A DNA stretch of 64,000 nt, taken from positions 20,051,597 through 20,115,596 of the forward strand of contig OZ024888.1 of the NCBI GenBank assembly GCA_964017195.1, written 5' to 3'. Source of the DNA: Siderastrea radians (taxonomy: Eukaryota; Cnidaria; Anthozoa; Scleractinia; Rhizangiidae). The notes under the pieces are model-generated. The model saw only the letters and a list, made by a program, of their open reading frames with translations. It was not told the DNA's origin and ran no database searches. Shown in pieces: positions 1 to 64,000 of this stretch. Numbering within the stretch: the stretch's first letter is position 1; each line of letters starts with the position of its first letter. The translations under genes and the position numbers were made by a program.

Positions 1-1398
1 GTTGAACGGCTTTGCAAGCCAAATTACAAAGGTTATAGAATTTGGACTTAAGCAATCAGTTAACCAATTATTATAAAGCAAATCAACATTTGAAAACACC
101 ATTTGCCGTACTTTATCGTATTCCGAGGTTATTGGCTTTCAAGTCCACGGTTCGGTATTAATTTTTGAGCAAATTTACCTTGTGTCTTGGAAGGAATCCA
201 AACGCAAAATGACTTTCCTGTTCATCGCTTTTAACACTCTCATTTCCACTCTTTGGCGAGAGTTTGCCCATTTTTCGAATGCGTTAGGAACGCATTCTGC
301 CTAGCATTTCCTATTAGGTCTGTATTCAATATTGAACGAAAGAAAGGAGGTTGACGCATAGCGCATGTGTCAAATATAAATTTGATATAAAAGTTAACAG
401 GCAAGCAATGGATGGGTGGAGTGACGACTGCCCCACTGAACTGCTGCAATAACGCGTTTAGCGTTGTGCGCATTCAAGAGTTAATAAGCGTCCCACGGAT
501 GAGATCTTGTATTTGTTGCACAGGGAGCTTAGGCTCACGATCAGATCACTTTAATGGCAAAACATAAGGATTTGTGTGGAACTTTATTCACAAAACTAAA
601 AATGACAATAAATAGCCAAGTAAGTTTACATACCAGGTCAAATATTGTCCTTGTGTTGTTTCTCGTCGTCTCAGAGCCTTTCAATCGCATTTCAGCCTGC
701 TTTTAGGTTTCCGAAACTGTTAACCTTCCAATACTACACACTCAACAAGCCTCTTCGTATTACAGAATATCAAAGTGTCTCTTTTCGTCTCTTCGTAGAA
801 GAACAAACTGTGCCATTCGTGTTTCCTGTTTTCTCCTGTTATAACAATTCTTTCTATGTATCTCTTGAATAACTATTGCCAATGGAAAGAAGACGCAAAC
901 GGTGAATTAAATGTTCCAACACAGAATTCCACTTTCAGTCACATCAGAAAAATCAAACATTGCACCATACAAAATTATTATGCGACAAAAAGCGGAAATC
1001 GACTATTCTCATCGATCGTGTATGCTTCAAAATCAACACAAGTATAATCACGATATATATGCTCTTGAAAAACCCTATTCTAAGAGACGGTACGTTTGTG
1101 AGGGGGAGGGGGAGGGCCTGGCTATTTTTTAAGAAATTTTTGGCGAAAAAAGTCGTGGCCTACCCACTTCCTGGAATGGATTAATGCGTGACCCTTCACA
1201 AACACCCACACAAAAACATCTGACACTTCCGCCCCCCCCCCCACCCACCACCTATTCAACAGTTCCTTTGAGACAAAAATACCCATAAGTGAAAATAACT
1301 TACCAGAAGTGTTACTCATATAACCGCGTTCTGGTCGTTCCATCTGCGCACAAAGCAGCTAATCGAGTGGCGCGTGACTGTACGGTGTAAACTTGAAG
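1..1398. other. No recognisable gene
   Basis: Only short chance reading frames occur on both strands. There are a purine run near 1100-1115 and a C homopolymer near 1231-1242. I see no RNA gene or mobile element here. The last part may hold the promoter of the gene at 1399, but no TATA box or other site stands out. Confidence 0.5.
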
Positions 1399-2169
1399 AT
1401 GGGCAAGGATATACGAGGAATCGAAAGAGGGAAATGTGCTTGTGGCGAGTGCGATGATTTCATGAGGTCAGATGGAGCAAGTTGTGGCTATTGTGGCTGT
1501 TTGCCGACTCGCCATTCTAAAAAGGATGCCCACTTCTCCTCTGACTCTGTTTTGAGGCATCAAGAAGACGGCACATCGGGTGCGGGAACAAGTGGTAGTG
1601 CAAGTCTAGAGAAGTGGAAAGATGAAGACCTAGGGTGGTTCCCGAACCCAAAGGGCGAATATACTGAATTCTACAATGGAATTCTGCCAAAATTCTACCT
1701 GTCCTTTTGGACCACTTGTCCCTACAAGGAACGCTTTCGACGCTGTTTCGTGACTGAAAGAAAGAGCCCGTGGGAAGTTCGAGAGACTTTGGAAGCAATA
1801 AATCGCAAGTTGGTCGTTGTGACTTCTGATAATCCAGCGGCTGCCGGGAGATTCATGGAGGAAAATTTTCGCGCAAAACGCCATGACCAACTATGTAAAT
1901 TTTGTGAGAAGGGTGAGACTACTAGCGTTCCACTTCCAACTGGACGACCATATTCAGTCTATAGCAAGCTACCAAACTGCCATTATCTCTCTTGGAGTGA
2001 AACCCTCACCGGCCGTGAGCAAGACGACTTCCAGCCTCGAGCTCAGATTAAGCGATTGTTTGAGGAAAGTAAACTAGTCAGTGGGGTCAGTGAGGCCATT
2101 AGAGAATTTTCAGATAAGTACATCGTCCCCGAAAAGCTTGTGGCAGAGTATGTTGAGCACCTTGCCTAG
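1399..2169 (+). CDS. Uncharacterised Cys-rich intronless protein
   Basis: This is an open frame of about 256 codons. I place the start at ATG 1399; a TTG two codons upstream is in frame. The N-terminus has a compact Cys/His cluster at residues 13-39, CxCGxC followed by CxYCGCxPxxH, which looks like a zinc-binding module. A low-complexity Gly/Ser stretch and a Trp/Phe-rich middle follow. I recognise no enzymatic domain and infer no function. The frame ends at a TAG (2167-2169) just before a Lys/Glu-rich stretch that would continue it, so the annotated protein may be a truncated form. Lack of introns and the decayed downstream half suggest a retrocopy or a member of a multicopy family. What is seen: open frame and Cys cluster. 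What is inferred: zinc binding and retrocopy status. Confidence 0.55.
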   Translation: MGKDIRGIERGKCACGECDDFMRSDGASCGYCGCLPTRHSKKDAHFSSDSVLRHQEDGTSGAGTSGSASLEKWKDEDLGWFPNPKGEYTEFYNGILPKFYLSFWTTCPYKERFRRCFVTERKSPWEVRETLEAINRKLVVVTSDNPAAAGRFMEENFRAKRHDQLCKFCEKGETTSVPLPTGRPYSVYSKLPNCHYLSWSETLTGREQDDFQPRAQIKRLFEESKLVSGVSEAIREFSDKYIVPEKLVAEYVEHLA

Positions 2170-2573
2170 AAAAAAAGCGCAAAGAGAAGAAGAAAGAGGA
2201 GACTGAAAGGGAGCGAATGGAACGGCTGAATGACATTGACTGGGTTGGACTGTAGAACTCCGATAAGCTGTCATTGTAGTTTATCACCTTCAAAGGGAAG
2301 AAACCTGAAAAGGTCGCAATGATCAAAGCGCACATTGGCAGCTTGCTGTACAATTCTATGGAGCGTCAACAACCTCGGCAGCCCCCGTTAAGAAATACGC
2401 AACAACAAGTGACCCCATCACTTTCCGAGGTCGAAAATGACTTGCAAAGTGATGTGGTAGATCGAGTTGTCGGTTCACGCTCGAGTAGCTTAAGTGACGA
2501 ATCGTTACCGGAGACTGATTTGTGCGGAAATATTACCCGCCGTCTAAATATAAAGAAAGCGGGCACGGGTTGA
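2170..2573 (+). pseudogene. Decayed 3' continuation of the Cys-rich gene
   Basis: Directly after the TAG, the same frame reads a Lys/Glu-rich basic stretch and then hits further stops. Another frame from about 2319 reads a Ser/Glu-rich tail to 2573. Between them is a segment with the flavour of a short DNA-binding SAP-like end (FKGKKPEK followed by an Ala-His-Ile-Gly stretch). The pattern fits one former coding region broken by a nonsense change and indels. An unrecognised intron is an alternative. Confidence 0.4.
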
Positions 2574-2716
2574 GAGAGACGAGTATGTTAGTTGGGAGAA
2601 GATAGTTTTTAAGATAATTTTTCGACACCTGTAAATAATTTGGATTGATCTTGGCTGGTAGCTTTGTTTGTACATACAAGTTTTAGTTTTCCAAAGACTT
2701 CGCATGTTTGTTAACA

Positions 2717-2722
2717 AATAAA
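2717..2722 (+). terminator. Possible polyadenylation signal AATAAA
   Basis: A canonical AATAAA lies about 145 bp after the end of the decayed 3' half and would suit a transcript of the 1399-2573 region. AT-rich DNA gives such hexamers by chance. Confidence 0.3.
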
Positions 2723-4471
2723 AGAGTCGATTTTAATAGAAGCGACATGGAGTAATTTTTTTACCCTCCCCCTGCTGCGAACAAAACAGGCTTGGCGCTC
2801 CTCAATTTGTAAAAATTTTACTGATGACCCTCTCCTCCGAAGCCCCGGCCCACCCCCCCCCCCCAAAAAAAACAAACAAACAAACGTACCTTCCCTAAGA
2901 ACACACCGATGTTCACTATGATCCAGCCAATATTACTGAGCGTAAAATCACTAATAAACAACACAGTTTATCACTCTGAACAGCAGGATCGACATCCTGC
3001 TTATCTGATACATCAGACCCAAAAAATAAAAAGTGTGAAAGTGTTTCCGACATAGCCCGATGATAGAGCGAAGTTTCTCTCTTGGGAACACCGAAGATCT
3101 CGCGAACATCAGACTGCTAACTACTGAGGTAACTGTTACGGGTGGAACTGTGGAGCCCACCTAACTGTCCCAAAAAGAAGCGAACTCAAAAAGCACTTCG
3201 CAAATTTTAGGTGCTCCGACAACTCTTGGAGACAGGTTTCTCTAGATCCGTTTGAGCCCGCTATGCATATGCGCAGTGGTTATTAGGCGACAGTCGGCGC
3301 ACGTCGCCGACTCATACAATGGTCGGTTTTTGTTTTTCATTTTCGTCGTAAGCCACTTGCCCCAGACCAACCAGCCTCTGAACAATGGCCTTGCTGTTAT
3401 AATGACGTAAACAGTTACACTTTTAGTACCCACTTAAAACGCAATCGATTTTATCAGTTTTGAAAACCAGTCTCTCAAATAATACTGGACATTCTCATCG
3501 TGAATAAACAATAACATGACCTTTACTGAAGACTTTTTAAGTTGAATTTTCCATCTATGATCGCAGAAAACTTCAGGGAATGTATTGACGAACTACATTA
3601 CAATTGCTCCAGACGTGTTCAATCGTGTTTTTAAAGAGAATACGATGAGAGATCGTGACAGTGCGCCATATCGGACGTCCATAAGTACGTAGTTCACAGT
3701 TCATCGCAAGCCAAGGTGTGCCAGAGTTACAACATAGCCAAAATATTGCATCACACTTTCACGGTTTTCGTCCGCAGTTTCACATGCTGTCTCCTTAGTG
3801 GGGAAAGGGGGTAGGGGGGATGCCCGTTGAGTCACCATGGGTCGCCTGTAAATTCTTCAGAATACCGAGAATATCTTCCTCAATAGTTTCACAACATTAG
3901 GCAAAACATTGCTTCAAAAAGTCACTGTTTTGGTCCCACAGATTCACGTGCTGGGTCTCCTTGGAATTTTAAGAGAGTGTACGTGAGGGTACACCGGAGA
4001 AAGGCGGATAGAGTTATCATCGGCCGCCTGTAAATTCTTCAGAATTCCTTGTTTTATATCAATTTGACATAAAGATGACGATCTATCGCTCGATAAATTT
4101 GTTCGATAGAGCTGATCGAGTAACAGAAATTCAGCTATAACATGAACCAGTTCATTTCGCTTCGCGCCTTCACAAGTGAAAAATCACAAAAATCCCTGAC
4201 TTTTCACTGACTGCAAACTAATTTTCACTGACCAAGCATGAGGATTCCTTTGGCAATAAAAGAAGGCAAGGTAGTGTATATATGTGGCACTCGCACCACT
4301 TGCAGCGCGCACAGCATTTGATAGCCTCAGGTTTTAGTAGCATGGAGCAACAAAATGCAAGTTGCTTCTCGTATTCTCGAGTTTCAAGACGGCTATTTTG
4401 ACATCCTTGGAATGAAGACATTCCTTCTATTAGGTATGGATAAGATGCTTATTGAGTCGGCATTTAGAGGC
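2723..4471. other. No gene; degenerate ~180-bp direct duplication
   Basis: No coding region was found. Two diverged direct copies share a stretch reading 'gcctgtaaattcttcagaat' near 3845 and 4026, each preceded at some distance by 'ttcac.tgctg...tctcctt'. This suggests an old local duplication of about 180 bp. Confidence 0.35.
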
Positions 4472-4475
4472 TTAA

Positions 4476-4749
4476 GGTCCTGGCCAAACGGAAGACCCAA
4501 GACATTGCAAGTTTGGAAATGCGAACTTGCGTAGGCAAACTTTGCTTGCGATGGGCGGCCAAACGGACTCGCAAGTAGACGTAAGTTCAACAAGTTCAAC
4601 GCAAGTTGCATAAAAAGCCATTTCAGTGCAGCCTTGCGCGCGCGCCCATGCAAATTTGAGCTTGATAAATGGGACGCGACTCATCGCAAGCAATCGCAAA
4701 TTATTACTCGCAAGTCAGGGCCAAACAGAGTCGCATGTCTCGCCAGGAC
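4476..4749. mobile_element. TTAA-flanked MITE
   Basis: The ends are inverted copies of GGTCCTGGCCAAAC (left) and a slightly diverged GTCCTGGC...GTTTGGCC (right, read inverted). TTAA flanks the element at 4472-4475 and 4750-4753. It is about 274 bp and has no coding capacity. Related, more diverged sequence appears near 5030-5270. Confidence 0.55.
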
Positions 4750-4753
4750 TTAA

Positions 4754-7700
4754 TAGTGCTAACATTTTTAAAATATTAGGTTTCCTAATGGTTTAATGCT
4801 AGTGCCCAACAAAACAACACAACTGCATTGCAAAGGACCAGACCATATAACGGCTGCATTCTTCCACAGCAAAGTCACAAAAATCTCTCGATAATACAGA
4901 TGTGGTTTAAAAGTACCTTGCCTTGTCAATAAGAAAATAATTATTATCAAACCTCAAAGGAAACGTAGTATAAAATTTCCTGACTTTTCGATGACTTAAT
5001 TAGCCTTGGCCATTCATGAAGTCGCAATTAAGTCAGTGCTATAGTTTGTTTGAAATACCAACTTGCATTCACAGACTTACATAATGGGTGGTCAAATGGG
5101 CGGACTTGCAAGTATTGTAGATACAAGTTAAACGCATTACTTGCAAAACAGCCATTTCAATGCAACTTTGTGCTCTGCACTACATATTTATACTGAGACC
5201 TCCTTGCGTCGACTTGTGAACGGGTGGCCAAATGGTGAAAAACTTCCACTAGTTAACCCGCGTACAAATCTCCGCTTTATTGAAGTTGAATGTAAGATAT
5301 CACAAGTTATCACAAATACACAAAAGACGTGGTCAAACGCAATCACAAGTTTAAAATTTGTGTCCCCTTGTGACTACGTTTGACTATCGCTTAGCCTGGC
5401 TTTTAAGGCCTACAATTTCTCTGACTTGACACAAAATTCCCCGAATATTGCATGAACTCTCTCGACGTGAAATTAAAGAAAAAACAAAACAAAACAAACA
5501 TTCAATCCATTTGATTTCCCCTGAACTGGCCCTGATGGTGGCAACCCTAGCCTGAGGTTTATTGCCACCACGTATTAAACGTATTATTGATATGGTGAAC
5601 TTTGCAAAAAAAAAAAGGATTTCAGTCTTACCTCTAATTGACACTGGAAGAGTTCCATCCAAGACTAGCAATTCACATTCTCTACCATCATTAAAAACTG
5701 TGTAGCAAATTATTTAAATTACTATTTCAGTCATGATTTGTTGTTTCAGAATTTGCTTTAATTTAAACACACTGGCAAGTTTCATTTACTGGGTGTTTAA
5801 TACTTTATCCAAGTAGTCAGAGCATTGGTGCATCACAGTACTTTACAAATTTCTTTTTCCCTACTTATGAACAACCTTTTTTTTTCAGTAGCAATTACAT
5901 GTATGTCTACCTGACTGTGCACAGAGCCTGGGCCATTTTGGTCATTGGACCACACGTTACATACTCAAGGTAGTAATTTATTTATCTACAAAATGACAGT
6001 TATTCAAGTAGTGAAAAATATTTCTTCGAACATTACACGTATGTGCAACCACACTTATTGTAAGTTGGGCATGCAGGCAAATTTTGTTTGCCCATTGTCC
6101 AGTCACCAAAGACTGCCTGGGCCTGGATGGGTAACTCCCCAAAGTGGGCTTAATCAACCACCCGAAAGGGCAGAGTGCATACAAAAGGGTTTCAATGACT
6201 AAAAGCCTGTAACGTTTTTGGTTTATCTTTGCAGTTTAATTTAAAAAAAGGTAAAAGTAGCAGTTAAACATCTATAAAAGAGATACCATTTTTGAGGAAA
6301 ATTAGTGTATGAAAGGGTTAGGGTTTGCATTTCAGGGTAAAGTCTCTCTGTATATTACAGCTGGCTGCATGTGTACAAACTCTTTTGAGTACCCCACTCC
6401 TCCACCCCTTCACCACCCTCCCCCCGTCCAGGAAATGAATAGTTGTTTTTTGAAGCACTAGTGTTAAAACGTCAGTGATTTATGCCAGATTGGATACCCT
6501 TTTAAATACACACAAGCAGTGGAGGTCCTGGTACATATATTTGTTCAAGATCATCATATATAAAGAGTTATTAGTGGGAGGAATTAAAACAGCAAATTAA
6601 GGATGGCAACTTGCTAATACTTACAGAACGTTTTGAGGTCTGGTAGTAAGCCGTTGTACCGACGCAGTGCTCTTGCACAATCTTGTTTACAAAGGTCTTT
6701 ATGCTGATACTGTAAATTTAAAATATAACATTTAAAAGAACACCAAAGCCCTCGGATGAATGTGAGAGTGTTTCAAATTACACTGGGTTCTGCAGAACCA
6801 TTCAATCTGAACACAACCATGCAAGCATTAAATTATCAAACTTAAAATACTGGTGAGAATGAAGTCCAGCTGTCTTGGTTCATGAGTACAATTAAGTTTA
6901 AGTATGAAAAGATCAACAGGCACAATATAAAACATACGTTAACTTTAACGTGTATGTTATGTCTTAACAGGCCTGCGCTAGCTTACAGGCAGGTAGCATA
7001 ACTCTAGTGCCAGGGTTGCCCTGGAAGAGGGTTACTGCCCTTAAGGCCCCTCAATCTTCTTTTTTACACGTCAACTGTTTACAGCTGCGGGTAAACCTAC
7101 TATAGTGCTAGGGTTACCCCAGCAAGCGGAATAAGTTTTTTCCTTGTAAAAATCAGCTATATAGGTACAGCTCGCCTACACCGGGGACAACGTTTTTCTC
7201 GCTGCTTTTAAAAGTTAATCAGCCCTTACTTGATACAGACAATAGTGGATAAAACTTGACGTAAAGTACCTTGTTAATTTTGAGCTAAATAAACTTCTCC
7301 TTAACAGAAATAAAACAGCACTTTCGACAACATTTTAGTTTAAATGCCCACGTAACAGATGGTAACAGATGTTTTCTATTTTAGTTGCCTTCATACAATG
7401 GCTTGCTGTTAACTGAAATATAAATATCTAGATAGGCTGTCTTCCTTACTGCACAGACAAAAATCAGACAAAAATCAGTTTTCTGAGGGGCTGAAAGAAT
7501 TTTCCATTGTGAGTTTTATTTATCCAATATGAACTTAAATAGCTGGAGCGTGATACTAATTAAGTTAATTGTCGCACCAGCTGGGACTGTGAACCTTTGT
7601 CTCGGGTGCCAAAAAAGGTAACCCTGTCATTGGGTAATATTATAGTCCCTACCTCCTTAATTTTGTTAACAGCCCTTAAGTACATAATAAGTTGGCATGT

Positions 7701-9088
7701 CAATTTCACTGACACATGAGCATATACCATTATCTCTGAGCTATAAATTGAAATCTGCCAATTTTACTGAGTCACAATTTCCGCATACAAGATTAAATCG
7801 ATAGTGAAAAAACAATTTCAATTTGATGAACAAAACTTTAGTTCCATCTTTTCCAACATCATCTCGACATGATTAATTAAAAACTACAATATTTGGCAAT
7901 ATTCGGGCTTCTTGCATGTGAGATCAAAATGTCAGCTAGGGAGGCGTTCATAGGGGGGGGGGGGGCTATGGTGATTTTAGATTTTTTCCCTTCCATTTTT
8001 TGGAAGCCCCAGTCCCCTATTATTTGGTGTGTTTTTTTCCTGCCCCCGCCCCCCTCATTGTATAACCCACAACCGACTGGGCAAAATACCATGACCCCCT
8101 CCTCCACCACCACCACCCAAAAAACCCTGATGACTAAAACAAGACATTTTTAGTCTCAAAATGAACCACATTATGACAATTGCTTAATAAGCAAAACTAC
8201 TAAATAAATTAGTTTATTGAGAATGAAAAACTTAAATAAATATCAAACTGATAAGCATAAATAAAAGGATACAGCTTACCGCATTCACTGCAGTCTTCTA
8301 AACCAGCCAAAAATGGCCATTAGTGGTTTGTTGACGCATCATTCCAGTAATTAATTTCACGTGAAAAATACACACAGAATGTGTTGATACACACAGTGTG
8401 CTAACATCATATAAATAGAATTTAGTTTTCTAAAATACCTTAAGGTTGTACAAATTAGGTTTAAACTTAATTATCTTGCAATGGAGTCAGTTGTGGCCAT
8501 TTTTAATGTGCATGGTCTATACATGCTGTACAGCCAGTTATAAAGCAATTAGTGGTTTGATAGGAATGCTGGGGTTTGGTGAGAATTTATTTATTCTCAT
8601 CTTCATCAAACCACTGCATCATAACTAGCCATGCAGTATCATCCAACAAATCATCTCTGAGCTTCTCCAACGCCTCCAATAATTGTTCATGGGTCCCTGC
8701 GAAACGAAGTACTGCCACAAGTTTTGCTTTCCGTTGAGTTTTGTACAAGTTGGCACATTTTGAGGCCGTCTATCTTCACCACCAATTGGAATATAAGCTT
8801 AAGAACACGGACTCTCTCTCCTCTGCAGAGGCTCCCACTGGTATCCCATTAATAAAATTTTTAATAAAAAATTAAAAATTAATAAGCACCTGGGGGACAA
8901 TAGGAAAAGTGAAAGGCGCACTGTCTCCCTCCTTCTCTTTCCCCGTCCCCACCTCTTAGTGATGCAAAGAGACTTCTTCAGAGAAGTGAGGAAGTCGGAA
9001 TAATTATAAATAAATGTTCTGAGAAAGCAAGCATCGGTGTGAGTTTATTATTCATTGACATCGACTGCTATTTATAAGCTCCAGCTAC
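4754..9088. other. No recognisable gene
   Basis: This is AT-rich DNA with only short open frames. It includes a diverged relative of the 4476 MITE around 5030-5270, and G- or C-homopolymer stretches around 7953-7967 and 8043-8055. I see no domain-bearing frame, tRNA or clear transposon end. Confidence 0.45.
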
Positions 9089-12000
9089 AATCCCGTACGA
9101 AAATGTCAAGCCTGACAAGAGCCTGACTCTGGCCTGACATTCTAGGCAGACACCAGCCGGACAAGAGCAGAAAATACGCGAACCAGACAGAGCGGGAAAG
9201 AGCGTGACACGAGCAGGTCGTGGAGCCTGAAAATTAGCGGGAACTAGCAAGACAAGAGCCTGACATATAAATCTCCCTATTAGCGCTCACGAGAACGTAA
9301 CAAGAACCGGAGAAGAGCGTGACATTAGCCTGACATGTAAATACTAGGAACCGCAAAATTGTCCGGCCTTAGTCCAGCCTGAATCACGCTGAATAAAACT
9401 GTTAACCGTTTAAAATTTGAAATTGCAATAACAGACGTACATTGCGGAGTCTATAAAGTATTTTAACTGCTAGTACAGTCTGCACTCGCACAAGACATAA
9501 TTACTGCAATGAAACACTTCAGTATATGCCTTAATAAAACCATTTATTCTTTTCTTTGAGATGTGCAATCAATGTTTATGAAATTATAGAAAGTACGGCA
9601 AGATGTTTCCGATGCCTTAGTCCGATGAGGTTGAATGTTCGATAAAAATTTTACGCCTTTGAGATAATTGGAAATCAGTCGGAAATAAAGCGAGCCTACA
9701 ATTTCTAATTATCCTTTTGGCGATAAGCGTTTACATACAAACTTAAATAAGGTTGCACATGTATGATTATTAGGCTAAATGAAGCACTTTTAGCAGGCAA
9801 CGTACGGTTTGTTTCATGGATCGAGTCATCTGCGGCTATGTTTGCACCAGCAATGGCTCACCTTGCTCTGCCTACGGCTTCCTTTTCTTCCTAAGATGAC
9901 ATTTTATAACTCAACTGTCCTGGAGGCAGCCAATTCATTGTTTCAACAGACTGGAGCTGAGAACATTGAGCGTGAATGAACATTTGGCCAACAGATGAAT
10001 CAAACTCAAAGCTGTAACAGCCACGTGTACGCACGCTTCCACAATATCAAACAACCGTAACTTGAATCGGGGATAACCATCGCTTCCAATAACTCGCTAG
10101 AATTGTACATCACCGTAGGAATAGCTTCCAGAACTGTACATTCACGAAAGTTTGTCACTTCACCAGAAATTTTCCCACTTTTCGAATTCAACAGTTGAGG
10201 TCAGTTTGTAACATCACAGGTAACCAAAGCGTAATATGAGAGTTTGTATAGAGCTGCAATTCGACCGAAAATAATGGGCGGTTTTCCGCCGAAAATACAT
10301 TAAAATCGAAATAAAGTTTAAAAAACCTTACCTGTTGTGTGTTTGCTGTGTTTTTATCGCTTTTCCGAGCTTCCGGAGGCCGTTTTGGGCGATTTTCTGC
10401 TTAACGGTCGATGCGACGGCATGTCACGTACTAAAGAGAGCTAAAGGTAGGAAAACGGGAATTCAAAATTGCCAACCGACACTCGAGGTCCTGATCAAAA
10501 TACCCGCTAAAAATCGATTCAATCTAAAGTCAGCGCTTTAAAACCACAACACATTTCAAAAAGGATAAATCTGCTACCTTTCTATTTGATTCAATCGTCA
10601 ATTAGTTTATCTCTCGAAGTACAGCCCTGCATTAAAAACGAACTAACTTTTCGAAATCGCCGCCATCACAGGCTTGTAAGGAAAAGAGGGTCAAAACTAA
10701 CGGTCAAGCCTGGGACAAAGCGCCAAATTTCGCTCCACCGGGGGACGACTTGAGTGACTTCTATGTCGCCAAATGCCAAACTCACCCTCTCTCCGGTAAG
10801 TCAAGTTTTATACCTGAATGCGACCCGCGCGCGATTTCCCGCCGAAATTTGAGCGGTGCAACACTTGATTTACCGGAGACGGGGTGAGTTTGGCATTTGG
10901 CGACATAGAAGTCACTCATGTCGTCCCCCGGTGGAGCGAAATTTGGCGCTTTGTCCCAGGCTTGACCGTTAGTTTTGACCCTCTTTTCCTTACAAGCTTG
11001 TGATGGCGGCGATTTCGAAAAGTTAGTTCGTTTTTAATGCAGGGCTGTACTTCGAGAGATAAACTAATTGACGATTGAATCACATAGAAAGGTAGCAGAT
11101 TTATCCTTTTTGAAATGTGTTGTGGTTTTAAAGCGCTGACTTTAGATTGAATCGATTTTTAGCGGGTATTTTGATCGGGACCTCGAGTGTCGGTTGGCAA
11201 TTTTGAATTCCCGTTTTCCTACCTTTAGCTCTCTTTAGTACGTGACATGCCGTCGCATCGACCGTTAAGCAGAAAATCGCCCAAAACGGCCTCCGGAAGC
11301 TCGGAAAAGCGATAAAAACACAGCAAACACGCAACAGGTAAGGTTTTTTAAACTTTATTTCGATTTTAATGTATTTTCGGCGGAAAACCGCCGATTATTT
11401 TCGGTCGAATTGCAGCTCCATACAAACTCTCATGTTACGCTTTGGTTACCTGTGGTAACATGAGCAGGCAGAACTCTGAGGAATAAACACAGCTGACCAA
11501 TTATGATTCAGCTTGTGTCCCATGGGAGATCTCAAGGGACAAAAGATGGCATTCCATCACGTTTTCAACTGAAGCACTTTAGACCAGAATTCGGCTCACA
11601 AAAACCACGAACAATTCTAGGGGAGAAATATTCCCTATATGTAAAGTATTAATTTTGCTGGTAATAAATTTTATGATGCGTTTTTCAAATGGCTCTTTAT
11701 TTACTGTGAACTGAAGCTCTCGGCATGATTTTCCTAGCTATAGGCGGTGTATACCTGTGGTGAGTACAGTAGTACAGTGTCTTTGAGTTTGCTCATGAAT
11801 GGTGTGACTAAATTTACATGTAAGCGTGGTCTTTAATTAATGTTTCTAAAAACCAAGTCTTTACTCTGTTAAGTGTTGTTAGTCAGGCTGGCTTGTCTGG
11901 TTCGTTTTCAGGCTCGTGTCAGGCTGCAAGACCATGCATAATATTTTCGGCTCTTGTCACGCTCGTGTTGGTGTCCCATCCGGCCAAACTTCGGCAGGAC

Positions 12001-12153
12001 ACAAGCCAGACACTTGCCCTGCTCTCCAACACAGAGCGAGACAATTTTTTGTCAGGTTCATGTCTGGCTGATGTTTGGCTCCGAGAACGGTATTCCCGCC
12101 AGAGTCAGGCTGGATTCCGTCTCTGTCTGGTTCAAAAATTTCGTACGGGATAG
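9089..12153. mobile_element. Candidate DNA transposon with subterminal repeat arrays
   Basis: ATCCCGTACGAAA at about 9089 recurs inverted as TTTCGTACGGGAT at about 12141-12153. Inside the left end (9105-9345) short motifs such as CCTGACA and CAAGAGC recur many times. Inside the right end (11885-12130) their complements GTCAGGC and GCTCTTG recur. Arrays of short subterminal repeats in mirror orientation are typical of several DNA-transposon superfamilies. No transposase is left inside, and I could not define a target duplication. Confidence 0.45.
10215..11454. mobile_element. Fold-back element, 1,240-bp near-perfect palindrome
   Basis: Two arms of about 600 bp are inverted copies of each other, with termini CACAGGTAACC and GGTTACCTGTG. 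The same 68-codon frame is present on both arms (10335-10541 plus, 11128-11334 minus) with two substitutions. The element is bounded by the 7-bp direct repeat GTAACAT at 10208-10214 and 11455-11461, consistent with a target-site duplication. It lies inside the larger candidate element at 9089-12153. Superfamily is uncertain. Confidence 0.75.
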
Positions 12154-12154
12154 A

Positions 12155-13152
12155 ACTTCATTTACAGATCCTTCTGCTAAATATGAGTAAACTGATGGTG
12201 GTGGTTTTTATGGATTTTTTTTATGGTCCCCCCTTATACCTTCTTTCACATTGGGAGAAATTTCAGATAGCCCCCCCCTAAAACCTAACAGGAAAACAAT
12301 CATGCCCCCCCCAAAAGAAATCGCCATAGCCCCCCTCTACATAAATTATGAACCCTCCCCTAGTATGCGTACTCCAACCTCTGCTCACAAAGATGATATT
12401 AAAAACTGGCTTGTCTTACTGTTTTCTTCCCTTGGCCACAATAAAATCCACCCTATTTGGGAAGAAGTACATCTATGGCATGGTGCACTTGGCAAAATAA
12501 TCTGCTGTGCAAGGGAAAGCTGCAGTCAGAAGACCTGAAAATGTGTGCATTCATCTCGTCTTTGTCTTTCGAGGATACAAGAATTTTATATAATTTAAAT
12601 GTTGCAAATAGAATTCTGTATTTTGACACAAGTGAAAAAAGCAAGATAGCTTTTTCCAAGGTGGTTCTACATTTCTACTAGCTAGTCCACAAGACTGGAG
12701 AGATCTAGGTACAAGATAAGGTAGTTCAGAAAACAGTGGTGAGCTGGGCTCACTCATGGGCCGGAGACAGTATTTGTTTTGAAAACATGGATATGAAAGG
12801 TTTGTCCAAGACTCTCTGGTGCTTCCCATTATGCCAAAAATTCTGGAAATTTCAGTCGAAACATAAATGGAACACGTCAGTCCACAAAGGTGGAAATTTT
12901 CAGGAAAATTTGTCCACCTCCAGAGGTGGTCCTCTTTGACGAGTTCCAAAACTTGCCGTTCCATTTTCAAAAATTCTCATTTCCAGACCCACTTCACTCT
13001 GGGAAGTAATCGAAGTTTCAGTCATATAAACTAAATGGAATGCTTCGGTTCGGTTGAAAATTTTGTTTCTATATCGAACAATGTTGCTGCAAAAATGAAA
13101 TTTGAAAGACTTGCTTCACTGACGTTACATATATGATAAAATAATTAAAGCG
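12155..13152. other. No supported gene
   Basis: A minus-strand frame of 139 codons (12551-12970) has no recognisable domain and overlaps plus-strand frames of similar length, so I do not call it a gene. Runs of C near 12271 and 12305 are simple sequence. Confidence 0.4.
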
Positions 13153-13284
13153 TAGAAAGTGCCTTGTACGGAGTTTTAATCACTAACTCTTCACTCGCTC
13201 GCAAAGCTTCGCTCGTTCGTTTTCAGAAGTTCAATTTCACAATTAACTCGTGAACAAAACTCCGTACGCCGCACTTTCTATGAA
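13153..13284. mobile_element. Short inverted-repeat MITE
   Basis: The ends read AGAAAGTGC...GTACGGAGTTTT and the inverted AAAACTCCGTAC...GCACTTTCT. The interior contains a GC-richer palindromic stretch (ctcgctcgcaaagcttcgct). There is no coding capacity. Confidence 0.4.
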
Positions 13285-13570
13285 TATGTATCTGAATGAT
13301 CATATCTGCACTAACCTTTCCAAGTTTACTACTTAACACAGAATCCAGTGACATCTTAACTTTTGATAAGACAAAACGTAGCAAGCTTCCTTCGAATGGC
13401 TCGAACAGACTAAATTAAATGAAAATACCTCGCTTCCGCCTTCCTTCCAAGAAATCCTTCCTCATTCCCAGGCCGTTATCTTTCTTTCCGTGAGGGGACG
13501 AAGAGGAAGTACCCAGGCCCAGGAACGAGGCATAGTAAAGTATCTATCTCCGCCGCGGAGCTGAACAGGA

Positions 13571-13745
13571 AGGCCTATTCTGGGACCTTGAGTTCGCCTA
13601 AAGTCTCCTTAGTTGCCTAAAATCGCCTAAACTCGCTTAAAATCGCTATAATGTCTAGAGAATTTTGCTAAGTCGCCTAAAATCGCCTAAAGTCGCCTTT
13701 AAAGTCGCCCAAAGTTACGGCGACTTTAGGTCCCAGAATAGGCCT
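13571..13745. mobile_element. Small element of TCGCCTAAA repeats between inverted ends
   Basis: AGGCCTATTCTGGGACCT at the left end is exactly inverted at the right end (13728-13745). Between them are roughly ten degenerate copies of a 10-bp unit around TCGCCTAAAA. The result is a minisatellite bounded by terminal inverted repeats. Confidence 0.5.
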
Positions 13746-14113
13746 AAGGGGACATCCTAACGCCCCACCGAACCTCTGCAGCGGAGAGAGGAATCACTTC
13801 GTCAGCTGTCCCAAGATATGGTGTCCTCATTGCGCAGTTCGAGAGCGTAAATTATAAGGGTCTGTGTGGTAAATTATAGCGGGCGTCTTTGGGAGCTAGT
13901 ACATCGATTGTTATCTGGCGTTATTTCATGATTCACACTTCGTCTTTTGTTATTCAACAGCTTTTATTTAAGATATAACCCTCATTCATATCTATCTGTC
14001 ATAAAGTCCGGGGAGGGCTTGATAAAGTAGCAGGGAAGAGTGGGGCTAATGAATTGAATTTATGAATACAAGTGACAGATTGTATACCGATAAATCCCAT
14101 CGATAAACTGAAG

Positions 14114-14155
<42 letters not shown>

Positions 14156-14705
14156 TGAAATAAATAGTTCAATGAATAAGTAAATAAATAAACAAATAAA
14201 TAAATAAGCTTTAAAAAAAGTAAAGTCGCGTAATAAAGTAGGTAAAATGTTACCTGGTGTTGTATTTTGTCCTTCTGTGAAGGTTTCACGCCATTGGAGA
14301 AGTTTTGGTCGTCTACTCTAACGTTGCTAAACCTTCACAGAAGGGCAAAATACGCAAAACGTTTTTGACGGTACATCTGTTAGGCTATGATATGATTCAG
14401 ACCAGGATATAAACAGATCCAGGTACACTGTAAGTAGTGCAAACAAAAATTTCTCTCCTACAGTTCTCTTTTCCTGGACAAACACAGCTATATATTTTTT
14501 CGCACTCAAAATTCTAGAATAAAGTTTTTATTTGTTGTAAGACGATTCTCTATTGGGCAAATTGTATATATTATATATATTTGAATGTATTTCAGAGAAC
14601 GCTCAACTCTTAGAGGAGCATTGACAATTATAATAAACTGGTTCAAGACTTCAGAGGTAGTGCATCGTTTTATTACTACATCGTTTTATTAAACAACGCA
14701 GCCGT
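13746..14705. other. No gene; simple repeats and a small palindrome
   Basis: It contains a (TCAA)n run at about 14116-14156, followed by AAAT-type repeats to about 14205. A pair of inverted segments around CCTTCACAGAAGG lies at 14270-14345. No coding region is evident. Confidence 0.45.
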
Positions 14706-14780
14706 GTTTTAACACTAAAATTTGTCGGGAGGCCCGACTGAGCCATAAAGCCTTAAGTTCGGCTGCGTTGTTGCGTGGTC

Positions 14781-14852
14781 GTCCTGATGGTGTAGTGGTT
14801 AACACATCGGCACTAGAAAGTCGAGGACGCGGGTTCAAATCCCGTTCAGGAC
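14781..14852 (+). ncRNA. tRNA-like SINE head, copy 1
   Basis: 72 nt fold as a tRNA. The acceptor stem GTCCTGA/TCAGGAC is perfect, the D stem is GTGT/ACAC, and the T loop TTCAAAT sits on a CGGG/CCCG stem. Pol III A box (TGGTGTAGTGG) and B box (GGTTCAAATCC) are present. The anticodon arm TCGGC/GTCGA has a loop of 8 nt with a G-U pair, so it is not a normal functional tRNA; the loop contains CTAG. No CCA is encoded. Confidence 0.55.
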
Positions 14853-15036
14853 AATTTTTAGGGTTTTCACTTTATGTTTGTTTATTCTTTCTTCGACTGG
14901 TTTAAGTTCATTTGTGTTGTTTATATTCGTCGAAAAGGCCTACAAGCCTTCCAGTCAGCTCCTGTTAAAACACAAAAATTTGTCGGGAGGCCCGTGAGCC
15001 ATAAAGCCTTAAGTTCGGCTACGTTGTTGCGTGGTC

Positions 15037-15108
15037 GTCCTGATGGTGTAGTGGTTAACACATCGGCAATAGAAAGTCGAGGACGCGGGTTCAAATCCCG
15101 TTCAGGAC
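15037..15108 (+). ncRNA. tRNA-like SINE head, copy 2
   Basis: It is identical to copy 1 except for one base in the anticodon loop (ACTAG to AATAG). It has the same acceptor, D and T arms, the same pol III boxes and the same 8-nt anticodon loop. Confidence 0.55.
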
Positions 15109-15170
15109 AATTTTTAGGGTTTCACTTTGTGTTTGTTTATTCTTTCTTTGACTGGTTTAAGTTCATTTGT

Positions 15171-15282
<112 letters not shown>

Positions 15283-15389
15283 GCAGTTAAATGTTTACCG
15301 GCGAAGCCAATACAGTGCTCTACTTGCAGCGAAGGAGCGGAATAAACCAGTTGGTGAACTACTCAAATCTTGAGTGAATGGACATTTAA

Positions 15390-16047
15390 GGACGTTCGCG
15401 CCAATTGTTTCTGCGCATCCTTACTGCGCACGCAATTCACTTCGTGATGTCATGCCACGTCACGCATTGACCGCGCGCGCTGTTGAAGAAATGTGGAGAT
15501 ATATAGCGCTAGTGGGCACTTTAATATCTATGCACGGGTTTAACTCTCTTAAATGTTCGGTGACCCCATATTTTCTTTCGATAGATCACTTTCTTTGTCG
15601 ATTATCTACGTTTTGTGAAAAATTAAAGAAAATCTGTATTGTAGAAGTTTAATTTTTTTCAACTTTTCTGCCCTCGCATCATCAAATTCTACTATTATTG
15701 AAGCTGCACGGTGTTCGTTAAAGTCGATCTTAGAGGTTGAATTTAACTAAAAGGATGACACCGGCTCAAATTATTTACTTAACAGACCCAATTAAGTAAA
15801 ATTTGACTAAGAAAGTGGGTCTACAGCGAATCATTTTTAATATTTTTCAACTAACAAGCACTGAGGCCATGTCGAGTTACGAGGGCCGATTTGTCAAAAT
15901 TGGGGTAGTTTTTGACGCGCTTTATTTCGAAAACGAAGTCGGTGACCCCCCAATTTTTTTCCATTTCTGACATAGGTAACTCATTATCTGACTGTAACCA
16001 AAGTATGAAAAAAATCTGTATTGTAGAAGTTTTTCGCGCGAACGTCC
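15390..16047. mobile_element. 658-bp TTAA element
   Basis: Terminal inverted repeats GGACGTTCGCGC / GCGCGAACGTCC are flanked by TTAA at 15386-15389 and 16048-16051. It is non-coding. Removing it rejoins PLE 3' sequence. A truncated copy of the same family lies at 60611-60994. TTAA specificity suggests piggyBac or Kolobok mobilisation. Confidence 0.75.
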
Positions 16048-16680
16048 TTAATACAAACTTGTTTCGTAGGCCACCGAAGAGGTACCCTGCAAGCAGAGGT
16101 TTCTTGGTCGCCCTATGTTCCGGCGGGCGAATAAGTAACCTCTGCGCAAAACCGTCTGATTCTTTGATCTGCCGCCGTCCAGGATTTTGGACGAATTAAT
16201 TAAAAATACTTGATTCTAACCGGCTCTCAACCGGTTTTGAAGCTGACGCATGCTGTAAATGCTGTCAAAAAGTGCGCGCGCTGTGATACGCTTGCAAGGT
16301 TGTTGTACGCGACAGATTTGCTTTTTTTTGTTACAAAATTCTTTTGTCATTTCTCCTAGCTCAGAAAATACGCAGAAAGATAAGGCAGCAATTGTTAAAC
16401 CTTTGCTTTACTGATATTTATCCGGAGTTGAAAGTAACGCTCAAATAAAGCGGGTGCAAGTAAGGTTTTTATGGAGTTCACAAGTTTTGTTTATCTCACG
16501 AATGAACGCGCGTGCAAAAGGTAAGTGACGACGCGTATGACGAATTTTGCGCATGCACGACAGGAAATCAGATGGTTTTGCGCAGAGGTTACTTATTCGC
16601 CCGCCGGAACATAGGGCGACCAAGAAACCTCTGCTTGCAGGGTACCGAAGAGGCGACCCACTCATCAGTTAAACTCCATC
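16048..16680 (-). ncRNA. Hammerhead ribozyme split by transposons
   Basis: On the minus strand, CTGATGA is at 16662-16668 and stem II 5' side GTGGGTC at 16655-16661. After the 16083-16644 insert come the stem II 3' side GGCCTAC (16066-16072), GAAA (16062-16065), stem III CAAGTTTG (16054-16061) and cleavage dinucleotide TA (16052-16053). The stem I 3' strand begins with the TTAA at 16048-16051. A second insert (15390-16047) separates the rest of stem I (15378-15389). The parts correspond one to one with the hammerhead at 35707-35770. Confidence 0.65.
16083..16644. mobile_element. Mutator-like MITE with 9-bp target duplication
   Basis: The ends TACCCTGCAAGCAGAGG are mirrored at the right, and the inverted repeats extend about 85 bp. 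The direct repeat CCGAAGAGG flanks it at 16074-16082 and 16645-16653. A 9-bp duplication and long terminal inverted repeats are the signature of Mutator-like elements. There is no transposase. It interrupts the stem II loop of a PLE hammerhead. Confidence 0.75.
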
Positions 16681-16805
16681 TTACACTGAGTCGTTAAAGT
16701 CTATATCATTGCTTTGATCGCGTTATAAACGGTTACAATTTTAAATTTTACACTGAACAGCGCGCGCGCGCGCGCTCGATCGTCTACGATGCTTAATGCC
16801 AAAGT

Positions 16806-17480
16806 TTAACTAGCCTCACTAAGTGCTCGCGCTAAAATTAATGTCTTTGACGTGCTGAATTTAAACCTTAAAATGAACTTGTGCCGATGCCTGCATGTTG
16901 AGATAAGCTCATTTCGCTTGTTAAGTGTTGCCATGTGCGGCCTACAGATTAAAAAGAATTTCTCTGTGTTACAAAGATCACACCGTTTTGTAATGTTTGT
17001 GTAAGGTTTAGCCTTGGCAAGGATTTTCCACGTGACTTTGAATTCCTTGTTTTCCCCTTTGAGCTGCCAGATGTGTTTGCTTAGTTCAGTCTCACTTTCT
17101 CTCTTTTCGTGTCTAAGGACATCTGATGGTTCCCATACCTTGCCTTGAAGTTGTTCACCATTCAGTGAGCAATCCTCCTTCTTTCTACAGTTACACTTCT
17201 TACCTTTGTCTCGCTGTAGTGTTGTTGTTTCTGCTTTCTTTAGAATGGCTTTGTTGTGGCCATCTATGATTTGTTTCACGCTAGGCATGCAACTGTAGCT
17301 GAGTTTTAGGGTGTTCCTATTAAAAATTTTCCTCAGTTTGTGGCCCGATGGGAAAGATCGTTGGATAAGGCTGATGAACTCACGCCCGATGTTGTTTTGG
17401 ATGTTTCTGTTATATGGTGGATTAAACCATATAATATTTCTCCGGCGTTTGCGCTTCTGTGAAGAAGGAGGATTGCCCAC
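16806..17480 (-). pseudogene. PLE C-terminal protein lacking the GIY-YIG core
   Basis: The frame encodes the C-terminal part of a Penelope-like polyprotein: a basic segment with NIIWFNPPY, then HKLRKIFNRNTLKLSYSCMP, then a Cys motif (CNCRKKEDC). In relatives (36022-36495) the Cys motif leads into VVYQ..VTT..TYIGLT..F, the GIY-YIG nuclease core. Here that core is deleted and the frame resumes in its C-terminal half (TELSKHIWQLKGE...KRCDLCNTEKFF). The reverse transcriptase is absent. No activity is expected. The start is arbitrary because the frame begins at the inverted junction. Confidence 0.7.
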
Positions 17481-17940
17481 TGAATGTTGAATGTATGGTG
17501 GATGAAGTCGTGTACCAAGACACGGTCACAACCGAAAACACAACAGAAACATACATCAGCCTCACAGCGAACAACTTTAAGGCAAGGTATGGGAACCATC
17601 AGATGTCCTTAGACACGAAAAGAGAAAAAGTGAGACTGAACTAAGCAAACACATCTGGCAGCTCAAAGGGGAAAACAGGGAATTCAAAGTCACATGGAAA
17701 ATCCTTGCCAAGGCTAAACCTTACACAAACATAACAAAACGGTGTGATCTTTGTAACACAGAGAAATTCTTTTTAATCTGTAGGCCACAAATGGCAACAC
17801 TTAACAAGCGAAATGAGCTTATCTCAACATGCAGGCATCAGCGCAAGTGGGATAAGCATCGCAGACGATCGAGCGCGCTGTTCAGTGTTTAATTGAAAAT
17901 TGTAACCGTTTATAACGCGATCAAAACAGTGATGTAGACT
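17456..17940 (+). pseudogene. Inverted PLE C-terminal fragment
   Basis: The plus strand carries the same PLE C-terminus as 16806-17480 in opposite orientation. The GIY-YIG core is kept here but reads TYISLT instead of TYIGLT. A frameshift and stop follow near 17640, and the homologous sequence continues in another frame to about 17860. After 17940 it is cut by the Harbinger element. With the minus copy it forms a 5'-to-5' inverted pair. Confidence 0.65.
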
Positions 17941-18255
17941 TAAAGGCCAAGTAATACGGGCAACATTTTCTTTCAACTTGTCGCGCAACAATGTTGCGTT
18001 GCAAGTTGAAAAGCCTTGTTGCCCGTTTTACCACCTCCGTGAGCAACTTGTCGCGCAACAAAATTACGTGTTGCAAGTTGTGGCAACATGTTGCGCAAAG
18101 TAGACTTGAGGTCTACTTTTTGCAACAAATTTTACTTTTGTTGCTCGTATTACCACTGATGTTACAACTTGCCACGCAACAAGTTTGAATCAAACGCTAG
18201 TGATTGGCCGCCGGTGAAGCGCGCCAGCGCGGCAAATTTGAACATGTAAACAAAC

Positions 18256-19332
18256 ATGGCGGACAGAGGTGAAGAAATTGAAGTCGTGAACGAAGTTGAA
18301 TTTCTTGACCAAAAACTGTCCGAAGCTCAGAAATTTGACCTTTACCGAGACCTTCAAGGCTATCGTTGCCTATGGGAGACCTCCAATGTCGATTACAAAA
18401 ACCGAGAGCTAAAGGAAAAGGCGTTAGAGGACCTTTCGCAAAAATTCAACTTGACCCAGAGCTTTCTTAAACGGCAACTGCACACCCTCAGAACAGCGCT
18501 GGTCCGAGAACTAAAAAAGGAAAACGAGGGCCAACAGTCGAAATGGAAGTTCTACGATACGTTGAAGTACATGAAGGAAGACGTTCAACGTTCCCTAAAA
18601 GCGAAAGAAGAAAGCGAGTGGACCGAGGGCGAGACCGAGCAGTTAATTGAGTACTACAAGCAGAACGAGCAACTGTGGAACCACCATCTTGCTTCCTACA
18701 GAGATCGACAGGTTAGGGAGCTGAACTACAAAAAGCTTTGCGAGCTTTTAGCAGGTCGAAGCCACGACGACATAAAAAAGCAGTGGAACATTTTGAAGAC
18801 CATTTTCAACCGAGAGGTGAAGAAAGAAGAAGAAAGCAAGGTCAGTGGAGCCGGCACGGACGCCGTGTACACTTCCCAGTGGAAATATCTCAAGGCACTG
18901 ATGTTTATCAAGGGGAGTGATGACGTCGACCCTGCCGTTTCTACTCTTGATGGTAAAGAAAACGAGAGACCGGCCAAGAAAATGAAGGCTGACAGAGCAA
19001 GAGAATTTGAAGAGGTGAAGTTGGAATTGTACAAGGAAGCCATCAAATGTCTTCAGAGTCCACTTCCACTTAGTGATCCAGCGAATACGGAAAATCGAGA
19101 TGACTCGATTAGTTTGTTTGTAAAATCACTAGAGTCCACTTTGCGACGGTTTTCGGGTCGCCACCTTGCGATCGCAAAGAAGAGGATCAACGATGTTATT
19201 TTTGAAGTTGAAATGGAGCGCTATGCTCCACAAGGTTTGTCTACATCGGTACCTGTAAGCAGCCCTCTGCCCTCAGACCTTGTGGCACCTGCATTTAGCT
19301 CTGGCAACTTAAACTGGCCGTATATGCATTGA
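18256..19332 (+). CDS. Tandem MADF/Myb-like protein of a PIF/Harbinger element
   Basis: A single open frame of 358 codons starts at ATG 18256 (MADRGEE). Residues 27-108 form a MADF-type fold: FDLYRDLQGYRCLW, a charged helix with LEDLSQKFNL, and LKRQLHTLRTALVRELKK. Residues 127-218 repeat the pattern: EQLIEYYKQNEQLW, YKKLCELLAGRS, IKKQWNILKTIFNREVKK and WKYLKALMFI. A basic stretch PAKKMK and a Ser/Pro-rich C-terminus follow. MADF domains are Myb-related DNA-binding modules. In PIF/Harbinger elements the second gene is a Myb-like protein that helps the transposase reach the nucleus and bind the ends. The left transposon end 300 bp upstream and the transposase exon on the other strand support that role. 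The frame is intact, so host adoption is also possible. Confidence 0.75.
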   Translation: MADRGEEIEVVNEVEFLDQKLSEAQKFDLYRDLQGYRCLWETSNVDYKNRELKEKALEDLSQKFNLTQSFLKRQLHTLRTALVRELKKENEGQQSKWKFYDTLKYMKEDVQRSLKAKEESEWTEGETEQLIEYYKQNEQLWNHHLASYRDRQVRELNYKKLCELLAGRSHDDIKKQWNILKTIFNREVKKEEESKVSGAGTDAVYTSQWKYLKALMFIKGSDDVDPAVSTLDGKENERPAKKMKADRAREFEEVKLELYKEAIKCLQSPLPLSDPANTENRDDSISLFVKSLESTLRRFSGRHLAIAKKRINDVIFEVEMERYAPQGLSTSVPVSSPLPSDLVAPAFSSGNLNWPYMH

Positions 19333-21743
19333 CACTCAAAGGATTTGTTTTGCTTTTTTCTTGTATTGGTTCTAAACGTTGGACACACGTATTTTTGTAG
19401 TCCAGTTGTTCAAAATTAAGCCAGGCAAGGCTAATCCAGGGTTAAAAGTATCACAAAGGTTTTAATTCATCTTGTGTGTATGCATAACTTCAGAAATTAT
19501 TTATTAATATCACATTTGCATTAATAAGTACCTTTTAAAGTGGTACATGATTATATAGACAAGGACTTCAAACAGTCTGATTGATAACAGATACAGTACA
19601 ATGTTAAAATCTATAAGGCAATTAAATTACTCTTGAAGTATTTATGAGAAAACTATTTGATAAATAACTTACACCTTTCAGTACCTTTTGGAATGGTTTG
19701 GATAAAAATTTAATGTATATGACTTGAATATATAAATATGGACAGTCTAATTTGTAAGATTGCAAGCACAGTTTTAATTTTACAATTCAGTGACAAAATA
19801 ACTTGTATCGATCTTTCAGTACCTTTTGGAATGGTTTGGATAAAAAATTAATGTATATGACTATTTTCGTCCCTGGCAAAGTTAATATTTTGAATTATAT
19901 TATGGCTTGGTTGGAAATTAATCAGTACATTTGCCATCAATTAATTTTTCAATGGGTAATTTCCAGTGTTATAATAAAGCCATGTATGATTTCCGTCAAC
20001 CCTTTTCAAGCAAAACTTACATCTATCTAGATCAAACTACTAATTCAAGCCTCCCCTTTCAAACAAAACTGGGTCTGCAATCATGTTTACTAACCAGAAT
20101 GAAGTGAAAAGCATGTTCTTTTCAGTGTCAATGACATTTAATGTCATTTATACAATTGCACAACAAACTCTCCCAAAATTTCAAAGCTTTTAGCTTGTAT
20201 TAGGCTAGCAAAATTCAATATGTCAACAATATTCTATCCTGGCTCTGAGGCTTTTAGCACAAAATTACCGAAATGTAAGAGTTTCTGTTGTCTGCCAATT
20301 TCCAAACAAGACCGTTAGACAGTAAGTTCAACCCAAAATTTGGAAGTTTGTTTGAATGGCTCAGAGCTGGATTGTTATTATAAATATAAATTTTATAGTA
20401 CATCTCTGTATATATTGTATGAAGTCTTATTAAACAATAGAGTTCTTCTGTCAAAGGCACTGTTGTGTGATAGGTTGCCCAAGGAAATTTGATGTTCACA
20501 ACAAATGTTTAAGCCCAAGAACATAGTTGGAGGGCTTATATGAAGGTTGAACATCAAATTTTCAGAGGGAACCTATGAACCTAGGCCTGAGATAGAAGGA
20601 CTCTATCGTTTTTATTGTACAAAGCTAAATTTTGGGTGAAAATTGCCAAAAATGGGCACTATGCGCTGAAAGGCGCCTGCTGAGGAGAGACACTGTCGTG
20701 TCACGTGATCGATTTCGACTTATGGGAGCATGCCAAAATTTAGCATTGTACTATAATTCTGCATATAATATATGTATAAAATCACATCAACAGTTGAGTG
20801 GAAGTATCACTTTAAAAATAGCACTGAGACTTTTCTTGCACACACATTGCTGTTTCAACTTTAACTTTGGAGTGACTTTGGAGCAATAGCTGATTCAGAT
20901 GGCATGTAATTTCTGGGTTTTTGTCTTGGTGATGTAATTAGGTCCATGAGAACTGAAGACCTCTTTAGTTCGGCGAGAACCACAGAGATAATTTAACAGC
21001 ATAAAAGCATTAATTACTCTTGCACATTTCCTTAAACTTGTGTGAACAGTGAAGCTGAAAGGTGAGCTTGGATAAATAACTAAAGTTAAACTTTATGCAT
21101 GACTGGTCATGCATGCACTTCACTTCAGGTTAATCGCAAGTGTTGCCACATCAAAATTTACATTTTAGTAATTTATGCATTAAGCCAATCAGAAGGACAC
21201 CATATGAATCAGCCACCACTCCAATACCACATAATGCAACATGAACTCTGCTTAACTTTATGTCGTACAGTGGAATCCCAATTTAACGAAGTCCCCGGTA
21301 TAAATGAAGGATATGCTTGAATGTTATTTTATCATTTAAACCCAGATACATTGTGCAAACATAGAATGTTGTTTTGAGAGAAATTTATTATTAACCAACC
21401 CATATAACAGAGATTTTGGTCGCTCTTCCACACATTTTTTATATTGCAGTGTTCCAGATTACTTATAAAGACAGAGGGTCAATAAAGAATTTTGAGGGGT
21501 CAATAGATGTGGATCTCTTCAAATCTTCTCAAGTTGACCGTTTATTTTGTTGGGTCATGTTGCCTGCTTTGTCGGGTTTTTGACCCGAGACCCCTCTCTT
21601 ATCTGGGACAATGTATTGGTATCATTTATAACGGAATCCCGATAGAATGACCTCATTTTCCCAGTCCCTTACACTTCGTTAAATTGGGGTTCAGTCTGTT
21701 CTTACAATTAAGCTGTTGAATGGTGAGAACCCAGCAAACTGAT
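19333..21743. other. Non-coding interior of the Harbinger element
   Basis: AT-rich DNA with no domain-bearing frame. A 40-bp segment around 'cagtaccttttggaatggtt' occurs twice (about 19679 and 19818), giving a direct repeat of about 140 bp. Confidence 0.4.
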
Positions 21744-21966
21744 TCAAGCGTCATCCACCCCACACAGTCTCCACTGCCAAGACACTGCTCCCTCCTTGCT
21801 AAAAAAGTCCATGTATTCTTCCCTGATGGCCCTTGCTTCAGTTGAATAGTTGTTGCTGCACTGTGGATGATAATTGAACCATGAGGATAGCTCATTATCA
21901 CTACCTCTCCAGGGGCCAGGGATCAAATTTCCATCTTCATCTTCTTGATCTGTCATTCCATTCACC
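21744..21966 (-). pseudogene. HARBI1-like transposase, C-terminal exon
   Basis: The minus-strand frame ends at 21744. It contains IPGPWR, a Ser/Asn-rich stretch, then ARAIREEYMDFFSKEGAVSWQW. This resembles the extreme C-terminus of PIF/Harbinger nucleases, where a conserved IPG.WR is followed by R..R..F..YF...GAV.WQ. A splice acceptor (CTTCAG on the minus strand) lies just upstream at 21967-21972. The catalytic exons that should lie to the right are absent, so the nuclease is not functional. Confidence 0.55.
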
Positions 21967-22140
21967 CTGAAGAGAGTCAATTTCAGAGCATATAATTTAT
22001 TGTATGAATATGTGAGCACCTACCTTTGCGTAGATTTGCATACACCATAACAATAACAATTTGTAATATTATTATTTAGTGTGTCCCCAATTAGCACCTT
22101 GTCTTTACAGGGTGCTAGATCAATTTGACACATAAATAAA

Positions 22141-22179
<39 letters not shown>

Positions 22180-22180
22180 C
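22141..22180. repeat. (ATT)n microsatellite
   Basis: A clean run of TTA/ATT triplets of about 40 bp. Confidence 0.9.
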
Positions 22181-22199
22181 TTTCTCCAAGGTGTTTTTT

Positions 22200-22385
22200 T
22201 ATATTCGAATCAGATTGAATTTGGATAAACATTTAAGGATAAGAATTAGCGAGAAAAGTTTAAAGCAACATTTCGATGTCTCCATGACATCATTTTCAAG
22301 TGAGAAAATAAAATATAGATGAGTTAATATAATTAATACAAGGTGAGGTGTTAAAAAAGTAAAAAATAAGTAACAATTTGGCATG
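22200..22385 (-). mobile_element. PLE-type 3' region fragment
   Basis: On the minus strand it contains GATGTC-ATGGA-GACATC followed by GAAA, in the style of the PLE 3' hairpins nearby but with a degraded CUGANGA box. Its proximal part (about 22300-22362) is repeated inverted at 22396-22448, so this fragment also sits in a 5'-to-5' inverted arrangement. Confidence 0.45.
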
Positions 22386-22451
22386 TAATTGTGTGTTTTA
22401 ACACCTCACCTTGCATATATTAACTCATCTATATTTTATTTTCTCACTTGT

Positions 22452-22922
22452 ACTTCAAAAAACTGTCAAATATGTAATTTTTTATGTCTAGGTGACACCT
22501 TTTGTAGCAATGAGAATGGCAAAGAATTTAAAATTAATTATAACTTAGATTGCAACTGTAGTAACGTAATCTACCTGATCAATTGTACTAAGTGCAAAGT
22601 GCAATATGTAGGATCTACTACGACTAGGTTTAGAACCCGATTTAATAATCATAAAAGCAGGGTCAATGCTCATGTTAATTTAAGTTTAAATCAAAAAGGG
22701 AAAGATGACCTCATATACAGACATTTCACTAGTGACGGGCACAGAGGTTTAGAAGACATGCAAATACAGCTGATAGACCATGTCAAAGGAGAAAAAGAAT
22801 TACGAGAAAGAGAAAATCACTGGATTTACAAACTGGCGACCTTGGCGCCCCATGGCCTCAACGACAATGACGGATTTTACGCACAAAACAAGAAGTCATG
22901 TGCGGGTGTACGCGCGCGATAA
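22452..22922 (+). pseudogene. PLE GIY-YIG endonuclease C-terminus (copy B)
   Basis: The frame starts inside the element at a Cys motif (CQICNFLCLG) and continues through GKEFKINY into the GIY-YIG core (VIYLINCTKCKVQYVGST, R..R..NHK). It ends at 22922 after LATLAPHGLNDNDGFYAQNK. The reverse transcriptase part is missing, so this is a 5'-truncated retrocopy. The domain is intact at residue level. Its closest relative in the window is copy D (33429-34064). Confidence 0.7.
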
Positions 22923-23010
22923 AAATCGTTTAAGACGCGTGTCCTTAGTAACGCAATTTTGAAATGTACAGTTTGAATATTGTAATACGATTCTTGTAAC
23001 GGTTTTTAGT

Positions 23011-23051
23011 CACCCTGAAGAAGAGTACTTAATGTACTCGAAATATAGGTG
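23011..23051 (+). ncRNA. Hammerhead-like motif (PLE B)
   Basis: Stem I CACC/GGTG encloses CTGAAGA, an extra A, stem II GAGTAC-TTAAT-GTACTC, GAAA and TATA. The boxes match hammerhead CUGANGA and GAAA, and UA can serve as the U-H cleavage site. Stem III is reduced to the dinucleotide UA. Confidence 0.5.
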
Positions 23052-23139
23052 TTAAACAAAAAAAGTTAGAGTTTGTCTTCATCTGTGTTAAATTTATATG
23101 ATCGTTATGAGAGACTACAAGAATGGATGCTTGTGAGAA

Positions 23140-23141
<2 letters not shown>

Positions 23142-23193
<52 letters not shown>
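23142..23193. repeat. (TA)n tract between two PLE 3' ends
   Basis: Pure TA run. On its left is the 3' end of plus-strand PLE B and on its right the 3' end of minus-strand PLE A. Confidence 0.9.
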
Positions 23194-23196
<3 letters not shown>

Positions 23197-23271
23197 CATC
23201 AAAAACATCATTTGTCTAGATCTTTCTCCAGAAATAAGCATATAAAACCACAAAAATACTGGAAATAAGAC

Positions 23272-23320
23272 TTGCCGATATTTCGTCTTTATTAATTAGT
23301 AAAAGACTTCGTCAGGGCAA
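23272..23320 (-). ncRNA. Hammerhead-like motif (PLE A)
   Basis: Minus strand: stem I TTGCC/GGCAA, CTGACGA, an extra A, stem II GTCTTT/AAAGAC with an 11-nt loop, GAAA, then TATC before the stem I return. Stem I and stem II sequences differ from those of copies B, C and D but still pair. Confidence 0.5.
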
Positions 23321-23563
23321 CTGATCAAGCGGCTAGAGCCGTTACAATATATACGCTTATAGGTAACGTAAGACGCTCAACAGTAGAAATACGCGAGCAC
23401 ATGTGGGCGGTTACAACCGTTACAATATTCGCACCAAAATAAAATAAACGTCAAACGCTAAATAGCTAAGGCACGCGCGTGCCCTTCTGTACAACTAAAT
23501 ATACAGCAAATAAAAATACAATAATTTAAAGCATAGGGATTAAAACTCAATACAATTAAAATT

Positions 23564-25434
23564 TTAAAACAGATCCCTCCTAGGATTTCTGCTACAGAAA
23601 AAGTCATCGCTGTTAAGCCCCGATGGGTAAATTGTCCTCAGACGATAAGCCCACTGGGCCTCCCTTTCCCTAAGCGATCTTTCATTCGAACCTTTGTCAA
23701 CTAACTGAATTCTTACATCCTTAAGACCTCTATGATCTGGCTGATTAAAGTGTTTGTATATGATGTCGTCCTTAACCCTATTCTTAGCAGTAAGTTTAAC
23801 GTGACTATTGAGCCTAGATTTATGGTTGTTGAACCTAATTCTAAATTTATTAATACTGGATCCTACATATTGCATTGCACACCTGGCGCATGATATAAGG
23901 TAAATCACATGATCAGAATTACACCCCATGTCAAAATTAATTATGTAACTCTTGCCAGTAACTCCACTAACAAATCTGGTACCTTCAACAAGATAATCAC
24001 ACACCCTGCATCTTTTATCTGTACACTTAACACAACCCTTATCCTTAACCGGTGTCTTAAGTTCTGAGTGAACCAAAATGTCCTTAAGACATTTCGGCCT
24101 TCTAAAGGCCACCATGCGTACCCCTCCTATAGCTTCCCTACAACGGCTGGAGGACTGCAAGATAGGATGTAATCTATGCAATATTTCCCCAATGTTTGGA
24201 AGTACCGGGTGGAAGGTGACAACAAAAGGAATACGTTCGTTACCAGCAGATTGTTTATTGCTAAGGGTATCCACCCTAGGAATCCTTCGTGCTCTCTCAA
24301 TTTCCTTCTCGACAAAATCTCTGTTATAGCCCCCACAAACAAGATAATTGCACAGTTCCCCAGCTCGTTTCTCAAAGAAAGCATCTGAAGAACATATACG
24401 GCGTAATCTTAGTGCCTGTCCAAAGGGTATACCTTTCTTGCAAGAGTTAGGATGACAGGAAGTGTGAAACAGATACTGGTGTTTATCTGTAGGTTTGCTA
24501 TATAAGTCCGTGGAGATTACTCCGTTGTCCAACATAACACTGACATCCAAAAAACTAACCCGTGTATACGACCACTCAAAGGTAAACTTAATAGTATCAT
24601 GAAAAGAATTCATATACTCCATAAACGTCTTAAGTCTTTCCTCGCCCTCCGTCCAAATCATAAAGATGTCGTCAATAAATCTACGCCACGTGCGTGGCTT
24701 AACTGGTGACTGTTCAAGCAAGTCCGCCTCTAGTTTCCCCATAAGAATGTTAGCATACGATGGCGCCATTTTAGTCCCTATTGCAGTACCCAAGATTTGT
24801 AAATAGTGCTTACCATTAAAGGTAAGGTTGTTGTGAGTAAGAACTATTCTCGCTAAATCAACTAAATCCTCTGTAGGAATGGATGTAGTGTTATTACCAC
24901 TTAAAGCCGCCCTCATGGCCCTTAAACCTTCCTCGTCTGGAATATGGGGATACAAGCCTACCACATCCGCTGTAACCAATATCGCCCCCTCAGGCAGCGT
25001 ACCTAATTTGTTAAGTTCTTGTAGAAAATGTTTAGTATCCTTAATGTAAGATGGTATTCTTGGAACCAAGGGCTTAATATGGTAATCAACGAACTCAGAG
25101 ATCCTTTCTGTACACGTACCACAGCCGGAAATAACCGGCCTACCCGGACAACCCCTCTTGTGTATTTTAGGTAACAAATAGAACCTACCCGCCCTAGGAT
25201 TACTGTTGACCAAGAGGTAATCTAAAGTCTTATCGTCAATATGGCCATCCAAAAACAGCTTACGAATCCTCTCATTAACTAGTTTAGATATATGCTGAGT
25301 AAGGTCTTCGGGCGTCTCCCTATAAACACTGCGATCACCTAACTGTCTAAAAGCCTCATTCATATAATTTTCCTTATCCATTACCACCACCCCCGACCCC
25401 TTATCATCCTCCTTAATAACGATGTCATCATAAG
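23564..25434 (-). pseudogene. PLE reverse transcriptase and GIY-YIG endonuclease (main block)
   Basis: This open block of about 620 codons carries the PLE signature. Counting from the GTG at 25390, residues 70-90 read FYLLPKIHK.....RPVISG; VTADVVGLYPHIP near 140 holds one catalytic Asp; FIDD at 238-241 is the second catalytic motif. A CxxC...CxxC cluster at about 453-464 precedes the GIY-YIG nuclease (VIYLISCARCAMQYVGSS, about 495-512). The enzyme reverse-transcribes its RNA at a nick made by the nuclease. The block has no internal stop. It is listed as broken because the N-terminal block lies beyond two insertions. Confidence 0.85.
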
Positions 25435-25575
25435 TGTGATATATCGTCAGCTAATTCGACTTAGCAAAACACGAGGTCAGACATATCATGGCGGTTCTCA
25501 ACACAACTTTATTCTTCTTAAGCATTCTGGGTAAATACACAGTTACCAGAGGATTATGGTACTAAATATATTACA
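25435..25575 (-). repeat. Gypsy 3' LTR
   Basis: 141 bp, in element sense TGTAAT...ATCACA. It is identical to the LTR at 29739-29879. Confidence 0.95.
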
Positions 25576-25588
25576 CTGCTTCCCCTCA
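25576..25588 (-). promoter_or_regulatory. Polypurine tract
   Basis: Minus strand GAGGGGAAGCAG directly precedes the 3' LTR. It is the expected primer site for plus-strand DNA synthesis. Confidence 0.65.
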
Positions 25589-25640
25589 GGGATGAGATGT
25601 TAAATACAACAGGTAACAGAAACATTAGCAAAAATATCAA

Positions 25641-28600
25641 CTATAGAGTAAGCCGGTCAACTGGTTTCCTGATTCTCTGTGATCGCCTCAAAACTACTGG
25701 TGATGATGTGTTTACACTCTCTTGATTAAGGCTGGGCTCAACCTTTTCATCTGTAACAACAACTGGCGGCTGCGGTACACTGTTTGAAACCGGACTAACA
25801 TCTTCAATTAGGCTAGATTGCTCACATGACTCGGGGACACATATGTCCACCTTACTAGTCTCATTTGGCACTTTATCATATGCTCTAATCAAATGGTCAG
25901 CGTGTACATACCTAGTTTTATGTCCAGTCCTAACCATGTAAGTTCTAGGTCCGCAAACCTTTACTACTTTTCCTAGGATCCACCGTTCAGTGTTGCTGTT
26001 GGCTTGCGTGTTTCTAACCCGAACTATATCATTCTCTGAAAACAACCTTTCTTCATGACACTTCAAATCCTTGTATTTCTTCTGTTTATTCTGTTTACTT
26101 TCTACTACTTGGGCTAGATCGGGTTTCACTAGACTTAAACGCGTACGCAGGCGACGTCTCATTAACAACTCAGCTGGCGCGGCACCTGTGGTGCTGTGTG
26201 GGGTGGTGCGATATCTTAACAGGAAATCTGCTAGTCTATGTTTCATAGACCTACTCTTGTTGCCTTCTAAGACCTGTTTGACTAGTGCCTCCTTCACTAC
26301 TCTGACTGACCTTTCGGCCGCGCCATTTGATTGTGGGTGGTAAGGGGGAACTAAGGTGTGTTTGATGCCATTTTTGTTCATAAACTCAGCAAATTCGGTT
26401 GAAACGAACTGTGGTCCGTTATCAGATACCACTTCCTCGGGCAAACCGTGTTGGGCAAATATGAGACGCAGCTCATTTATGGTGTTCCCTGCGGTAATTG
26501 TGGTCATGTGCTGTACCTCGATCCATTTTGAATGGTTATTAACCACTACAAGAAAGTAGTCACTGCCCTTTTGACAAAAATCAATGTGAATGCGCTGGAA
26601 AGGTCGCGTGGCCCATTTCCACGGTATCAGGGGTGCACTAGGCGGAGAGCTCCTTACATTCTGACAAACTGTGCATAATTTTATTTCTCTCTCAATTTCT
26701 TCATCCATCTTTGGCCACCACACACAGGTACGAGCTATTGCTTTCATTGCACAAGTGCCAGGATGTTCCCAATGTAATTCCTTTAACATCTTCTCTCTAA
26801 ACACTTGGGGAATGATTACCCTGGAGCCCCACAGAATGCAATTCTGTTCACAAGAGAGCTCATGTCTACGAGTGTAATAGGGTTTTAGATCCTCCTGATT
26901 ACATTTTTCTGGCCACCCTGTCATGACCAGTTCAAGTGCTTTACTAAGTAGTGGGTCCAGTAATGTGGCCTTCCCAATATCCTTTGCGGTTACAGGGAAG
27001 TCCTTATCAATAGCACTAACACTATAGACTTCACTTTCCCTCCCTATCTTGGAATCTTCATGGGGTAACCTGGAGAGTGCATCACAGTTGCTGTGCTTTT
27101 CAGATCTCCTGTACTCTATTTGATAGTCGTAAGCTGAAAGGACCAGAGCCCAGCGCTGCATACGGGCAGCGGCCAGCGTGGGAATTGCGGCCTTTGGGCC
27201 CAAAAGAGCTACCAATGGCTGGTGATCAGTTACTAGTGTGAACTTTCGTCCATATAGGAACTGATGAAATTTCTTAACCCCATATATAATAGACAAAGCC
27301 TCGCGTTCTATCTGGGCATAATTTCTCTCACTTGAACTTAGTGTGCGTGAAGCATAAGCTACAGGCCTTTCTTGACCATCGTCCATCACATGACTAAGTA
27401 CTGCTCCCAAACCATAACTGGATGCATCACAAGCTAACCTGAGTTCACGATTCAGGTCATAGTGAACCAACAGTGAATCATTGGTAAGGCCCTCCTTGCA
27501 GGCTTCAAAAGCCTCCTGACAGTCCTTCGTCCATTCCCACTGGACATTTTTCTGCAGAAGCCTATGTAAAGGTGCTAATGTTGTAGCTAGCCCTGGCAAG
27601 AAGGAATGATAATACTGAACCATTCCCAAGAAAGATCTTAGTTCACTAACATTACGAGGGGATGCAGCTCTCTTCACTGCATCAATCTTCTCCTCCACTG
27701 GTTGCAAACCTTCAGCACTTATTCTCAGGCCTAGATAAACCACTTCAGGCTTCAAAAATTCACATTTGGGCAACTTCAAATGCAAATTATATTTGTGTAG
27801 CCTGTCTAATACTTCCCCGAGTATCCTAAGATTCTCTTGCCAGTAAATTCCTCCTATTAAAATGTCATCTTGTTTGCATACACATTTTTCAATTCCTTGA
27901 AGAATTTGATCCATTTTTCCCTGAAATATTTTTGGGGATGACTTAACACCATAGGGTAACTTTAAGTAGGAATACAGACCTTTGTGAGTAGAGATGGTCA
28001 AGTATTGTTGACTTTCTTTGTCAACATTCAGCTGAGCATAGGCATGTGACAGATCAAGCTTACTAAATACCTTAGAACCAACTAGTGCAGTATATAAATC
28101 TTGGGTAGTGGGCAGGACGTATTGCTCATCTTCAACTGACTGATTGATAGTCACCTTATAATCACCGCAAATTCTAACAGTGTTATCACTTTTCGGCACG
28201 ACCACAATTGGGCTAGCCCAACACGATTTGTCAGTTTTCTTAATCACCCCATGCTTTTCGAGTTTGTCTAACTCTTTTTTGACTTGCTCTTTCAGTGCAT
28301 ATGGAACTCTACGTGCTTTCACAAATATGGGCTTCGCATCTCCTTTCATGGTGATGTGTGCCTCAAGCCCTTTCATGCCTTCATAACTCTCTGTAAACAA
28401 TTCACTATGTTTAGACAACAGATCATTAAGTTGACTCTTGGAACTGACTGAGTCTCTACTAGAGACACTAAATATCTCTCCCCACTCTAACTTAATTCGA
28501 CGCAGCCAGTTTTTGCCAAGTAATGTGGGCTTAGCATAATAATTAGCTACAACAATTGGTAAATAATACTGTTTGCCCCTGTACACAATGTCACACTGCA

Positions 28601-29651
28601 TTTCACCTGACACATCAAGCACCTCACCAGTATATGTTCTGAGTGTTATTTTAGAAGGAGTTAGGGGCCTTCCTGCAAATCTTTCCAGATATTCACTCAT
28701 TATAGAGTAATCTGCAGCAGTATCCAGCTCCATCTGGCATAGCTTTCCATTGATTTCCATTTCCACAGTGTAACGATTGTGGGTAGGCTTGTCTGTGTCA
28801 AGCGAATACAAGGAATAAATTCCTAATTCATCATCATTTTCATTAGCATCATGACCTGATTCAGATACCTGAACATTATGGACTTTACCTTTCCTTTCCT
28901 CATCTTTGCTACGGCAAACAGATGCTAGATGACCGACCTTAGAACATTTGTAACATTTCGCTGACTTAAATTTACAAAACTGACCTGAATGATTACCCCC
29001 ACACCTATGACATACTGATTGGTCAGTGTTCTTACTGCTCTGCTCTGTCAACTTGTTCACTTGATTGCTCTCGCTGCTTGTGGGGTGAAACTCTTGAGTG
29101 TTCTTTTCCGCCATCTCCATGGTCTTGGCAATACTGCAAGCCTTTGCAAACGTCAGGTCGTCAGTGTTCAACAGTTTGTTTTGTATCTTAGAATTGTTCA
29201 ATCCACACACGAACCGGTCCCGTAAAGCACGATCCAAGAATTCGCCATAATTGCAATGGACAGCCAATCTCCTCAGGGCAAGCACATAATCGCTGATTGA
29301 TTCTCCAGACTTTTGATTTCGGGTACCGAAATGGAAACTCTGTGCAATTTCAAGCGGCTTCGGATTGTAGTGTTTCTCCAAAACACGTACAATGTCTGTG
29401 AATGACGTGTCTTTCGGTTTCGCAGGCGCCAACAAATTACTGAGGGTCGAGTAAACTTCTGGTCCCACTTCGGCACGTTTCCTATCTGCTACCAGTCGGT
29501 TGGTTTGAGTGCTTCCCTCTCCCGTTGTCTCAACGATGTTATTGGCTGTGAAGAACATTTCTATCCTCTCCACATAAGCATTGAATGTTTCCCGCTCGGC
29601 GTTGAACTCGCCTACACGTCCGAATAGTCCACTCGCACTAGTGCTGGTCAT
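25641..29651 (-). CDS. Gypsy Gag-Pol polyprotein
   Basis: An uninterrupted frame of about 1,336 codons starts at ATG 29651. In order: capsid-like region (1-190); two zinc knuckles, CX2CX3HX4C and CX2CX4HX4C (about 214-246); protease with DTAA (310-313); reverse transcriptase (about 440-650) with SKLDLSHAYAQL and the active-site segment KQDDILIG, where Lys stands at the usual Tyr position; RNase H (about 737-863) with ACDASSYGLGAV and TDHQPL; integrase with HHCC zinc finger (HX3H...CX2C, about 960-996) and catalytic D1024, D1077 and E1113, the last two 35 residues apart. Gag and Pol share one frame, so no frameshift is needed. There is no envelope frame. All domains look intact, so it may be active. 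Confidence 0.93.
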   Translation of the reverse strand: MTSTSASGLFGRVGEFNAERETFNAYVERIEMFFTANNIVETTGEGSTQTNRLVADRKRAEVGPEVYSTLSNLLAPAKPKDTSFTDIVRVLEKHYNPKPLEIAQSFHFGTRNQKSGESISDYVLALRRLAVHCNYGEFLDRALRDRFVCGLNNSKIQNKLLNTDDLTFAKACSIAKTMEMAEKNTQEFHPTSSESNQVNKLTEQSSKNTDQSVCHRCGGNHSGQFCKFKSAKCYKCSKVGHLASVCRSKDEERKGKVHNVQVSESGHDANENDDELGIYSLYSLDTDKPTHNRYTVEMEINGKLCQMELDTAADYSIMSEYLERFAGRPLTPSKITLRTYTGEVLDVSGEMQCDIVYRGKQYYLPIVVANYYAKPTLLGKNWLRRIKLEWGEIFSVSSRDSVSSKSQLNDLLSKHSELFTESYEGMKGLEAHITMKGDAKPIFVKARRVPYALKEQVKKELDKLEKHGVIKKTDKSCWASPIVVVPKSDNTVRICGDYKVTINQSVEDEQYVLPTTQDLYTALVGSKVFSKLDLSHAYAQLNVDKESQQYLTISTHKGLYSYLKLPYGVKSSPKIFQGKMDQILQGIEKCVCKQDDILIGGIYWQENLRILGEVLDRLHKYNLHLKLPKCEFLKPEVVYLGLRISAEGLQPVEEKIDAVKRAASPRNVSELRSFLGMVQYYHSFLPGLATTLAPLHRLLQKNVQWEWTKDCQEAFEACKEGLTNDSLLVHYDLNRELRLACDASSYGLGAVLSHVMDDGQERPVAYASRTLSSSERNYAQIEREALSIIYGVKKFHQFLYGRKFTLVTDHQPLVALLGPKAAIPTLAAARMQRWALVLSAYDYQIEYRRSEKHSNCDALSRLPHEDSKIGRESEVYSVSAIDKDFPVTAKDIGKATLLDPLLSKALELVMTGWPEKCNQEDLKPYYTRRHELSCEQNCILWGSRVIIPQVFREKMLKELHWEHPGTCAMKAIARTCVWWPKMDEEIEREIKLCTVCQNVRSSPPSAPLIPWKWATRPFQRIHIDFCQKGSDYFLVVVNNHSKWIEVQHMTTITAGNTINELRLIFAQHGLPEEVVSDNGPQFVSTEFAEFMNKNGIKHTLVPPYHPQSNGAAERSVRVVKEALVKQVLEGNKSRSMKHRLADFLLRYRTTPHSTTGAAPAELLMRRRLRTRLSLVKPDLAQVVESKQNKQKKYKDLKCHEERLFSENDIVRVRNTQANSNTERWILGKVVKVCGPRTYMVRTGHKTRYVHADHLIRAYDKVPNETSKVDICVPESCEQSSLIEDVSPVSNSVPQPPVVVTDEKVEPSLNQESVNTSSPVVLRRSQRIRKPVDRLTL

Positions 29652-29720
29652 CCTGTACGGCACAACACACACAGAGTTGCTCCAAAAAACCTTGCACTGT
29701 CGATTTCCGTGGAGAAACGT

Positions 29721-29738
29721 CCACTTCTCGTCGCCAAA
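29721..29738 (-). promoter_or_regulatory. Probable tRNA primer binding site
   Basis: Immediately inside the 5' LTR the minus strand reads TTTGGCGACGAGAAGTGG. The TGG start two bases after the LTR is typical. I cannot name the tRNA with confidence. Confidence 0.5.
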
Positions 29739-29879
29739 TGTGATATATCGTCAGCTAATTCGACTTAGCAAAACACGAGGTCAGACATATCATGGCGGTT
29801 CTCAACACAACTTTATTCTTCTTAAGCATTCTGGGTAAATACACAGTTACCAGAGGATTATGGTACTAAATATATTACA
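29739..29879 (-). repeat. Gypsy 5' LTR
   Basis: 141 bp, identical to 25435-25575. It serves as promoter end of the minus-strand element. Confidence 0.95.
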
Positions 29880-29890
29880 ATAAGACTTAA

Positions 29891-31253
29891 GGTGGCTCGA
29901 TCGGGTTTTTGGGTGACGATACCTCTTAACTTTGAGCAACTAGCGTACCACAGTGAACAACCCAATAGAAAATCGATCGTTACTGCTAATCTAGAGAAAG
30001 ATGAAAGTTTTAAATGAGGTAAGTTTAATCGAAATCGGAGTTACCATAGCAACGTAATGACGTCATCCCCCCTTTTACATGAGAGCCAATTACTTGTCAC
30101 CAAGAGATAATTCTGGAAAGCGTTCGACTGGATCTTCGACCTGACATATTTGTATTCACGAAGATGTTCCGAAAAACGTGCTAATGTACCAGGTCAGCAT
30201 TACAATAACAATGGACAGGCTGACAGCAGTGAGTGCAAACCTCAAGGTTAGCAGTAGGCGCAAACTTCGGTTAGCAGTGAGCGCAAACGGAAAGCTGCTG
30301 TGCTCAGTGTTCCAGATAAATTTTTATGGCAAGGAGTCAACGAAAAATTTAAACAGGTCAGTAGACGTGGGTCTCCCCCAATCTTATCCCAGTCTCAGCA
30401 CGTTTTTGGAACATCTTCGGAAAGCAATCAAGCGTTATATGAATTCATGATGTAGTGAAATTTACAATTGCACGCCGATTCAAAACAATGGAGATGCATA
30501 ATGAGAGCAACAAGCCACTGGCGTGAAAATCAGTCCAATATTTTCCTGAGTTTTGGCTCAAAATTGACAGCTTTATAACGTTTCAATGAGTTTGAGACTC
30601 GGGGATTGTATTGAATATTGATTGTTCTCCTTAAAAGCAAAGTTTTAAAAAAATTCATCTAACGCTTTTTAATTCATAATCATTTTAATAAGTGTAGGGT
30701 CGATTTTTGATAAAAAAAAAGCCGCGTAGCACACTAAACCAGTTCATATTCAAGCCAACGTTTCTAAAAATCAAATGGAACGATTTCCCCGAAATTTTCA
30801 CATAAAGCAATTAGATGACGTATCATTCATTTAAAACCAAAATGTTGTTTCATCAAGTCCCTGTGGACATACTTTTCAATAACAGTTCAAAATTATTTTG
30901 TTTTTGTTGTTTTTTAACACCTTAAAACTTCACCCAAAAATTTCTCGAAAACTCTCTCATAGAAATTCTTCAAATTTTGTAGACGTGAAGACAAATATGT
31001 CAGGTCGAAGATCCAGTCGAGCGCTTCCCAGAATTGTCTCTTGGTGTCAATTAATTAGCTCTCATGTAAAATGGGGGATGACGTCATTACGTTGCTATGG
31101 TAACTCCGATTTCGATGAAACGTACCTCATGTAAAACCTTCATCTTTCTCTAGGTCACCAGTAACGATCGATTTTCTATTGGGTTGTTCACTGTGGTACA
31201 CTAGTAGCTTAAAATTGAGAGGTATCGTCACTCAAAAACTCGATCGAGCCACC
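29891..31253. mobile_element. 1.36-kb TTAA element with ~270-bp inverted ends
   Basis: Left end GGTGGCTCGATCGGG and right end CTCGATCGAGCCACC are flanked by TTAA at 29887-29890 and 31254-31257. The inverted arms extend about 270 bp (for example 'ggtgacgatacctctt' / 'gaggtatcgtcactc' and 'gtcgaagatccagtcgag' against its complement). There is no transposase. Removing it restores the PLE reading frame, so TTAA is the duplicated target. piggyBac- or Kolobok-like mobilisation is inferred. Confidence 0.8.
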
Positions 31254-31257
31254 TTAA

Positions 31258-31707
31258 GATCCTTTAACGCCTTGCGTTCTGATAAATTGCTATGAATTCT
31301 TCTCCCATTATTGACTGAGGATAAAATTTCCTCCTCTACAGCCTGAGCGTACGCCTCAATAGCAATCTCCCTACCCCTGTCCGGACACCATGTAGATCTA
31401 TTGCGAAAAGCCGGAAAGTCCGAAAAATCACCTCCTACATTATCTCCTTGAAAGAAATATTCCTTAAGTCTAATACGTCTAATGAAATCATTAATATCCT
31501 TACGCAAATTATATCTATCCAAATCAGAAGGAGTTGGGCAAAATTTCAAGCCCTTAGATAATAAGGCAACTTCCCCTTCAGTCAATTCTCGACTTGAGAG
31601 ATTAACTACCGTATTTAAACCTGTGGTAGTTTCCGCCACAGTTCTAGTCCTTACACTGCTGGACGTAATGATACCTGTTTGAGTAGGATACAGCTGTTTG
31701 AGTAGGA
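31258..31707 (-). pseudogene. PLE copy A, N-terminal block
   Basis: An open minus-strand frame leads into the main block at 25434 across the two insertions. It contains GLKFCPTPSDLDRYNLRKDI and a Lys/Arg-rich helix, the region that precedes the RT in PLE proteins. The frame stays open to the inverted junction near 31707, so the original start codon is lost. Confidence 0.75.
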
Positions 31708-32176
31708 ATTACAGTGTACAGATAAAAGATGCAGGGTGTGTGATTATCTTGTTGAAGGTACCAGATTTGTTAGTGGAGTTACTGGCTAGAGTTACATAAT
31801 TAATTTTGACATGGGGTGTAATTCTGATCATGTGATTTACCTTATATCATGCGCCAGGTGTGCAATGCAATATGTAGGATCCAGTATTAATAAATTTAGA
31901 ATTAGGTTCAACAACCATAAATCTAGGCTCAATAGTCACGTTAAACTTACTGCTAAGAATAGGGTTAAGGACGACATCATATACAAACACTTTAATCAGC
32001 CAGATCATAGAGGTCTTAAGGATGTAAGAATTCAGTTAGTTGACAAAGGTTCGAATGAAAGATCGCTTAGGGAAAGGGAGGCCCAGTGGGCTTATCGTCT
32101 GAGGACAATTTACCCATCGGGGCTTAACAGCGATGACTTTTTCTGTAGCAGAAATCCTAGGAGGGATCTGTTTTAA
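31708..32176 (+). pseudogene. PLE GIY-YIG C-terminus with nonsense mutation (copy A')
   Basis: It encodes the Cys cluster and the complete GIY-YIG domain of copy A. A single A-to-T change makes TAG at 31787-31789 where copy A has AAG (Lys). The rest is unchanged at protein level, which points to a very recent origin or to homogenisation between the two arms. Confidence 0.85.
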
Positions 32177-32431
32177 AATTTTAATTGTATTGAGTTTTAA
32201 TCCCTATGCTTTAAATTATTGTATTTTTATTTGCTGTATATTTAGTTGTACAGAAGGGCACGCGCTTGCGAGCGCGCATGCCTTAGCTATTTAGCGTTTG
32301 ACGTTTATTTTATTTTGGTGCGAATATTGTAACGGTTGTAACCGCCCACATGTGCTCGCGTATTTTTACTGTTGAGCGTCTTACGTTACCTATAAACGTA
32401 TATATTGTAACGGCTCTAGCCGCTTGATCAG

Positions 32432-32476
32432 TTGCCCTGACAAAGTCTTTTACTAATAAAGACGAAATATCGGCAA
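32432..32476 (+). ncRNA. Hammerhead-like motif with core mutation (PLE A')
   Basis: Same fold as in copy A (stem I TTGCC/GGCAA, stem II GTCTTT/AAAGAC, GAAA, TATC). The box reads CTGACAA instead of CTGACGA, which changes an invariant core G, and the stem II loop is shorter. Confidence 0.45.
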
Positions 32477-32499
32477 GTCTTATTTCCAGTATTTTTGTG

Positions 32500-32504
<5 letters not shown>

Positions 32505-32543
<39 letters not shown>
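32505..32543. repeat. (TA)n tract
   Basis: Pure TA run between the 3' end of PLE A' on the left and the 3' end of minus-strand PLE C on the right. Confidence 0.9.
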
Positions 32544-32544
<1 letters not shown>

Positions 32545-32632
32545 CTTTTCACAAGCATCCGTCGCCACCGTAAATCTTCATAAAAAAATATATGTTATCA
32601 CAAATGAAGACAAGCATTAAACTTTTTTCACA

Positions 32633-32673
32633 CACCTATATTTCGACGCCTTTTAGGCGTCTTCTTCAGGGTG
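32633..32673 (-). ncRNA. Hammerhead-like motif (PLE C)
   Basis: Minus strand: CACC, CTGAAGA, A, stem II GACGCC-TAAAA-GGCGTC, GAAA, TATA, GGTG. Its stem II differs at most positions from that of B and D while pairing is kept. Confidence 0.5.
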
Positions 32674-32815
32674 AATAGCCGTTGCCCTGCACGCGCCATA
32701 CTATAAAAACAAGTTACAAATGGAGCATCCACGCGCACGCGCTACAACAAATCGTTAACTACCCTGCACGCGCGCGCCCACTAACGTTACATAAATCTAC
32801 GTACGCCTTGAGCGC

Positions 32816-33075
32816 CTATTTTGTACAAAGAAAAAAATCATTGTCATTCAATCCATTCGGATCTAGTGTGTTTAGTTTATAGGCCCATTGACCCTCTTTC
32901 TCGCGCAACTGTTGTTCTCCATTCACCCGGTCTATCAATTGGATCTTAACGTCACTCAGTCCATTATGTCCTTCACCACAAAAATGTCTGTACAATAGAT
33001 CATCGGCCCTTTTCTCTGCCTGCGTCAACATTCCGTGTCGCCTAATCCTAGACTTATGGTTATTAAACCTCAGTC
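32816..33075 (-). pseudogene. PLE C-terminal fragment (copy C)
   Basis: About 85 codons of the GIY-YIG C-terminal half: R..R..NHK, DDLLYRHF..EGHNGL.D..IQLID, REKEGQWAYKLNTLDPNGLND. The catalytic N-terminal strand of the nuclease is absent. Confidence 0.6.
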
Positions 33076-33203
33076 TAAATTTCGTAGTTTACTACACAAT
33101 ATATATACATATAAACTTGTCACAAGCATCTCCTTCTCCCGTCCTCATAGAAAACAATATAAATTAATCACAAATGACGACGAAACACCGCAAATTCCTT
33201 TTA

Positions 33204-33244
33204 CACCTATATTTCGACCACATTCAGTGATCTTCTTCAGGGTG
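33204..33244 (-). ncRNA. Hammerhead-like motif (PLE D)
   Basis: Minus strand: CACC, CTGAAGA, A, stem II GATCAC-TGAAT-GTGGTC (one G-U), GAAA, TATA, GGTG. Confidence 0.5.
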
Positions 33245-33428
33245 ACTAATAAACCGTTAACGTGTTACACTTTTAAATTGTTGAATTGCGAAGGTAACGC
33301 GCGTGCCTGAATACAACTGCCACTGAACTAACTGCTGTTTTGAAACTGTAACGGAAAATTCTTACGTTATAGTCTGCGCGCGCTCATACAATTGACTACT
33401 ATTTTGAAACTAACAGAAAAATGTTACG

Positions 33429-34064
33429 TTATCGTGTGCGCGCGCTCATTCGCGTCTTTTTGTTTTGCCCATAGAAACCATCATTGTCATTAAGTCCATG
33501 TGGTATCAATGTTCTCAGTTTGTAGATCCACTGTCCCTCTTTATCGCGTAGCTCTCGCTCCCCTTTAACCCAGTCTATTAGTTGGATGCTCATGTGCTCT
33601 AAGCCAAAATGTCCCTGGCTATGAAAATGCCGGTAAAGTACATCATCCTTCTCCTTATTTCCCGAAGACAAATTTACGTGCGCATTTACCCTACTCTTAT
33701 GATTATTGAACCTCGTTCTAAACGCAGTGGTAGTTGAGCCAACATACTGAATGTCACATTTCTTACAAGTGATAAGATAGACTACATTTTCAGAATTACA
33801 ATTAAGGGTATAATTTATGGTAAACTCCTTTCCTGTTTTGTTACTTTGAAAAACTCTTCCTAAACAAAGAAAAGTACAAATCTGACAACGATTAGAATTA
33901 CATTTCCAAGTTTCTTTAACTTCTTCTTTGGGGCCACTTGTAAACCGGGCGCGGACCAAATAGTCTGAAAGACTTTTGGGTTTCCTAAAGGCTACCATTG
34001 GAACTTCTTTGATGGCATTCTTGCATCTATTTGATGAGTGCAGAACGGGCTGCAAATCCCTCAT
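33429..34064 (-). pseudogene. PLE GIY-YIG endonuclease C-terminus (copy D)
   Basis: About 210 codons: a linker (PMVAFRKPKSLSDYLVRA), Cys motifs (CNSNRCQICTFLC), and the full GIY-YIG core (VVYLITCKKCDIQYVGST, FRTRFNNHKS). It ends after LRTLIPHGLNDNDGFYGQNK. RT is missing through 5' truncation. No internal stop is present. Confidence 0.7.
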
Positions 34065-34193
34065 GAGCGTGCGCAGACTATAACGTAAGAATTTTCCGTT
34101 ACAGTTTCAAAACTGCAGTTAGTTCAGTGGCAGTTGTATTCATGCACGCGCGTTACCTTGGCAATTCAACAATTTAAAAGTGTAACACGTTAA

Positions 34194-34495
34194 AGCCGCG
34201 GCTACACGAGCGATTTTTTGCTTGCGATGGTGATGCGATTTTTTTGAAAATTGTCGCGTCACCAGCGCGAGGAGAAAATCGCCTGTGTAGCCACCCTCGC
34301 ACAGGTGATGCGACAGATGAAAAAATAGCAGAAAAAAATCGCGAGAAATTCAATGAGTTGAATTTTTGCGACTAAATCACGGACTTCGTCAGAGGGTGGC
34401 TACACAGGCGATTTTCGCCGCGCGCTGGCGACGCGACAATTTCAGAAAAATCGCATCACCATCGCAAGCAAAATATCGCTCGTGTAGCCGCGGCT
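34194..34495. mobile_element. 302-bp MITE with TAA target duplication
   Basis: Perfect ends AGCCGCGGCTACACGAGCGA and their inverse are flanked by TAA at 34191-34193 and 34496-34498. The subterminal parts are also inverted copies. The uninterrupted sequence in copy D (33249-33260, read inverted) shows the empty site. A 3-bp TAA duplication suggests PIF/Harbinger mobilisation. Confidence 0.8.
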
Positions 34496-34510
34496 TAACG
34501 GTTTATTAGT

Positions 34511-34551
34511 CACCCTGAAGAAGATCACTGAATGTGGTCGAAATATAGGTG
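34511..34551 (+). ncRNA. Hammerhead-like motif (PLE D')
   Basis: Identical to the copy D motif: CACC, CTGAAGA, A, GATCAC/GTGGTC, GAAA, TATA, GGTG. Confidence 0.5.
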
Positions 34552-34642
34552 TAAAAGGAATTTGCGGTGTTTCGTCGTCATTTGTGATTAATTTATATTG
34601 TTTTCTATGAGGACGGGAGAAGGAGATGCTTGTGACATCAGC

Positions 34643-34688
34643 ACTGCACTGATGAGGCCCATAAGGCCGAAACAGTACTGTCTGCAGT
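34643..34688 (+). ncRNA. Complete type I hammerhead ribozyme
   Basis: Stem I ACTGCA (34643-34648) pairs with TGCAGT (34683-34688). The core is CTGATGA (34649-34655), stem II GGCC-CATAA-GGCC (34656-34668), GAAA (34669-34672), stem III CAG-TA-CTG (34673-34680) and cleavage site after GUC (34680-34682). All invariant core bases are present. Hammerheads of this minimal type are established components of Penelope-like retroelements. It sits at the 3' end of a PLE segment, directly before a (TA)n tract. Confidence 0.88.
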
Positions 34689-34781
34689 TATATATATATA
34701 TATATATATACATATATATGATATACACCCGTTTTCAAAAACATTGCAACTTGAAAAATATATATACATACATACATCTTT

Positions 34782-34818
<37 letters not shown>

Positions 34819-34860
34819 CCGTTTTCAAAAACATTGCTACTTGAAAAATATATTTATTTA
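34689..34860. repeat. (TA)n with a duplicated 40-bp block
   Basis: Two TA runs are separated by two copies of the block containing 'acacccgttttcaaaaacat' and 'acttgaaaaatata'. It is a local duplication mediated by TA repeats. Confidence 0.75.
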
Positions 34861-35605
34861 TTATTCAACAAATTGTCACTGTGCCCATATATGGTAAGGA
34901 AGCCCTCAATATCTGTCATCCGTACATGACAGATATCCTGCGATATACGTAAATGACCATATTTGGAAGTGCACTGCAGATTTTCTTTCATTGCTTGTTT
35001 GGCGGCCATTTTGAAAAGCGGGGCAGTTTTAGCAGTGTTCTCCGGAAATTTTAATTCCCTGGAAGAAACTTTCCATGATTAAATGCTCTCAAAAAGTCAA
35101 CAAGTATTTGCTTCAGCTCACAAAGATATCCAGAGGTTGACTTGGAATTTTCATAGTGAGAACTCAACCAAGAAAATTCTATTGCGAATGAAGCAGCACA
35201 CTTGCTCACGGAAAGTTGTAAAGAATAATGTTGAAAAGACTTTTAATTCACAGGAAGAGGACTTATTCTCGGTAAGGTAGCAATATTTTTTTTTACTTTG
35301 TCTTGTCATTTCCAAACATGAGTTTGTAAATAAGTCTTTTTAAGTGAACAGTAGTACACTTCCATTTCCTGAAGTTCTGTTTTGATTTTTATTAAGCTTA
35401 TGTGTTGCTAGCTTTTAGTGTTTTTATCATAGAGCCGTAGTTTTTCTTGTTCTGAAAATGGTAGTCGATGGGAATTTGTTGAATAATAAGACAATTATCC
35501 TGCTCAATCTTGCGGAATATCCCCTGATTTAGCCAACTCGGCCTACGGCCTCGTCGGCTAAGTATCAGGTGATATTCCGCGCGATTTCGCAGGATAATTG
35601 TTAAA
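34861..35605 (-). mobile_element. Compound inverted-end repeat, copy 1
   Basis: One part (about 34861-35491) has mirrored ends TTATTCAACAAATT / AATTTGTTGAATAA. Next to it is a ~112-bp palindrome (35493-35604) with ends ACAATTATCCTGC / GCAGGATAATTGT. The entire arrangement recurs inverted at 45628-46361. A short frame (35083-35280) ends in a GTAAG-like donor, but I assign no gene. Confidence 0.6.
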
Positions 35606-35706
35606 TATATATATAATTCAGATGATTTTCACCAGTGAAGCCAAGAGAGTGCTCTACAGTAAAGGAGCTGATATACCAGTAGATGGACAACCCAATGAGG
35701 GCACAT

Positions 35707-35770
35707 GGATTTTAATACAAATCTGTTTCGTAGACCAACACGGAGTTGGTCCACTCATCAGTTAATCTCC
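35707..35770 (-). ncRNA. Type I hammerhead ribozyme in PLE F
   Basis: Minus strand: stem I 5' side GGAGATTAA, CTGATGA, stem II GTGGACCAAC-TCCGT-GTTGGTCTAC (ten pairs, one G-U), GAAA, stem III CAG-AT-TTG (C-G, A-U, G-U), cleavage dinucleotide UA, then TTAAAATCC. Stem I pairs TTAA/TTAA and GGA/TCC around a small internal loop, the kind that contacts loop II in active hammerheads. It is sense-oriented with respect to the PLE protein. Confidence 0.8.
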
Positions 35771-36021
35771 ATATATACTGAAGTATCGTTAAGGTTTACA
35801 TCAGCAATATGATCGCGTGACAAGAGCCGTTTTTTTAAAAAGCCGCAAATTTAAATTTTAAGCGCGCGCGTAAGGAACCGTAGAAATTTAAAAATTATAC
35901 TTGCGCGCCCGTAAATGTCCGCTCGATGTCTGACTAATTATTGTACTTAAGAATGTATTTTCGCCGGTGTCTGCAGGTCGATATGAGCTCATTGCGCTTG
36001 TTTAAGGTTGCCATGTGTGGT

Positions 36022-36495
36022 TTAGATATTTATAAAAAACTTCTCTGAAATGCATAAATTGCACCGCTTGGTGAGAGTGGTGTATGCTCTTGCTTTTGCA
36101 AGGATTTTCCACGTGATTGTAAAATCTTTCTTCTTTTCTTTTAACTGCCACAGGTATTTGCTGAGCTCAGTGTCATTCTTCTTGTTCTCATGCTTGAATG
36201 ACATCTGGTGGTTCCTCCATCTGGTCTCGAATTCTGTGGCAGTCAGGCCTATATATGTCTCGGTTTTTTCCTTGGTTGTGACCTTGGCTTGGTACACAAC
36301 TTCTTTTAGCAAGCATTCACCTTTTAATGGGCACTCGTCTGCTTTTCTGCAGTTGAACGTTTTTGTGGTTGTGTCTTGTTGAGGTTGTGCTGCTTTCTTT
36401 AAGATGTTTTTGTTGTGTCCGTCTATTATTTGTTTCACGTTTGGCATACAGCTGTAGCTTAATTTGATAGTGTTCCTACTGAATATTTTCCTCAA
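36022..36495 (-). pseudogene. PLE GIY-YIG C-terminus (copy F)
   Basis: About 157 codons: KIFSRNTIKLSYSCMPNVKQI, a Cys motif (CRKADECPLKGEC), the nuclease core (VVYQAKVTTKEKTETYIGLT, F..RW.NH), then TELSKYLWQLK and CNLCISEKFF. It keeps the core that is deleted in 16806-17480. The N-terminus and RT are missing. Confidence 0.7.
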
Positions 36496-36766
36496 TTTGT
36501 GGCCAGTTGGGAAACATCTGTCGATTAGGCTGATGAAAGCTTTCCTATATTGGTTTTGACGTTTTTGCTGAACGGTGGGTTAAACCATATTATATTTCTA
36601 CGCCTGCTCTTTTGGTTTGGTGGAACCATTACGCAAGAGCGGTTATACCTACAGCCTTAAATTCAAACCTTCACAGCAAACACCACCAGGATTTTGTTAT
36701 TTTAGCGTACACTTGATCTACTTAGAGGCTTCGGTCGGGGGCTTTATTACGGATTTTTCTGTTTAA

Positions 36767-37277
36767 AGTGCTACTATGATCAAAAAATCACTTTTATTTT
36801 TTCTTCGGATTTCGAAACTATGTTTATTAAACACTCCCCAAGAGAAATTATAAGCCTTAATTTTGAGAAGAAGACCGTTAATTTAAACTGCAATTTTCCG
36901 TTTTAATGGTCCGCCATTATTACACCAGAAAGGATACAATGACGTCATACACTCAAGAGATGTAGAATGCAGTGTGTGTAAAAGTGCCTTATTTAGTATG
37001 CAGCACGGGAGTTTTGAGCTTTCACACTCTCAAACTCGTGTTTTGCATAATTTGTAAACTGCGTTCACACACTACATTTTACAGCTCTTGAGTGTATGAC
37101 GTCATTGTATCCTTTCTGGTGTAATAATGGCGGACCATTAAACCGGAAAATTGCAGTTTAAATTAACGGTCTTCTTCTCAAAATTAACGCTTATAATTTC
37201 GCTTGGGGAGTGTTTAACAAACATAGTTTCGAAATCCAAAGAAAAAATAAAAGTGATTTTTTGATCATAGTAGCACT
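36767..37277. mobile_element. 511-bp TTAA MITE
   Basis: The ends AGTGCTACTATGATCAAAAA and their inverse are flanked by TTAA at 36763-36766 and 37278-37281. The inverted arms extend for at least 150 bp. It is non-coding. Confidence 0.75.
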
Positions 37278-37281
37278 TTAA

Positions 37282-37721
37282 GGACTCCTGCCTTGGAAAC
37301 TGTTGTCTATCTAACTGTTGCTTTTATTCAAGGTCTTCTAGTTAGGATTTTGTTACGTTGAAGAACTTTTTATCGTACCTTTCTCATACCACCTTGCATT
37401 ATTACGTTTTACTTGTTTAGTTACGTAATAGCTGAATTTTTAGACCTAAAAAATTTTTATTGTGATGGTTGCCCTTCGGCTGACAAATTAGGCAATACTT
37501 TTTATGAAGACCTCTGACTAGTTATTTGTAATGTTTTGTAACCTTTGTTTGTTCATTTCATTAGCACATTTTGTAAATCCTTTGAATATAATGTAATGTT
37601 ATGTAATCTTTGGCTGACAAATTATGTATTATTGTTTACTTTCTGTGACCTTTGACAAGTTACTTGTAATGTTTTGTAATTGTAACCTTCATTAGCACTA
37701 TCAATTTAATTAGCACTTTCA
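37282..37721. other. AT-rich spacer
   Basis: No gene. It contains degenerate direct repeats built on 'tgtaatgttttgtaac' and 'ggctgacaaatta' between about 37475 and 37700. Confidence 0.4.
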
Positions 37722-38753
37722 AGAGCTTCAAGGACACCTCCAAGAATTTTCTGAAGAAACAATGATAATGGGTGGTGATTTTAATTGCACAATGTCGGAT
37801 AAAGACAAAAAAGGTGGTAATCCAAGCAACCGAAAACACGAGGTAGTCGAAGAAATCAACAAACTATGCAATCTTTACGACATAAATGACATTTGGCGGT
37901 CTCTAAACCCAGAAGCAGAGGAATATACGTGGAGAAATAAATCATTTAAAATTCAATGCCGCCTTGACTTTTTCCTCATTTCTAAAAAACTAAATGCTCT
38001 AACCGAAAATTGTAAAATTATATAGGCACCCGAAACAGATCATTCAGCAACACTGATACACGTAAAATCCGATGAGCTGAGGTATAAAAAAGGTCCCGGC
38101 TTCTGGAAATTTAACCAATCGCTTCTTAAAGATGAAATCTATGTCTCTAGATTGCGTGCTGAAATTCCCAACTTCAGAAAAAAATATAACAACGTCGAAG
38201 ACTTAACACTCAAATGGGATTTAATTAAGATGGAAATAAGAGGTTTTACGATTAAATACTCTAAAAATAAAGCAAGGAAAAGAAAATCGGCAGAAATTCA
38301 CCTCCAAAACCAAATCAACGAACTCTACAAAAAGGCTGAAAACAACCAAATAACAAACAAATCATTAACGAGATCTATCATGCTAGATCCCGCTTAAAAA
38401 TTATCACGCAGCATAAGACAAATGGTACGATTCTTAGAAGCAAAGCCAGGTGGCATGAGCACGGGGAACGAAATACGAGATACTTCTATGGCTTAGAAAA
38501 ACGAAATTATGAAAAAAAGACAATCACAAAATTGAAACTCTCAGATGGCAGTTTCACCAACGACCAATCCAAAATTCTACAGGAGCAAATGCGCTTTTAT
38601 AAAACCCTCTATACATCAAATAAGCAAAGATCTTCGACTTTAAGCGATCCTCTCTGCAATTTCAAAGAAAACATCATTCCGTTAGAGAATGACGACATAT
38701 TATCGTGCGAAGGAAAAGTGACACAAGAGGAATGCTTAAAAGCGTTAAATTAA
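37722..38753 (+). pseudogene. LINE endonuclease C-terminus and linker, broken
   Basis: The first block has the apurinic-type endonuclease end: GGDFNC, YTWRN and RLDFFLI. A TAG at 38023-38025 interrupts it, and the next block (to 38397) continues in frame. A frameshift then leads to a block that reads ARSRLKII..HKTNG, RYFYGLEKRN and up to 38753. The order EN, linker, RT is that of L1-group LINEs. Confidence 0.7.
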
Positions 38754-39541
38754 ACGAGTTCAAAAATGAAAAATCGCCAGGTACAGATGGGCTACAAGCA
38801 GAATTCTACAAACACTTCTGGGAAGAACTGCACACTGATATGTTACAATGTTTTGATTACGCCTATGATAGCGGTAAACTATCGATATCTCAAAGACGGG
38901 GAATTATAACACTCATCCCGAAACCGAACAAAGATACTACTGTACTCGATAACCTCAGACCAATATCGCTTCTAAATACTGATTATAAAATATTAACGAA
39001 AGTCATTGCAAAACGGTTAGAAAAAGTACTTCCAAGAATAATTAATCCCGATCAGACCGGCTACATTAAAAACCGGTACATTGGTGAAAATGTTCGTTTA
39101 ATTTCCGACATCATGAACTACACAGAAGAAAACAATATTCCTGGAATCGCCCTATTTATAGACTTCAGAAAAGCCTTCGATACCATTGAAAGGGACTTTA
39201 TTAACAACTGCCTTGAAAAATTCAATTTCGGGCCGATCATCAAAAACTGGGTTAAAATTTTATACAACAATGTTTCCAGCTGCGTTCTTAACAATGGATT
39301 TGGATCGGAATTCTTTCCAGTAGAACGAGGTGTTAGACAAGGTTGTCCGTTGTCCGGACTATTGTTCGTAATTGGCATAGAAATACTCGGAAGAGCAATT
39401 AAAAACGATACCGGCATAAAAGGCATTAAGGTAGGTGAGAAAGAAATTAAAGTCTCCCTATACGCAGATGATACCACTGTTTTTGTTCGGGATCTGGATT
39501 CTGTTGACCACTTGCTAAGTTCAAAAACCTCTCCGGTCTAG
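38705..39541 (+). pseudogene. LINE reverse transcriptase domain
   Basis: About 270 codons with the RT motifs in order: KSPGTDGLQAEFYK, GIITLIPKPNKD, LRPISLLNTDYKI, DQTGYIKNR, FIDFRKAFDTIE, VRQGCPLSGLLF and the catalytic YADDTTVF (about residue 255). The domain is intact over this stretch. Frameshifts on both sides make the protein non-functional. Confidence 0.85.
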
Positions 39542-40425
39542 AAATTAACACAACAAAGTCTGAGGGAATGTGGCTTGGTCGATGGAAAAATAAAACCGAG
39601 ACTCCCTTTGGCTTTCGTTGGCCGCGGGACCCAATAAAAGCTCTTGGTATCTTCTTTTCGTATGACACAAATAAAACCAACGAGTTAAACTTCGCAGAGA
39701 AAACCCGAAACTTAGAAAAGACGCTTAACAGTTGGAAGAGAAGAAACTTAACAGTGTACGGAAAAGTAAACATTGTTAAAACTTTCGGGCTTTCAAAATT
39801 AATCTACAATGCATCCGTTCTTGTTATCCCAGAAAAATATATCAAAGAAATCGAGAAGTTGATTTTTGACTTTATTTGGGATGGAAAGCCTGCAAAGATA
39901 AAAAAATCAACTATCATTGGTGAAAAAAACCACGGCGGTCTTAAAATGACTGACTGACTTTAACATCATGAATAAAGCTTTAAAGGTTGCTTGGATACCA
40001 CGTTTGCAAACCAATACTGATGCGTCCTGGAAAATAATCCCTGAGATCGCATTAGAACATCATGGAGGACTCTCTTTTCTAACACACTGCGATTATGATA
40101 TTAACTTGCTGAAACTTAACCGCCTCCCAAGCTTCTACTACGAAGTCTTAAAACATTGGCAGAGCACAAGGCAGACCTTTCAGAACAACACATCGCTACA
40201 CAACGAAATAATTTGGAACAACCGCAACTTAAAAATCGAGGGTAAAACACCGTTTTACAAAAATTGGTTTGAAAAAAATATTCTACGTATTAAAGACCTT
40301 CTCCAAAATGACGGTAGTTTCCTTTCTTTTAAACAATTCTCCGAGAAATTTCATCTTGAAACACCTTTTACTTTATAGTTTGGATTGATCAATTCCATTC
40401 CGAATGACTGGAAAGTAAAAATTAA
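39542..40425 (+). pseudogene. LINE post-RT region, first part
   Basis: Blocks 39568-39957 and 39968-40378 continue the polyprotein after a frameshift: KALGIFFSYD, LNSWKRRNLTVYGKV, FIWDGKPAKIKK, GGLKMTD, then WLPRL-like and NWFEKNI segments. Stop codons at 39957 and 40378 break it. It ends at the MITE. Confidence 0.65.
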
Positions 40426-41142
40426 AGGCTGGTTCACACTTGTGACATAAGCATAAGCATAAACATAAGCATAAGCATAAGAATATTCACACTTATGACA
40501 TAAGCATAAGAAAGCGACATACGCAGGCGCATTGGGCTTCAGATTTATAATCCTGGGGGAATGAGACGAGTTGTAATTTTACAACGGTGGACGAAGAAGA
40601 AAACGAAGAAGCGCTCCTTTTGGTGTTACTGCACCGTAATCGTCGACGGCGGAAAGAAAGACAACCTGCAAAAAGATGGCGGTCCTGTTGGGTAAGAGAT
40701 ATCTTCACGAAGAGAAAACAACAAGAAGATTATCACAATCTTGTGCTTGAAATGCGACTGGTCGACCGAGAATTTTATTTCAGGTAGTTCAGGTAGTTAC
40801 TACGGCCAGCCTCAGCCAGTTTCTCATTATAATACAGCGTGTTTAAAGAAGAAGACGCCAGTTTGAAACAGCTAATCAGAGCAGGATTGGGAACTGTTTT
40901 CGCTTGAATTTCTGCTGACATCAAATACTGCTGTTTCGTTATGCTTATCCTTATGCTTATGTTGTCCCGGTTCACACTTGCGATCACGCGACATAAGCAT
41001 AAGCAAAAGCATAAGAAAATGGAAAAGTTTCCTTTTTCTTATGCTTATGCTTATGCTTATGTCACTATGGTTCACACTTACGCTTTCTTATGCTTATGCT
41101 TATGTTTATGCTTATGCTTATGTCACAAGTGTGAACCAGCCT
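40426..41142. mobile_element. 717-bp PIF/Harbinger MITE with CATAAG arrays
   Basis: The ends AGGCTGGTTCACACTTG and their inverse are flanked by TAA at 40423-40425 and 41143-41145. Next to each end are arrays of the hexamer CATAAG (or CTTATG). The interior keeps an N-terminal transposase exon (40587-40787) and further end-like segments around 40970-41080, suggesting rearranged or nested copies. It sits in the LINE coding region. Confidence 0.8.
40587..40787 (+). pseudogene. Harbinger transposase N-terminal remnant
   Basis: An acidic start (DEEENEEALLLVLL), an Arg-rich block, and WVRDIFTKRKQQEDYHNLVLEMRLVDREFYFR. This matches the N-terminal exon pattern of HARBI1-like transposases (WVR.I...R...G.FH.LV.E.R..D...). 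The first codon is GTG, so the original ATG seems lost. It shows the parent family of the MITE. Confidence 0.55.
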
Positions 41143-41421
41143 TAAAAGAACGCCCCTGGAAACAGCAGAAAATGGAAATCATAAAACAAACATAATTTCT
41201 ACCAAAAACGTCTACTCCGCTATGTTAAAAAAGGTTTTTTTACCCCCAACCGCTGAAAGCAAAATTTTGAGGTATGGTGTTAACCGAGCAATCTTAAACA
41301 AAGTTTACGAATTACCCTTCCAGATAAAAAATGACATAAAGGTATCAATGTTTCAATATAAACTTATTCATAATATCCTTCCAACAAAAGTTAGCCTTTT
41401 CAAAGCCAAAATATCGGATAT

Positions 41422-41522
41422 ATATGTTATTTACCGGCCGGGAGGTCCGTATAGGGAAAAACTGTGCCCACAGGGCACAGTTTTTCCCTATACAGACCGA
41501 CCTAGGCAGGTAAATAACATTT
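41422..41522. repeat. 100-bp hairpin at a LINE interruption
   Basis: ATGTTATTTACC and CCGTATAGGGAAAAACTGTGCCC on the left are mirrored on the right by GGGCACAGTTTTTCCCTATAC and GGTAAATAACAT. The arms are about 48 bp with few mismatches, around a central ACA. Confidence 0.75.
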
Positions 41523-42540
41523 TTATTTTTTTCCCAACATTTGCGAGTTTGCAGATCAATCTTGAAAGGTTGTCAGAACGCGCGTAAGTTTCACTGAGTC
41601 AGATGGCAGGAAACCGTGGAGCGAATGTAATCATAAACACTTCAAACTTTTTTAAAACTTAAGTGTAATATTTTCGACTAGAAACTACCGTATCAACACG
41701 GAAAAGGTTGTTTTTCAAGAACAGACACGCACATGGAAAATCCTGCCCAGCATAGGGATAAACAACCCAATTAAATACTTATAAAAACAAAACCAAAGGA
41801 CTCAATCGTTAGGACAGGTTTAATTGCCCTTGCGTAAAAACATTTCTGTTTAGCCTAATTACTTTCTTTTTATGTTTTGCTTCGTACCTGTAAACGTAGG
41901 TGCTGGTTCTTTGGATATAAGCAATTTAATTATTTAGCGAAATCGTTCGGTTTGATCTCAGTTTTAACCAAAGCGAACGGCGCGCTGGCTTTTAAGCTTA
42001 TCTTCATTTAAGCTTACGACAGATGAAAAAGCAAAATTCCAGTTTAAGCCTGCACAATTTCTTGAATGAAAATATACCGAACCTCGTTAATTTAAGAGAA
42101 AAAACTGAAAAACGAAGTCATTAAAGTAAATATCGGAGTCAAAAGGCATTGTGGCGATCGCAATTTAAAAACTAAAACTGCTGTGTTAAGATTCAACAAC
42201 AAACTCACCAACCGACATGCTAAGCTACACAAAATTAAAACGAGTACTTGCCTTTTGAAGGTATTTCAAGGTCTTTAATTCCCCTCCTTGTTGAACTTTC
42301 CATTTACAACACCCGCAAGAATTGTGACCTGCCAAAAAAGTCGCATCTTTGCGCCGTAAATAAAAAAATTCTCGAGTTCAACCGAGGTATGTTGTTTTTC
42401 AACTTTCATTCAATGGTCCATGACAAAACCGGTCCGGATAGGAAAAAACTGGACCGGCGGAACGCGCGTCAACAGCCAATCAAATTCAAGGATTCCGAAT
42501 TCCGGACCGGAAAAATGCTTAAGAAAAAAATAAAGTGATC
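41523..42540. other. Non-LINE insert, unassigned
   Basis: LINE coding sequence stops near 41421 and resumes at about 42541. The stretch between contains CCGGTCCGGATAGG and an inverted relative near 42500, so it may be a further decayed element. No coding region is recognised. Confidence 0.4.
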
Positions 42541-42914
42541 TATGCCCTCAATGTCTCACTGACAGACATTCTTTGGATCACATGTTCTTACACTGCTCTT
42601 CAACTTTATTATTTTGGAATTTATTTCAAAACTGGTGGTCCAGCAAAACTAAAGAAAAGATCACATTATCAAACAGTATGATTTTATATGGAATTCTTGA
42701 CAAAAGGATGCACTCGTACTCCTTAAACTACACGCTTCTTATTGCGAAATACTCCATTTTCTGTAAATGTTTACATGACGAAAAACTATGCTTCGAAAGT
42801 TTTCTGTCACTCCTAAAAGAAAAACTTAATATACAAAGAGAAATCGCAATCCAAAATAACAAACTGCCTGAATGTAAAGTAATATATGGAAATCTTTTGT
42901 ACTTTTTTTTTTAA
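42541..42914 (+). pseudogene. LINE C-terminal region
   Basis: The frame resumes with CPQC...SLDHMFLHCSSTLLFWNLFQNWW, the CCHC-like Cys/His cluster at the end of L1-group ORF2 proteins, and continues to 42914 before the 3' untranslated region. Confidence 0.65.
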
Positions 42915-43107
42915 TACTACTATTTTTATGTTTTCTTCAGCTTAGACCCTTGTATAAGTAAGTTTAGCGATAAATGTATGCACTGTATGTAAAAGTAATT
43001 GTAACGCACGTCAATACCTTCATTATTTTTTTTTGTTTTTGCTTCTTGTTAGTTTATTGTTTTTTCGTGTACTGTAAGCACTAACACCAATAAAGCTTTT
43101 TATTGCA

Positions 43108-45627
43108 AAAAAAATTAAAATAAAAAAAATAAATTCAATTTCTGTCATCAGTGTCACTTCCTAATTTGAGGCAAGCCCTTGGGGAGAACTTTCTGGTTAG
43201 TGACTCTGGATATGAGGATTATACAAGTGATTCCGATGATGGCAGTGAGAATATTTTAGAAAAATCCTGTGGGGAAGATGTGTCGGACATGTCAGACGAC
43301 TGGAGGATTTCCCCGTTGGACGGAAGAAACGTTTTATGGGCAAAAATGACGTCGAACTACGAAAAAATCAGTTGAAGGCGAATCAGGCAGAAAAAGGGAA
43401 AATACATCTCGAATATATATTTCCTCTGAGGACGTACAGAGATTGAAGGGCAGCCGCAAAGACTGTAAAATGATTTTCCAAGCACGTATTGAAGAAAAGT
43501 AACGCACTGATAAATCGTTGTCACTTCTTTCACTGCAAGAAAAATAGTAACATATATTCAAATACCGAGTCAGCAAAGAAAATGTCTGTCGAGATTTCTC
43601 AGCGTATGTTTTCTGAAATAATGCCCGCCTTTACCGAAATGGCCGAAATGTTTATAATGAAGACCAAGAATAGTGAAAAGCGCGCCTTGTTTTCAATCAA
43701 ATGCTCTCGTGGTGCGTTATCAATCGTCGACAAAATAGAGAACTGGAAAAACACCAAGAGAAAAAAAACTACTTCCGTCAATGAGAAGGAGAAAGATGAC
43801 GTGAAACTCCATGCTGCCCTATTCCTTAATATTACTTTCTGGGCAATTTACGAACCTAGAAGAGATACATAGCGCAGTGGATGTGGCACGGGTTTCAACG
43901 ACAGAGTGAGCTTAATTATTTTTCTCTGCCAGCAACCCGGCGGGAAAAATCACTTTGCATCGAACCAAAATTCATGAAAATTAAGAAGAAATTACGACTG
44001 AACGTCACTGAGACACAAATCTAAGTTGTTTCAGAGTGCTTGATTTCTTATAGGACGAAAAGAAACTGTAGAAATAGAATTTTAAGCATCTAGCGCTTTG
44101 TTTACAATTTCTTGCATCGTCCACTCAATCACTTGTTCTTAAAATTTCACAAACAGCAGGTTTCAAACGGAAGGCTTTGACTCCGAAATATCGAGACAAG
44201 ACAAAATAAAGCACAGTAAAATTGGAAAGAAGCATTTAATAAAAATTGTCACACTTTTTATGGCGAGTCAGTACAAAAATCATGCAAAATTAAGTCTGAA
44301 CGACAAGCATTGAACAAATCCAGTACCAGAAAAGGCGACATTTTTTGGCTCTCAGTATACCACACAAAATTGACACTGGTTTACCTGTACTCGTTGTGGC
44401 TCTATCTGTGTTCCCTTGAGCAGCTCCAGACATTTAGACACAAGTCGGATGCCATGTAAAATACGTTGAATCGCTTTCACAGTTGTTTGAGTGTTATTTT
44501 TACCATTCCGTCGGCGGGCTCTAAACTAAGAAAAACTGCGTTTTGTGGTTTGCCTTTAAAAAGTAAGATGGTGAATTCTAATGTTCCTCACCTCCGTAGT
44601 CTTGTTTCCGTGAGCTGCATAGTAATTATCGTTCAAGTTTAATTATTAATCCTGTCTTCAGTTCGATCAAACAAACACATGATGGCTCCGTTGTCAGCGT
44701 TGTGCGAACGGAGCGATTTCAAACTCGTTCCGATTTGAACTCCCGCAGCCATAACCGTGAGATCGTACAGCTTCAATCCGCTTTGAACGACGATTACAAC
44801 AATTTTCAGGAAAAATCAAACACGTACCACAGTTCAGAGCCCATAATTGGGAGATTTTTCCCAGACCTTGTGCTTGTACGTTCACTTCGGAGCAGTTTCA
44901 TTGATTCATTCAGCTCCGCAAAGAAACGCTACAACACTTCGGTCAGTCATGTGATCGTGATCGATTCTTGTTCCCTTTTATCTCGGAGTTTCTCTCTCTT
45001 TTTTTCTCTTTCTTGATTTTATAGCAATTAGTGATTGCGTTTTTAATAATAAAAACAATTGTGTACTCGGGCATACCGGATATCAAATAATTATAACCAT
45101 CTTGGTCATATCCAGCACGCCCTCGTTGTACGCAAATTTGCGTGTAGCCACGCGCGTTTATGACGTTGAGGGTGGCGCAATTTTTTCTAAAAATAGCACA
45201 TTTGTCTTTTTCGATGGGGCCGCGTGGACCCCGCGCTTACGGTCTCCATCCCCGATTATGGCTCCTGGCTACAAGTGTATTTTTTTCCTTGGCTATGTCA
45301 GAAGCCTATTATGCTCCTGACTATGTTAAGAATAGTGTTTTAGCGATTTCCTATTACCTTATGGTCATATTTTAGCAAAACAGAAGAATACTGTAGAAGA
45401 ACATGAACTAAAAAAGAATATATTCTATCATACCAATAAATGCAAGTAACAGCTGAATTTAGACTGCCGCAGTCCGCATTTTGAATACGCGACTTTGTCA
45501 GAACTGCCACGCGTGAATTGTACAGATGCCTGCGTGTTTCCACGCGTAAGTTTCGTCCCCAGTTCATCCTCATGCAAGAAAATAAAATGGCGATAGGGAC
45601 GTGGCATATGGTCAAATCTATGTACAA
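43108..45627. other. No supported gene
   Basis: Two small plus-strand frames occur: an acidic one (43151-43375, preceded by a CAG acceptor-like site) and 43582-43872 (below). No other recognisable feature. The DNA is AT-rich and not obviously repetitive. Confidence 0.35.
43582..43872 (+). CDS. Hypothetical small protein or exon
   Basis: About 96 codons from an in-frame ATG (MSVEISQRMFSEIMPAF...), with a Lys/Glu-rich middle. I recognise no domain. The frame is open further upstream to 43489, so this may be part of an exon of an unseen gene or a transposon remnant. Chance is quite possible. Confidence 0.2.
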   Translation: MSVEISQRMFSEIMPAFTEMAEMFIMKTKNSEKRALFSIKCSRGALSIVDKIENWKNTKRKKTTSVNEKEKDDVKLHAALFLNITFWAIYEPRRDT

Positions 45628-46361
45628 ATATTTAACAATTATCCTGCGAAATCGCGCGGAATATCACCTGATACTTAGCCGACGAGGCCGTAGGCCGAGT
45701 TGGCTAAATCAGGGGATATTCCGCAAGATTGAGCAGGATAATTGTTTTATTATTCAACAAATTCTCATCGAATACCATTTTCAGAACGAGAAAAACTATG
45801 GTTCTATGATGAAAACGCTAAAAGCCAGCAACACATAATAAAAATCAAAACAGAACTTCAAGAAATCGAAGTTTACTACCGTTCACTTAAAAGGACTTAT
45901 TTACAAACTCATGTTTGGAAATGATGTGACAAAGTAAAAAAAATATTGCTACCTTACCGAGAATAGTCCTCTTCTTGTGAATTAAAATCTTTTCAACTTT
46001 ACAACTTTCCGTGAGCAAGTCTGCTGCTTCGTTCGCAATAGCATTTCCTTGGGTGAGTTCTCACTATAAAAGTCCAAGTCAACCTCTGGATATCTTTGTG
46101 AGCTGAAGCAAATAATTGTTGACTTTTTGAGAGCATTTAATCGTGGAAAGTTTCTTCCAGGGAGTTAAAATTTCCGGAGAAAACTGCTAAAACTGCCGCG
46201 CTTTTTAAAATGGCCGCCAAACAAGCAATGAAAGAAAATCTGCAGTGCACTTCCAAATATGGTCATTTACGTATATCGCAGGATATCCGTCATGTACGGA
46301 TGACAGATATTGAGGGCTTCCTTACCATATATGGGCATAGTGACAATTTGTTGAATAATAA
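45628..46361 (+). mobile_element. Compound inverted-end repeat, copy 2
   Basis: Inverted relative of 34861-35605: first the palindrome ACAATTATCCTGC...GCAGGATAATTGT (about 45635-45745), then the part with ends TTATTATTCAACAAATT / AATTTGTTGAATAATAA. It ends about 50 bp before the start codon of the 46412 gene, so the gene's 5' flank is made of repeat DNA. Confidence 0.65.
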
Positions 46362-46411
46362 TAGACAGATATTCCTCGATGTATGCTCGATATTAGTTTT
46401 CTCCTTTGATG

Positions 46412-49400
46412 ATGGGTGGTGCTCAGTCTTATCTTCCTCCTCGTCCCCTGGGTTTTGAATATTTTTGCATAGCTGTCCGGGCGTCAGACAAACTTCGCGT
46501 TGTCTTAGGAACTGATTATGAAGTCAGCGTCATTCGTCAGGTCATCAAAGAAACGTGGCCTCCAGGCATACAGAATGAAACGTCCCAACTTAATGGAGTA
46601 CACGAATTCAAGTTGAAAGGACGTCCATTTTTACTGAACAGTTCGTCGAGCGAAGCAATCATGTGCCGGAGATTGGGTGGAAGTATTCTTCACAGGCTGT
46701 ATCGAGAGGGATGGAAACTGCTCATCTCTTGCGACTTGACAAGAACAACAGATCTGACCACTTGGGTTTTCAAGAAAGTGCGGATTGAAAGTTTATCGTC
46801 TCAACCATTTCTGGTGGTGGGTCTGAGTAGCTATGATAGTTTAATGGTACTAAATGCACCGACTCAACTGCACCAAACATTCAAAGATGTGATTCAGAAA
46901 TCCTGGCCCCCTGGGATACAGGATTGGTCGTACAACAATAAAGTTTTGTTGATCAAATTGAAAGGTACCCCCTGGCACCCTGATGGCAGTGAAACTGTTC
47001 ACTCACGAGTGTTTCTACAAATACTAGTCAGTGATCTTCAGCTTAAACAGTGGAATTTATATGGAAATTCCAACCTTAAGAGTAGCACAAACACTCTGTT
47101 CTTTGAACATGACCCTAACATTTCACCAGGGCAGTTATCTGTCATGCACTTCACAATAAGCCTCAACAAACATGATACCCTAAGGCTGATTGGCAATCCA
47201 GACAGCTTGGTTCCTGCCATCCGCCACACCATCCAAACCAGCTGGTTGAGAGGAATTCAGGAAGAATCACGCTACTTTGATAGCTGGCAGTTCAAGCTGC
47301 ACGGAAACCCATGGTGGGCCTCAGGACAGGAAGCAGTAGACTCCAGATATTTGATACTGAAGCTGATTGAATGCTTGCAGGCATATGGATGGATGATCAT
47401 TGCTAGTATTGACAGCTCAAGGAAATTGTCCGATAAAAGTTCCCTGCTTTTCAGGCAATCTCACCCAAGACAGTCATCGGTTTTCTGTGTGAGCCTGAAT
47501 GAGACTGACAAGTTGCGCCTGATTAATGCACCAGAAGATATTGCTAAGGTGGGACTTGCCTTTAACTATTGTTTATACAAGTCATGTATTCAGTGTTGAG
47601 TAAGTTAATTTAAGGGGGTAAGTTATACACAAGAATTTTTTTTATGAAATGGGATGTGATTTCATGTTAAATTAGGAGGAATAAAAGAGGGGGGAAATCT
47701 TTGTCAGGGGTATAAAATGGTCCCCTAAATTAGCTTGCATCTCCTCACTCATTCTCTGCATTCTCCTTAGAACTATAGTGTATATGTCCCCTTGACAGGG
47801 GACAGTCTGGACATGGATCTTTTAAATCACTATGCATAATTTTTACCAGTAGACTTGTCTTTACAGGCAGAAAGCTGTGTTATTCATTTATTTCCTGCCA
47901 GCAGAGCTACCTTTACTTCTATATTCACTGAACTGAGAGGTGAGAAGAAAAGGGTGCTGTTCTGAATTGAAATAAAAAGGCTTTGAGCCTTATTATTAGG
48001 ATTCCTAAGAAAGCATTTTAAAACAATGATTGGGGAAGAAACAGCTTTAGCACATGCAAACTCGATGTTCACCAGCAGTAAATCTAAATAGCTTGCTCAT
48101 TATAAGTCAATCATAAGCTCAGGTGAAAGCCAGGAGATACTTTGAACAGCAGACCTGCCAACCTCCAAAACGTGCAAATCTGGAGACCTTGCAAAAAAGC
48201 CCAGAAAAACCTGGAGATTGGGACCTCAAACCTGGAGATTTCCAAAATATGTGTAAAATGAAAATAAAAATGGTAGATTTCTTGTTTCAAGGTATTCTTT
48301 ACCTTGTTTGTGCTACCTATTGTATTCTTTTGCCGCATTTTTTGAAGTCAGTTTCTGTTTTGCTGTCGACGCGAGGCGCCAGTTTGAGTTAACTATTCAC
48401 AGCTCTAGCTTCCCCAGAGACCTAAGCACACCTATATTGACCTATGGTTTCACGGGAATGAGGTCGGAATCGTACCCAGCTTTCCCTCAAACATTAGATG
48501 TGACAAATTTGGCCATTTTCAACACGGTTTTTCAATATTGCTTCATACTATACCTGAATTGTTTGGCAATTTCAAGATTTTCTGATTCACCGTGAGATTT
48601 GGAGGTGAAATCGTGAGACCGTGAGTTGATACCCCAAACCGTGAGTCTCACGGTGAAACCGTGAGAGTTGGCAGGTCTGGAACAGGCATGTACAATGTAT
48701 ACCAAACACAAATGTGAGAAACAGGTTTCATAAATTGGATGTTTGTTTTGTGGTCGCGGATGGCGGTGAGATGATATTGATGCATCATTGTGGATCAGGG
48801 TAGAGTTGGTCCTATTTTTCTCCTGCCTCTCAGTTCACATAATACAGAGAAAAGGGGGAAACTTTCTTTGTCGGGAACCTGCAGGCTTACTGGTTCTCAC
48901 CTGAGAGTTGTTCCTTTTTTGAGCACCTATACACTGTATGTTGAATAAGTTTTTCATGAAGTGGCAAAAATTGGTTTGCAATTTGAATCTAACAGATTGA
49001 ATGAGTTAGGTGGGTAATTCAGGGCCAGTGCAGCATGAAGTGAATAGGAGTATACTGTAGATTTTTTGGTATACCCTCCCTTCCCTGGCTGGGGATGCTA
49101 GTCCATGACAGGGTTGCACTGCATTATTTTGGTAGGATTCCCAAATTGCTTCCTGCCACTCATTTAGTATACACCTGGGTTGAGAGACACAATGTGAAGT
49201 AAAGTTTCTTGTCTAAGCCTCTAGGGAAACAACACAAGATTACAGGTATGAGTCCAGGATAGACGCAAAAAGGGGTATACTAAGTCTTGTGACGTAATGA
49301 ATCCATTGTTTGTGAGCCAGATCAAAACATCAGGATCACGAGTCCAACAAAACAAGAGCCAAAGCAAAAAAAAAAATGGCAGACAAAAAATTGGCAACTA

Positions 49401-51143
49401 AAATCGAATTGCAAGTTGTCATATGGCTGGCACGTGTGAGGCAACGGAAAGATGGACTTACCGTAAGGTGAGTTTTAAAATGGTGGCCGGGCCGTCGCAA
49501 AGGCAAAAGATAAACCGTTTCCTTGCAAGACTTCGTCAGGTTGCTTATGGATCCCTTCTTCCTGGAAAACGTTACGTCCAGTTCCCAGATATGTAAGACA
49601 AAGCTTGCCAATAGACTGGGAACAATGTGATATACTGGTATTTTCAGTGTAGATTTTATGATTTTTCCGTATTTTCTCAGAGGACAATGGTTTTGTTGGG
49701 TCACACGTGCAATGTTCGTACCAGGATATTCTACTTTGGGGTCCACAGGACCCACAGAGAAGCTAAAAGGCAGTCATGAGGGAGAAAAGCGGGTCACAAT
49801 TTAGATACAGTCAACTTAAGCTGAGTTAGAGTAAATACCTCATACTTTCTTAGATACCGGTAATAAGTGTTGAGTGTCTGAATCAAGATGCCATAACCAA
49901 GAAAATTTTGGTTTTTATCAAAAAAATGTACGTACATGTATGATACATAAGGCATTTTGTTTTCTTTCTTTGCGTCCTTGGGACCCCTTGGGCTAATTTT
50001 AGTGCAGCATTCCGTGAAAGAGTGTGGCAATGCTGCAATGCCATGGTATGGTAAGAACATTGTGCATATCCCTTTTTTGTATACTCTAGACCACAGAGGC
50101 AAAGCCTGGTACCGCTGATCTTCGGATTGAAACCAAGCACTGCCACAACTTTGTGATTTCTAATGCTCTCCAAAGACCAAGTTTCCCTTCAAACTAAACT
50201 TTGATGCTATAACCATCTATCCTCCTCGATGTACATGTATTTTGTGTTTTCCTAACTTGTTAATCAGCAGTTTTATAATCTGACCACTTATTGGAGATGG
50301 ATGAAGGGGATAGAAAATCTTATCTCTCCCCAAGCGAGAAAGGAAGGGGCATAATTAATAATCAAGTTTATAATTATGAAGCATGGTATGGTTATACCCC
50401 CACCCCCACCTCCCACCCTTTGCTCAGGCTCAATAATAATTATGACAGAATAATAATTATGATGTGTTATGGAACACACATGTATTGGGGAAACTACAAT
50501 TAATAAGTTGTTGCAATAGTCAGTAAATTGCATAAAATTATAGATGTATCATCACATCTGCTAAATCAATTGCCCATAATTTTGGTAACACTTCACTTTA
50601 CTTTTTCATTATTCCTTGTAAGTTGTAAATGAAATTTAAGTGACACAATGTTTCTCTGTTAAATTCTGGATTTGATTTGTTTATCTGCATGCAAATAATG
50701 GGTCTTTGATGTCAATCCGCTTGTCATATTTAGGTGTGTCAAGACGTCATTCAAGCCCAGTATGTTATTGGTGTTCAGAGGGTACAGCGCTATGGCAACA
50801 GTCTTGAGTTCAAACTACAGGGTAATCCATGGAGTTGTGGAATAGATGGTCATGATGGAATTCATGGTAGAAGCCTGGTATGTCATTTAATTCATGCTCT
50901 TGCTAGTCACAACTGGAGGCCAGTAACATCAGCAGATGTGTCGGCAAAATATGTTCACCAGAAAAATGGCCCTGATTATCCAATTGATGTGGACAGCATA
51001 TTCTTCACATATGACCCCACTCCTGTGCAGCCATCAGCACCACCCTCAATGTCATATTACAACCGTACACCCAGCCACCGCCGTATGGCTTCCTTCAGCA
51101 TGATAACCCACCTCCTTATGATCCTCCAGCCTATGGAACTTAA
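46412..51143 (+). CDS. Four-repeat protein with myristoylation-like start and PPxY tail
   Basis: Two exons, 46412-47548 and 50734 onward, joined in phase 0 by a GT-AG intron (47549-50733). I choose the second of two adjacent ATGs because MGGAQS fits the N-myristoylation consensus. The protein has four tandem repeats of about 110 residues (roughly 15-125, 128-240, 245-355, 357-490). Each has a hydrophobic strand, a D.LR.. segment, WPPGIQ (degenerate in repeats 3 and 4), EFKLKG.PW, a G.E...SR helix, GW.L..S.D and a LFF....P end. The exon junction splits repeat 4. I know no named domain and propose no enzymatic role. The tail has PPPY, PPPY and PPAY motifs, ligands of WW domains, ending at 51143. 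They lie one base out of frame from exon 2, which otherwise runs to 51162. Membrane attachment and WW binding are inferences. Confidence 0.75.
47549..50733 (+). other. Intron of the four-repeat gene
   Basis: Donor AAG|GTGGGA and acceptor TTTAG|GTGTG. The 3.2-kb intron holds a MITE (48150-48679) and no supported gene. Short minus-strand frames near 49336-50173 have no domains. Confidence 0.7.
48150..48679. mobile_element. 530-bp MITE in the intron
   Basis: Ends CAGACCTGCCAAC (left) and GTTGGCAGGTCTG (right) are flanked by the direct repeat GAACAG (48144-48149 and 48680-48685). The right half holds repeated CCGTGAG / CTCACGG palindromes. The CAG-type ends resemble hAT elements, but the duplication seen is 6 rather than 8 bp. 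Confidence 0.6.
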
Positions 51144-51162
51144 TAATTATTATAAACAATGA

Positions 51163-51916
51163 GGTGATATATGCCAACACTGCAGACTATTGAATCTCTC
51201 AGAAGGAGCCATCTTTAGGATCTTCAGTGATGTGCATTAATTTTAAAAGTGCAGCACCCTTAAGAGGAATTCTGAGAAAAAATTTGACTCTGAACTTCTT
51301 CAAACAGGATTTAACTTAGATGGTCACTGAAGGGAGGTGTCTTGAGATTCAAAGTGTGGGAAATTTAAGAATATTGTGAGTATATCCCTCCTTGAAAAAT
51401 GATTTGAACTCCTATAAAGTTCTGGAATTAACTTTCCCTGAAAACATCACATTATAAGCTAACAATGAAGGTTTTAATTGGGGGGGGGGGGGGTATTTGC
51501 TTACTTAGAATTTAAACAAGGACCCTGACTATAAAACAACCTCTGGCCTGGCCAAGCCGTCAGTCATTTTCACTCTAGACACCAAGCTTTCAACTTCAGC
51601 AGCTAACGGTAGCAAACTCAAGAAGTATAAAATTCATACACTGAGAGGTACTGAGTCGTAGAAATCCCCAAACATTGTCCGGGGAAGAAATTTCCAAAAC
51701 CCTAATATGCTTTTTCTCACCTTTTTGACAAATTTTTACAGCACTACATGTGAAATTGTGTCTGTTGCAAATTCAAATTACATGTATAAAGCAACTTGAT
51801 ACCGTCTGGATGAAGGCATGCAATCCTGTTTTCGAACCCAGACAAAACCTTTCATTTGAATTTCAAAATGTTTTGTACAAAATAAATCAAAGTGCCACAG
51901 CTGATGTACAGCAAAT
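51163..51916. other. 3' flank of the four-repeat gene
   Basis: No coding region. It probably contains the 3' untranslated region; a G homopolymer lies at about 51481-51493. Confidence 0.4.
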
Positions 51917-51940
51917 GTGACCTTCTTTGGGAAAACGTAC

Positions 51941-52165
51941 ACTTTAACGATTATCCGTTATCCGTTAGAAAACTAACGGATAGCTAACGGATTGCTAACG
52001 ATTTGTTCTAACGCTCTAACGGTTTGTTCTAACGGTCTAACGATTTGTCCTAACGCTCTAACGATTTGTTCTAACGCTCTAACGATTTGTTCTAACGCTC
52101 TAACGATTTGTCCTAACGCTCTAACGGTTGGTCCAAACAATCGAACGCTTTTCCCAACGCTCTAA
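51941..52165. repeat. Subterminal array of TCTAACG units
   Basis: Many copies of TCTAACG spaced by GATTTGT or similar (unit about 17 bp, e.g. 'gctctaacgatttgtt'). A matching array occurs inside the element at 57105-57265, and a few units at 58609-58640. Confidence 0.8.
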
Positions 52166-52738
52166 CGGCTGGTTGTTGCGAATGGTTCATCTTATTATTT
52201 TATTGTCAATGTATTTAGCGGATGTTTTTAGTAAAGCGGTCGATCGATAAACGGCTGAAAATTGAAGGCTTTTAACGGGTCACATCAAAATCACCAGTGT
52301 TTAGATGAATCGTGTCTGATTCAAACGGGTAAATAATCGACTTTCTCTCGAAACGACCGCACTTCACACAGGTCGTCCCGTTTCTCCTGGAATGAAACTT
52401 CTATTCCATCGTATCGACAATAACTACTGTTTGCCGAACACGCACCTCGATTTGGGATTGTATTTTTCCAATAAATACATCGGGCAAACTCCTCGAGTCT
52501 GCTGAAAGTTTTTAAAAGTTCATAGCGCTCACGTAAACAACTTTATGCAAATTAATTTTTGGTTGAAATTTGACCCACGGGGAATTTGAATGAAACGTTG
52601 TGTGACGGACGGAATAAAAGCTGCATTGTATTGAATGATTGTAAACTTCTTTAATTACTAGAGAGCTTCAGTTATTTAGAACTATAAATCAAATGAAAAA
52701 AACTTAAAAATCCCAAACGTTTCGTAGCTGGGAGCAAT

Positions 52739-52993
52739 TGCAGAATACCCCGCCACTTCATTTACATGTGTCGGAACGCTTTGAAGAACGAGGCATAACA
52801 CAATAGGCACTTTTGTTATTCAATGAGATGGAAATAAGTGGCGGGGTATTCTGCAGGTAAGCCCGTAGGGAGCAATTGCAGAATACCCCGCCACTTCATT
52901 TACATGTGTCGGAACGCTTTGAAGAACGAGGCATAACACAATAGGCACTTTTGTTATTCAATGAGATGGAAATAAGTGGCGGGGTATTCTGCA
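52739..52993. repeat. Tandem pair of a 117-bp MITE
   Basis: Units 52739-52855 and 52877-52993 appear identical, each with ends TGCAGAATACCCCGCCACTT and the inverse. The spacing of 138 bp includes a duplicated flank (ggtaagcc...agcaat). A third, inverted partial copy lies at about 53276-53370. Confidence 0.8.
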
Positions 52994-53001
52994 GGTAAGC
53001 C

Positions 53002-55870
53002 GACTTTTCTTCTGCAGTATTGTCTGGCAAACATTCAACATTGAAACGGGGGGTGGGGGGACCGGCGAATAGAGACAGAGACTAAGTTATGACGGCATAT
53101 TTAGACAAGATGAATAAAATCTTACTAAAATTCTGTTCATGGTCAAACCTTCCCAACAACTTGTGACGAACGTTGTAGGTTTCGAATTACACGTGATATA
53201 TGCAAATTTTACTTGCATCTACAACGCAGATTGATTGTAGCGTTTTCTATCTTGATACAAACGGTACACTTATTTCCATCTCATTGAATAACAAAAGTGC
53301 CTATTGTGTTATGCCTCGTTCTTCAAAGCGTTCCGACACATGTAAATGAAGTGGCGGGGTATTCTGCAATTGCTCCGAAAAGTCCATTGAAATCCAACAT
53401 TGAAAAGGGGGGAGGGGAGGAAAACAAAAGCATGGTAAAATGTGACAACCTTCCCAACAAAATTGGCTACGGTTGTATGTAAATGACCGAACGTCTTTTC
53501 CTCATTATATCATCCGAAGTATACACGGTACAGTGTTCATCTCACGTGTGGCAAACGTATTATTAATGCTCTTCCTACAGCTGGAATCTGGATCAGCAAA
53601 CAGAGATTTTGCGAAATGCAAGAAATGTATGATGGTTAGGTGTTTGATAGCGTGACAAGAGACGTGTGTGACATTTCCCAGACAAAATATCTCCTGGGAA
53701 TTGTATTTAACATAGCCGTATAGATTCAACGGCTGTCTTTCTTTTCTCGAAAACGAAAATGTTTACTGTCAACATCATCTGTTTGTCACTGTGGTTTGTG
53801 CACAGCAGTAAGTGTTAGGCGAAAACTTCCCTTCCAACATGGTGTCACGAGTAACAGACTTTACTTCACAAATGTTCTTAGTTGACTTAGAAAAGTAACC
53901 TAACAAAACCTTTAAGAGCTTTTTAGACAAGGTTAATTGTTATACGAACGTGATAATATCAGGGAAGGAATAATGCCATCTCGCTTGAGTTATTAAAGAA
54001 AAGGGTTGATTTTTTCTTAATGAAACATGTATTCACTGGAAGGAGATATACACGTGCCGAGAGCTGTGCACCTAAAGTGGGTTCAGATCGTTCGAGAATT
54101 TTAGTGACCTTGTTTCTTTCACGTTTGTATGATTCAAGATACCTACTTAATTACTTAGTGGGAAATTGGTTTTGCGACCACAAAAAACAACTGAATGGTG
54201 TTCATTGGAAAAATTACCTCCCGCAAAAAGAGCATCAGCGATATTTTTGCGACGACAACCAGGACTCAGTATTCCAAAATTGCTGAAAAATGCAACATAT
54301 CAACATCATCGGCTGATCGGATTTTTAAGGAGAGTTTCAGTTAAGAGAGAAGAAACCGGATTACTTCGTAGAAATTGGCCGCCCTAGAAAGGTATCTCTT
54401 TGCGAGTTGCTTGTTTAATTTTTACATATTTCTTTCGCGTGACCTGTCAATCACACGAGGGCTATTTTGAGCGCTACAAACAATCAACTGCGACATTACT
54501 CCATAGCAAATTGCCCTAAAATTTCAAAACAAGCTCTCTTTTAACTATAATTTCGATTGAAATGTGTTATTAAGATGTGAAATGCTCGATATATTTCACC
54601 GTTTTGTTCTTAAGTACTACTGTTAGCGACCATTCCAACAATACTCCATAAAACATTGTATTTAAAAGCTACTTACCACAAAGGAATTTAATTTGTCGCA
54701 ATTTTATGGAGTATTGTGAGATTTCACCTTTTCAAGACCTCTGAGTGTCCTTTATTCAATACGGCAGAATCCCTAGGCAAGTACGATTATAGAAAAGAGT
54801 TTACTTCAATTGCAGCTAACTTCAAACACCGTATTTTCAGCAAATATAAATGGAGCAATGTCCTTCCTTTGTGGAGTAATGATCATGATGGTTGATCTTG
54901 AAGATAACAAGCCCGCGTCAAAACATCACGGGCAATGTGACTGACCCCTCGCAAATTACTGTGGATGGATGTGATATACTTCTTGCGAATTGCTCAGCAT
55001 GTTCAAAAATTAGTTGAGCAAATCGATGTCTACGAGGAGCCAAATGCAATTGTTTTGACGCCAGTAATTAAAAAATATATATCCAACGGAAATTCTGCAT
55101 GTCAGTGTTCGCGTGGCTTAATGAAAACAATTGGCGTGTCAGCCGTTTCAAACACCGGAGTATCTGTTGTGAGCTCAATGTCACGCTTGGAAGAATTTTT
55201 CGGACCTGGTAAATGGACGATATCTCCTTTTCAGCAATTGGAGCATATCAGCCCCCGCTATAATGGATGATCGCATGCGCTAACGAAACACAGCAGTGCC
55301 TTTTCTTCAGGAGCAGACTGTCTCTATTCCCTGATCTGAGCGGGGAAACTGCAGTACAATGACTTCAAAAGATTTTAAAAACATCAAGATTAATAATATC
55401 AACAGCACCTCGTTAAGGCTTTCTTTTAACTGTTTCCAGCCTATCAATTTTACAAAACTGGGCCATTTTATATTACCTTAAACTACAACTGTACACATAC
55501 TGTTGCTCTAATTCAGTTTCATGCGTGGCATATAGGCATTTGCCCTGGAACGACATCGTCGAGTTTAGTTTCCTCTTGACCGCACCCACATTTTTACAGA
55601 CAACGTTCGTCACAAGTTGTTGGGAAGGTTTGACCATGAACAGAATTTTAGTAAGATTTTATTCATCTTGTCTAAATATGCCGTCATAACTTAGTCTCTG
55701 TCTCTATTCGCCGGTCCCCCCACCCCCCGTTTCAATGTTGAATGTTTGCCAGACAATACTGCAGAAGAAAAGTCCATTGAAATCCAACATTGAAAAGGGG
55801 GGAGGGGAGGAAAACAAAAGCATGGTAAAATGTGACAACCTTCCCAACAAAATTGGCTAAGGTTGTAGAT
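53002..55870. repeat. Inverted duplication flanking a 2.4-kb segment
   Basis: 53002-53177 recurs inverted at about 55597-55770, including 'gggggaccggcgaatag' and 'ttcccaacaacttgtgac'. A neighbouring block, 53375-53477, recurs in direct orientation at 55770-55867. The pattern suggests a local inversion with duplication. The 2.4 kb in between has short frames (54020-54286, 54965-55270) without known domains. Confidence 0.65.
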
Positions 55871-56249
55871 CTTGCTCGCTAAAACTACATTCAACAGCCA
55901 CGTTTCTAAAAGCAAAACAACGGGAACAAGGTCATGATTTTTCTACCGAACGTTTTCCTGCAACCATTAAATTCATTCGAGATCATTTTCAGACGAGAAA
56001 ATTTAGTCTGCACAGAAGCGAATTTCAAGACGTGCTTGTTTGTTTACTTTTTATCGCCGGTAGTTTTTGCCGACTGCCGACGAACAAACATTAATTTGAC
56101 GTTTTCGTTTCAAAAGCGCAGAACGAGTAGGGAATTTATCGTTCGTTCACTGGAAGTTGGCAAGGTCTGGCAAGAATCACAAGTTTCAGGCGCCCGTGCG
56201 GGCTCCTTGTTTATAATTTTCGTTGCCCGCGAGCGAATAAAATTAGTAT

Positions 56250-56313
56250 ATCAAAGTTTTCACAAAATTGCCCGAGTCGCGTAGCGACGAGGGCAATTTG
56301 TGAAAACTTTGAA
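56250..56313. repeat. Short palindrome
   Basis: AAAGTTTTCACAAAATTGCCC and its inverse enclose GAGTCGCGTAGCGACGAG. It could form a hairpin of about 27 bp. Confidence 0.6.
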
Positions 56314-57992
56314 AATACAAGTGAAAATTTATCCTTAATTCTACGAGGACTCAGTGCGATTACTTATTTATAACACAGAGGGCAAAATTTTCTGAAGACT
56401 TTTCATGCACATCAAAACACAATCCGCAGCCGGCCCTCAGAATAAACATTTCTCTACACAAGCAGTTTATTTAACTGCTACTCAGCCTCCAGAACAAAAA
56501 TAACCGTCTTTTATACATATGTTCATCTTTTGTGATAATTACAGTTCTAGTTCATTGACAAACTCACACTCAAAACTCCAACTATGTAAGACTTAAATTT
56601 AAGCTTATTTACCTGAGTTGCGAAGCGACCTCTCGCTCGTTGAATTAACCAAGGTTTTCGGTAGTTTTAAAACAAATAACCATTTGCTGTTTCCCTTAAC
56701 CATTTGCTGTTTCCCTTCTGAGATTTCTCTTCGAGCTATCACCCGATTTCCATACCATTTTTGCCAACCAACTCGGTTAAATTTAAACTCTGAAACGTTA
56801 TTCTTGCGTTGAACAACTCAAAATCCAATTCAAACTCTGCTTTTCGTTTCAAGACGCTTACAAAATGCAAATGGCGCGCTCTCGCGCTCAGCCAATCAAA
56901 TGCGAGTATTTTTGGCGCTTGGCCAATCAGGAATCAGTAATTTTGCCCTCGTTGGAAAGAAAATTAAGAAAAAATGCCCTCTGTCTCAACCAATCAGCAA
57001 TCAGTAATTTTGCCCTCTATGTTATAAATCATAGAAGCCTCTGATGACTGAGCGCCCGTAAGTCAGCATAGCGATAGAATCGTCAGTTAACGCTTCAGTT
57101 TTCTGGACTAACGCTCTAACGGATACAACTAACGCTCTAACGGATATGCATGAGTTGCTAACGGATTGACTCATGCCTCTAACGATTACAGCTAACGCAC
57201 TAACGGATACGGATGAGTTGCTAACGGATTGACTTGCTCCTCTAACGGATACAACTAACGCTCTAAGGGAGGGCGTTACTAAACACCGGAACGGACCGGA
57301 ATGGGACGGAATGAACCGGTCTATGACCCGATGGCGCGTATCTGTCATCATCACTTGAAGACATGCAGTGCGCGCCAACGGCTGCCGTCAATAGAATTGC
57401 TGACCGCTAGACATCAAACTCACAGTTTCAAGAGGAGTTATTCGCACATCTGACTGAAGCCGAGTTCAGCCATCTATTACACGTTGCATAGCTCTAAAGA
57501 AGCTACAACTTCACTTTCTTGACGAAATGGGTCTAAACATCACACTCTGTGATGCGAAACACAACATCCTGTAACAGACTTTTTAAGACAATAAGCCAGG
57601 CCCGGCGTTACAAACAAAGAAACTCGTCACGTTGCGGATAATATTTCAGATCCTTTATTGTCAGAAATTTAAACGTGAGAGGCTGAAAAACCTATCAAGT
57701 CCGTAAACGAGCCAAATTCAACGATCGCGGCATTAAAAAGTCGCTTTACAGACGATCAAAGATCAAATTTTATTGAGAATTACAAATGAACAGGCGTAAA
57801 GCCACAGGAGTCCGTCATACAAATATCAGATATGACCTTTATACAGTAACGAACACTTTCACAAACGACAAAATCCTACCCAGACGGCTTATCAGGATTT
57901 TTTTCTTCGCCCCGTTCCATACAGGCTTCTTTGGCGTGGAACTGTTCATCACATCTTCCCAGCTTTGAACTTGAACACTTCGATCGATTCGC

Positions 57993-58263
57993 TAGACTGC
58001 GAGCAGTCACTCTTTTGGTCTAAAATTCGCGGGAAAAATTTGACACCAGCGTATCATGTTCGAAAATGGGCGTGTGATGTCATTGATGCGAACTGTCAAA
58101 GGGCTTCAGAAATGCAGTATGAAAGCAGGGCAGTCTCTCTTTTCGCTCTTCGCTCACTCTCCCGCCCACGCTACTCGCGGCTCGCGGCTCGAATATCGTA
58201 CTCGCTTTCTCGCCGCTCCTCCGGCAGGGATTTTAGAGCAAAAGAGAGACTGCTCGCAGTCTA
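57993..58263. mobile_element. 271-bp MITE
   Basis: The ends TAGACTGCGAGCAGTC and GACTGCTCGCAGTCTA are exact inverses, with shared AAAAGAG next to them. It is non-coding, with GC-rich palindromic 'cgcggctcgcggctcg' inside. Confidence 0.6.
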
Positions 58264-58419
58264 CCCCACCCCGGACACTACCCTGAGGTGGTCACTTTCC
58301 AATCCAAGGGGTTCCTAGGAGGTAGAGCATGGGAAATAATCAGAAACATTCTTGCGAAAGCAACTTAGTTCCTCACCCTCCACGAAAAAAAATATATAAA
58401 AGCATTTATAAATCTCATT

Positions 58420-58595
58420 TCAGTCCATTCCGGTCTCATTCCGGTTCATTTCGGTTCATTCCGGTCTCATTCCGGTCCATTCCGGTCTCATTCCGGTTCA
58501 TTCCGGTCTCATTCCGGTCTCATTCCGGTTCATTCCGGTTCATTCCGGTTCATTCCGGTCCGTTCCGGTCCGTTCCGGTCCGTTCCGGTGTTTAG
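58420..58595. repeat. CATTCCGGT minisatellite
   Basis: About 15 units of 10-12 bp built on CATTCCGGT(CT/T). The repetitive reading frame across it (SFRSIPV-type repeats) is a by-product of the array. Confidence 0.85.
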
Positions 58596-58691
58596 TAACG
58601 CCCCTCTAACGGATGACTAACGGATAGCTAACGGTCTGGACCGTTTAACGGAATATCGTTAGTGTACGTTTTCCCAAAGAAGGTCACAAAT

Positions 58692-60610
58692 CCTTTCTGT
58701 AGTATAACTACATTTCTACCAATACCTCACAAACTCTAAAGGTTGATATCTCAGTAAAGAACAAAACCGTATTTATAAGTCATCGATCGACATCGATGTA
58801 GGAGATGGACACATACGGGGCATAACACAATAGTACTCAATGCTCGAATGATCTAGCAAATCAAAGCAGTAAATTGTCTCACTGTACCTCAAATTTGCTT
58901 TAGACTGCCCATCAATAGAAACGCAAGAAATCCACCTCAAAAAGTGATTGGCAACAACCGGGCCCTATAATGGGGGAGGGGGGGGGGGCTTGTTGTTGGA
59001 GCAGATTTGCACTTCAAAATTGGTTTGGCTTAAATTTGGGAGGGATTGTGCATCTGAAAATGAGAAATTTGTGTTTGGAAATGCAGCACAGAAGGCGTGT
59101 GGATACAAGATGGAGGAATATTGAACTACCTCGCAAATACTGTCTGTATGCTATCTGTAAGCACAGTGTTGGGAATGCAATACAACAAGAACAATGATCA
59201 TTCAATCAAACTTAAGAATTGTTTATTTATTTATTACAATCAATAAAAAAATGCCATAAGACGATTTGTAAAAGAGTTGCAGCGTCCCCATATGAAAACA
59301 AATCACCTTATTCAAAATAGATTATTATACAAACATATGAAAAATACTACCACTAACAGCTAACTATAAAATAGCTTTAAAAATGTATTTGCATTTCATT
59401 AAAAAGTTTAAAACTTATTTATCTCGTTACTTACTGGTTTGTTTTTGTAGCTCATGCTGTTGTGGTAAATAATTCTGTTGTTGTATGTACAGTATTCAGA
59501 GTGCTATTTACGTAGGTGGAATGATATGGTAGTTTGTATGGGGACTTACAATTGGAGCTGCAATCATTCTTAGGATGTAAACTTAATGTAAGCCCATGGG
59601 CTTATATTTGGGAGGGCTTGTTATGGGAGGGCTTTTTTTGAATGAGATTTGTGGATGCTTATATTTGGGAGGGCTTTTTTTTCGGATGGGGAAGGCTTAT
59701 TATCAGCATTTTACGGTGTTTCATGTATCAAACTATCTTTTTCTCTGGTTAGTTAAGAGGGTCTGGATGGTGGATAACAATAAACAATTCACTGCAACAC
59801 TAAATTTGATACATATGAAAAAAAAAAGGCTCCAGAAGGGCAATAGAGATGTGATATCTACAACTTATTTACCGATTGTAACACTTTTGGTGACATATTT
59901 GGTTTATTATTTATTTATTACTATTATTATTATTATTATTATTTTTTTTATCATGGGAGATTATTTACCAGTGGAAGAAGATTTTATGCAGTGGTCCGCT
60001 GGAAAACCGCTGGCTACAGAATTGTTGCATATGAGTTAGAAAGTATGCATACTGACCAGTTTCACCCAGGCTCTTGAATTTTGAATTTTATGTTATTTTT
60101 GCACCCCCTTGAACATATAAGCTTAGTTTGAAGTTCTTTTTTCTATCACAATTGCCTTTTCCGTGAAGTTTTAATTGGCTTAAATTACTGTTCTGACACT
60201 TAACAGTATATTTTTTATAACATTAAACGCTTAAATTTGACATGTTTTCACACTTAACATTTAAAAAAAATGAGCAGATAACACTTATCTCCAAACCCCA
60301 TTCAGACCCTCAGTTAAGGAGGCTCAAAAGGGTTTCCAGGTGCACGCGCGTGCGTATTAAAACTAGTACACGCAACATAGCACGTCTAAGACACTTGCCA
60401 TTAGCAAACCCTCAAAAACTGGAATGTCCGATTAATTGTTGTGAAATATTTCCCTCTAAGCCACATTTTAACTTCATTTGACGCTTTTTACTAGCAAATT
60501 TTAGTAACGAAGAAAACAAGACTTATATGAGTCGCGCGCCCGCGAAACACCGGAAGTGAAGACGCAGCGTGAAATCGCGCGTACCGTGTTGTGGAAGTGT
60601 GAGTTTTCTT
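58692..60610. other. No supported gene
   Basis: Simple G run near 58977-58989 and two neighbouring repeats of 'gcttatatttgggagggctt' around 59600 and 59660. A 147-codon frame (59596-60039) spans this repeat and an (ATT)n stretch and has no domain. Confidence 0.4.
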
Positions 60611-60994
60611 TTCAACTTTTCTGCCCTCGCATTATCGAATTCTGGTATTACTGTAGCTGCGCGGTGTTTGCAAAAGTCCCTCTTAGAGGTTGAATTTAAC
60701 TAAAAGGATGACACCGGTTCAAATTACTTACTTAACAGACCCACTTAAATAAAATTTGACTGAGAAAGCGGGTCTACAGCGAATCGTTTTTAATATTTTT
60801 CAACTAACGAGCACTGAGGCCATGTCGAGTTGCGAGGACCGATTTGACAAAATTGGGGTAGTTTTCTACGCGCTTTATTATTTATTTATTTATTTATTTA
60901 TTTTTTGCGTTTCTGACTGATAGGTTACTCATTATCTGACTGTTGCAAAAGTATGAAAAAACCTGTGTTGTAGAAGATTTTCGCGCGAACGTCC
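60611..60994. mobile_element. Truncated copy of the 15390 TTAA element
   Basis: About 380 bp collinear with 15655-16047 ('caacttttctgccctcgcat' through GCGCGAACGTCC), ending at TTAA 60995-60998. The left terminal repeat is missing. A (TTTA)n run near 60878-60902 is private to this copy. Confidence 0.75.
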
Positions 60995-60998
60995 TTAA

Positions 60999-63231
60999 GT
61001 CAGGATTATGTGTCGTAACCGGATACTAATTCTCTTTCTACTATTATATTTGAATTTATCTACTGATAGACAGACGTAAACTACCATTGGCAGTTGTATT
61101 TTTAACTGAAACAGATGAAACGAACGACGCATCAACTAACAAGCAAACTTTCTTTTATTGTAAAGAGTGTTATCTTTTTTCATCTCGAGTGTCTGTAAGG
61201 TTTCTCCAGCAGTTCCTTGAGTCGTTCGATAAAAATTTAACCTTTCTCAGAACTGGTGGAGCAAAGGAGAATATAAACAGGAACTTCGAAACCACCTTGT
61301 TGCTTGTTCTAAATTGCTCGCACTGTACGTTTCCTGTCGTACAGTTGCTGATACACTTTCTCCGTGCTTCAAGGAGAAACGTAACGATGAGAAGAGTTCA
61401 ATCACCTTCACTGATCCTGTCAGCGATGTTTCTTGCTAAATGACTTACCAGATACAAAAGTTGGTGAGATTTCATTCACGTTCTTAAACTTTCGTTGAAA
61501 CTTGGTTCTTAATTAAAAAATAAAACCTTCAGTGCTGATAAAAAATAATAAATGGCTGAAAAATTCACTTTATAAATAAACGCCGGGTATACGTGGCCGA
61601 GTTACGAGTAAGGGGCCAGGGCTACATGTAGGGCTCAAATCCACCTGATGCATAGCACCTAAGTGGAACCCACCTCGGTTAGATTCACCCAGTTAATACA
61701 GTCACCTCACTGTTACTGCCACTTGTCAGCACATACAAAATCTCGTACAATCATGTTCTCATCTAAAAGAGCCCTTTAATCTGGTGACCTCGTTCATACG
61801 GTCAGTTTTTAACACATTACCCCTGAACCGCCCGTAACCGCCCTTGTTTAACCACGTCCCTTATACCACTTGTGACGTCATCAGATTTAACGGTCCTAGG
61901 CAACTTTGACAACTAACTTGTGCAGGGAGATAGAATCTTCCAAGCCATACCCAAATGAGCGCGATTCGGTCAAACGGGCCAGAGAAAAGAAAAAAAAAAA
62001 CAAAATCCGTGTAACTTTAACCAGAAAATTCCAATGAAAATCTTGTCCCACTACCAACTCGTCAATCATACTTACTTCCAAAAAATTTCAAGATCCTCGG
62101 ACTTTTTGCCCAACCTTTTCCCACCGAAAGGAAGCCTAGTGAATGCCCAACAAAAGAAAAAACACGGGAAAAGAAAAGCGAAAGAAGCAGGGAGAAGAGA
62201 AAGCGAAAGGTAAAGCTCGAGGGGGTAGGAAAACTTTCAAAAAACCTCTGGAAATTTTGCTTTCTGCGCATGCCCGAACTTCGAAAGCTGTAATTTGGTT
62301 AAAAGTCTTTTCATGTGGACAGGCGAAAACGATTCGAAAACGCTACATGTGGACGCGAAGGTTTTGGAAAACAGAGAGAAAAATATTCGATCGCTTTCAA
62401 ACGAAAACGGATACGTGACTGAACGGAGCCTATATTAGTCGTGGTTAATGTTATTTCCGTTACTTCCAAGATATCTTCTTGTCTCAATGCCAAGTCTTTT
62501 TAAATTATCCGTAGGCGCTTTTTTGTGTGTGTGTGTTGAAAGCGTTTCGCACATGAAAATGAAAAAGTATTTAGAATTAGTACTGCTCTGCCTTGCCTCA
62601 TGTATACGTTTACCGGGCTTAAGGTGTTTCGATGCAGTTTTTTTGGAACCATACCTAACTTTTTGAATCGGCTCTTAGACAGTCTTCTCCTTGTCAGATC
62701 AACGTGAAATTTACACTACCTGTTGGTTTTGAATTGAACTTTAGCGTGGTTTTCATTTTGTGAAAATCGAAATTTCCATGACAACGATAAACAAAAATCC
62801 TCAAAAACACTAGTAAAATTGAAATTTTGCGAGATCCAGACTTCACTTTGAAAAGCAAATACCAACATCTTAAACGATGGTGTATGGCAAACAAAATATA
62901 CAAGAACAAAAGAATTCTGTATGTTTGTTTTGAAGTAAATCGCAAAAACATTTTCAACCTTAGTTTTTGCATAGTAATAGTATAAATGCACCGAAAAATA
63001 ATCAATGCTTTGATGAAATGGCTAGAAAATACTATTAAAATGTGTCTTTTACTTACTATTTTACACCTAGAAAGTTTTGTTGAAACTGGTGTTCGCGATC
63101 TGGAGAACGAATTGTTTTTCTAAGATCATCGGCGTAATAATTTTGTGGTAATTTTTGAATTTGAGCGCTTTTGCGAAAATCTTAAGAAGGGCTTCATAGA
63201 TTTTTTTTTTAAACATTAAACACGCTTACTT
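60999..63231. other. No supported gene
   Basis: Short frames only (e.g. 61087-61443, 118 codons, no domain). A purine-rich stretch 62150-62220 gives Lys/Glu-rich frames by composition. No RNA gene or element end was recognised. Confidence 0.4.
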
Positions 63232-63404
63232 GACGATGTGATCAATTTTAGTATTCACGTAGTCACTTGAGTTGTAGATCGCGACGTTTCGACTGCTTAC
63301 TGCTAGTCTTCATCGGGCGATGAGGTCGACTGGTTGCGCGTCACCATATGAATCACGATGGTCGGCTGTGATTGGTGTTGAGGAGGCCCACCCTGCCAAA
63401 ATTA
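63232..63404 (-). mobile_element. PLE-like 3' end fragment
   Basis: The minus strand carries a hammerhead-like motif (63278-63321) in the same layout as the PLE 3' ends at 23-34 kb, although the sequence is otherwise different. A 22-bp block 'gttgaggaggcc.accctgcc' at 63378-63400 recurs at about 63846-63867. Confidence 0.4.
63278..63321 (-). ncRNA. Hammerhead-like motif, second family
   Basis: Minus strand: stem I ATCGC/GCGAT, box CCGATGA (one change from CUGANGA), an extra A, stem II GACT/AGTC with a 10-nt loop, GAAA, then CGTC. Again a self-complementary dinucleotide (CG) and U-H (UC) replace stem III. Confidence 0.4.
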
Positions 63405-64000
63405 GAAATGTTGTTTGATTTATGTGTTATGCCTTCCAGTTTTCTTGTAGGCGCTGCACCCAATTAGAAACTGTATTATACCAAGAAAGCTACACATTTT
63501 CATTAAACACTACGTTTATTTCAGCGTTGGACAATCGCAGCTTCAATTTCCGTTGCATGATTATTAAATTTTCTGAATTATGAATTCACCCGGCACGATC
63601 AGCATTCAATTAAATCCAAAAAGGCATTTGTTAATCATGTTGAAGAGTAAAGTTATACATGAATATAATAGCATCATGAATTGCTTGCTCCCATGCACCA
63701 TGCAGTGCGCCTAATTTTCCTTCCTCACAAAACGGTTATGTTAATGATAAACAGAAAGAGCACTAGAGTGCGACAGGCAGTCAGCAAGACCGAGTTGACT
63801 CCGCTGGAGGTAGTGGCTTGGTAATCTTTGGAATCGGTGACCGTTGTTGAGGAGGCCTACCCTGCCAAAACTAAATATACTAAGAACATCGGTTAAAACA
63901 TAAAATCCTATAAAAAAGACATATCATTTCTCTGTTAGATTAAAAGCTTTTATCTTCATGATCGACAAATATAAGCAATTACACGAACATACCGTTTTTT

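What the first reader, a model, noticed from the sequence alone, without database searches (positions are those of the whole stretch)
23011..34551. Covarying hammerhead-like fold with stem III reduced to a dinucleotide in PLE 3' regions
Six copies (23011-23051, 23272-23320, 32432-32476, 32633-32673, 33204-33244, 34511-34551) share stem I, CUGANGA, one extra A, stem II, GAAA, NN, U-H, stem I. Stem II is GAGTAC/GTACTC, GTCTTT/AAAGAC, GACGCC/GGCGTC or GATCAC/GTGGTC. Stem I is CACC/GGTG or TTGCC/GGCAA. Pairing is thus kept while sequence changes. The position where stem III should be holds only UA, which is self-complementary, so two RNAs could share a stem III as a dimer. The extra A after CUGANGA departs from the textbook core.
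Basis: partly seen in the sequence, partly recalled or inferred. Interest (0 to 1): 0.85.

Follow-up and report, generated by a model that had tools for sequence, protein, structure and literature searches.

The report
Minimal hammerhead ribozymes in Penelope-like elements
The six repeats are real copies of a small, presumably self-cutting RNA motif already known from Penelope-like jumping genes of animals, here with one extra core nucleotide that has a published precedent in a viroid, so this is an ordinary but well-supported set of new members.

Summary
All six copies are where stated; five have CUGANGA, the one at 32432 has CUGACAA. Each has one extra A, stem II of 6-7 bp, GAAA, UA, U-H and a stem I of 4-5 bp. 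A scan for this layout finds them plus a weaker seventh at 63278-63321 (-), with dinucleotide CG; 60 Markov sequences gave none. Pairing survives change: 50 of 50 cells pair, 7 of 10 pairs change on both sides, slid versions pair 32-42%. Copies start 89, 185 and 244 nt past the endonuclease ORFs of three Penelope-like (PLE) pieces; others lie in a truncated piece and in two inverted 3' fragments.

This matches the minimal type I hammerheads of PLEs, published in 2014, with dimer cleavage in the title of a later paper; neither text is held, so I know them through citing papers. The extra A corresponds to A10 of the CChMVd(+) hammerhead. Rfam 15 shows no hammerhead match at the six. Dimer action is compatible but untested; nearest-neighbour energies do not favour it. 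The own-genome search did not complete. New members of a known kind; low interest.

The parts
23011..23051 (+). minimal hammerhead, PLE piece A1: CACC CUGAAGA A GAGUAC..GUACUC GAAA UA UA GGUG; inferred cleavage 23047/23048
23272..23320 (-). minimal hammerhead, PLE B 3' end: UUGCC CUGACGA A GUCUUU..AAAGAC GAAA UA UC GGCAA; inferred cleavage 23277/23276
32432..32476 (+). copy in the inverted 3' fragment of PLE B, core CUGACAA (G8 to A), probably inactive (inference)
32633..32673 (-). minimal hammerhead, truncated PLE piece A3, stem II GACGCCU/AGGCGUC; inferred cleavage 32637/32636
33204..33244 (-). minimal hammerhead, PLE piece A2, stem II GAUCAC/GUGGUC; inferred cleavage 33208/33207
34511..34551 (+). 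identical copy in the inverted 3' fragment of A2; inferred cleavage 34547/34548
63278..63321 (-). seventh, diverged and weaker copy: AUCGC CCGAUGA A GACU..AGUC GAAA CG UC GCGAU (U4 to C); no PLE ORF seen in the 2 kb translated around it; its lowest-energy fold is not the hammerhead
   Evidence: (10.4 bits, E 2.7)
22389..22922 (+). PLE A1 GIY-YIG endonuclease piece
   Evidence: Pfam PF01541 6.2e-07
33429..34106 (-). PLE A2 GIY-YIG endonuclease piece; 48% identical to PLE B over 204 aligned positions
   Evidence: Pfam PF01541 1e-06
23564..25450 (-). PLE B reverse transcriptase plus GIY-YIG endonuclease
   Evidence: Pfam PF00078 1.6e-06 (28.5 bits, just under its 29.6 cut-off) and PF01541 4.5e-05; homologues with the same domain make-up
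31232..31708 (-). N-terminal piece of a PLE ORF, assigned to PLE B by position
   Evidence: 65% identical to P0007 over 100 aa, 55% to P0005 over 127; no Pfam match
31713..32538 (+). inverted 3' fragment of PLE B, head to head with it
   Evidence: inverted repeats I1, I3, I6
34063..34637 (+). inverted 3' fragment of A2, split by a short palindromic insert at about 34194-34494
   Evidence: inverted repeats I4, I5

Best explanation
These are minimal type I hammerhead ribozymes in the 3' untranslated (pLTR-like) region of several Penelope-like retroelement families of an unnamed, probably marine invertebrate genome. In sense PLE RNA, stems I and II form around the CUGANGA(A)/GAAA/U-H core. Stem III would be A15.1-U16.1 plus one more pair, which cannot close as a hairpin. 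The palindromic AUAU (ACGU at 63278) could pair with a second copy, giving a double hammerhead, or the core could be held by the element's protein. Cleavage 3' of H17 (A or C) would trim PLE read-through transcripts. Shown here: sequence, covariation, location, palindromic dinucleotide. Inferred from published relatives: cleavage, dimer or protein assistance, and the processing role.
For: Layout and chance control. Covariation of both stems. The five distinct copies of the six each fold alone into these two stems (the outermost stem I pair of the B copies stays open), z -2.9 to -6.5. A model built from the six gives them 66-76 bits and everything else in the window at most 12.4 (the six are its training set). 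PLE context by Pfam, homologues and inverted-repeat anatomy. A and B endonucleases are only 48% identical, yet the core is kept and the stems differ. Literature, as passages: minimal PLE hammerheads lacking helix III (PMC6155905; PMC7761336), thousands in a coral (PMC7229834), double-hammerhead dimers (PMC6466107), protein-assisted cleavage of a PLE hammerhead (PMC11167929, main-text section read).
Against: No activity data. Rfam 15 shows no hammerhead match at any of the six at E up to 10. The extra A departs from the textbook core. Of seven copies one lost G8 and one has U4 to C; the latter's lowest-energy fold (-13.2) is not the hammerhead (-7.3). Nearest-neighbour energies disfavour the swapped dimer by 4.0-4.4 kcal/mol for the UA copies, and unrestricted co-folding prefers an extended duplex. 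Only one same-strand pair within 1 kb exists here. In PAc, hammerhead mutants did not change insertion in vitro and no RNA-seq ends were seen at the cleavage site.
Confidence: 0.9

Rival explanations
1. The fold is real and selected, but its main role is as a structured RNA element (binding of the PLE protein or placing of the reverse-transcription start); self-cleavage is secondary or residual.
For: [quoted passage not shown] One copy here keeps both stems but lost G8.
Against: The unpaired core letters needed for catalysis are kept between A and B families whose stems differ. A mere binding hairpin would not need CUGANGA, GAAA and U-H.
Confidence: 0.25
2. The copies in this window are dead relics: the ribozyme worked in source elements, but these truncated, inverted or degraded copies do nothing. 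Not exclusive with the best explanation.
For: A1, A2 and A3 appear truncated (no reverse transcriptase ORF of 150 aa or more listed beside them), B is interrupted by an LTR retrotransposon, and 32432 and 63278 have core mutations.
Against: Five of seven copies keep an intact core, and the A2 arms are fully complementary over 143 nt, which may mean a recent insertion.
Confidence: 0.35
3. A DNA-level hairpin (cruciform or integration signal), not an RNA.
For: Covariation alone does not tell RNA from DNA; four of the six copies are followed within 133 nt by a TA repeat and two lie in inverted fragments.
Against: The conserved letters lie in the internal loop and are those of the hammerhead core. 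One pair is kept as G-U in one sequence.
Confidence: 0.03
4. Chance resemblance.
For: None found.
Against: 0 in 60 Markov sequences for the layout. Of 155 hits to the consensus boxes in viral and prokaryotic collections (distinct within each of four sets), 0 had stem II of at least 6 bp with stem I of at least 4 bp, and 6 had at least 4 and 3.
Confidence: 0.005

Closest known systems
Minimal type I hammerheads of Penelope-like elements (Cervera and De la Pena 2014; Lunse, Weinberg and Breaker, RNA Biol 14, 2017; neither text held, known through citing papers and their reference lists)
   Same: PLE location, no helix III beyond the conserved pair or a short one, stems I and II only, proposed action as dimers
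   Different: I could not read whether their consensus holds the extra A after CUGANGA or which dinucleotides they list
PAc Poseidon hammerhead of Anolis (PMC11167929, main-text section read)
   [quoted passage not shown] the copies here were seen after the endonuclease ORF and in inverted 3' fragments. Letters were not compared
CChMVd(+) viroid hammerhead with A10 (passage in PMC3705267)
   Same: one extra A between A9 and stem II, as here in 7 of 7 copies; there it lowers the trans-cleavage rate moderately
   Different: viroid, not a retroelement
Canonical type I hammerhead motif at 34643-34688 + of this window (Rfam HH9, 25 bits, below its cut-off of 52)
   Same: core CUGAUGA, GAAA, U-H
   Different: no extra A, 8-nt stem III region, 6-bp stem I; its lowest-energy fold is not the hammerhead either

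Membership tests
hammerhead ribozyme | CUGANGA between stems I and II | tested here: met
   5 of 7 copies exact; 32432 has A8 and 63278 has C4
hammerhead ribozyme | GAAA after stem II and U-H before the stem I 3' strand | tested here: met
   7 of 7, but the scans require it; H is A in four and C in three
hammerhead ribozyme | stems I and II conserved by covariation | tested here: met
   five distinct rows; with the caveat on the seventh copy
hammerhead ribozyme | no nucleotide between A9 and stem II | tested here: not met
   one extra A in 7 of 7; known exceptions exist (CChMVd A10; [quoted passage not shown]
hammerhead ribozyme | self-cleavage 3' of H17 | not testable with these tools
   needs an assay
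minimal PLE hammerhead | lies in a Penelope-like element | tested here: met
   6 of 7 copies; no PLE ORF seen beside 63278
minimal PLE hammerhead | stem III lacks non-conserved nucleotides or is 1-2 bp | tested here: met
   dinucleotide UA in six, CG in one (length 2 was required, not)
minimal PLE hammerhead | tandem arrangement permitting a cis dimer | tested here: inconclusive
   one same-strand pair within 1 kb (A2, A3, 571 nt apart); the B and A2 pairs are inverted
minimal PLE hammerhead | works as dimer | not testable with these tools
   energies only, disfavouring by 4.0-4.4 kcal/mol for the UA copies
Rfam hammerhead families | match at the curated cut-off | tested here: not met
   no hammerhead match at the six copies at E up to 10

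The most novel reading that the evidence does not exclude
The extra A (A10) and the palindromic stem III dinucleotide are two co-adapted parts of a conditional ribozyme. Because A and B families share AUAU, RNAs of different PLE families in one genome could form mixed double hammerheads and cut each other, while ACGU families stay apart: a dimerisation code between PLE families, gated by the PLE protein.
Probability: 0.07. Interest if true: 0.55.

Novelty: new member of a known kind. Interest (0 to 1): 0.2.

Why it matters
It adds three endonuclease-bearing PLE pieces and one truncated piece with a covarying minimal hammerhead, and it shows a concrete gap: Rfam 15 gives no hammerhead match here although a six-sequence model separates the copies from the rest of the window. 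[quoted passage not shown]

Tried and rejected
Relatives elsewhere: three pattern scans of viral contigs and one of prokaryotic genome contigs gave no copy that fits the full fold. The one recurring case, 24 viral hits printed, has a 4-bp stem II and near-identical letters; I judge it a coding coincidence and did not test that. A protein scan of viral contigs with the B ORF found none. These are collections of viruses and prokaryotes, so absence says little about animals; they serve as a chance control.

Unrestricted co-folding of two copies gives an extended duplex that opens stem II (-27.2, -25.0, -35.3, -25.6, -24.4 kcal/mol for A1, A2, A3, B, B inverted), not a double hammerhead. The nearest-neighbour model lacks hammerhead core contacts, so I give it little weight.

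An ATG in loop II, recalling PAc, is present in A1 and A2 but not in A3 or B (read from the sequences printed), so I did not use it. A tblastn of the family C ORF against phages gave no match and tells nothing.

Literature on the extra A within PLE hammerheads: the listings, and the passages I opened, showed none; most listed papers were not opened and the two key papers are not held, so I make no claim that it is unpublished.
Full report
What was checked. The window was read around the copies and scanned with a script for hammerhead layouts on both strands. All six reported copies are present at the reported positions. The same scan found two canonical-looking motifs without the extra A, at 34643-34688 + and 35712-35765 -. 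Forty first-order Markov sequences gave a mean of 0.225 hits and at most 2. A second scan fixed the extra A and the 2-nt stem III and allowed one mismatch in CUGANGA. It returned the six plus 63278-63321 -, with zero hits in 60 Markov sequences. That seventh copy was first pointed out by the covariance model, at only 10.4 bits and E 2.7. It has U4 to C, no PLE ORF was seen in the 2 kb translated around it, and its lowest-energy fold (-13.2 kcal/mol) is not the hammerhead (-7.3), so it is a weak member.

Corrections to the observation. The copy at 32432 has CUGACAA. The six are four lineages: A1, A2 (two identical copies), A3 and B (two near-identical copies). The A2 copies lie in inverted arms fully complementary over 143 nt; the B copies lie in arms 97% identical over an 800-nt alignment.

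Covariation. On the MAFFT alignment of the six the two-stem structure pairs in 50 of 50 cells of five distinct rows. Seven of ten pairs change on both sides. The covariation score is 0.890 against a shuffled mean of 0.314, and 0 of 500 shuffles reach it; but 133 of 500 reach the number of further pair types and 2 of 500 the number of two-sided pairs. Slid partners pair 32-42%. RNAalifold finds the same structure unaided. With the seventh copy 58 of 60 cells pair and 8 of 10 pairs change on both sides; that copy was picked by a scan that demands pairing. The five distinct copies folded alone give the same two stems, z -2.9 to -6.5; the two canonical-looking motifs do not have the hammerhead as their lowest-energy fold. 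Chance control on outside data: 155 hits to the consensus boxes in viral and prokaryotic collections, distinct within each of four sets, 0 with stem II of at least 6 bp and stem I of at least 4 bp, 6 with at least 4 and 3.

Surroundings. A1 (22389-22922 +), A2 (33429-34106 -) and B (23564-25450 -) carry GIY-YIG endonuclease matches, and B also has a reverse transcriptase match just under its curated cut-off. The search with B found 1340 proteins at E up to 0.001 among 7993 scored; the 120 listed mostly share the same domains. None of the listed names says Penelope; the PLE assignment rests on the combination of a reverse transcriptase and a GIY-YIG endonuclease, which PMC11167929 gives as the make-up of canonical PLEs. 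The listed organisms are Holothuria leucospilota (one protein) and Oculina patagonica (three). The hammerheads start 89, 185 and 244 nt from the ends of these ORFs. A and B endonucleases are 48% identical over 204 aligned positions, so the core has outlived much divergence while the stems changed. A3 is a truncated piece recognised by DNA similarity to A1 and A2. [quoted passage not shown] At the 5' end of B and of A2 lies an inverted 3' fragment carrying its own hammerhead. Inverted pLTRs, most often head to head, are described for Penelope elements (PMC3846280, passages). From the start of the core, a TA repeat of five or more units begins after 133 nt (A1), 126 (A3), 122 (B), 67 (B inverted) and 174 (A2 inverted); none was found in the stretch examined for A2.

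How it most likely works. In hammerhead numbering (recalled) the copies read stem I, C3-U4-G5-A6-N7-G8-A9, extra A, stem II, G12-A13-A14-A15.1, NN, U16.1-H17, stem I. A15.1, the dinucleotide and U16.1 make AUAU, a palindrome that cannot close on itself and could pair with a second copy. A double hammerhead with swapped strands would have two cores sharing a 4-bp stem III. Forced swapped dimers score -20.4, -19.2, -27.0, -15.6 and -16.8 kcal/mol against -24.4, -23.2, -31.0, -20.0 and -21.2 for two forced monomers (A1, A2, A3, B, B inverted), and unrestricted co-folding prefers an extended duplex. Dimers are thus not favoured in that model, which knows no core contacts. The PAc study reports a PLE hammerhead that cleaves only with the PLE protein, with mutants that do not affect insertion in vitro and no RNA-seq ends at the cleavage site (PMC11167929, main-text section read). 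I infer cleavage assisted by dimer or protein; this is not shown here. Only A2 and A3 offer two same-strand copies within 1 kb (571 nt apart).

What is known. Passages seen: PLE hammerheads are usually minimal versions lacking helix III (PMC6155905); in some cases they map to PLE pseudo-LTRs, and they may self-cleave as dimers (PMC7761336); the coral Acropora millepora has more than 6000 type I motifs, of which up to 1508 are canonical and the others resemble the PLE and Terminon minimal variants (PMC7229834); double hammerheads through merged stems III are said to occur in PLEs (PMC6466107). The extra A corresponds to A10 of CChMVd(+), which lowers the trans-cleavage rate moderately (PMC3705267). 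[quoted passage not shown] The primary papers of 2014 and 2017 are not held, so I cannot say whether their consensus includes the extra A, and I do not claim that it is new.

Verdict. The reading 'covarying hammerhead with stem III reduced to a dinucleotide' is right. The implied novelty is not. The items of some use are the absence of Rfam matches, the weak seventh copy with a different but again self-complementary dinucleotide (one in four by chance), and the mixed-family dimer idea, which is untested.

Noticed in passing
34643-34688 +: Canonical type I hammerhead motif a few bases past the end of the inverted A2 arm (34637), beside a TA repeat; Rfam HH9 at 25 bits, below its cut-off of 52; its lowest-energy fold is not the hammerhead. 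Resembles the retrozyme class by recall.
   Followed up: partly
35712-35765 -: Hammerhead-like motif without extra A, with a 10-bp stem II, 257 nt past an ORF at 36022-36579 - that looks PLE-like to me but has no Pfam match. A related piece at about 16.7 kb keeps only the 5' half of the motif. The motif's lowest-energy fold keeps stem II but not stem I.
   Followed up: partly
34194-34494: Short palindromic insert with terminal inverted repeats flanked by TTAA, looking like a MITE (read); the MIR841 match there (50 bits, cut-off 200) is most likely an artefact of its hairpin.
   Followed up: no
25432-29879 -: LTR retrotransposon with gag, protease, RT, RNase H and integrase matches, bounded by 144-bp direct repeats (99%), nested in PLE B.
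   Followed up: partly
14781-14853 + and 15037-15109 +: Two near-identical tRNA genes starting 256 bp apart, next to a long TA repeat at about 15.2 kb.
   Followed up: no
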